From positions 1-35,969 of the forward strand of contig CACAYQ010000009.1 in the NCBI GenBank assembly GCA_902536695.1: 35,969 bases of DNA, given 5' to 3'. Shown in pieces: positions 1 through 35,969 of the stretch. How positions within the stretch are numbered: position 1 is the first letter of the stretch; each line of letters begins with the position of its first letter. The position numbers were made by a program, and so were the translations under genes. Origin of the DNA: an uncultured Bacteroidota bacterium. Its GTDB lineage: Bacteria > Bacteroidota > Bacteroidia > Flavobacteriales_D > Parvicellaceae. The notes beneath the pieces were generated by a model. The model was not told the origin of the DNA. It did not search any database and worked only from the letters and a program-made list of their open reading frames with translations.

Positions 1-127
1 CTAAAATCCTATAAAATTCTTTATCTCCTAATGGCATTCCTAAATCAATTCCGGACATCAAAAAAAGACTTACTACATAATATAATTGAACTGCTAAATG
101 TTCATCTCCAATTTCAGGAATGTCTTT
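1..127. repeat. Segment duplicated at 1177-1303
   Basis: Bases 1-127 match 1177-1303 at a constant offset of 1176 with no indels and about six mismatches (at positions 42, 95, 97, 106, 107 and 125). Similarity stops abruptly after position 127. The left limit cannot be seen because the window begins inside the repeat. The orientation is the same, so this is a direct repeat. Confidence 0.9.
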
Positions 128-229
128 AAAATAAACACCATTATTTATTCCAATTAAACCAAAAAGGATTATGATTATAATCGGAACAGCTCTGTAAAAA
201 AATGAAGAAATTATATTTTTTCTATCCAT
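1..229 (-). CDS. N-terminal part of a multi-TM membrane protein (runs off the window)
   Basis: The ATG is at 229-227 and the frame stays open to base 1, so only the first 76 residues are visible. The protein opens with MDRKN, then a very hydrophobic helix (roughly residues 15-30, rich in Ile) and a second hydrophobic stretch (about residues 50-62) followed by a SGIDLGMP motif. The layout suggests a membrane protein, possibly channel-like, but the family is not secure. It lies 20 bp downstream of the unknown gene at 250-690 on the same strand, so the two may be co-transcribed. About 127 bp of this gene recur at 1177-1303 as a broken copy. That copy continues past the point where this window ends and shows a third hydrophobic helix, which hints at how this gene goes on. 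Confidence 0.6.
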   Translation of the reverse strand, partial: MDRKNIISSFFYRAVPIIIIILFGLIGINNGVYFKDIPEIGDEHLAVQLYYVVSLFLMSGIDLGMPLGDKEFYRIL

Positions 230-249
230 ATTAAATAATCTTTTAGTTT

Positions 250-690
250 TCAATAATTAATTTTAAAAACTTCTTCATTTCCCTCCATATCTTCAATATC
301 AATTCTATAGGATTGTCCTAAAGAAGCAATAAAATATTGAATGATGTAAACTAAATCTATAGGTTTTTCTTCAACTATAGATAAAGCAATAAACTCAGCC
401 GTGTAGTGTTCTATTCCTTCTTTTTTTAAATTATTTTCAATTACATTTTTATGCATTTTTGAGTTAAACTCGTTCCCAACATACTCTAATAAGTATGCCT
501 CGGATTCAATAACTATTGTGCTTGATGAATCACCTGGAGTAATATTCAGAAGATAGTCTGAGCCCTTGTAGCTCTTATATAATCTGTTAAGCTCTTTTAA
601 AAAATCGAGGTATTCAAAATTATAACGAAACTCAGACGTATATAATCTACAATCTTCAGTCCCTTTTAAAGCGTTTTTAAGTAAAATCAT
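250..690 (-). CDS. Small hypothetical protein
   Basis: The product is about 146 aa if it starts at the ATG at 690-688. An upstream in-frame GTG at 711 would add seven residues, but the ATG with an Ile-Leu-Leu-Lys opening looks more natural. I see no signal peptide, membrane segment or catalytic motif; the protein is soluble and acidic, mixed alpha/beta in composition. I do not recognise the family. Its size, its unknown neighbours and the gene debris nearby resemble accessory loci of small immunity-type proteins, but that is context only. It is followed by the membrane-protein gene at 229-1 and is divergent from the ORF at 779. Confidence 0.55.
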   Translation of the reverse strand: MILLKNALKGTEDCRLYTSEFRYNFEYLDFLKELNRLYKSYKGSDYLLNITPGDSSSTIVIESEAYLLEYVGNEFNSKMHKNVIENNLKKEGIEHYTAEFIALSIVEEKPIDLVYIIQYFIASLGQSYRIDIEDMEGNEEVFKINY

Positions 691-778
691 TGTATAAACA
701 TTTCCAAACACTCAATAATAAAAAAAAAGAGCATAGAGAAATTTATCTAATCCCATTTAATTTATTAAAAATTAAACT

Positions 779-1108
779 ATGTATCGATTAACTGAAGTAG
801 AATTAAGATCTGGTGATAATACTAATGCAGATAAAGGCAGTTATTTTTTAATTGGTAAAAATAAAGCAACACCTGAAAATGTGAAGATTCTAATTAGCAA
901 ACTTTTTCCGGATGAAAATGAAGGACCTAATGCTACAAATATATTATCCATAAGTTCCACAGAATTTTTAGACGATTATACAACAATGGATACATTAAAA
1001 TCGATATTAGGTGATTTTAATTTAGATACACTTGGCGATAATAAATTTTTAGTAAATGCAGGTTACAGCTTTTGTAAGTTTGAATTTGGTGAAGGAATTA
1101 GGATTTAG
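779..1108 (+). CDS. Small hypothetical protein next to a rearrangement junction
   Basis: This is a 109-aa ORF with an ATG start and a TAG stop. It is hydrophilic and acidic, with no transmembrane segment or signal peptide and no motif I recognise. The N-terminal part reads like a short beta-rich domain. The opposite strand of its 3' end stays open in the frame of the duplicated membrane-protein fragment just downstream, so the end of this gene may lie at or inside the rearrangement junction and its C-terminus could be altered. Divergent from the gene at 250-690. It could be an accessory immunity-like protein or a gene remnant. Confidence 0.4.
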   Translation: MYRLTEVELRSGDNTNADKGSYFLIGKNKATPENVKILISKLFPDENEGPNATNILSISSTEFLDDYTTMDTLKSILGDFNLDTLGDNKFLVNAGYSFCKFEFGEGIRI

Positions 1109-1176
1109 TGATCTTATAATGGTCTCTAACGCAGATGCTATAGTTATAACAGGGGCTAATAAATAAGCTAAAAGAA

Positions 1177-1303
1177 CTAAAATCCTATAAAATTCTTTAT
1201 CTCCTAATGGCATTCCTTAATCAATTCCGGACATCAAAAAAAGACTTACTACATAATATAATTGAACTGCAATATGTTCATTCCCAATTTCAGGAATGTC
1301 CTT
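1177..1303 (-). pseudogene. Broken second copy of the 1-229 membrane-protein gene
   Basis: This segment is about 95% identical to 1-127 with the reading frame kept. One substitution changes the Leu of the SGIDLGM motif to a stop codon (TTA to TAA on the minus strand, at 1219-1217). The start region is absent, because similarity ends at 1303. Past the equivalent of window base 1 the same frame stays open towards lower coordinates and encodes a further hydrophobic helix (VLLAYLLAPVITIASALE). The copy therefore preserves part of the family's downstream sequence that this window does not show for the other copy. It is not expected to make a working protein. Confidence 0.75.
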
Positions 1304-1411
1304 GATTCTTTGGCTTTTGAAATAAGAAATTTAAAAGTTGGCAATGAATATCTTATAGATTGGATAGTAGAAAATGAATCCGAAAGAGCAAAAGATTTTA
1401 AAATTGAATAA
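1301..1411 (+). pseudogene. Orphan 3' end of an unknown gene
   Basis: From the right-hand junction of the duplicated fragment, a plus-strand frame reads about 36 codons to TAA at 1409-1411. The peptide is protein-like (LDSLAFEIRNL, YLIDWIVENESE). In frame it runs back into the antisense of the duplicated segment, so its natural 5' part is missing. The nearest ATG (1274) lies inside that unrelated segment. I read it as a C-terminal remnant left when the duplicated fragment was joined here. The family is unknown. Confidence 0.45.
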
Positions 1412-1463
1412 TTATACTTTTAGTATTAATTTCATTAAAAGTTATTTGATTAAATAATTAGTT

Positions 1464-1946
1464 TCATAATGTTTTTAAATAAGTATACAGTCCAGAAAAC
1501 AGCTTTCCGTTTAGCAACACAGACAATCTATCAGCTGATAAATTTTTGGGTAAATTTCCGTCAACCAAGTTTTTAAACCCACCTTCCCAGCAATAAGAGA
1601 ACAGTTCATGGAGACCATTAATATCTTTGTACACGTATATATAAGCTGAACTAGAATAGAGTTCGGTGTTTTGCTCAGACAACAAGGCTACATTACCAAA
1701 CCACTTATCATCACTAGTATCCCATTCGGTCAATTCTTCCTTAGGCATTCCCAATACAACCCCGTCATTAGGGCATATTGATATTTTAAATTTTTCATAA
1801 GTGTCACCTTTATCAGGTGAATTTTCTAAACGGATGACAATTAAGTCTCCCCACTGTTGATCCCAATCAAATTGTAAAGGTACCGGGAGCTTTTTAGTTA
1901 AGAACGAATTAATATCAGGATTTGAGTTAGAACTATTGAGTTTCAA
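1464..1946 (-). CDS. Hypothetical protein, about 160 aa
   Basis: The ORF encodes about 160 residues from a TTG start. No in-frame ATG exists before about residue 68 and an in-frame stop lies shortly upstream, so TTG is the only sensible start unless the gene is truncated. The sequence is Trp-rich (FDWDQQWGDL, EEWDTSDDKWFG-like segments, CWEGG) and acidic, without a signal peptide or membrane helix. I do not recognise the family. Its composition and location next to gene debris resemble cytosolic immunity-like proteins. It is divergent from the 426-aa gene at 1979, with only 32 bp between. Confidence 0.5.
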   Translation of the reverse strand: MKLNSSNSNPDINSFLTKKLPVPLQFDWDQQWGDLIVIRLENSPDKGDTYEKFKISICPNDGVVLGMPKEELTEWDTSDDKWFGNVALLSEQNTELYSSSAYIYVYKDINGLHELFSYCWEGGFKNLVDGNLPKNLSADRLSVLLNGKLFSGLYTYLKTL

Positions 1947-1978
1947 ACTTTTAAATTTTATTTAAAATAAATCCTATA

Positions 1979-3259
1979 ATGAAAATAATTAGTACATATT
2001 TAGTACATTTACATGTGGTTAGTATTTTAAAGAAAAAAACAGCTGAAAAAGCGAATTTTAAGATTAAAAATCTCGGTGATTGTATCCGACTTAGTAACCT
2101 CATATTAGAAATTAATGATGAATTTATTAGCTACAATACGCTAAGGCGGTTTTACGGTATCGTTAAAAGTCCTAAAAAAACATCTACTAAAACACTTGAC
2201 ATTCTATCCAGATTCAATGACTATAGCGATTATGGTCATTTTCTTAAATCATTCAAATTTGAAAATAAATGGAAGCAGCAAAACGACTTGTATGAAGTGA
2301 TGAGTAATGAAAATGATGAAGGTATATTACAGTTAGCTCAAAAATCACTAAAACATAAAGAAAACCATATCGGAATTACAATTCAAATTTTAAGAGAACT
2401 CATAATTACTAAAAAATACAATTTGTTAATTCAGGTTTTTGAGTTAGAAGAGTTAAATTTTCATAAGCTGAGTTATGATGAAATCACCCATATTGGTAAT
2501 GGAGTTGGGTTATTGCTGAGAAACTTCAAATTAGACATTTCTGTTTTAAAAGAACTTATAAAAATTAAAAACTACCAAGATTTAGTACTAACCATGTTTG
2601 TGGACTATAGCCACTTAAACGGGTATTATTTAAATCAAATTAATGTTCTCAATATACTAGATTGCAAACCACACATGATCGCTTTTAAGAAGTGTTTATT
2701 TAATCTTCATTTGTATTTAAATAATAAAAAAGTGATTCCAATAAATATTCAACAGGAAGATACATTTCACCCTATATTAAAAAGCAGAATCGTAGCCCAA
2801 CATCTATTCTACCACAAAAAAAATAAAATGCGTCACTTCGAAGATTACGTTCAACATGAAAGTGCAGCGCATTTTCCTATTGAATATTTTTATGAAATTA
2901 TACTTACGTGCTTAGTCACTAAGGATATTGAAGTTATGCGATGGACCATATCGCAAGTAGAGAAAAATAATTCGGAAAAACACATATTTCACATACGACA
3001 CCTGCAACACTATTACGTGATGAAATCATTGTATTACGCAGCTATCGGGGATAAAAAATCATATCGAAAAGCAAAAAGTCTTTTCAGCTTGGAAGCGGCA
3101 TCTACTTCTTATAAAGAATTTCTCAGAATTTTTGTTCTGATGGGACAATACCACTTTAGCCAAGGGTATGACCGAAAGTTTTATAAAACCGAATACATCA
3201 AACTGGCTAAAAAGTTAGGATACCCTCTATTTGACGAAAACTATCTACAATTAGTGTAG
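1979..3259 (+). CDS. Bacteroidota-type hypothetical protein with HTH-like N-terminal segment
   Basis: This 426-aa protein has no signal peptide. Residues about 30-90 contain a pattern I associate with a family common in Bacteroidota: a short helix, then NTLRRFYGIVKSP, then TLDILSRFNDYSDYGHFLKSF. It looks like a helix-turn-helix or small helical domain. The rest is helical and repeat-like, consistent with tetratricopeptide-type or alpha-solenoid packing. The combination suggests a regulator or scaffold, but the function is unknown. The ATG start is the only one near the N-terminus. Its 3' end overlaps the 3' end of convergent trxB by 9 bp. It marks the border between the accessory patch and conserved genes. 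Confidence 0.7.
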   Translation: MKIISTYLVHLHVVSILKKKTAEKANFKIKNLGDCIRLSNLILEINDEFISYNTLRRFYGIVKSPKKTSTKTLDILSRFNDYSDYGHFLKSFKFENKWKQQNDLYEVMSNENDEGILQLAQKSLKHKENHIGITIQILRELIITKKYNLLIQVFELEELNFHKLSYDEITHIGNGVGLLLRNFKLDISVLKELIKIKNYQDLVLTMFVDYSHLNGYYLNQINVLNILDCKPHMIAFKKCLFNLHLYLNNKKVIPINIQQEDTFHPILKSRIVAQHLFYHKKNKMRHFEDYVQHESAAHFPIEYFYEIILTCLVTKDIEVMRWTISQVEKNNSEKHIFHIRHLQHYYVMKSLYYAAIGDKKSYRKAKSLFSLEAASTSYKEFLRIFVLMGQYHFSQGYDRKFYKTEYIKLAKKLGYPLFDENYLQLV

Positions 3260-4192
3260 CCCTTTTGCCGCCAAATAACGCTCAGCGTCTAGGGCTGCCA
3301 TGCATCCTGTACCTGCTGCTGTAACAGCTTGTCTATACACATGATCTGCTGCATCTCCGGAGACAAAAACTCCTTCTACGTTAGTTTTAGCAGATCCAGG
3401 TTTATTGATAATGTATCCACCTTCATCCATATCTAGGAAAGGCTTAAATACAGCTGTGTTTGGGGTGTGACCAATAGCAATAAATACACCTGTACATGAA
3501 ATTTCTTTTTTATCTTGGGTTTGGTTATTTACCACTCGAACACCCGTTACTACGTTACCATCTCCAAGGACCTCATCTAACTCCGTATTGTGTAAAATCT
3601 CAATGTTTTCCATTCCTCTTACTCTCTCTTCCATAATTTTAGAAGCTCTAAATTCATCTCTCCTTACTAACATGGTTACTTTGGTGCACAGGTTTGCCAA
3701 ATAGGAAGCTTCTTCACAAGCTGAATCACCTGCACCTACGATTACCGTTTCTTGCCCTTTGTAGAAAAAACCATCACAAACAGCGCAGGCAGAAACACCA
3801 CCTCCGTTTAATAGATACTTTTCTTCGGATTCTAAACCTAAATAACGAGCAGAAGCCCCCGTAGAAATAATAATGGTATCTGCATGAATTTCTTTATCGT
3901 TATCCACCCATACCTTGTGTACTGAACCAGAAAAATCAACTTTAGTGATCATTCCCATTCGAACATCGGTTCCAAATCGCTTTGCTTGTTCTTCCAATTC
4001 TATCATCATCTGCGTTCCATTGACTCCCTTAGGGTAACCAGGGAAATTATCTACATCCGTTGTAGTTGTCAATTGACCACCAGGTTGCATACCCTGGTAC
4101 AATACTGGGCTCATATTTGCTCTTGATGCATAGATAGCTGCTGTGAAACCAGCAGGTCCTGACCCAACTATTAAACACTTGTGTTTTTCCAT
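3251..4192 (-). CDS. trxB: Thioredoxin reductase (NADPH)
   Basis: This cytosolic flavoenzyme passes electrons from NADPH through FAD to thioredoxin. The 313-aa length is normal for the low-molecular-weight class. Visible motifs are the N-terminal FAD-binding GSGPAG (residues 10-15), the redox pair CAVC (C136 and C139), the NADPH-binding GAGDSACEEA (about 153-162), and the C-terminal FAD motif GDAAD followed by RQAVTAAGTGC. It is a single gene between a convergent unknown gene and the DUF4249 gene. A perfect TATATTTG promoter box lies 23 nt upstream of the ATG, giving a short conventional leader. No thioredoxin gene is visible nearby. Confidence 0.97.
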   Translation of the reverse strand: MEKHKCLIVGSGPAGFTAAIYASRANMSPVLYQGMQPGGQLTTTTDVDNFPGYPKGVNGTQMMIELEEQAKRFGTDVRMGMITKVDFSGSVHKVWVDNDKEIHADTIIISTGASARYLGLESEEKYLLNGGGVSACAVCDGFFYKGQETVIVGAGDSACEEASYLANLCTKVTMLVRRDEFRASKIMEERVRGMENIEILHNTELDEVLGDGNVVTGVRVVNNQTQDKKEISCTGVFIAIGHTPNTAVFKPFLDMDEGGYIINKPGSAKTNVEGVFVSGDAADHVYRQAVTAAGTGCMAALDAERYLAAKGLH

Positions 4193-4215
4193 TTTGATTC
4201 TTAAAAGTAAGGGGA

Positions 4216-4223
4216 CAAATATA
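4216..4223 (-). promoter_or_regulatory. Bacteroidota -7 box for trxB
   Basis: On the minus strand this reads TATATTTG, a perfect match to the Bacteroidota TAnnTTTG element. It lies 23 nt upstream of the trxB ATG. No convincing -33 TTTG was seen. Confidence 0.6.
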
Positions 4224-4252
4224 CTATTTGAAAGCTAATTGAAATAGAAAAC

Positions 4253-5173
4253 TTATTCACAAATAAGCGTATCATATGACACGCCATAGCCAATAAAAAC
4301 TCCAAGACCATCGCCCTCCACATTATACGGTAAATTTCCCGGTGAAGAAAATATACTTCCATTGGAAACGGCTTGGTTTTCCATAGCTCTTACGTATAGA
4401 TAGGTAGGGTATGTCGTGGTGGTTGATTTTACAAGCACGGTATCTCCTCGTTTGTAAAAACCTCTTTCCGGTCCTTGGTCATCTGGCCCTTCCAATATAC
4501 CGTCTTCGCCCCTAGGAACAGCGAAGTCAAAACTTAAACCATTAAATAACTTATCATCTGTTGAACTTCCAATAGGAGCAAGTGGCCTATTATCTTTCAT
4601 CGTTCCCTTCACATTATCAAAGGGAGGATCGTAATTATAGGTATAGCTATTAATTCGCTGTGCAAACCAACGATAACAATTTCCTACCGTATCGGGATCC
4701 GTAAACTTGGCCCATATAAAACCCAAAGAATCATAAGCTTCGTAAGCAAAAAACCATAAACTATCTAAAATAACAGGATGAGGAATTTGGGCTTTGGCAT
4801 GAGCTTCTTTATCTCCCACTTGTACATGAAGGGTGTAATTTTTACCATATTGTCCAATAATTTCAGGGTCAAATGAGGTGTAGCCCGGAAGTATAACCCC
4901 ATTAGAGTTCACAAAGGAATATACCAATTCAAAGGTTGTATCTCCATCATGTAATTCTACCATAGCATTATCGACAAACATATTTAGAAAAGAATTGCTA
5001 TCTAAAGGATCAAAGTAGCCTTGGGTATTAGTCACTATAACTCTTGGGGGTAACCCGCTTTCTACTACCGCTTCCAGCACAAAAGTTTGCTCCACATCCG
5101 GTAGATCAAACTCTATTTCTTTTTGACAATTTATTAGAAGCAACACACACAATATGTAAAAAAACTTTTTCAT
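4253..5173 (-). CDS. DUF4249-family outer-membrane lipoprotein
   Basis: The product is a 306-aa lipoprotein with a typical signal and lipobox (LLINC, lipidated Cys16). The next residues match the DUF4249 pattern: EIEFDLPD, then FVLEAVVESG, RVIVTNTQGYFDP and a VELHDGD segment. DUF4249 proteins are usually encoded directly after a SusC-like TonB receptor and probably act as its surface-exposed partner. Here the start codon shares one base with the receptor's stop (TAATG at 5171-5175), which implies translational coupling. The substrate is unknown; no degradative enzyme gene sits next to the pair. Confidence 0.88.
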   Translation of the reverse strand: MKKFFYILCVLLLINCQKEIEFDLPDVEQTFVLEAVVESGLPPRVIVTNTQGYFDPLDSNSFLNMFVDNAMVELHDGDTTFELVYSFVNSNGVILPGYTSFDPEIIGQYGKNYTLHVQVGDKEAHAKAQIPHPVILDSLWFFAYEAYDSLGFIWAKFTDPDTVGNCYRWFAQRINSYTYNYDPPFDNVKGTMKDNRPLAPIGSSTDDKLFNGLSFDFAVPRGEDGILEGPDDQGPERGFYKRGDTVLVKSTTTTYPTYLYVRAMENQAVSNGSIFSSPGNLPYNVEGDGLGVFIGYGVSYDTLICE

Positions 5174-7578
5174 TAAAATTTAAAATTCCAGGTAATACTA
5201 GGCAATATTGGAAATAAAGAAACCTGATTAGCGCCAAATTCTACACTACCTTGTAAGGGATCACCACTATAATCAAAAAATATAAAATATGGATTAGCTC
5301 GGTTGTATAAATTATAAACGGAGAAGTTCCATGATGAAATCACTTTTTTCTTCACCATATTTACCTTTCCACTGTCCTTATCAACTTGCTTTTTAGTGGA
5401 CTTGGCATCTACTGTGACCGACAAATCCATTCTGTGATATGGATCTAAACGATAAGCATTTCTATCACTCCAAACCGTTATTAGTCTATTTTCTTCTAAT
5501 GAGAACCACCTACGTTCCGGAAGTGTTAATGAATTTCCTGTGGCATATATAAATACACCACCAATATTTACTCTTTCACTGAGTTGATATTGCAAAACAA
5601 CAGATAAATCATGTCTACGATCATACTTAGCTGGGAACCAACCTCCATCGTCAATTTCATCAAATTGTCTCATCGTTTTAGACCAGGTATATCCTACCCA
5701 GCCGTTAAAATCACCTACTCGTTTTTTGAGGAAAAATTCAGCTCCATATGAATACCCTCTTCCGAAAGTCAGTTGATTATCCACATTGTTACTCAAATTA
5801 TCTTCGGGAAAAGAATTCTCTTTGTACTCAATTAAATTTTGGAGATCTTTATAATATACCTCAACTGACCCTTCATACTTATTATCAAAAAAGTTTTTGA
5901 AGTATCCCATGCTATATTGAGTGCCAATTTGTGGTTTTACCAGTTCCGTACTTGGAAACCAAAGGTCAGTAGGTAATGAAACTGAGGATATAGAAGCTAA
6001 GTGTATGTATTGGTAATTATGGGCAATGCCAAATTTAAATGAAGAATTGTCCTTTAATAAATATCGGGCTGAAAGTCTGGGTTCAGGGCCGTAATAAGTC
6101 TTTACAGACTCAAAATCACCATAAACGGTTGTGCTGTCCGTCACTCCAGAATTAGGGTTTTTATAATATCGAGTAAATGGGCCTACGTGTTGGTACATGG
6201 ACAAACGGAAACCGGCATTAATTTTAAAATTTTCGCTTACATCCCACTCATCCAGCAAATATATAGCGGCTTCGTTACCAAATATTTTTACATCTTCACC
6301 GGTGTCGAATTCAACATCGCCTGATGATGCTCCCAAACTTGATGGTATAAATCGATGTAAGGTATAATTCCAACCAAATTTAACGTTGTGTAATGAATTA
6401 GGATAATAGGTGAAATCTTGCTTTAAATTACCATCTCTAATTCCTGATGATAGACGAAAAGTAAAGCCGCTAGAACCCCCTTCAAATGCAAAATTATAAT
6501 CCGTAAACACAGCTGAAGTGTTTACAAATAGTCGATCATTAAATAGATGGTTCCACCTTAATGAAGCCGTAGAATTTCCCCAGGGAACATTAAAAGTAAA
6601 ATCCAAATCGGCATTATTAAAAGTGAAAACATCCCTACCAAAATATCCACTTAAAAATAAACGATCCTTGTCCGAAAGTCTCCAGTTTAATTTTGCGGTT
6701 AAGTCATAGAAAAAATATCCAGATCCACTAAAGGCGGATGTGTCTGGTATTAAAGGTCGAGTTAATACATCAATGTAAGTTCTTCTTCCTGAGAGAATGA
6801 AAGATGCTGTATCTTCCTTAATCGGACCCTGTAAAGTCAATCTAGAAGCAATTAATCCTATACCTCCATCTGCATGAAAAGACTTATAATTTCCATCCTT
6901 CATAGTAATATCTAAAACAGAGGCTAATCTACCGCCATAGTTTGCAGGCATTCCTCCTTTTGTAAGGGATACATTTTTAATAGCATCTGCATTAAATACA
7001 GAGAAAAACCCAAATAAATGAGATGCATTATACACGGTAGCCTCGTCCAATAAAATTAAATTTTGATCCGGTCCACCTCCTCTTACATAAAATCCAGTAT
7101 TTCCTTCCCCACCAGACTGAACACCAGGTAAAAATTGTATGGTCTTGAGTACATCGACCTCTCCCATGAATGCAGGAATGGTTTTTATTTTGTCTATGTT
7201 TAGATCAATTTTACCCATCTGTGTACCCTTTGTATTTTCATCCGATTGTTCCGCTTCAACTACCACTTCTTGGAGCAAGTCATCAGATTCACTTAGGTCA
7301 ATATTTTTTCTCACGTTAGTATTCAGAATGGCATCTTCAAAAAAGTCCTTATATCCCACATAAGAGTACTTCACTTTGTAACTTCCTTGATTTAGCGTAA
7401 GGGAATAAAATCCATACACGTTGGTTGTGGTGCCTTGACCTAATTCTTCTACAAACACACTAACTCCAATTAAACCTTCGCCAGAACTTGCATCTTTAAC
7501 ATAGCCGCTTAAGGTATACTGTTGGCCATAGCCCAAACAGTATAGGAAAGTTAATAGTAGAGTTGGGAGGAATTTCAT
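5173..7578 (-). CDS. TonB-dependent receptor with carboxypeptidase-like N-terminal domain
   Basis: This 801-aa outer-membrane transporter has a signal peptide ending near GYGQ (about residue 19). A CarboxypepD-regulatory-like beta-sandwich follows (about 21-85, YTLSGYVKDASSGEGLIGVSV). A plug domain comes next (about 120-230) with the VRGGGPDQNLILLDEA and GGMPANYGGRLASVLD motifs. The remaining 550 residues are a beta-barrel that ends in an aromatic Phe, the usual outer-membrane insertion signal. Import is energised by TonB/ExbBD. It is the first gene of a pair with the DUF4249 lipoprotein. A perfect TAAATTTG box ends only 4 nt before the ATG, so its mRNA may be leaderless. The ligand is unknown. 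Confidence 0.95.
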   Translation of the reverse strand: MKFLPTLLLTFLYCLGYGQQYTLSGYVKDASSGEGLIGVSVFVEELGQGTTTNVYGFYSLTLNQGSYKVKYSYVGYKDFFEDAILNTNVRKNIDLSESDDLLQEVVVEAEQSDENTKGTQMGKIDLNIDKIKTIPAFMGEVDVLKTIQFLPGVQSGGEGNTGFYVRGGGPDQNLILLDEATVYNASHLFGFFSVFNADAIKNVSLTKGGMPANYGGRLASVLDITMKDGNYKSFHADGGIGLIASRLTLQGPIKEDTASFILSGRRTYIDVLTRPLIPDTSAFSGSGYFFYDLTAKLNWRLSDKDRLFLSGYFGRDVFTFNNADLDFTFNVPWGNSTASLRWNHLFNDRLFVNTSAVFTDYNFAFEGGSSGFTFRLSSGIRDGNLKQDFTYYPNSLHNVKFGWNYTLHRFIPSSLGASSGDVEFDTGEDVKIFGNEAAIYLLDEWDVSENFKINAGFRLSMYQHVGPFTRYYKNPNSGVTDSTTVYGDFESVKTYYGPEPRLSARYLLKDNSSFKFGIAHNYQYIHLASISSVSLPTDLWFPSTELVKPQIGTQYSMGYFKNFFDNKYEGSVEVYYKDLQNLIEYKENSFPEDNLSNNVDNQLTFGRGYSYGAEFFLKKRVGDFNGWVGYTWSKTMRQFDEIDDGGWFPAKYDRRHDLSVVLQYQLSERVNIGGVFIYATGNSLTLPERRWFSLEENRLITVWSDRNAYRLDPYHRMDLSVTVDAKSTKKQVDKDSGKVNMVKKKVISSWNFSVYNLYNRANPYFIFFDYSGDPLQGSVEFGANQVSLFPILPSITWNFKF

Positions 7579-7582
7579 CTCG

Positions 7583-7590
7583 CAAATTTA
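7583..7590 (-). promoter_or_regulatory. -7 box 4 nt upstream of TonB receptor ATG
   Basis: The minus strand reads TAAATTTG, then four bases, then ATG. With the transcription start expected about 5 nt past the box, transcription would begin at or next to the start codon. Confidence 0.55.
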
Positions 7591-7631
7591 ATTATTTTGT
7601 TTATCTTTTTAATTAATTAGTTAAACAAAAT

Positions 7632-7976
7632 TTAACCACCCTTAAATTTCACGTTGGCTCCTAAGTCTTTTAAGAATTGTTGAACTTTATTTCTATGGTC
7701 ACCCTGTACATAAATCTCTCCCTGTTTGAAACCACCACCAACACCACATTTTTGCTTTAGCTTTTTAGCTAAATCACTTGCATCTTCATCAGATCCTGTA
7801 AACCCTTCGATCAAAGTTACTGTTTTTCCTCCTCTATTTTTTCTATCCACCAACACATATAAATTCTGTTCTGAAAAAGGAATAGAAGAAACTTCATCGA
7901 ACTCTTCCTCATATTCAAAGTTTGGATTAGTTGAATAAACAACATTAATTCTATTTTTTTTGGACTTTTTACTCAT
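7632..7976 (-). CDS. SUI1/eIF1-like translation initiation factor (YciH type)
   Basis: This 114-aa protein carries the SUI1 fold signature in its second half: LYVLVDRKNRGGKTVTLIEG, then LAKKLKQKCGVGGG and the QGDHRNKVQQFL helix. Bacterial members (YciH) resemble eukaryotic eIF1 and are thought to influence start-codon selection and initiation fidelity on the 30S subunit. Residues 1-40 are a charged, Lys/Glu-rich extension. It is the last gene of a five-gene minus-strand run and its ATG shares one base with the stop of the DUF389 gene (TAATG), implying coupled translation. Confidence 0.93.
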   Translation of the reverse strand: MSKKSKKNRINVVYSTNPNFEYEEEFDEVSSIPFSEQNLYVLVDRKNRGGKTVTLIEGFTGSDEDASDLAKKLKQKCGVGGGFKQGEIYVQGDHRNKVQQFLKDLGANVKFKGG

Positions 7977-9400
7977 TACTGATGAAAAATTAGGGCCTTT
8001 TCTGACTTATCGTAAAGAAGCTTTAGTTCATCATTTACAAAAGTTTCAAATGACTGATAGTTCAAGACTTTTGTGGTATCTTTTGACCAGTTCACAATGA
8101 AGACGTAGTTGGTATCGTAACTTCCCTCAAACTCCGAGAAAGATCGTCCATAGTTTAATGAATTTATATCCGGAAAGTGAACTAAAATTCGATCATTTAA
8201 GCTGTTTAACTTTGAATTTTCTTCATCAATGTATTGAAGTACCTTTTTGTACTCCAGCATTTCATTGTAAAGAGACTCTATTTTCTCATCGTTGTTTACT
8301 AAAATTTTATTTAGTAGTTGCTGTTCGTCAATGGCTTTTTGCTGTAAATTATGTACTTCAAAAACAGCATTTCCGAGATCGTATTTTTTAAGCTGAAGAC
8401 CCCACAGCTCTTGAATTTCACTATTGATGTATTTACCATCAATATTTAAAGTGATTTTGGGAGCTTCTTCATCGTATTCTAAAATGATATTATCCTCCGA
8501 TAAAACGATCTCATTATCAATGGTAATTTGCTCGGATATGAATCGCTCCGTGTTTTGGACAAATATGGATTCTTGTATGATATTATAAAATTTAAAAACA
8601 CTAGGAATAACAATCAATAACAAAATAATAAATACATACACTTTAACCTTTCTTTCAATTTTAGGATTGACATATTGCACTTTTGGAAAACTGAGCAATC
8701 TAAGCACTACATAGGTGGCCAAACAAATAAATACACTATTTAATAGAAAGAGGTATAGAGCTCCAATAAAATAGCTCCAATTCCATAGGGCTAAACCAAA
8801 ACCAACCGTGCATAACGGAGGCATTAACGCAGTAGCAATAGCCACTCCAGGAATTACGGTAATGGCAGTTGATTTATTACGAACAGTGGCCGCAATTACA
8901 CCCGCTAAACCTCCAAAAAAGGCTATCAATATATCTAATACCTGTGGCTTGGTTCTGCTTAATAATTCTGCAGTTTCTGTTTTGATTGGAGATACTTTAA
9001 AAAAGATAAATGAAGCCAACAAACTAGCCACAACCATAATACCGAAGTTTTTAAGAGAAGTGATTAGCGCTTTGAAATCGTTAGAAGAGAGTGCATATCC
9101 TATTCCCCTGATAGGTCCCATTAACGGAGAAATAAGCATAGCACCAATGATGACCGCTGTTGAATTATTGATCAGTCCAATAGAAGCAACGATGATAGAA
9201 CAAATTAAAATCCAAATATTAATGGCACTAAAAGAAATATCGTTTTTAATATCAACGATGGTTTTTTCTTTATCCACTACATCGTAGATAGAGAATAGCT
9301 TTTTTATGAATCCAAATATAGACTTGATGCCTTTACTGACCGAAACTTTCTCGACTTCAGACTTGATTGGATCGTAATCAATTTTTCCTTGGTCTTCCAT
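7976..9400 (-). CDS. DUF389-family multi-pass membrane protein
   Basis: This is a 474-aa protein. After a short cytosolic N-terminus, residues about 50-265 hold several transmembrane helices with the DUF389 hallmarks IGAMLISPLMGPI and PGVAIATALMPPLCTVG. A final membrane helix lies near 250-270. The C-terminal 200 residues are soluble and partly coiled coil (KAIDEQQLLNKILVNNDEKIESLYNEML). The biochemical function of DUF389 is not established; the conserved Pro/Gly membrane motifs suggest a transporter or channel. It lies between the patatin-like gene (16 bp gap) and the SUI1 gene (1-nt overlap) in one likely transcript. Confidence 0.9.
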   Translation of the reverse strand: MEDQGKIDYDPIKSEVEKVSVSKGIKSIFGFIKKLFSIYDVVDKEKTIVDIKNDISFSAINIWILICSIIVASIGLINNSTAVIIGAMLISPLMGPIRGIGYALSSNDFKALITSLKNFGIMVVASLLASFIFFKVSPIKTETAELLSRTKPQVLDILIAFFGGLAGVIAATVRNKSTAITVIPGVAIATALMPPLCTVGFGLALWNWSYFIGALYLFLLNSVFICLATYVVLRLLSFPKVQYVNPKIERKVKVYVFIILLLIVIPSVFKFYNIIQESIFVQNTERFISEQITIDNEIVLSEDNIILEYDEEAPKITLNIDGKYINSEIQELWGLQLKKYDLGNAVFEVHNLQQKAIDEQQLLNKILVNNDEKIESLYNEMLEYKKVLQYIDEENSKLNSLNDRILVHFPDINSLNYGRSFSEFEGSYDTNYVFIVNWSKDTTKVLNYQSFETFVNDELKLLYDKSEKALIFHQ

Positions 9401-9416
9401 AAATTAATTTGAGTAA

Positions 9417-11696
9417 CTAATGTAATAACAGATCAGATACTTTTTGTAAACTTTTTTGATTTTCTTCCGTATTCAACTGTTCATAAATCTGGTTTATATC
9501 TTTAGATGTCAAATGCCAACTCATTGAAATTTCGTCACTTGACCCTTCCTTCAAGGAAAATTCAACATAATGTATATCTCCTTTAAAACTAGATTTTAAC
9601 TGATTTAACATTTCATCATTCCGGTAATCTTGAATCTTTAAAAAATTACCATATACATTGGTTAATGGAGTAAACAATTTCGAAATCAAACTACCAGATT
9701 GCTTATCTTTAATTTTTGTTTTCTTCTCCCTATCTCTTAGCTGTATAATGACAACACCAGAGGTGTGTTCATAGATCCAATTTTTAAAATTATCTATATA
9801 TTTTATGGATGTAGTTAATCCTAAATTATCTCTTAACCCAGCATCCATAACCTCTATCTTGGGCTCAGACGGGAGAAATACCATTGGAAGTATATATGGG
9901 AAAGTTGCATTCATTCTCATGGCAGAAGACATTTTTAAATATTGAGGATCATTTTTGTTAAATAGAGTTGAAAACTCAATGTTTTCTAAAGCTATTTTTC
10001 CTGAAAAAAGGCTAGTGTCTGTGTTACACAAAAAAGTTATTTTTTGAGGAGAAATAAGCAACCGTCTTCCATCATTTACTACGGAAGGAGAAAATATCAT
10101 CATGGGAATATCAGAATGGTATTCTGGCAACTTATAATCTAAAATTCGCTTACCTTCAAAGCAGTTCAAATTTTCAATTAAATTCTTTTCAAAAAACCAA
10201 CCTCTATCTTTAGTGTAGATATACTTTCCATCGTCATGTTTTTTAAATCGGTAAAACATGTCTGTAGTAGCTATACTAAACGCCAATGGATTTAGTAGAT
10301 CTTTGGAAATCCTTCTTTTCATTTCATTGCTATTTACTATGGTTTCACCATATATTCCTTTCTTATAATTTTCTCTATAGAAAGCAGCGCCAATCATTCC
10401 ACCCGAGGCTCCTGTGATCAAATGAGTCTGTTTGGTTAATCGTTGGTTTGTAATACTGTCAAGGAAGTTCAACACATGTACTGTCCAAAGGGCAGATCTT
10501 AAACCACCACCACTTGTATTAATAAATACCATTTTAGGTTTATTTATTCCTTTATTTTTTTGACTCCAATGGGTTAATATTTCAATATTTTCTTTTATTG
10601 AGTTTTCAACCTTTAATTTATCCTGCTGAAGTTCACTGATATTTTCATGATCATATTTAGGTTTTAAATCATAGTTTAGACCATATGCATAGTTTCTAAA
10701 TTGAAATAAGTGAAATCGATTAGTTAGAAAATTAAAAGAAACTATAGCAAGGATAAGAAAGGTTAATGTCCAACCTTTAAACCAAGAGTATAGGACCGAA
10801 AAAAGCATGATTAATAATGTGAACAACAAAAAAATACTTGCACCAGCGGGAATATTAAGCCAAGAAATATCTCTGAAAAAACCAATACCCAAGAACGAGA
10901 TTATTAAAGCCAACTCAAAAATAGATGCATTTACATGGTTTTGTGTGAACACTTTTTGGATAAGTTCCTTGTCATAATGCTTTGTACTTCTTGCAATATT
11001 TATAGAAAAAAAGTTCGACAAGTAGGTATCTACTCTCCACGTATTCTTGTATACATTAACTCTTGAGTTTTTCTTTTTTTTAATAAAGTTGGACTCTTTT
11101 ACTTTGTCATTTCCTAGGTTTTCAAAATAGGTTTCTGTCTTGCCACTAATCACAAATACATTTTTATTAAACTGGATAAAATATAAAATGGATAAAATGT
11201 AAAAAACAAACAACCCCACTAAGACACAAATGATATAAATAAAGACGATTCCACTGTTCATCAATTCTTCTTCAGTCAAGAAGAGAAAAATTTGAACTAA
11301 ATAAGTCAAAATGAATAAAGAGGGAATTAACATGTTATTCAAGCAGAACTTTAAAAATGGTCTCGAGAGAGTAGCTAAAAATGTAAAATCGCGAGAAAAT
11401 AAAATATAACTGTATATATGAAAAGCCATAATAAACCCGCCTAAAGAAAAACCCATAATTAGAAAAGACCATGCACCTATCTCGCCCATATAAATTGGAG
11501 CTAAAAACAAAGTGTCTATACCAAACCCAACCCCTAAATTGCCGCTGACATATAAAAACAAAACCAACCAAAAAAGCAATAAAATATGGTTTCTCTTGAT
11601 GTGTAGAAACAAAAGCTGAACAGGGAAGAAATAGATAACTCTTGTAAAGAACTTACTATTTATTCTTCTTTCTTGTATGGAGGATTCTTCAGCCAT
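9417..11696 (-). CDS. Patatin-like phospholipase with a large multi-TM N-terminal region
   Basis: The product is 759 aa. Residues 1-330 contain about six to eight hydrophobic segments (near 35-52, 72-100, 118-142, 150-175, 258-275, 284-303 and 308-325) broken by a basic loop at 195-215. Residues 385-650 form a patatin-type acyl hydrolase: the oxyanion-hole loop SGGGLR (395-400), nucleophile Ser431 in GASGG, and the Asp618 partner in DAGLRDN. Both catalytic residues are present, so lipid acyl-ester hydrolysis at a membrane is likely. The substrate is unknown. A membrane domain this large joined to a patatin domain is less usual than soluble or Omp85-linked forms. It sits in the M61-to-SUI1 run. 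Confidence 0.85.
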   Translation of the reverse strand: MAEESSIQERRINSKFFTRVIYFFPVQLLFLHIKRNHILLLFWLVLFLYVSGNLGVGFGIDTLFLAPIYMGEIGAWSFLIMGFSLGGFIMAFHIYSYILFSRDFTFLATLSRPFLKFCLNNMLIPSLFILTYLVQIFLFLTEEELMNSGIVFIYIICVLVGLFVFYILSILYFIQFNKNVFVISGKTETYFENLGNDKVKESNFIKKKKNSRVNVYKNTWRVDTYLSNFFSINIARSTKHYDKELIQKVFTQNHVNASIFELALIISFLGIGFFRDISWLNIPAGASIFLLFTLLIMLFSVLYSWFKGWTLTFLILAIVSFNFLTNRFHLFQFRNYAYGLNYDLKPKYDHENISELQQDKLKVENSIKENIEILTHWSQKNKGINKPKMVFINTSGGGLRSALWTVHVLNFLDSITNQRLTKQTHLITGASGGMIGAAFYRENYKKGIYGETIVNSNEMKRRISKDLLNPLAFSIATTDMFYRFKKHDDGKYIYTKDRGWFFEKNLIENLNCFEGKRILDYKLPEYHSDIPMMIFSPSVVNDGRRLLISPQKITFLCNTDTSLFSGKIALENIEFSTLFNKNDPQYLKMSSAMRMNATFPYILPMVFLPSEPKIEVMDAGLRDNLGLTTSIKYIDNFKNWIYEHTSGVVIIQLRDREKKTKIKDKQSGSLISKLFTPLTNVYGNFLKIQDYRNDEMLNQLKSSFKGDIHYVEFSLKEGSSDEISMSWHLTSKDINQIYEQLNTEENQKSLQKVSDLLLH

Positions 11697-11729
11697 TAAT
11701 TACTTTAAGATACTGAAAATCTCTGTACG

Positions 11730-12203
11730 CTAATTCAAATTATTTCTTTGTGCGAAAAAAAGTAATACATAAACTAAATGCACCATCGCTAAGAATAGTG
11801 GAAAAACAATAACTGCGTTGCCAGTGACATAGGGCCATGAAACCGTTAATGATGCACCCAGAACAAAAAATGGCACTAAAACATAAGCCAATTGAAATAT
11901 CCAATAAAATATCCAGCCTAACTTTAATCTATAAAACATCATACCGACTCCTACCATGGCCAGCACATCAAAGGCTATTCTTGCTCCATATACCTTAACC
12001 AATTGATTTTGATAATATTCATTATAAATAAACCCTTGTTCTTCCCATTGTTCAAGCACTATTCTTAGTCCATCATTCATGTTTTCAACAGATAAAGGAG
12101 AAGACATGAATAAAAAACAATGTAAACTATCGTTGGCAATGCAATAAATAAATCCTATGAAACTTAAGATGCATAGATAGGTAATGGGTGATTTTTTCTT
12201 CAT
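11730..12203 (-). CDS. Small integral membrane protein (about 4 TM)
   Basis: This 157-aa protein has a Lys-rich N-terminus followed by a hydrophobic helix (about 8-25), a loop of roughly 50 residues with many Glu/Asn/Gln (about 35-70), and three closely spaced helices (about 75-92, 97-120 and 128-150). It ends in a polar tail. No motif was recognised. Only 3 bp separate it from the upstream M61 peptidase stop, and 33 bp from the downstream patatin gene, so all are probably on one mRNA. It could be an accessory subunit for the membrane lipase, but nothing in the sequence proves it. Confidence 0.7.
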   Translation of the reverse strand: MKKKSPITYLCILSFIGFIYCIANDSLHCFLFMSSPLSVENMNDGLRIVLEQWEEQGFIYNEYYQNQLVKVYGARIAFDVLAMVGVGMMFYRLKLGWIFYWIFQLAYVLVPFFVLGASLTVSWPYVTGNAVIVFPLFLAMVHLVYVLLFFAQRNNLN

Positions 12204-12206
12204 CGT

Positions 12207-13862
12207 TTAAATCTTTTCAATTTTGTAATTACAAAATTGGTGATTATTGGGAGCTAACAACGTAATGGTTTTTAATTTTTGATTTCGAAAAATGGACAAT
12301 TCTATAGTTGAACGGTGAAAATAAGAAAGCCATTTATCTAAATTTTGATTCACTTTAACACCGTTAACGGAAAGAATATGATCATTTTCAAGTAAACCAC
12401 TTTCAAAAGCTGAACTGTTTTCAAGCACTGAAATCACATGAACTTCGTTGTTTTTAAGTTGTGTTTTAAAACCATACAACCATAGCTTATTTTCGGATTC
12501 TACTGCGCTATATTTCCATCCAAATACAGAAAAGGCACGTTGTAAGTAAGGTGAAAAATCTTGAACTCCATAAACAAGTGCATCAAATAGATTTGTAAAA
12601 TCTGTCCCTGATACGGATTCTAATGCATCTTTATAGGTAGATGCATCATAGGAATTTACTTTTTTACTTGAATCATGTAATACTCTCATTACATCATGTA
12701 ACGTTTTTGATCCTTTGGTATGATCTCTTATCTCGGCATCACAAATTAAAGCAATTAAAGCACCTTCTACGTAGATAGATACTTTTCTTCCGGGAATTCC
12801 AGACGTATAGCCGTCAAGCCACGTATCCCAACTAGATTCTGAAACAGAGTAATGGAGCCTTCCATCATTGTGAAAATGCCGCTTTAGTAAATTTGATAAT
12901 TCCTTAAAATATTGAGTCTGATCAAACACATTAGACTCAAATAAAATTCGATCGCCCATGTATGTAGTTACACCTTCAGTTACATAACCTAACTTCGTAT
13001 AATTTTCACGAGTATAATCATATGGCACCATATCAATAGGTCTGATTCCTTTAACATTCCACACATGATATAATTCATGAGATGAAACACCAAGTAGTTC
13101 TGTGTATAATCGTTCAAATACATCATAAGATGGGCCTAATAGTATTACCGTAGAGTCATGATGTTCAACACCATGGTATGCATTATGAGTTGTGATTTGA
13201 AATAAAAAATGATACGTCTGGTGAGGAAAACCACCAAAAAGATCGATTTGATATTCAATAAATGTAGCGAAATCAACTATTAGCTTTTCCCAATTTAATT
13301 TAACCTCCCCTTGAAAGCAAAAATAAAATTGAACGTCTTTTACAGATATTTTTTTATGTTTTACGCTTGGACTAGCAATAAAAGGGGAATCAAATAATTC
13401 GTGGTAGTTTGTAGCTTTAAGATGGTGACTATTTTGATTTCCGATGGCACTGTAGACTTGATAGGATTTTGGAACGTCTAGCGTTATTTCAATTTCAGTT
13501 TCTGGAAATTCTGGTAGGAATAAAAAACAATTAACAGGGTTAACATATAGCTGATTTTCATCTAGATATGTCGATCCTGCATTTAACTCAGCAGCATAGT
13601 ATTGATAGGTAATTATGAAATCCTTACCGTTAGCTTGTATACACCATTTGTCTTTTGTCAACTTATTGAACGAAATGGGATGACCATCCATATCATTTAC
13701 CTCAAAATCTTTGATGTTTTTTGCAAAATTGCCCAATTCATATCTTCCAGGTCTCCAAGCTGGCAATTGAACGATAATTTGATCCAAGCTAAACCCATTT
13801 ACAGTTAAACTGAAATCAATAAAATGATTTTCTGGGTCTGTGTAGCTTAATACATATTTCAT
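12207..13862 (-). CDS. M61-family metallopeptidase with C-terminal PDZ domain
   Basis: This 551-aa protein matches the M61 (glycyl aminopeptidase-like) family. It has an N-terminal beta-sandwich with LPAWRPGRYELGNFAKNI (about 34-50), a GVEHHDS motif (about 232-238), and the zinc site HELYH (262-266) in the M61 context HVWNVKGIRP. The third ligand region is TEGVTTY (Glu296). A PDZ domain (about 455-520, SSAFESGLLENDHILSVNG) closes the protein. Family members cleave peptides with an N-terminal preference for small residues. No signal peptide is seen, so a cytosolic location is likely. It is the first gene of the five-gene run, with a TATTTTTG box 4 nt before ATG. Confidence 0.92.
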   Translation of the reverse strand: MKYVLSYTDPENHFIDFSLTVNGFSLDQIIVQLPAWRPGRYELGNFAKNIKDFEVNDMDGHPISFNKLTKDKWCIQANGKDFIITYQYYAAELNAGSTYLDENQLYVNPVNCFLFLPEFPETEIEITLDVPKSYQVYSAIGNQNSHHLKATNYHELFDSPFIASPSVKHKKISVKDVQFYFCFQGEVKLNWEKLIVDFATFIEYQIDLFGGFPHQTYHFLFQITTHNAYHGVEHHDSTVILLGPSYDVFERLYTELLGVSSHELYHVWNVKGIRPIDMVPYDYTRENYTKLGYVTEGVTTYMGDRILFESNVFDQTQYFKELSNLLKRHFHNDGRLHYSVSESSWDTWLDGYTSGIPGRKVSIYVEGALIALICDAEIRDHTKGSKTLHDVMRVLHDSSKKVNSYDASTYKDALESVSGTDFTNLFDALVYGVQDFSPYLQRAFSVFGWKYSAVESENKLWLYGFKTQLKNNEVHVISVLENSSAFESGLLENDHILSVNGVKVNQNLDKWLSYFHRSTIELSIFRNQKLKTITLLAPNNHQFCNYKIEKI

Positions 13863-13866
13863 AACT

Positions 13867-13874
13867 CAAAAATA
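13867..13874 (-). promoter_or_regulatory. -7 box 4 nt upstream of M61 peptidase ATG
   Basis: On the minus strand, TATTTTTG is followed by four bases and the ATG. It matches TAnnTTTG exactly. It is back to back with the plus-strand box at 13916 in the 65-bp divergent spacer. Confidence 0.5.
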
Positions 13875-13915
13875 GAATTAATGTGTAAACCTATATGTCA
13901 TTTTAGATGCATAAT

Positions 13916-13923
13916 TAAATTTG
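13916..13923 (+). promoter_or_regulatory. -7 box 4 nt upstream of ATP-grasp ATG
   Basis: TAAATTTG is followed by tgac and then the ATG at 13928. The match is perfect and the spacing is the same as at the M61 peptidase, TonB receptor and def genes. No clear -33 element was found. Confidence 0.55.
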
Positions 13924-13927
13924 TGAC

Positions 13928-14836
13928 ATGAAAAAATATGATGTAGTTGTACTTACTGATTCTAGATACGTTAACCCATTAAAAACAAACACATACATAA
14001 GTAATGTATTACGAGAGGATGAGTTGGTCATAAACGCACTAAAAGAAAAAAATCTATACGTTGTCAAAAAGGATTGGAATGACTCCATTTTTGACTGGGA
14101 AACTACACGATCAATACTATTCAGATCTACTTGGGATTACTTCGATAAATTTGAGCTATTTAAGAAATGGTTTAATAAAACAAAAAATAAATGTTTGATG
14201 ATAAATTCGACTGAAACCATAGAATGGAATATTGACAAACATTACTTACTGGATCTACAAGAACATCAAATTCCAATTCCAAATAGTGAATTTATTAAAA
14301 GAGGATCATCTATTGATTTATCGCTGTTAATGCAGAAAAAAAATTGGAATGAAATTGTGGTGAAGCCTACTATTTCGGGTGCGGCTAAAAATACATATAG
14401 ATTAAAAGAAGAGGAAATAATTCAATTTGGCCCTACATGGGAAAAACTCATTTACAAAGAAGATTTTATTGTCCAAGAATTTCAAAACAATGTGATTATA
14501 GAAGGAGAAGTGGCCATGATAGTGATTGGAGGAAAATTTACTCATGCCGTGTTAAAAAAAGCAAAAGAAGGTGACTTTAGAGTACAAGACGATTTTGGAG
14601 GTAGCATTGCAAAATACAATCCAAGTGAAGAAATGGTTAAGCTTGCTGAGAAATGTATTCGTATTCTAACTCCGATCCCTTCCTATGCAAGAGTAGATAT
14701 CATTTGGGATAATCTCATGGATTTAGCAGTATCAGAGTTGGAATTAATTGAGCCAGAACTCTGGTTTAGGTTAAACCCAAATGCAGCGCAAAAACTAGCA
14801 AATCATGTTGACCTTATTTTAAGTGAAAAGAAATAG
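13928..14836 (+). CDS. ATP-grasp domain protein (carboxylate-amine/thiol ligase type)
   Basis: This is a 302-aa soluble protein. The middle and C-terminal parts show ATP-grasp features: a phosphate-loop Lys in VVKPTISGAAKNTY (Lys146), an adenine-lid-like VQEF (about 182-185), EGEVAMIVIGGKFTHAVLKK, and the magnesium site formed by RVDIIWDN (Asp257) with ELELIEPELWFRLNPN (acidic residues at about 270-276). The last motif is shared with a glutathione-synthetase-like group that includes the D-cycloserine enzyme DcsG. The enzyme joins a carboxylate to an amine or similar nucleophile using ATP; the substrate is not predictable here. Divergent from the M61 peptidase and followed by lpdA (59 bp). Confidence 0.85.
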   Translation: MKKYDVVVLTDSRYVNPLKTNTYISNVLREDELVINALKEKNLYVVKKDWNDSIFDWETTRSILFRSTWDYFDKFELFKKWFNKTKNKCLMINSTETIEWNIDKHYLLDLQEHQIPIPNSEFIKRGSSIDLSLLMQKKNWNEIVVKPTISGAAKNTYRLKEEEIIQFGPTWEKLIYKEDFIVQEFQNNVIIEGEVAMIVIGGKFTHAVLKKAKEGDFRVQDDFGGSIAKYNPSEEMVKLAEKCIRILTPIPSYARVDIIWDNLMDLAVSELELIEPELWFRLNPNAAQKLANHVDLILSEKK

Positions 14837-14895
14837 TTATCAAATCATATTTGAACCCATTAATTTTTAAATTCGCAGTAATTTAATTGAATACT

Positions 14896-16284
14896 ATGAA
14901 CTACGATGTAATTGTTTTAGGCAGCGGTCCTGGTGGATATGTAACTGCAATCAGAGCTTCACAACTTGGAATGAAAACAGCTGTAATTGAAAAAGAATCG
15001 CTTGGCGGTGTATGTCTTAATTGGGGTTGTATCCCAACGAAAGCCTTACTCAAAAGTGCAAATGTGTACGAATACATCAACCATGCTGAAGATTACGGGA
15101 TTAAAGTGAGTAGCCATAAAGCTGATTTCTCGGCTGTGGTAAAGCGAAGCAGAAGTGTGGCAGAAAAAATGAGTGGTGGTGTTCAATTTTTGATGAAAAA
15201 AAACAAGATTGATGTAATAATGGGTACTGGAAAAGTAAAGCCTGGTAAGACCATTGAAGTAACAGATGAAAAGGGGGAGAAGAAAGATTACACAGCTAAA
15301 AATATTATTATTGCAACAGGTGCAAGATCACGCCAACTCCCCAACTTAGAACAAGATGGAAAGCAAATTGTAGGATACAGAGAAGCCATGGTACTGCCAA
15401 AAATGCCAAAGAAAATGGTAATAGTTGGGTCAGGGGCCATTGGAGTTGAATTTGCTTATTTCTATAATGCGATGGGTGTTGATGTAACAGTAGTAGAATA
15501 TTTACCAAATATTGTTCCTGTAGAAGATATTGATGTTTCAAAACAACTAGAAAAGACTTTCAAAAAGAAAGGAATGAACATCATGACTAATTCTTCTGTC
15601 GAAAAAGTGGAAAAGTCCTCTAAGGGTTGTGTAGTTCACGTCAAAACCAAAAAGGGTATGGAAACACTTAACTGTGATGTAGTTCTTTCGGCAGTAGGTA
15701 TACAACCTAATATTGAAAATATTGGTTTGGAAGAAACAGGAATTGTAGTTGATGCTGGAAAAATCGTGGTAAATGATTATTATGAAACTAATATTCCTGG
15801 ATATTATGCCATTGGGGATGTCGTTGCTGGACAAGCCCTTGCCCATGTTGCTTCAGCAGAAGGAATTACATGTGTAGAAAAAATAGCAGGACAAAATCCA
15901 GAACCAATAGATTATAACAATATACCTGGTTGTACATATTGCAGCCCAGAAATAGCTTCAGTTGGTATGACTGAGAAAGCGGCTAAAGAAGCTGGTTATG
16001 AGTTAAAAATAGGTAAATTCCCTTTCTCTGCGTCAGGTAAAGCAAGTGCTGCCGGTCACAACGATGGATTCATTAAGTTAATCTTTGATGCCAAATACGG
16101 TGAACTTCTAGGTGGCCACATGATTGGGGCTAATGTTACCGAAATGATAGCAGAGATTGTGGCCTTAAGAAAGTTAGAAACTACTGGACATGAGCTTATT
16201 AAGACGGTTCATCCACACCCCACCATGAGTGAAGCAGTTATGGAAGCTGCTGCTGCTGCTTATGACGAGGTAATTCACATTTAA
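14896..16284 (+). CDS. lpdA: Dihydrolipoyl dehydrogenase (E3)
   Basis: This FAD flavoenzyme reoxidises dihydrolipoamide in the 2-oxoacid dehydrogenase and glycine-cleavage complexes with NAD+. The chosen ATG at 14896 gives 462 aa and the normal MNYDVIVLGSGPGG start. A TTG at 14887 would add three residues and is less likely. Motifs are the FAD-binding GSGPGG (9-14), the redox disulfide CLNWGC (C40/C45), the NAD-binding GSGAIGVEFAYF, a second FAD motif with AIGDV, and the catalytic HPHPT (439-443). It is full length. No E1/E2 genes are adjacent. Its 3' end overlaps the convergent TPR lipoprotein gene by 4 bp. Confidence 0.97.
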   Translation: MNYDVIVLGSGPGGYVTAIRASQLGMKTAVIEKESLGGVCLNWGCIPTKALLKSANVYEYINHAEDYGIKVSSHKADFSAVVKRSRSVAEKMSGGVQFLMKKNKIDVIMGTGKVKPGKTIEVTDEKGEKKDYTAKNIIIATGARSRQLPNLEQDGKQIVGYREAMVLPKMPKKMVIVGSGAIGVEFAYFYNAMGVDVTVVEYLPNIVPVEDIDVSKQLEKTFKKKGMNIMTNSSVEKVEKSSKGCVVHVKTKKGMETLNCDVVLSAVGIQPNIENIGLEETGIVVDAGKIVVNDYYETNIPGYYAIGDVVAGQALAHVASAEGITCVEKIAGQNPEPIDYNNIPGCTYCSPEIASVGMTEKAAKEAGYELKIGKFPFSASGKASAAGHNDGFIKLIFDAKYGELLGGHMIGANVTEMIAEIVALRKLETTGHELIKTVHPHPTMSEAVMEAAAAAYDEVIHI

Positions 16285-16835
16285 GAATTATTTTCATTTA
16301 TCATTTTTAGTAAATCCTCTTCTGATTTATCAAAGATGTTTTCTAGGTAAATCGTTGCATTTTTACTAAGAGGATGATCAGGATATAAATTAATCAACCT
16401 TTTATATGAGGACTTGGCTAACTCTTTATTTCCTAAAACATGATCATGTATTCTGGCTACATTATGTAAGTAGGCTGGAGCCTTTTCAGAAGATGGATTA
16501 AGGGCTTGTGCCTCATTAAAAAAATCAATGGCAGCATTGTAATTAGATTGAATCTCAGCACTTTTGGCTAAACATTCTAAAACATACTCTAGGCTTACTG
16601 TATCCAATTCGTTAATATGGTTCAAATATAATTCAGATGCATATTTTTCTATTTGATTGGCTGTTTTGACAACCACCCCCCTGTTCATTGGGTTAATAGT
16701 TGTTAATGCTGATTCCGATTTTTCCAATTTAGTCATGATTGAATTCCAAGATGAGGAAACATCAACTTTTTCAACATGATCATCACAACCTACGGCTATA
16801 AACATGAAAAATACACTTAAAACGATATATCTCAT
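16281..16835 (-). CDS. TPR-containing lipoprotein
   Basis: The product is 184 aa. A short signal ends in a lipobox-like AVGC (Cys17) followed by Asp-Asp. Residues about 75-165 are helical with TPR spacing: SAEIQSNYNAAIDFFNEAQALNPSS, then AYLHNVARIHDHVLGNKELAKSSYKRLINLYPDHP. It is probably an envelope protein-protein interaction module; the partner is unknown. Its ATG overlaps the stop of the def gene by 4 bp (16832-16835), so it is likely translated with peptide deformylase. Confidence 0.82.
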   Translation of the reverse strand: MRYIVLSVFFMFIAVGCDDHVEKVDVSSSWNSIMTKLEKSESALTTINPMNRGVVVKTANQIEKYASELYLNHINELDTVSLEYVLECLAKSAEIQSNYNAAIDFFNEAQALNPSSEKAPAYLHNVARIHDHVLGNKELAKSSYKRLINLYPDHPLSKNATIYLENIFDKSEEDLLKMINENNS

Positions 16836-17419
16836 CTCTTTAATTTTGGAAATTTCATTTTGTAATCTATGTCAACAATCCCCTTACTAATATCGTCTAA
16901 CTTTCTTTTTAATAGACGTCTCTTAAAAGGATTAAGGTGATCTGTAAATAGCACACCTTCAACATGATCATACTCATGTTGAATTATTCTAGCAGCAATT
17001 CCTTCAAAGGTTTCCTCATGTAATGTCCAATTTTCATCGAAATAGCTAATTCTAACAGTGGGTTTCCTTATAACTTCCTCTCTGATACCTGGGATACTTA
17101 AACAGCCTTCAGAAAAGGGCCATTCCTTTCCTTTTTCGGCTTCGATGATTGGATTTATAAAAACCTTTTTAAAGTCCTTTAACTGTAACTGTTCTTTACT
17201 AGCCTTCTCCCCTTCTTCAGGTTCTGAAAATGGAGATGCGTCAACTATAAATATTCTCAAAGATTCCCCAATTTGTGGACCCGCTAAACCCACACCGCTT
17301 GAGGCGTACATGGTATCAAACATATTGCTAATCAATTCATTAATATCAGAACCTTCTTCAACTTCTTCGGTTTCTTTTCTTAGAACAGGTGAGCCATAAG
17401 CTACAATGGGTAATATCAT
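16832..17419 (-). CDS. def: Peptide deformylase
   Basis: This enzyme removes the N-formyl group from nascent proteins, acting at the ribosome exit. The 195-aa protein has all three family motifs: GVGLAGPQIG (42-51), EGCLS (104-108, metal ligand Cys106), and QHEYDH (147-152, ligands His148 and His152 with catalytic Glu149). An insert at about 65-85, rich in Glu and Lys, is typical of Bacteroidota deformylases. It is the first gene of a pair with the TPR lipoprotein. A TATATTTG box sits exactly 4 nt before the ATG, which predicts a leaderless transcript. Confidence 0.97.
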   Translation of the reverse strand: MILPIVAYGSPVLRKETEEVEEGSDINELISNMFDTMYASSGVGLAGPQIGESLRIFIVDASPFSEPEEGEKASKEQLQLKDFKKVFINPIIEAEKGKEWPFSEGCLSIPGIREEVIRKPTVRISYFDENWTLHEETFEGIAARIIQHEYDHVEGVLFTDHLNPFKRRLLKRKLDDISKGIVDIDYKMKFPKLKR

Positions 17420-17423
17420 GGAA

Positions 17424-17431
17424 CAAATATA
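17424..17431 (-). promoter_or_regulatory. -7 box 4 nt upstream of def ATG
   Basis: The minus strand reads TATATTTG, then ttcc, then ATG. It is a perfect TAnnTTTG match with the 4-nt spacing seen at three other genes in this window. Confidence 0.55.
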
Positions 17432-17453
17432 TTAATGAATATGATAGTTGGAT

Positions 17454-19169
17454 TCAATATTCAAGATCTAAATCAAACTCTTCTTTAAACAAATGTAAAT
17501 CAGGGTTTTTCTCTGCCATTTGAAAAAAACGCTCTCTGCTAGTTAATTGTGATATTTTTTGATTTTCCATTTCAGAAACATGCAAATGAATTTGTATAGA
17601 ACCATTATTTAGTTCTTTTCTCAAATATTCTAATAGATATGGAGTTTCTTTTTGTAAGTCCATTTTTTGAACTTCAGAATCAAGATGAAAATCTACATTA
17701 AAATCGTTTTTTAAAATTGGAGATGATTTTGTTAAAGTAGTGTGTAATCCCATTTTACCCTCCTTTTTTTTAATTTCGGCAAATTTATTCCACTTTTCTA
17801 TCAGTAAATGAGATGAAAATTTAGAATTTGAATTAATCAATAATTCTTCTTGCTTTTGAACTTGTTCCTCTTTGTCATTAAGTTTTTTTCTAATTCCAGA
17901 AATAGAAGTTGTTAACGATCTTTTCTTAATACTTAATGATCTTTTAGGTGCTATTATTTTTGGTTCTTCAACTTCAAGCTCAAGGCTTTCATGTTGTTTT
18001 TTAAGCTTTATATCCGTTTTTTTGATTTGATGGTTTTTGGGCAGAGGACCTATTTCTTCAATATCTAAAAAGTTTGGGGGTAAAATAGCTACAGATTTAG
18101 CTTTTTTTTTTTGAATTTGGACGGAACATAATTGCATCAAAGTTATTTCAATGAGCAATCGTTGGTTTTGACTTGATTTGTAACTAGTTTCCGATTCTGA
18201 AAGAAGGGTTAGCATAGTAGTGATGTCATCGGGATCAATCCGGGTAGCTTGTTCTGAAAATTTTCCCTTTAGTTCACTAGAGTACTCAAGGATTTGTAAA
18301 GTTCTTTCGTCTTTTGACATCATTAGATTCCGTAAATGGGTTGCCAAACCAGAAATAAATAGTTTCCCATCAAAACCTTTAGATAGTATTTCAGCAAATA
18401 ACAATAAGGATTCATGAATCTTATTTTCAAGAACTAAATCAATGAGTTTGAAATAATAGTCGTGATCTAGGATGTTTAAATTTTGGATAACCTTTTTGTA
18501 GGTAATGTCACCTTCACAAAAATTTACCATTAAATCAAAACAAGATAAAGCATCTCTTAATGCACCATCCGCTTTTTCAGCAATAACATGAAGAGCTTCT
18601 TTCTCAATTTTTACATCCTCTTTTTTAGCAATATTTTCAAGGTGGTCAACTATATCTAAAATACTTATACGATGAAAATCATATACTTGACATCTTGAAA
18701 GTATAGTGGGAATAATTTTGTGTTTTTCTGTAGTGGCTAATATAAATACAGCATGAGGTGGTGGTTCTTCAAGCGTTTTTAAAAAGGCATTAAAAGCACT
18801 TTGTGAAAGCATATGAACTTCATCAATAATATATACTTTGTATTTGCCTTTTTGAGGAGGAATTCTAACTTGATCATTTAAATTTCTAATGTCATCAACC
18901 TGATTATTTGAAGCTGCATCTAATTCATAGATGTTATATGAAAAATCTTGTAGTTTTTCATCATGCTTTAAATTAATGGCTTTAGCAAAAAGTCTTGCTG
19001 TTGAAGTTTTTCCTACACCTCTTGGACCGCAAAATAAATAGGCTTGCGCTAAATGATCAGATTGAATGGCTTGCTGAAGTGTTTTTGCAATATTATGTTG
19101 TCCAACAATACTGTCCCAACTTTGAGGTCTATACTTGAGGGCAGACACCATATATTTTTCATCACTCAT
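17454..19169 (-). CDS. dnaX: DNA polymerase III subunit gamma/tau
   Basis: This is the clamp-loader ATPase of the replisome. The ATG at 19169 gives 571 aa (MSDEKYMVSALKYRP); a TTG two codons upstream is possible but lies only 2 nt from the promoter box, so I prefer the ATG. Motifs are Walker A GPRGVGKTS (48-56), Walker B DEVH (116-119), and the sensor segments ATTEKHKIIPTILSRC (145-160). The four Cys of the zinc module usually found between Walker A and the ELDAASNN motif are absent; this region is short (KHDEKLQDFSYN). The C-terminal 230 residues are charged and low complexity, as in tau. It is a single gene, divergent from rpsF. Confidence 0.96.
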   Translation of the reverse strand: MSDEKYMVSALKYRPQSWDSIVGQHNIAKTLQQAIQSDHLAQAYLFCGPRGVGKTSTARLFAKAINLKHDEKLQDFSYNIYELDAASNNQVDDIRNLNDQVRIPPQKGKYKVYIIDEVHMLSQSAFNAFLKTLEEPPPHAVFILATTEKHKIIPTILSRCQVYDFHRISILDIVDHLENIAKKEDVKIEKEALHVIAEKADGALRDALSCFDLMVNFCEGDITYKKVIQNLNILDHDYYFKLIDLVLENKIHESLLLFAEILSKGFDGKLFISGLATHLRNLMMSKDERTLQILEYSSELKGKFSEQATRIDPDDITTMLTLLSESETSYKSSQNQRLLIEITLMQLCSVQIQKKKAKSVAILPPNFLDIEEIGPLPKNHQIKKTDIKLKKQHESLELEVEEPKIIAPKRSLSIKKRSLTTSISGIRKKLNDKEEQVQKQEELLINSNSKFSSHLLIEKWNKFAEIKKKEGKMGLHTTLTKSSPILKNDFNVDFHLDSEVQKMDLQKETPYLLEYLRKELNNGSIQIHLHVSEMENQKISQLTSRERFFQMAEKNPDLHLFKEEFDLDLEY

Positions 19170-19177
19170 ATACAAAA

Positions 19178-19185
19178 CAAATATA
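19178..19185 (-). promoter_or_regulatory. -7 box for dnaX
   Basis: The minus strand reads TATATTTG, 8 nt upstream of the dnaX ATG. Transcription would begin about 3-4 nt before the ATG, leaving almost no leader. Confidence 0.5.
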
Positions 19186-19286
19186 AAATAAGGATTTGAC
19201 TGTTAACTAGAATTAGAAAAAAATATCAGTATCCAATTCAGATTTTTATAATATCTAATAAATATTTTTTTAATCCGCTAAAATCT

Positions 19287-19294
19287 TATATTTG
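19287..19294 (+). promoter_or_regulatory. -7 box for the rpsF operon
   Basis: TATATTTG is followed by a 24-nt interval to the rpsF ATG that ends in an A-rich stretch (ataacaacaac). Because this box overlaps the alternative TTG at 19292, that upstream start is ruled out. Confidence 0.6.
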
Positions 19295-19318
19295 CACTCC
19301 AAAATTAATAACAACAAC

Positions 19319-19657
19319 ATGAATAATTACGAAACTGTTTTCATTTTAACTCCCGTTTTGTCTGAGAAGCAGACAAAGGAAGCAGTCGAAAAGTTCAAGA
19401 AGTCATTGAAAAGTAATGGTGCAAAGCTGAATCATGAGGAATCATGGGGACTAAAAAAACTTGCCTATCCTATTCAAAAAAAATCTACTGGTTTTTACTT
19501 CTTATTGGAATTTCAGGCTGAAGGGAATGCAATAAACAAACTAGAAGTAGAACTTAAAAGAGACGAAAGGGTAATGCGCTTTTTAACCATGAAAATGGAT
19601 AAAGATCACATGGAGTACGCTGAGAAGAGAAGAAATAAACTGAGTAAATCAGCATAA
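19319..19657 (+). CDS. rpsF: 30S ribosomal protein bS6
   Basis: bS6 pairs with bS18 on the 30S platform. The ATG at 19319 gives 112 aa beginning [16 protein letters not shown], the standard S6 start; the longer TTG-initiated frame overlaps the promoter and is rejected. Features are the [26 protein letters not shown] core and the [14 protein letters not shown] strand near the C-terminus. First gene of the rpsF-rpsR-rplI operon; the A-rich sequence before the ATG without a Shine-Dalgarno is typical for Bacteroidota ribosomal genes. Confidence 0.97.
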
Positions 19658-19680
19658 TACTAACATTTAAATCAAGCACA

Positions 19681-19947
19681 ATGGCTGACAATTCACAAAT
19701 TAGATATTTAAATCCTATTGATATTGAGGTTAAAAAATCAAAGTATTGTAGGTTTAAAAAATCAGGAATCAAATTTATTGATTACAAGGACCCTGAATTT
19801 TTAATGAAGTTCGTTAATGAACAAGGTAAACTTCTCCCAAGAAGGCTGACTGGAACATCTGCTAAGTATCAAAAGAAAGTTTCACAAGCTGTGAAAAGAG
19901 CAAGACACTTAGCCATTCTTCCTTATTTAGCTGACCAATTAAAATAA
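19681..19947 (+). CDS. rpsR: 30S ribosomal protein bS18
   Basis: An 88-aa basic protein with the S18 signatures YCRFKKSGIKFIDYKDPEFL and LLPRRLTGTSAKYQKKVSQAVKRARHLAILPY. It binds bS6 and 16S rRNA. It lies 23 bp after rpsF and 6 bp before rplI. There is no ssb or priB between rpsF and rpsR, in contrast to many other bacterial lineages. Confidence 0.98.
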   Translation: MADNSQIRYLNPIDIEVKKSKYCRFKKSGIKFIDYKDPEFLMKFVNEQGKLLPRRLTGTSAKYQKKVSQAVKRARHLAILPYLADQLK

Positions 19948-19953
19948 AAAATC

Positions 19954-20400
19954 ATGGACGTATTACTAAAAAAAGATGTCGAAAGATTGGGCAGTAAAGA
20001 TGAAATCGTTTCTGTTAAAAACGGATACGGAAGAAATTACCTAATTCCTAAAGGCTTAGCTGTTTTAGCTACTACATCAATTAAAAAAATGCATGCAGAA
20101 ACAGAAAAACAAAGAGCTCTTAAAAATGAAAAAATTAGAGAAGAAGCAACGGCAACACTTGCTAAACTAACTAAGAAAACATTTAACGTTCCTGCAAAAG
20201 TAGGAGAAAATGGAAAAATATTTGGTTCTGTTACCAACGTTCAAGTTGCTGACTTATTAACTAAAGAAGGTTTCATTGTAGATCGAAAAAACATTAAACT
20301 TTTAACTGACAACATCAAAAGCGTGGGAAAATATGAAGCAGAAATAACGCTTTATAAAGATGTTAAAGGTAAGATTACATTTGAAGTAGCTGAAGGATAA
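19954..20400 (+). CDS. rplI: 50S ribosomal protein bL9
   Basis: 148 aa, the usual bL9 length. The N-terminal rRNA-binding domain carries the signature VLLKKDVERLGSKDEIVSVKNGYGRNYLIPKGLA (about 3-36 in parts), followed by a long charged connecting helix (about 40-75) and the C-terminal domain with GKIFGSVTNVQVADLL. Last gene of the operon, followed within 22 bp by an intrinsic terminator. Confidence 0.98.
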   Translation: MDVLLKKDVERLGSKDEIVSVKNGYGRNYLIPKGLAVLATTSIKKMHAETEKQRALKNEKIREEATATLAKLTKKTFNVPAKVGENGKIFGSVTNVQVADLLTKEGFIVDRKNIKLLTDNIKSVGKYEAEITLYKDVKGKITFEVAEG

Positions 20401-20422
20401 TTTTCATCTTAAAATTATTAAT

Positions 20423-20451
20423 AAAAGCCCCAACATTGGGGCTTTTTTTTT
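20423..20451 (+). terminator. Rho-independent terminator of rpsF-rpsR-rplI
   Basis: AAAAGCCCC and GGGGCTTTT form a 9-bp stem around a 6-nt AACATT loop, followed by an unbroken T tract. It lies 22 nt after the rplI stop and just before the SpoIIE phosphatase gene. Confidence 0.93.
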
Positions 20452-20464
20452 ACATTCATATTTC

Positions 20465-22615
20465 ATGAAAAATCGATTACTTTTCATATTTATCCTTTTT
20501 CTTTCATCCTTCTCATTTGCTATTAATGAAGATTCACTTTTAAGATCTTGGAAGAACACCAATATAAATGACACACTAAGGATAAACGCTGTTGAATCGC
20601 TAATCACAAATAAATACTTACTAAGTAACCCCGATTCTGCTATTTTATTGGCAAACAAAATGTATGAATTAGCCTTTAAAACCCACAACATAAAGTCAAT
20701 GGCTAATTCACTCAAACTAGCAGGTGTTGGAAACTATTATATAGGAAATCTTGAAAAGTGCCAGGAAAGTTTTAAAAAATCAGTAAGTCTATTTAATTCT
20801 ATAAATAGAAAAATGGATGCAGGTAAGGTCTTAAACAATTTAGCGAGTGTGTATAGGCTGAGAGGAAATTATTTAGAATCCATATTAAGTTACCAAAAAG
20901 CAGAAAAAATTTTCAGGCAAAAAGGCGATGATGAAAAATTACAACTGGTGCAATTTAATATTGGCACTGTTTATCTGTTAATGGAAGATTATGATAAAGC
21001 CTTAGACTACACTCAAAATTCCCTGTCTGGATTTTTAAATAGAAACGATGATATAAATATTATCAATGCATTGAATAACATGGGGAGTATCTACTATTTT
21101 CAAAAAAAATATAAAATTTCTAAGGACTTTTATGAACAATCTCTTTCTAGAGCACAAAAGATTAACAACAAACAATTATTGGGAAATGCAAATTTGAGTT
21201 TATCAGAAGTTTTATTTGATGAAAATGAAATTTCCAAATCGAAATTTCATGTTGATGAAGCCATCAAAATTTTTGAAGAAATTAAATACAAAGGTGAGCT
21301 TGTAAAAGCAAACATACTACTTGGTGAGATCTATTTTGAACAAAATAAAATTGATGAAGCTATTGAAAAGCTTAAATATGCTTTACAAGAAGCACTTAAA
21401 AGTTCTGACGTAAAAAGTATTGAAGAAGCAGCTTATGAGCTTTATAAATGCTTCAAACATAAGCGAATGGCGGAACAGTCATTAGCCTATTTTGAACTAT
21501 CAAAAAAATACAACGACAGTATTAAAAATCAAGAAAAGACAAAATCTTTTTTCAAAAATGCAATTTCATATGAATTTGAAAAAAAGGCATTAGCAGACAG
21601 CATAACTAATGCTGAGCATTTAAAAGTTAAAGAAGCAGAACTAGAAAGAGAAAAAGCTTTAAAACAACGCAACAGAACAATAAGTTACGGTCTTGGTTTT
21701 GTAGTGGTTCTGATAATTGGATTTTCGTTTTATTTATATAACAGAGTGATTATTATAAGAAGACAAAAAAACATCATTGATATCCAAAAATTAAAAGTGG
21801 ATAATGCTTACCAAAATTTAGAGATTGAAAAGAAATTGGTTGAGTCCAAAAATAAGGAAATAATGGCATCCATTTCATATGCTAAAAGGATTCAAGACAC
21901 TCTTCTTCCTAAGAAAAATTTAATGACGACATTTTTTAAAAACTTCGTGTTATTTTACAAACCAAAAGATATAGTATCAGGTGACTTTTACTGGTTTAAA
22001 AACTTTGGTAGTACAGCTGTCCTAGCAACTGTAGATTGTACTGGACACGGTGTGCCTGGAGGATTTATGAGCATGATGGGCAGTTTACTTTTAGATAAAA
22101 TAATTCAAGGTCAAGATCTAGAACCCTCCGAAATTCTTCTACATCTAAATGACAACATTGTTCGAATTTTGGATCAAAAAGACGGTGGAGAAATACAGGA
22201 TGGTATGGATTTATCTATATGCGTAGTTAATAAAGACAGTAGAAAAATGGCATTTAGTGGAGCTAGAAATGGAATTATAATTGAAAACAAGGGAGAAATA
22301 ATAAAATTTGATGCGGATTTAATACCCGTTGGAGGAACGTACTCTAAAAAGAGTGCTAAAATGGAAAGAAAGTATACTAATCACCAAATTGATATTGATC
22401 AAAACGCATGGGTTTATATGTATTCTGACGGATTTCACGACCAACTTAGCAGTACGAAAATGGTTTCTTTTGGCATGGAAAGATTTGAAAATTTACTTAA
22501 AGAGACTTCTTTAAATGCTAATGAAAAGGATGAATTTCTTGAAAATGAATTTAATGAATGGAAAGGAAATTTCCCTCAAGTAGATGATTTATTAATTGTT
22601 GGTTTTCAAATTTAA
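20465..22615 (+). CDS. TPR - transmembrane - SpoIIE (PP2C) serine phosphatase
   Basis: The product is 716 aa. Its signal peptide ends near residue 20 (SFSFA). TPR repeats fill about 60-350 (NLASVYRLRGNYLESILSYQKAEKIF and similar). One membrane helix lies at 405-428, then a coiled coil (430-475) and a SpoIIE/PP2C catalytic domain (about 485-716). Metal-site residues are visible in SGDFYWF (505-511), DCTGHGVPGGFMS (524-536), YSDGFHDQ (653-660) and DDLLIVG (707-713). The sensor faces the periplasm and the phosphatase the cytosol. RsbU-type phosphatases dephosphorylate anti-anti-sigma factors, but no STAS or kinase gene is adjacent. Its 3' end overlaps the convergent barrel gene by 4 bp. Confidence 0.93.
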   Translation: MKNRLLFIFILFLSSFSFAINEDSLLRSWKNTNINDTLRINAVESLITNKYLLSNPDSAILLANKMYELAFKTHNIKSMANSLKLAGVGNYYIGNLEKCQESFKKSVSLFNSINRKMDAGKVLNNLASVYRLRGNYLESILSYQKAEKIFRQKGDDEKLQLVQFNIGTVYLLMEDYDKALDYTQNSLSGFLNRNDDINIINALNNMGSIYYFQKKYKISKDFYEQSLSRAQKINNKQLLGNANLSLSEVLFDENEISKSKFHVDEAIKIFEEIKYKGELVKANILLGEIYFEQNKIDEAIEKLKYALQEALKSSDVKSIEEAAYELYKCFKHKRMAEQSLAYFELSKKYNDSIKNQEKTKSFFKNAISYEFEKKALADSITNAEHLKVKEAELEREKALKQRNRTISYGLGFVVVLIIGFSFYLYNRVIIIRRQKNIIDIQKLKVDNAYQNLEIEKKLVESKNKEIMASISYAKRIQDTLLPKKNLMTTFFKNFVLFYKPKDIVSGDFYWFKNFGSTAVLATVDCTGHGVPGGFMSMMGSLLLDKIIQGQDLEPSEILLHLNDNIVRILDQKDGGEIQDGMDLSICVVNKDSRKMAFSGARNGIIIENKGEIIKFDADLIPVGGTYSKKSAKMERKYTNHQIDIDQNAWVYMYSDGFHDQLSSTKMVSFGMERFENLLKETSLNANEKDEFLENEFNEWKGNFPQVDDLLIVGFQI

Positions 22616-23754
22616 AAAGCTTCTCCAATAAAAAAGTAAATACCTCTGCCCTCTTCTGTAAAAGCTACGTCAACTCTTGTGTAGATATCCTTTTCAGGAA
22701 AAACCAAAAATCGCAGTCCCAAACCTCCAGTGGGTAATAAGTTTTTAAATTGAAAAGTTTCATTTTCATCATACACCTGCCCAGCCGCCATAAATGCACT
22801 AGCACCCCATCTTTTAGAAAAGTTAAAGGGTAAGATTCGATATTCTAATTGTCCCGCTATTAAATTTTTGTCTCTATATCTTCCTAAATAATAACCTCTC
22901 ATGAGGCTTTCACCCCCCATTAAAGAAAGCATATTAAAGGGCGCATTTCCTAAGGTGAATTGGCCATAAAGTTGAGCTGCTAAAACAGTATTTTTCTTGA
23001 CAGGTACATAAAATCGATTATCAATAATGTAAGAGGTGAAATTAAAATCACTACCAAAATCCCCGTTATAATTTAAAACCGCCCATTCACTGTAAATTCC
23101 TTTTCTTGGGTTTAGAGCATTATGAATATTATCATATAATATCCCCAATCCCAATCCTAAGTTTGTAGAACCATTTGCACCTACTGATGGTTGTTGGTGA
23201 TTGGGAGTAACATCTTTGTATTTCACACTACTTAAGCGTTGGTAATCCAACTCTAAACCTACATATAAAGATGGAATTACAGCTCTTAAAAAACGTTCTC
23301 TAAAAAGCGAATAGTTACCATCAATTAATGAAATTCGTTCTGATTGGCTATCAGGTCCGATTCCAAAATATAGCAAAGGGAAACTTTGATATCTAGCTCT
23401 TCCTAAAAAAAACCAAGTGTTTTTATCAGTATACAGCATATGATCAAGCCAAATTCCATATTGGTTCTCCAGTGTGTAAAACGTAAATGCTTTTACTTCA
23501 CTTAACCTATTTAACAAATCTCTTTTAGCCGAATAAATATATAAACTTGAAAATCCAATTTCCCATCTAGTTTCAGGTGAGTATGCCAATGTAGGATATG
23601 TCATGAATTTAGGGGCAGATAGATCATTGGTGTCATTAAGTAACTTGTCAAAATACCGCTTAAAAACACCATCGCCATCCTTATTTATTTGCCCGCTAAC
23701 CGAAACAAGTGCAAACTGCAGCAGAAAAAATATGAAACCGATACGTAAATTCAT
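22612..23754 (-). CDS. Omp85/BamA-TamA-like outer-membrane barrel protein (no POTRA)
   Basis: This 380-aa protein has a signal peptide ending near SVSGQ (about 22). It looks like a surface-antigen/Omp85 barrel: YSPETRWEIGFSSLYIY at the first strand, LGLGILYDNIHNALNPRKGIYSEW, and the family's MRGYYLGRYRDKN motif that anchors the L6 loop in the barrel. The C-terminus ends in an aromatic residue (Phe). It is too short to have POTRA domains, unlike BamA or TamA, so it is probably not the essential assembly factor. Its job (lipid or protein passage) is unknown. It is a single gene, convergent with the SpoIIE phosphatase. Confidence 0.85.
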   Translation of the reverse strand: MNLRIGFIFFLLQFALVSVSGQINKDGDGVFKRYFDKLLNDTNDLSAPKFMTYPTLAYSPETRWEIGFSSLYIYSAKRDLLNRLSEVKAFTFYTLENQYGIWLDHMLYTDKNTWFFLGRARYQSFPLLYFGIGPDSQSERISLIDGNYSLFRERFLRAVIPSLYVGLELDYQRLSSVKYKDVTPNHQQPSVGANGSTNLGLGLGILYDNIHNALNPRKGIYSEWAVLNYNGDFGSDFNFTSYIIDNRFYVPVKKNTVLAAQLYGQFTLGNAPFNMLSLMGGESLMRGYYLGRYRDKNLIAGQLEYRILPFNFSKRWGASAFMAAGQVYDENETFQFKNLLPTGGLGLRFLVFPEKDIYTRVDVAFTEEGRGIYFFIGEAF

Positions 23755-23956
23755 GAAACATGCGAAGATGCAAATTCTTTTATGAATAATAAAAATTATT
23801 AAATTAAAGAGATGTTAATAAATTTATTTAGAAAACTATTCTAGGCATCTTTATTTAATAAATTTATTACGATTGTAATGCAGATATTTACATTAATTCT
23901 ATAATTAAAATATCAAAAAAAAATATTTAGGTAAGCACCATTAATTAATCACCACC

Positions 23957-25180
23957 ATGAAGACAAATCTTTTCATATTACTTACTATTTTTATTACTGA
24001 TCTAGATGTAATAAGTCAAATGCCATCCCCAGCTATTATAGCATCTGATGCCACTGTTTCGCCTGGTCAAGCAGTTGATATTGTGTTTTCATCTGATAAT
24101 GACGAATTTTGGAATATTGTTACCTTCAATGGTACCATTACATGGGATCCTTCTGTGTGTTCCTATTCAGGGCTGGTTAGTACTCAACTATTCCAAATGA
24201 ATGTGACTAATTTTGATACTAGTCAAATTTCCAATGGGATTCTAACATGGAATTGGATGCATATGATTACTATTGGGCAATCTATCCCAAGAGGACAGGA
24301 AATTTTCACGCTGAAATTTACAGCTTCTAGTACAGGTGGATTATCAACTCCAATTGACTTTAGTAGTACTCCAAACCCCATGTATTGGAACAATTTTGCT
24401 GGTTGGAATGGCACAACACATAGTACGCCAGGAACTTTTACGATCATAGGATGCCCTCAACCTAGTGCCGATTTCAGTTTTTCAAATAGTGGTTTAAATT
24501 TTAATTTTAACAACACCAGTCAGGCTAGCGGTATAACTACGTATTTATGGGATTTTGGGGATGGAAACTCATCTGCATTAGTAAATCCATCTCACACTTT
24601 TTTGAATGATTCAGCCTACAATGTCTGTTTATATTTAACTGACTCGTGCGGAACAGATACCATTTGTCAAAGCGTACAACCTTGTTATTTTCCAATAGCC
24701 CATTTTGGATACCAAAATAACGGGTCTACCTGGAATTTTTATGATAGTAGTTTATCAGGTCAAAACACATCCTGGGAATGGACTTTTAGTAATGGAGGAG
24801 GAAGTTTTAGCCAGAACCCATCACATTCTTTTGCAGCTAATAACATGTATACTGTTTGTTTAACCATTACTGATGATTGTGGTCAGGACACCTTCTGCGA
24901 TTCCATTTCCACATATAGCACAGCTAATTTAAATACCAATTTAAGCTCTTCTATTACTATCTACCCATGTCCTTTTCAAAACGAGCTACAAATTAAGTTG
25001 GAGGAAGAAAAAGATGAAATTAAGGTGAAAATGTATAACTATCTTGGTCAAATAGTATTTCATGGAAATTTTTACAACTTAAATGAACTATCAATCCATG
25101 CAGAAGTTAAAAATGGGTTTTACATAGTTGAATTACAAATCGAAAATGAAATATTATATTATAATCTATTAAAACAATAA
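23957..25180 (+). CDS. Secreted PKD-domain protein with T9SS sorting domain
   Basis: This 407-aa protein has a signal peptide (about 1-20). Residues 25-165 look like a cohesin-type beta domain (ASDATVSPGQAVDIVFSSD, GTITWDPSVCSYSG). Two PKD domains follow at about 165-245 (TYLWDFGDGNSSALVNPSHTF) and 245-325 (SWEWTFSNGGGSFSQNPSHSF), both with paired cysteines. Residues about 335-407 form a T9SS type A sorting domain (ITIYPCPFQNELQI, NGFYIVELQIEN). It is exported by the Por/T9SS machinery to the surface; adhesion or glycan binding is likely. Its stop is one base before the GTG of the downstream cupin gene, so the three genes to 26328 look translationally linked. Confidence 0.87.
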   Translation: MKTNLFILLTIFITDLDVISQMPSPAIIASDATVSPGQAVDIVFSSDNDEFWNIVTFNGTITWDPSVCSYSGLVSTQLFQMNVTNFDTSQISNGILTWNWMHMITIGQSIPRGQEIFTLKFTASSTGGLSTPIDFSSTPNPMYWNNFAGWNGTTHSTPGTFTIIGCPQPSADFSFSNSGLNFNFNNTSQASGITTYLWDFGDGNSSALVNPSHTFLNDSAYNVCLYLTDSCGTDTICQSVQPCYFPIAHFGYQNNGSTWNFYDSSLSGQNTSWEWTFSNGGGSFSQNPSHSFAANNMYTVCLTITDDCGQDTFCDSISTYSTANLNTNLSSSITIYPCPFQNELQIKLEEEKDEIKVKMYNYLGQIVFHGNFYNLNELSIHAEVKNGFYIVELQIENEILYYNLLKQ

Positions 25181-25181
25181 G

Positions 25182-25541
25182 GTGGATATTATTAAATTAA
25201 AAGATAAGCTGTCTTTAATTCATGACTATTGGAATCCTAAAATAGTAGGTGAATTAAACGGACAATACGTCAAATTAGCCAAAATCAAAGGAGAATTTAT
25301 TTGGCATAAGCATGAACATGAAGATGAGTTTTTTATGGTTCTAGAAGGAAAATTGATTATAGAAATGAGAGATAAAAAAGTAGTGCTAAATAAAAATGAC
25401 TGCTATATTGTTCCAAAGGGAGTAGAACATAAACCCATTGCAAATGAAGAAGTTAGTATCATGATGTTTGAACCCATGACGACCTTAAATACAGGAGAAA
25501 AAGAGAATGAAAGAACGGTTAAAGATTTAGAAAGAATTTAA
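25182..25541 (+). CDS. Small cupin-fold protein
   Basis: 119 aa, single cupin-2 barrel. The first metal-binding motif is in HKHEHEDEFFMVLEGK (H42, H44, E49 region), the second in PKGVEHKP (His83). It is probably a metal-binding enzyme or a sugar/small-ligand protein in the cytosol. The start is GTG at 25182, one base after the stop of the PKD protein, and the next gene (PhzF-like) begins one base after its own stop. An ATG start is not available, so the GTG with close coupling is the best choice. Confidence 0.88.
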   Translation: MDIIKLKDKLSLIHDYWNPKIVGELNGQYVKLAKIKGEFIWHKHEHEDEFFMVLEGKLIIEMRDKKVVLNKNDCYIVPKGVEHKPIANEEVSIMMFEPMTTLNTGEKENERTVKDLERI

Positions 25542-25542
25542 C

Positions 25543-26328
25543 ATGAAGCTGAAATTATTTCAAATAGATGCTTTTACCTCAACAGTATTCAGTGGTAACC
25601 CTGCATGTGTTGTGCCTTTAGATTATTGGTTAGATGACAACACACTCCTTCAAATTGCTAAAGAAAATGCAGTTGCTGAAACAGCTTTTTTCACAAAAAA
25701 GGATGATCATTTTCATTTACGCTGGTTTACTCCAGATATTGAAATGGACTTATGTGGTCACGCTACCTTAGCAACAGCTCATTGTATTTTGTATGAACTT
25801 CGTTATAACAAAAACAAAGTTGTATTTGAAAGTATGAGTGGAAAATTAGAAGTGGAAAGAGTGGATAATGATTATCAAATGATACTTCCTGCATGGCCAG
25901 CTAAAAAAACAAAACTTCCAGAGTCAATTTTAAATTCGCTCAACATCAACCCCTTGGAAGTATACAAGTCAAGAGATTATTTATTGATATTTAAAAATCA
26001 GAGTGAGATTGAAAATATTACCATAAATAGATCCATATTTGACCAAATCAATATTAATCCAGGTGGAGTTATCATGTCTGCTGAAGGTGATGATTGTGAT
26101 TTCGTGTCAAGGTTTTTCACCCCCCAAGCTACCATACTCGAAGACCCTGTAACAGGGTCTGCTCATTGTACGCTCACCCCCTATTGGAGTGAAAAATTAG
26201 GGAAAATAAATCTTAAGGCTAAACAACTTTCATCGAGAGGAGGTTCATTAAGCTGTGAGTTGAAAAAAAACCAAGTGAGGATTAATGGAGAAGCAATTAC
26301 ATATTTGAAGGGTGAGATAGAAATCTAA
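25543..26328 (+). CDS. PhzF-family isomerase/epimerase-like enzyme
   Basis: The product is 261 aa, a normal length for the PhzF family (diaminopimelate-epimerase fold). Visible motifs are QIDAFTSTVFSGNPACVV (7-24), the catalytic Glu46 in AETAFF, DLCGHATLA (69-77), and the second-domain EDPVTGSAHCTL (about 200). PhzF in phenazine synthesis isomerises a trans-dihydro acid, but no other phenazine genes are here, so the substrate is open. It starts with ATG one base after the cupin stop. I infer that it shares an mRNA with the cupin and the PKD protein. Confidence 0.93.
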   Translation: MKLKLFQIDAFTSTVFSGNPACVVPLDYWLDDNTLLQIAKENAVAETAFFTKKDDHFHLRWFTPDIEMDLCGHATLATAHCILYELRYNKNKVVFESMSGKLEVERVDNDYQMILPAWPAKKTKLPESILNSLNINPLEVYKSRDYLLIFKNQSEIENITINRSIFDQININPGGVIMSAEGDDCDFVSRFFTPQATILEDPVTGSAHCTLTPYWSEKLGKINLKAKQLSSRGGSLSCELKKNQVRINGEAITYLKGEIEI

Positions 26329-26399
26329 TTCCTGTTTTTTAACTTATGATAAAATAAAGTCATTTTGAAAGCGTTATATTATAAGTTTTTATGATTAAT

Positions 26400-26759
26400 A
26401 TGAAATCTTTAAAATATTTATCACTGTATATTTTTTTATGGTTGTTTGCTTCATGTAATAAGCATCAAACCATTTCTATGCATTGGGACGAAACTGGTTG
26501 CTCAAATCCATGGGACAGTTTTATTACACTGGATTCTTTTACGTTAGAAGAGTATCACCAAGAAATAAACGATTATTTAACTTCGGAGGGAATAACAGTA
26601 AATCATATTTCTTCTGAGCTAGATTCATCTAAAATAGAACTATGTTATGCTTGTCATTGTAAAACTGGACGAGTAATCACAATAAATATTTCAAAAGGAG
26701 ATGAAAGAAAACTGAAACAATTAAGCGGTAATAATCAGTTTGGACTTTCATTTTATTAA
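26400..26759 (+). CDS. Small cysteine-rich lipoprotein
   Basis: The product is 119 aa from the ATG at 26400; an ATG at 26391 would add three residues. A signal and lipobox are clear (WLFASC, lipidated Cys). The mature part is acidic with Trp and Cys (WDETGCSNPWDSF near the start and CYACHCKTGR in the C-terminal half). The CYACHC cluster suggests disulfides or metal binding. It is unrecognised and could be a secreted accessory or immunity-like lipoprotein. It lies directly upstream of the broken lipoprotein gene at 26763 (3-bp gap), so they were probably one operon. Confidence 0.7.
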   Translation: MKSLKYLSLYIFLWLFASCNKHQTISMHWDETGCSNPWDSFITLDSFTLEEYHQEINDYLTSEGITVNHISSELDSSKIELCYACHCKTGRVITINISKGDERKLKQLSGNNQFGLSFY

Positions 26760-26762
26760 GAA

Positions 26763-27415
26763 TTGAAAATCCTTATCTTACATATGCTTATTTTCTCATT
26801 ATTTGTGGGAGTTTCTTGTTCGAAAAAAAACGAACAAATCTTCCATAAACAGGTTAATAATCAATATGTATTCATCACAGATGTAAATATTTTACAAGCT
26901 AGTGATGACCCTATTTCAAATCATATTGACAGTATTTTATCGGGCTTAATAAATACATCTATCATTTCTACTGGAAAACAACATATTAACATCGATGAAA
27001 ATGAATTTCCCGAACTGTATTTTGAAATCATAGATTTAAACGAATTTAACAACAATAATCTTCCTACTGGATTTGATTCTCTAGCAGCTAGGGCTGGATC
27101 AAATACCATTTAATTCCTGGATAATTCTACATGGCATTACGATGATGCTCTCAACTATGATAATGAGATTGGACCTAATTCCCTCTGGAGTGAAAATAGC
27201 GTAGTTTTGGGGACTTTTGCGAGTGCAGGTAACTTCAATAAAAAGGAGACAAATACTTAGGTTTTCGAATGCCATATAATGGTAACTACAATTACGGTTG
27301 GATCAAATTAAATTGTAGCCAACATAATGATACGTTGATCATTTATGAATTTGGATATCATAAAACTTTAAATAGAAAAATCAGAGCTGGACAGCATAAT
27401 GGTAATGATCAATAA
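26763..27415 (+). pseudogene. Inactivated lipoprotein gene (nonsense codon plus frameshift)
   Basis: The frame opens at TTG (26763) with a signal and lipobox (VGVSC) and gives 116 residues before TAA at 27111. The same frame continues as protein-like sequence (FLDNSTWHYDDALNYDNEIG, SENSVVLGTFASAGNF) to 27258. From about 27242 the frame shifted by one base is coding-like (KGDKYLGFRMPYNG, YGWIKLNCSQHN) and ends at TAA 27413-27415. Restoring one A in the run at 27240-27244 joins both. Without the two lesions the protein would be about 217 aa. It is thus a recent pseudogene, or an error-bearing reading. The mature family is a Bacteroidota lipoprotein type that I cannot name. Confidence 0.8.
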
Positions 27416-27418
27416 TTG

Positions 27419-27826
27419 CTAATTAAGGTATCTAAATACAATATTCTTCTTAACCTTACTGGAAATACTCCGGTGTACTGGACATCTATGTGCCGCACGT
27501 TCCAGAACAGTTTTAGTTTTTTCATCGAAATCATTACCAAAATGGATTACCACATCAATCTGATCAATCATCCTAGGATTTGAACGCATGGTTTTCTTAA
27601 CAGATGCGGTAGTCCCTTTAATTTCGATACCTTTTTTTCTAGCAGCGATAGCCATAATGGTTAAAATGCAACTTCCCAAAGCTGTACAAATTAAATCAGT
27701 AGGTGAAAAAGATTCTCCTAATCCTTCATTATCTTTAGGTGCATCTGTGTGGATCATTTCAGCTGAATCAACATGTAAAGCTGAGGTTCTCAAGTTACCA
27801 TCATAAGTGATTTCATATGTATTCAT
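27419..27826 (-). CDS. OsmC-family protein
   Basis: 135 aa, matching the OsmC/YhfA fold (organic hydroperoxide reduction). The two peroxidatic-type cysteines are Cys53 in ALGSCILT and Cys115 in HRCPVHRS, with the usual conserved FSPTDL before the first. The enzyme reduces organic hydroperoxides with thiol cofactors; a short YhfA-like member may instead be of unclear activity. It is divergent from the tspO-like gene across about 129 bp containing an inverted repeat, and its 3' end is 3 bp from the end of the pseudogene at 26763-27415. Confidence 0.92.
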   Translation of the reverse strand: MNTYEITYDGNLRTSALHVDSAEMIHTDAPKDNEGLGESFSPTDLICTALGSCILTIMAIAARKKGIEIKGTTASVKKTMRSNPRMIDQIDVVIHFGNDFDEKTKTVLERAAHRCPVHRSISSKVKKNIVFRYLN

Positions 27827-27859
27827 AATCTAAAAATACGAAAGCGAATTAATCTAACA

Positions 27860-27875
27860 ATCAAACTAATTTGAT
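27860..27875. promoter_or_regulatory. Inverted repeat, possible operator in the OsmC/TspO spacer
   Basis: ATCAAA-CTAA-TTTGAT is a perfect 6-bp inverted repeat with a 4-bp centre. The sequence AAACTAAT recurs inverted at 27902-27909 (ATTAGTTT), and AATCTAACAA occurs at 27851 and at 27920. The location between divergent stress-type genes suggests a regulator site, but AT-rich chance matches are possible. Confidence 0.35.
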
Positions 27876-27955
27876 ACTCTTGATGTATTCAGTGATATTT
27901 GATTAGTTTTAGTAAAATCAATCTAACAACCGAAAAACTCAATAAAAAATTATAA

Positions 27956-28411
27956 ATGGTATTAAGAATAATTATTTTTTTGCTCATCAATTTTACAGGT
28001 TTATTCTTAGGTGGATTGTTTACTCAAGAAGGGATACCCTCTGATTGGTATCAAAATTTAAACAAAGCCCCATGGACTCCTCCGGGTTGGTTATTTGGAT
28101 TTGCTTGGACTACCATTATGATTTGTTTCTCCATTTTTTTAAGTGTACTGTGGAAAAAAATAGCATCGATCCATTTTATATACCTGTACTCTACTCTATT
28201 TATATTAAATGTGATTTGGAATCCCTTATTTTTTTACTTCAAATGGGTTTTCATTGCCTTAATTGTTATTGCTTTTTTAACATATATGATAGGTTTCACA
28301 GCTAACAAATACAAGAGCGAAATGAGATATTACAACTTGCTTTTACTACCCTACTTTATATGGTTAATTATTGCCACCTCGCTAAACACTTATATTTTAA
28401 TTTATAATTAA
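27956..28411 (+). CDS. TspO/MBR-family tryptophan-rich sensory protein
   Basis: 151 aa with five membrane helices. The hallmark WTPPGWLFGFAWTTIM lies at about 40-55, and the third and fifth helices carry NVIWNPLFFYFKW and LLLPYFIWLIIATSLN. TspO binds tetrapyrroles such as protoporphyrin IX and is linked to stress or light responses. It has many Trp and aromatic residues, as expected. Divergent from the OsmC gene. Confidence 0.93.
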   Translation: MVLRIIIFLLINFTGLFLGGLFTQEGIPSDWYQNLNKAPWTPPGWLFGFAWTTIMICFSIFLSVLWKKIASIHFIYLYSTLFILNVIWNPLFFYFKWVFIALIVIAFLTYMIGFTANKYKSEMRYYNLLLLPYFIWLIIATSLNTYILIYN

Positions 28412-28485
28412 AATCTAATCATGAACATGTTGATAAATTATGTTAAGAAGGCTTCACGATATCGATGTAAGTGTAATTTAGAGGA

Positions 28486-30924
28486 GTGAAAAATTATTTC
28501 TTTCTATTTTTTTCTTTTTCATTTATTATCATTTGTGCACAACGTGAAATCAATTGCGATCTTACTACATCTCCCATAAACCTTGATGGTTTATTTGAAG
28601 AAGAGGTATGGAAAAATATAGATTGGGAAACTGGGTTTACACAAATGAGACCCTTTCCTGGAAATAATGCATCCCAAAAAACTGAAATTGGTATGCTTCA
28701 CGACAAAGAAGCGCTATACATCGGTATTAAATGCTATGACCATCCAGATTCATTATCTCGAGTACTTTCAATAAGAGACGATTTCAACCCCAATTTAGAT
28801 GTAGCTGGTGTATTTATAGATACGTATAGTGATAAACAAAACGGATTTTTCTTTGGAATTACTAGCAGAGGTGTCCAGTTGGATGCCAAGATATTTAATC
28901 AAGACTTTAACAACTTATTCAACGTAGTATGGAATAGTAAAGTATCTATCAATGAAAAGGGGTGGTTTGCAGAGCTGAAAATTCCCTATTCTGCGTTACG
29001 ATTCCCAAAAACAAAAATCCAAAATTGGAATATCAATTTTGCAAGACAAATTAGTCGTTTTAGAGAGGAATCTACTTGGCAACCTGTAAATCCAGACTTA
29101 GAAAATTATTTATTAGAGAGTGGTAAGGTGAATGGAATAGAAAACATAACACCTCCCTTAAGGTTAGCATTTATTCCTTTTTTATCAAGTTATTACAGCT
29201 TTTCAAAAAATGATGATTTAGTTTCCACTTATAACGGAGGAATGGATATCAAATACGGCATTAATGAAGCCCTAACATTGGATGTCACATTATTACCTGA
29301 TTTTGGTCAAGTGGTTTTCGATAAACAAGTATTGAATATAAGTCCTTTTGAAATTCAATTCAATGAGAATAGACAATTTTTCACTGAAGGAACGGAGTTA
29401 TTTACCAAATCTGGAATTTTTTACAGCAGAAGAATAGGTGTACAAACCTCACCTAAAGTATATCAAAATCAAATTCAAGAAAATGAAGAGCTTGTAGAAA
29501 TACCTTCGTCAGTTCCATTATTAAATGCAAGTAAAATTTCTGGTCGTCTTAAAAATGGTCTCGGTATTGGCGTATTTAATGGCATTACAGCGGGACAACA
29601 AACAGAAGTATTAAATCTGACAGATAGTTCGGAAAGAACTATTACCATTAGTCCATTAAGTAATTATAATGTGTTGGTACTTGACCAAAATTTAAAAAAC
29701 AACAGCTTTGTAACGTTCACAAATACCAATGTATGGAGAGCAGGTCTGTTTTACGATGCTAATGTTTCTGCCATAAAAACAAAGCTAAATACACCTTCAA
29801 ATGATTATTTTATAGACTTTGATTTAAAAGTATCAAGTATAGTAAATAGTGAAGCTAATTTTGGGCATTCTTGGGGATTTGAGACAGGAAAACAAAGAGG
29901 AAATTTCACTTTTGGCCTTAATTATTATGAAGAGTCTGACACCTATGATCCAAATGATTTGGGTTTTCTCAGAGCTAACAATGAAAGATCTACTAGCTTA
30001 GAGATTGGTTACCGGAATTTTAGTCCAGAAATACTAAATTTAAATAAATTCTTTTCGAATTTTTCTATTTCTAATGAAAGACTCTATGCTCCTAATTTGT
30101 ATGGTGGAACTTACTGGAGAGGAAACTTGACTATGATTACCAACCACTTTAATGCTATGGGGTTAAGATTTAACGGCACTATTGGTGAAGTTAATGACTA
30201 TTTTGAGCCTAGGGTGTGGGGAGAAAATTTCATTAGACCTGTCTGGACGAGTTCACGGGCATGGATCTCAACAAATTATCAAAAACCCTTTGCAATAGAC
30301 CTAGGGCTAAGATATACTGATGTAAAAAGAAATGATTGGTGGGAATGGGGATATGATACAGAACTAAGATTCAGATTAAGTAATCAACTAAATTTAATAC
30401 ATGAGTGGAATCAGAATTTACAATACAATAGTGAAGGATATGCCGTTAGTTTTGGAACACCCACTGACGAGTTTGAGGGAATATTATTTGGAAATAGAGA
30501 TAGATTAACCACCACACAATCTCTGGGAATAGAATATACAGCTACCAATAGAATGGGGCTTACATTTCAATTGAGACATTATAACGCAAAAATTATATAT
30601 CATGACTTTGCACAGCTAATGAGTAATGGCAGGCTATCCTATATAGATAATTATGCTGGATTGGATATAGATGGAAACTCTGCTTATGATATTAATTACA
30701 ATGCTTTCACTATTGATATGTTAGTTAGATGGGTATATCTTCCAGGAAGTGAATTGAACTTTGTTTGGAAGAACTCCATATTTACAAGTGATAAAATGGT
30801 GTTTGATGATTATTGGAATACACTAAATAATACTTTGCAAAATGGACCAATTAATACACTATCTTTGAAATTAATTTATTGGCTTGATTACCAATATTTA
30901 AAAAAGAAAAAAATAATTGAATAA
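28486..30924 (+). CDS. DUF5916 outer-membrane protein with CBM9-like N-terminus
   Basis: The product is 812 aa. A signal peptide (about 1-20) precedes a carbohydrate-binding-family-9-like domain (about 25-215) with INLDGLFEEEVWKNI, YIGIKCYDHPD, DDFNPNLDVAGVFIDTYSDKQNG and GWFAELKIPYSALRF. The remaining 590 residues (FLPDFGQV-type segment, then strand-rich sequence) form a DUF5916 beta-barrel-like region. The start is GTG at 28486; AGGAG lies just before it, a rare Shine-Dalgarno-like sequence for this lineage. Function unknown; polymer or lipid binding at the outer membrane is an inference. Its stop overlaps the start of the secreted esterase by 8 nt. Confidence 0.88.
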   Translation: MKNYFFLFFSFSFIIICAQREINCDLTTSPINLDGLFEEEVWKNIDWETGFTQMRPFPGNNASQKTEIGMLHDKEALYIGIKCYDHPDSLSRVLSIRDDFNPNLDVAGVFIDTYSDKQNGFFFGITSRGVQLDAKIFNQDFNNLFNVVWNSKVSINEKGWFAELKIPYSALRFPKTKIQNWNINFARQISRFREESTWQPVNPDLENYLLESGKVNGIENITPPLRLAFIPFLSSYYSFSKNDDLVSTYNGGMDIKYGINEALTLDVTLLPDFGQVVFDKQVLNISPFEIQFNENRQFFTEGTELFTKSGIFYSRRIGVQTSPKVYQNQIQENEELVEIPSSVPLLNASKISGRLKNGLGIGVFNGITAGQQTEVLNLTDSSERTITISPLSNYNVLVLDQNLKNNSFVTFTNTNVWRAGLFYDANVSAIKTKLNTPSNDYFIDFDLKVSSIVNSEANFGHSWGFETGKQRGNFTFGLNYYEESDTYDPNDLGFLRANNERSTSLEIGYRNFSPEILNLNKFFSNFSISNERLYAPNLYGGTYWRGNLTMITNHFNAMGLRFNGTIGEVNDYFEPRVWGENFIRPVWTSSRAWISTNYQKPFAIDLGLRYTDVKRNDWWEWGYDTELRFRLSNQLNLIHEWNQNLQYNSEGYAVSFGTPTDEFEGILFGNRDRLTTTQSLGIEYTATNRMGLTFQLRHYNAKIIYHDFAQLMSNGRLSYIDNYAGLDIDGNSAYDINYNAFTIDMLVRWVYLPGSELNFVWKNSIFTSDKMVFDDYWNTLNNTLQNGPINTLSLKLIYWLDYQYLKKKKIIE

Positions 30925-32065
30925 GTTCATTTTAATCATATTAGCATTCATCTCACATTTCATTATTGCTCAGCAACAACAAAATAGAGTGTTGTTCTTT
31001 GATGGGTTGCAAAGGGAGTTTATCATTTATATACCTAATTCCTACAGCCCTTCTATTCAAACACCAATACTTTTTAATTTTCACGGTGGTGGGGGTACAT
31101 CCTCAGGGTTTTTAAATGGGGAGAATGACATGCGGCCCATTGCTGATACAGGAAACTTTATAGCTGTTTACCCACAAGCGGCAGTAGATCCTATTGATGG
31201 AAGTAATGCTTGGCTTCACAAGACACCTACTACTCACAATGATGTGAATTTCATAGAAGCTATTATAGATACGTTAAGTTCAGAGTTTAATATAAACAAC
31301 GACCGAATTTATGCTTGTGGATATTCTGAAGGAGGTATTTTCTCCTATGAGTTAGGTTGTAGATTGAATAACAAAATTGCTGCATTTGCTTCGGTTTCCG
31401 GTAGTATGCTTACTGAGTCATACAGATTAACAAATGGTTTCGGTTCTTGTTCGCCAAATCACCCAACAGCAGTGCTGTTGATTCCAGGAACTAATGATGG
31501 AAGCTTCCACTCTATGTACAATGGATTTCAGCCCTATTACTTATCGGTTAATGAAATAACCACTTATTGGTCAACACATAATAATACTGATCCAAGCCCA
31601 ACTGTAAATATGTTACCCAATCTTAATACAATGGACGGGAGCACAGTAGAAAGTCGTATTTGGGAAAACGGTAATAATTGTGTTTCTGTTAAGGAATTGA
31701 AGGTAATTAACGGAGACCATGATTGGCCAGGAAGTTTTGGAAATATGGATATTAACGCCAGTCAAGAAATTTGGAAATTTGTTTCAAAATTTGATGTAAA
31801 CGGACTTATAGATTGTGGTGCTGTAGAAACCAGTCTTTTAGAATTTAAACCTATTAAATTATATCCAAACCCTACTACTTCAATAATTAATATTGAAAAT
31901 CATACTGGTGAACACCAATTAATTAAAATTTTCAATATCCATGGCGCTGAACTACATAGTGAAGTATTAACTAACATCAATAATACCATCTCTTTAAAGC
32001 AATATGATCAACAAATTTTATTCATTAAAATGATGAATAAAGTATACAGGATCATTTTAATATAA
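30917..32065 (+). CDS. Secreted alpha/beta-hydrolase (PHB-depolymerase/feruloyl-esterase-like) with T9SS domain
   Basis: The product is 382 aa from a TTG start, 8 nt inside the end of the DUF5916 gene. A signal peptide ends near FIIAQ (18-19). The hydrolase (about 22-300) has the oxyanion segment FHGGGG (55-60), nucleophile Ser137 in GYSEGG, a likely Asp194 in GTNDGS and His268 in NGDHDW. This matches the LpqC/poly-hydroxybutyrate depolymerase group of esterases. Residues about 313-382 (IKLYPNPTTSIINI) form a T9SS type A sorting domain. The protein is expected on or outside the cell surface. The overlap with DUF5916 suggests one operon for polymer capture and hydrolysis. Confidence 0.88.
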   Translation: MNKFILIILAFISHFIIAQQQQNRVLFFDGLQREFIIYIPNSYSPSIQTPILFNFHGGGGTSSGFLNGENDMRPIADTGNFIAVYPQAAVDPIDGSNAWLHKTPTTHNDVNFIEAIIDTLSSEFNINNDRIYACGYSEGGIFSYELGCRLNNKIAAFASVSGSMLTESYRLTNGFGSCSPNHPTAVLLIPGTNDGSFHSMYNGFQPYYLSVNEITTYWSTHNNTDPSPTVNMLPNLNTMDGSTVESRIWENGNNCVSVKELKVINGDHDWPGSFGNMDINASQEIWKFVSKFDVNGLIDCGAVETSLLEFKPIKLYPNPTTSIINIENHTGEHQLIKIFNIHGAELHSEVLTNINNTISLKQYDQQILFIKMMNKVYRIILI

Positions 32066-32154
32066 ATCAGCAACTTTCTCGTTTCTTAATCTAGGTTAAC
32101 TTGCAATTATTTAAAAAAACCAAATTTTGCAGTATTATCTTAAACTGATTCTAA

Positions 32155-32724
32155 ATGAAAAAAACTATAGCTTCGATTTTAGTTTCTACTCTATTGTTTA
32201 CTTGCAATATTACTGCTCAGGGTTACACTGTAAATGTAGAAAAATCAAAAATCCATTGGATAGGCAAAAAAGTAACTGGAGACCATGATGGATATATAAA
32301 ATTAAAACAGGGCGAATTTTCTGTAATTGACAACCAAATCAAAAAAGGTCAATTTACGATAGATATGAATTCCATAACTTGCACGGATATTGAAGACGCT
32401 AAGTCCAATCAGAAACTAATTAAACATCTAAAGTCCCCTGATTTTTTCGGTGTAGAACTACACCCAACAGCTAAACTAGTGTTAACTAAAAGCACTAGAT
32501 TCAATAATAATCAGTGTGTTGTCCAGGGAGATTTAACCATTAAAAATAAAACAGATGTAGTTAAATTTTTAGTAAAAAGAGAGGGAGAAACTTTTAAAGC
32601 TACCATAGAAGTTGATCGATCTAAATATGATGTCAGGTATGGTTCTACCTCATTTTTTGACAATTTAGGTAACAAAGTCATTTATGATATTTTTGAATTG
32701 GAAGTTGAATTAACGTTAGACTAA
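32155..32724 (+). CDS. YceI-family protein (periplasmic)
   Basis: 189 aa with a signal peptide (about 1-21) ending near ITAQG. The YceI lipocalin-like pattern is clear: YTVNVEKSKIHWIGKKVTGDHDGYIKLKQGEF, DMNSITC, LKSPDFFGVELHPTAKL, TIKNKTDVVKF and the RSKYDVRYGSTSFF ending. YceI proteins bind isoprenoid-type lipids and respond to base or osmotic stress. It lies 10 bp before the CDGSH gene on the same strand, so the two are probably co-transcribed. Confidence 0.93.
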   Translation: MKKTIASILVSTLLFTCNITAQGYTVNVEKSKIHWIGKKVTGDHDGYIKLKQGEFSVIDNQIKKGQFTIDMNSITCTDIEDAKSNQKLIKHLKSPDFFGVELHPTAKLVLTKSTRFNNNQCVVQGDLTIKNKTDVVKFLVKREGETFKATIEVDRSKYDVRYGSTSFFDNLGNKVIYDIFELEVELTLD

Positions 32725-32734
32725 ATTTTCAATC

Positions 32735-32977
32735 GTGAGTGGAAAGCCTGAAATAGCAGGAAAAAGTCCAGTGACAATAACTCTGAAAAATGATGAAAAT
32801 TACGCATGGTGTTCGTGTGGTAAGTCAGCTAATCAACCATGGTGTAACGGTTCGCATAAAGAAACTAATTTAAAGCCGTTAATTTTTTCATCTGATAAAA
32901 TTAAAAATATTGTGATTTGTATGTGTAAACACACCCAAAACCCTCCTTACTGTGATGGGTCTCATGTTAATCTATAA
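32735..32977 (+). CDS. Double CDGSH-type iron-sulfur protein
   Basis: 80 aa with two complete CDGSH motifs. The first is CSCGKSANQPWCNGSH (C26, C28, C37, H41) and the second CMCKHTQNPPYCDGSH (C62, C64, C73, H77). Each binds a redox-active, pH-labile [2Fe-2S] cluster with 3Cys-1His ligation. The start is GTG at 32735. There are no membrane segments, so it is a cytosolic electron-transfer or redox-sensing protein. It is paired with YceI and followed by a Crp/Fnr regulator. Confidence 0.95.
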   Translation: MSGKPEIAGKSPVTITLKNDENYAWCSCGKSANQPWCNGSHKETNLKPLIFSSDKIKNIVICMCKHTQNPPYCDGSHVNL

Positions 32978-33009
32978 TACATTTTTACAATAGTTTAAAA
33001 TTCATTACT

Positions 33010-33017
33010 TAGATTTG
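33010..33017 (+). promoter_or_regulatory. -7 box for the Crp/Fnr regulator and TonB receptor
   Basis: TAGATTTG is a perfect TAnnTTTG match 10 nt upstream of the ATG at 33028. It lies in the 50-bp gap after the CDGSH gene. Confidence 0.45.
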
Positions 33018-33027
33018 TTACAGTCTG

Positions 33028-33567
33028 ATGATGTCTTTGAAAGTACCTACTAGATTTAGAAATAAAAAATCTGTTCTTTTTAAAAAAAGATCTATTATAG
33101 AGTATGCTGGAAACCGATCTAATCGAGTTTACTATGTAGTCAAAGGTCTTTTAAGAAGCTATCATCTTGATGACAAAGGCAAAATCCACACATTTATGTT
33201 TGCTCCCGAGGATTGGATAATTGGTGATGTAGAATCCATTGCACTAGGAAATCAAAACGCATTATATATAGATTGTTTAGAAGATTCTGAAGTGATTGTT
33301 AGTCAAGAGATTAACCCTGTGAGCAACTCAACTATTTTAAAAGAGAAAAATAACAAGTTACTTAGACGTGTTGGTATGCTGCAACAAAGAGTTATTATGC
33401 TGATGTCATATACCGCTCGTGAAAGGTATGAGTTTTTTCTTAAAACATACCCCACGTTGCCAAATAGAGTTTCACAAAAAATGATTGCTAGTTATCTTGG
33501 TATTACTCCCGAAGCTTTGAGTAAAATAAGACGTGAAATGGTCATCGATATCCAAAACCGTGGTTAA
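33028..33567 (+). CDS. Crp/Fnr-family transcriptional regulator
   Basis: 179 aa. The N-terminal half is a cyclic-nucleotide-binding-like beta-barrel (FKKRSIIEYAGNRSNRVYYVVKGLLRSYHLDDKGK, then MFAPEDWIIGD). The C-terminal part is a winged helix (RVSQKMIASYLGITPEALSKIRRE). There is no Cys cluster for a Fnr-type Fe-S centre, so the signal is not iron-sulfur based on the visible sequence. Two adjacent ATGs (33028 and 33031) are possible. Its 3' end overlaps the downstream TonB receptor, which suggests the regulator and receptor are made together. Confidence 0.93.
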   Translation: MMSLKVPTRFRNKKSVLFKKRSIIEYAGNRSNRVYYVVKGLLRSYHLDDKGKIHTFMFAPEDWIIGDVESIALGNQNALYIDCLEDSEVIVSQEINPVSNSTILKEKNNKLLRRVGMLQQRVIMLMSYTARERYEFFLKTYPTLPNRVSQKMIASYLGITPEALSKIRREMVIDIQNRG

Positions 33568-35941
33568 TAAGATCGTTTCCATTTTAGCATTACTTATTTT
33601 TCTGCTACTTAACTTAGATTCGACAGCACAAGAAAGAAACCATTTCTTAAATGGAAAAGTAATTGATGATAGAATGGGGTTCCCTATACCCTATGCTACT
33701 ATTAAGGAAATCATAAAAGATTCCAATACAGTTTTAAATATTACGGTTACTAATGAAGACGGATTTTTTGAATTAAAAACCACATCAAAAAAACCCTTAA
33801 TTATAGTTGAATTTTTAGGATATGAAAAAATCCGTTTAGAAAACATATCCATTCCAAAATACAACTTGAACCTAGGAACGATCTTACTAAAAGAAGCTGC
33901 CCAGAATTTAGATGAATTTGAAGTTGAAATTGAAAAATCAACTATGGAGTTTGAACTGGACAAAAGGGTATTTAATGTAGGAAAAGATATCAGTTCAACT
34001 GGAGTTAGTGCTTTAGAAGTTTTAAATAATGTGCCATCTGTAAATGTAAATATTGAAGGTCAAATTAGTCTTAGAGGAGCCAATGGAGTTCAAGTCCTCA
34101 TAAACAGTAAACCATCAGTACTGGCTAGTGAGCAAGGAAAAGGATTAGGGACAATTACTGCTGATATGATTGAAAAAATTGAAGTGATCACCAATCCATC
34201 AGCAAAATATGAAGCAGAAGGATCTGCTGGAATTATCAATATTATTCTAAAAAAGGAAGAAAGAAGAGGATTAAATGGGTCTATTTCTTTGAACACCGGG
34301 ATACCTCATAACCATAGTACTGGCGTGAGCCTAAATAAAAGAACCGAAAAGCTTAATCTATTTACCCAATTAGGCATTGGTTATAGGTCATTACCTAGAA
34401 TAAAAAACAGTAGAAATAAAAATTTCAATTCATTTATAAATCTAGAGAGTTCTGGAACAGAATACCGTAATGAATTGTACTATAATTTTATTCTAGGTGC
34501 GGATTATTATATCAATGAAAATAGCTTAATCACCTTAAGTGGAAGTTATGCCTTAGAAATTGAAGATCAACCATCTAGTTTCCTTTTTGAGATGGACTCT
34601 AGTGAAATGGAAATAGGTAGATGGGAAAGAAATGAGAATACGGTAGCAATTAATCCAAAATATCAATATGACCTTCAGTATGCTAATGAAATAAAGGGTA
34701 ATGAAGATCACACCTTACTGGCTAGCGCCACGGGTAATTTTTTTGGTAAGGATCAAGCCTCATTATTTGAAATAGAAAACACAGAAGGAAATGTATTCAA
34801 TCCTAAGCAAGAAACGGAGACCAATTTTAATGAGGAAAAACACACCTTTAAAGTAGATTACAGTAACCCCATTATAAAAAATATGAATATTGAAAGTGGT
34901 ATTCAATATGTATGGCAAAGTGTTAATAATAATTATGCTGTACGAAATTTTTATGATTACAATTGGGTGTTAGATAGCGGGTTAACGAATCAATTTGAGT
35001 ATCAACAAAACGTATTTGGAATGTATACAACTGCTGCTATTGAAAAAAATAATACAGGTCTTAAATTAGGACTTCGATTAGAGAATACGTTATTAAAAAC
35101 AAAACTCATTACCACCAACGAAGAAAATAATCGAAATTTTAATAATCTATTTCCAACGCTTCATTTTTCTTATAATCATAATAAATCACTAGGCTTTCAG
35201 ATTGGCTATTCTAAGAGAATTTATAGACCTAGATTATGGGACTTAAATCCATTTTTTAATATTAGGGACAATTATAATATTAGAACAGGAAATCCAAACT
35301 TATTGCCAGAATTTACAGATTCGTATGAAATATCTACTATAATCACTTCTGACAATATATCATTTAACTTCAGTCTATATACCAGAATTACGGAGGATGT
35401 GATTGAAAGAATTTCCACATTTGAAAATAATGTCAATACCTATATCCCATACAATATTGGCGTAAAAGAAACAATTGGTTTAGAATGTAATACTAAAATA
35501 AGTGTGAACAAAAAAATTACATTACTTGGTGATTTCAATTACTTTCAGTTTAAAAGATCAGGTGAATTTGAACAACAAATTATCAATTTCTCCGCTTATC
35601 AATGGTATACAAAATGGACTTCAAAATTCAAATTAGGGGCTATCACAGATATCGAATTGAGTGGTCAATATGAATCAGGATATCAAACAGTGCAAGGAGA
35701 CATAAAAGCGCAATGGTATGCCAATATTGGAATGAGACAAAAACTTCTTGACGGTAGAGCCATATTAAGCTTTAGTTTTAGGGATATTTTTGCTACAAGA
35801 ATATGGGTAAATGAAGTTATTCAAAATGATTTCTATCTATATAGCCGAAGTTTAAGAGGAAGATTTATTACTGTAGGATTTAGCTATGGATTTGGTAAAG
35901 GCGAAGCCATGGAATACAGTGGGGCTAGAAGATATTTTTAA
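33560..35941 (+). CDS. TonB-receptor-like outer-membrane barrel (CarboxypepD-like, plug, OMP_b-brl_3 type)
   Basis: About 793 aa from the GTG at 33560; a GTG at 33533 would add nine residues and overlap the regulator by 35 nt instead of 8. The signal peptide is VNKIVSILALLIFLLLNL, cut near STAQ. A CarboxypepD-like domain (NGKVIDDRMGFPIPYATIKE) and a plug with VQVLINSKPS and NPSAKYEAEGSAGIINIILKK follow; this last motif is typical of the outer-membrane beta-barrel family with a TonB-receptor fold. The barrel fills the rest. A lipoprotein partner is not adjacent, unlike the receptor at 5173-7578. The ligand is unknown. It is ended by the hairpin at 35948. Confidence 0.92.
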   Translation: MVNKIVSILALLIFLLLNLDSTAQERNHFLNGKVIDDRMGFPIPYATIKEIIKDSNTVLNITVTNEDGFFELKTTSKKPLIIVEFLGYEKIRLENISIPKYNLNLGTILLKEAAQNLDEFEVEIEKSTMEFELDKRVFNVGKDISSTGVSALEVLNNVPSVNVNIEGQISLRGANGVQVLINSKPSVLASEQGKGLGTITADMIEKIEVITNPSAKYEAEGSAGIINIILKKEERRGLNGSISLNTGIPHNHSTGVSLNKRTEKLNLFTQLGIGYRSLPRIKNSRNKNFNSFINLESSGTEYRNELYYNFILGADYYINENSLITLSGSYALEIEDQPSSFLFEMDSSEMEIGRWERNENTVAINPKYQYDLQYANEIKGNEDHTLLASATGNFFGKDQASLFEIENTEGNVFNPKQETETNFNEEKHTFKVDYSNPIIKNMNIESGIQYVWQSVNNNYAVRNFYDYNWVLDSGLTNQFEYQQNVFGMYTTAAIEKNNTGLKLGLRLENTLLKTKLITTNEENNRNFNNLFPTLHFSYNHNKSLGFQIGYSKRIYRPRLWDLNPFFNIRDNYNIRTGNPNLLPEFTDSYEISTIITSDNISFNFSLYTRITEDVIERISTFENNVNTYIPYNIGVKETIGLECNTKISVNKKITLLGDFNYFQFKRSGEFEQQIINFSAYQWYTKWTSKFKLGAITDIELSGQYESGYQTVQGDIKAQWYANIGMRQKLLDGRAILSFSFRDIFATRIWVNEVIQNDFYLYSRSLRGRFITVGFSYGFGKGEAMEYSGARRYF

Positions 35942-35947
35942 ACAAAA

Positions 35948-35969
35948 AAGCAGGCCCATCGACCTGCTT
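35948..35969 (+). terminator. Terminator hairpin at the right window edge
   Basis: AAGCAGG (35948-35954) pairs with CCTGCTT (35963-35969) around an 8-nt loop, 6 bp after the receptor stop. The T tract expected beyond it is outside the window, so this is probable rather than proven. Confidence 0.7.

Follow-up and report, generated by a model that had tools for sequence, protein, structure and literature searches.

The question raised by this locus is what a patatin lipase does when it is joined to a large membrane domain, and on which side of the membrane it would act. The gene lies at 9417..11696 (-) in a 35,969-nucleotide stretch of DNA from an uncultured Bacteroidota bacterium (GCA_902536695.1, contig CACAYQ010000009.1), to the whole of which we refer as the window, and codes for a protein of 759 residues that is kept in relatives, with an ATG start and with the stop codon lying within these coordinates. 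An initial annotation, made from the sequence alone, had described this frame as a patatin lipase fused to an N-terminal membrane domain, and our analysis agrees with it on coordinates, strand, length and start codon, as well as on the numbering of the motifs (SGGGLR, Ser431 in GASGG and Asp618 in DAG), all of which is correct. A chance reading frame is excluded, because the whole length of the protein is conserved at 32-74% identity to 55 relatives.

Pfam finds a single domain in the 759-residue protein, Patatin (PF01734), at residues 395-627, scoring 34.6 bits where the cut-off is 27.7, while no Pfam model matches residues 1-394. The membrane domain, at residues ~1-330 (1-330 lie at 10707..11696 (-)), is without a match in both Pfam and NCBIfam, in agreement with the earlier statement that it has no recognised family; hydropathy and charge pattern predict about seven TM helices in this region with the N-terminus inside. 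The patatin domain, as delimited by PF01734 and by fold matches, takes up residues 385-759 (9420..10544 (-)). The protein is a patatin lipase joined to an N-terminal membrane domain and conserved as a unit, and it is a conserved, lineage-wide variant of patatin lipase in Bacteroidota.

The catalytic residues were followed through an alignment of 208 rows, made up of the query and 207 sequences of at least 700 residues that were left after identical copies had been removed from 277 hits, and in which the window protein is present twice. The glycines of the oxyanion-hole motif SGGGLR (GGG 396-398, 10503..10511 (-)) and the dyad aspartate Asp618 in DAG (9843..9845 (-)) are kept in 208/208 rows, the nucleophile Ser431 in GASGG (10404..10406 (-)) in 207/208, and the two dyad residues together likewise in 207. 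The sole exception at Ser431, L177, has a gap just before the site and an unrelated-looking stretch at it. A loss of Ser or Asp in most homologues, the outcome against which the initial annotation had set its proposal, was thus looked for and not found. In the AF2 model of the full protein (mean pLDDT 84.6, pTM 0.84), the lipase part is matched by Foldseek to patatin, CapE, CapV, PlpD and iPLA2-beta with E values of 1e-6 to 3e-4, and VIA-align gives Z 20-23 (rmsd 3.6-4.7, 267-313 residues aligned) to potato patatin, CapE, CapV and iPLA2-beta, and Z 18.6-19.1 to PlpD. Overall, these matches span about 240-313 residues (Z about 19-23); none of the listed fold-match rows aligned before residue 350, and the patatin alignments reach residue 759, the last, or near it. 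The catalytic domain is a patatin with an intact catalytic dyad and, judging from knowledge of the family, is most likely an acyl hydrolase of phospholipase A or lysophospholipase type.

The same architecture, which the initial annotation had proposed to seek in other Bacteroidota, was found in many relatives. A protein search gave relatives, mostly of full length, in 86/150 near-relative genomes; they were further found in 212/399 genomes from the order (144/238 among the good ones) and in 20/296 from the phylum, 2 of these 20 being weak and partial, with the window genome included in each count and with some of the matches counted in the genome surveys being pieces at contig ends. Family counts obtained with the tool used for the patatin search of the window's own genome are lower bounds, because that search, which gave only a different frame of 296 residues on contig C7, failed to recover the window gene. 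When named genomes were scanned with patterns that lie within the lipase, at least 574 stretches proved to carry a relative, close or distant, and other patatins may be among them; the best 80 match over most of the protein at 38-60%, most of them in records entitled Flavobacteriales, Crocinitomicaceae, Vicingaceae, Bacteroidetes, Bacteroidia or Chitinophagales. Acidiluteibacter ferrifornacis S-15 (L150) is a named strain with a relative. When a profile of residues 1-383 alone was searched against 395 genomes of the phylum, it matched in 22, and the open frames concerned were 741-795 codons long; since all 22 have the size of the whole protein, the N-terminal domain was not seen without the lipase. 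Residues of the membrane part that are invariant in 56 sequences include P25, W43, G59, P67, Y69, N120, N121, P125, G161 and P283. A limited search of the open-licence PubMed Central literature found no description of this 7TM-patatin architecture.

Membrane segments and patatins are combined in other layouts as well. A frame from a genome of the same class (L094:5906-8224 (+), 772 residues) has 8 or 9 hydrophobic segments followed by a patatin with GASGG and DGG; it shares only 21% identity with the window protein over residues 374-746, is missed by the N-terminal profile and scores 25.1 against the Pfam patatin cut-off of 27.7. Two distant relatives of this frame, L281 and L282 (29% and 25% in the aligned stretches; frames of 742 and 892 codons), have seven and eight hydrophobic segments ahead of the lipase part and keep DGG, their serine motif being STVSGG and not GxSGG, with the first glycine of GxSxG replaced. 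A third possible membrane-patatin layout is found at L095:6080-8122 (-), where about four hydrophobic segments in 680 residues precede a patatin match of 21.7 bits (cut-off 27.7). At L134, two patatin-profile frames lie side by side, 30 bases apart, reflecting a duplication or a frame break.

Hydropathy places seven segments in the window protein, at residues 38-56, 73-91, 122-140, 150-168, 255-273, 284-302 and 306-324. The initial annotation had counted six to eight, and seven is also the commonest number under a crude hydropathy rule with a lower threshold, applied to 136 profile-matching frames of at least 650 residues (window and duplicates included), which gave 7 segments in 84, 8 in 40, 6 in 9, 5 in 2 and 9 in 1. 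Across the modelled membrane domain, ten-residue pLDDT means are 78-98, except at residues 1-20 and 171-220. The basic loop 4-5 (residues 175-254, 10935..11174 (-)) is predicted from its charge to be cytoplasmic, having a mean net charge of +8.6 and being positive in 55/56 sequences; its residues 195-216 fall below a pLDDT of 50. Modelled alone, residues 1-383 gave a pLDDT of 78.3 and a pTM of 0.72. A Foldseek search of the PDB with this model returned nothing with E <= 0.001 and 11 matches with E <= 10, and VIA-align against the 82 top Foldseek chains gave a best Z of 3.9, to cytochrome b561 (rmsd 5.4 over 146 residues). Neither comparison yielded a convincing structural match of the membrane part to a transporter or receptor, nor did they match residues 1-330 to a well-described, unrelated fold, and this lack of a match does not establish a new fold. 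We infer that the 7TM part serves mainly as an anchor and as a means of setting the active site against a lipid surface.

The side of the membrane on which the lipase lies is decided by the predicted TM7 (residues 309-326, 10719..10772 (-)), a helix called from hydropathy and modelled as one with TM6. When 56 sequences were scored for net positive charge, the N-terminal tail was positive in 56, loop 1-2 in 0, loop 2-3 in 56, loop 3-4 in 1, loop 4-5 in 55, loop 5-6 in 1 and loop 6-7 in 45, and position 307, in the short 6-7 turn, carries K, R or H in 187/208 rows. Seven helices, as read from hydropathy, and a basic N-terminal tail would, under the positive-inside rule, set the lipase on the periplasmic side. 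A calibrated topology predictor put the lipase outside in 191/208 rows at K=3 (158 with 7 helices N-in, 30 with 6 helices N-out), in 201/208 at K=4 and in 157/208 at K=2. Its settings were accepted on CtaA, which was returned with 8 helices N-in in 6/6 cases at K=3 and K=4 and in 5/6 at K=2, and because CtaA is the sole accepted control, the calibration rests on one family; Lnb was given 3-6 helices, and the predictor worked with hydropathy and free-energy scales. An earlier script was discarded because it failed on the control, returning CtaA with 0-4 helices; it had placed the C-terminus inside for the query and all of its 207 relatives. Residues 309-326 have a mean hydrophobicity of 0.66 and a moment of 0.15, both within the range of TM1-6; on another scale TM7 is the least hydrophobic helix, with 76/208 reaching 1.6. 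The patatin part contains 0.32% Cys, whereas neighbouring ORFs average 1.02% if they have neither a TM segment nor a signal-like start (230 ORFs) and 0.91% if they have one or the other (63 ORFs), although Cys content is a weak marker of side, because 5 sequences of the Lnb N domain, which its Pfam name places in the periplasm, contain 1.56%.

Other observations bear on TM7 itself. Both AF2 models (full and 1-383) draw residues 284-327/328 as one continuous helix; if this helix is straight, the chain would cross the membrane six times and leave the lipase in the cytoplasm. Covariation over the 208 rows (about 171 effective) gave a signal for the TM3-TM4 hairpin and none for a TM6-TM7 hairpin at centres 303-315, in a test of low power, since the TM1-TM2 and TM5-TM6 hairpins are hardly seen either. 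For coupling between lipase and loops, the top 10 pairs under a reduced alphabet comprised 5 on the periplasmic side and 1 on the cytoplasmic side (shift null 0.010, fading to 0.147 at the top 100), in conflict with corrected mutual information (MI21), whose top 50 held 4 periplasmic-side pairs versus 36 cytoplasmic. The pairs 169-312, 159-316, 157-313 and 262-318, which were picked after the list had been viewed, would fit TM7 packed against TM4 and TM5. From the sequences we infer seven TM helices with the N-terminus inside, and the lipase probably lies on the periplasmic side of the inner membrane. Of the initial annotation's proposal that the lipase is tied to the inner membrane, the part that stands is that a polytopic domain ties an intact patatin to the membrane; the side of the membrane was missed.

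Within the window, the gene forms part of a run on the (-) strand that opens with a gene for an M61-family peptidase with a PDZ domain (12207..13862 (-), assigned by Pfam; present in 10/138 loci), followed by one for a hydrophobic protein of 157 residues without a Pfam or NCBIfam match (11730..12203 (-); 9/138 loci), the patatin gene, a gene for a DUF389 membrane protein of 474 residues 16 bases downstream (7976..9400 (-); PF04087, 143 bits) and one for a SUI1/YciH-type translation factor of 114 residues (7632..7976 (-); PF01253; 35/138 loci), with further genes on the same strand thereafter. The successive gaps are 3, 33 and 16 bases, and the last two genes named overlap by one base. Scans for promoters and terminators, which turned up fewer matches than shuffled sequence, are uninformative. 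The 138 loci compared here are stretches of ~7 kb on each side, which include duplicates (e.g. L098 and L040) and many of which are ended by contig ends. On the other strand, at 13928-14836 (+), the window encodes an ATP-grasp protein that in part matches the D-cycloserine synthetase DcsG, scoring 120 bits where the cut-off is 360.

Counting same-strand neighbours at gaps below 300 across these 138 loci gave FTCD in 46, DUF389 in 29, an arginase-type protein in 18, the 157-residue protein in 7, CtaA in 6 and Lnb in 4. FTCD (e.g. L050, L061) and the arginase family (e.g. L051, L074), both of histidine-degradation type, are common upstream, in those 46 and 18 loci. A role in histidine degradation was considered on this account and set aside, as no linking mechanism was found, and we read the association as lineage synteny. 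That such neighbours are common, and that the neighbour set is mixed, calls for caution in naming DUF389 or Lnb as a partner. DUF389 lies on the same strand within 1.5 kb downstream in at least 26/86 patatin-positive genomes, in families f1, f4, f8, f9, f11 and f13, and is present in 55/86 patatin-positive versus 25/64 patatin-negative genomes (p 0.003, with phylogeny ignored). Lnb, reported to be the lipoprotein N-acyltransferase of Bacteroides (PMC12994826), follows the patatin gene directly, on its strand and within 1 kb, in at least 8/86, namely in 7 of the 8 patatin-positive f3 genomes and in one of f2; examples checked by Pfam (PF13387 and PF25221) are L061:5802-6971 (-), L069:5779-6963 (-) and L056:9147-10334 (+). 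These adjacency counts in 150 genomes are lower bounds, with 65 patatin, 32 DUF389 and 9 Lnb rows picked by eye. The DUF389 protein is our best lead to a partner. A passage of PMC12419801 that had been taken as DUF389 literature concerns DUF3892 instead and was discarded.

Compared with known systems, the window protein shares with patatin-like phospholipases (potato patatin, CapE, CapV, iPLA2-beta and PlpD) the fold, the GGG motif, the GxSxG serine and the DxG aspartate, but solved patatins match the lipase part only, and the membrane part is without a counterpart in the rows listed. Type Vd autotransporter patatins such as PlpD and FplA carry a patatin with a C-terminal barrel. If the predicted side of the window protein holds, they would have in common with it a patatin outside the cytoplasm; the window protein, however, is without a C-terminal barrel, and its anchor is N-terminal and helical. 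A type Vd assignment was rejected, as Pfam finds no barrel domain and the patatin fold runs to residue 759; because the alignments end at or near this last residue, there is no room for such a barrel. PlaF of Pseudomonas aeruginosa (PMC9132575) is a phospholipase A1 that is bound to the cytoplasmic membrane and exposes its catalytic domain to the periplasm; its deletion mutant has an altered phospholipid composition, and a role in lipid remodelling is ascribed to it. The likeness is that of a lipase bound to the inner membrane, facing the periplasm (a prediction in the case of the window protein) and proposed to remodel lipids, whereas PlaF joins an alpha/beta-hydrolase to one TM helix and the window protein a patatin to about seven. 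PlaF is the nearest functional precedent, by analogy and not by homology.

On this basis, the reading we favour, and to which we give an even chance of being right in full, is that of a patatin hydrolase on an inner-membrane anchor of about seven helices, facing the periplasm and deacylating phospholipids or lysophospholipids of the periplasmic leaflet. A dedicated domain would keep the lipase close against the inner membrane's outer leaflet, and there the Ser431-Asp618 pair would remove acyl chains from phospholipids or lysophospholipids; this deacylation would be housekeeping lipid remodelling and not attack. The same enzyme with six helices would instead be a cytoplasmic lipase on the inner leaflet, acting on newly made lipids, as the continuous helix 284-327 in both models, the missing hairpin covariation at centres 303-315 and the weakness of TM7 among the seven would allow. 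We think this unlikely, if well worth keeping in view, given that residues 309-326 are no more amphipathic than the other helices and, on one scale, resemble them in hydrophobicity, that a basic residue or His occupies position 307 in most rows, that the lipase is low in Cys and that the calibrated topology favours the outside. The CBASS effectors CapV and CapE are soluble and have a cyclase partner. Both rank with the closest structural matches of the lipase part (Z 20-22.5), and residues 395-437 weakly match CBASS_lipase (18.5 bits) and PADLOC phospholipase effectors (13.2 bits), but the former score is far under the family cut-off of 200 (NF041079, NCBIfam), no PADLOC match was found in the five neighbours scanned, and Pfam shows no cyclic-nucleotide synthase among the nine proteins of window positions 3251-16284. 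In addition, most genomes having the protein show one match each, and to our knowledge one copy per genome is not usual for defence genes. A phage-defence effector of this type is, on scores and neighbours, extremely improbable.

Two further proposals, and one that draws on both, give the enzyme or its membrane part a more specific task. The Lnb reaction leaves a lysophospholipid, and an enzyme disposing of the lysophospholipid from lipoprotein N-acylation, by Lnb or Lnt, in the periplasmic leaflet would make sense of the genomes of f3 and f2 in which Lnb directly follows the patatin gene. Over 150 genomes, however, patatin and Lnb do not co-occur (47 with both, 39 with patatin only, 39 with Lnb only and 25 with neither; Fisher p 0.51, with phylogeny ignored), Lnb is on another contig in the window genome, and a single event within one clade may account for the adjacency; the lack of co-occurrence led us to reject the Lnb link as a general explanation, and we hold the disposal role to be improbable. 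That the 7TM part might be an active module, which binds, senses or translocates lipid in order to supply or gate the lipase, possibly in concert with DUF389, is improbable; the initial annotation's own suggestion, that the membrane part senses or delivers lipid substrate, is neither supported nor refuted by our results. The membrane domain is seen only together with the lipase, it has invariant residues, and DUF389 recurs downstream in six families, yet the conserved residues may serve folding only, DUF389 is without a known function in Pfam, 109/138 loci are without DUF389 directly beside the patatin (some of them ended by contig ends), and no convincing transporter or receptor fold was matched. 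It is similarly improbable that the protein is part of a lipid-handling machine specific to Bacteroidota lineages, in which a 7TM domain of its own kind would capture lipid or bring it, for example the lysophospholipid of N-acylation, to a periplasmic patatin site together with DUF389.

Phospholipid turnover at the bacterial inner membrane is little known, PlaF having been described in 2022 as the first such membrane-bound phospholipase A1 (PMC9132575). The protein described here adds another way to deploy a patatin, beyond soluble and barrel-linked forms, and it puts an uncharacterised membrane domain and DUF389 into a testable lipid context, the recurrence of DUF389 downstream of the patatin in several families being a lead to the function of the DUF389 protein. 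A conserved enzyme that is tied to the membrane by a domain of its own would give a clean genetic handle on lipid turnover in Bacteroidota.
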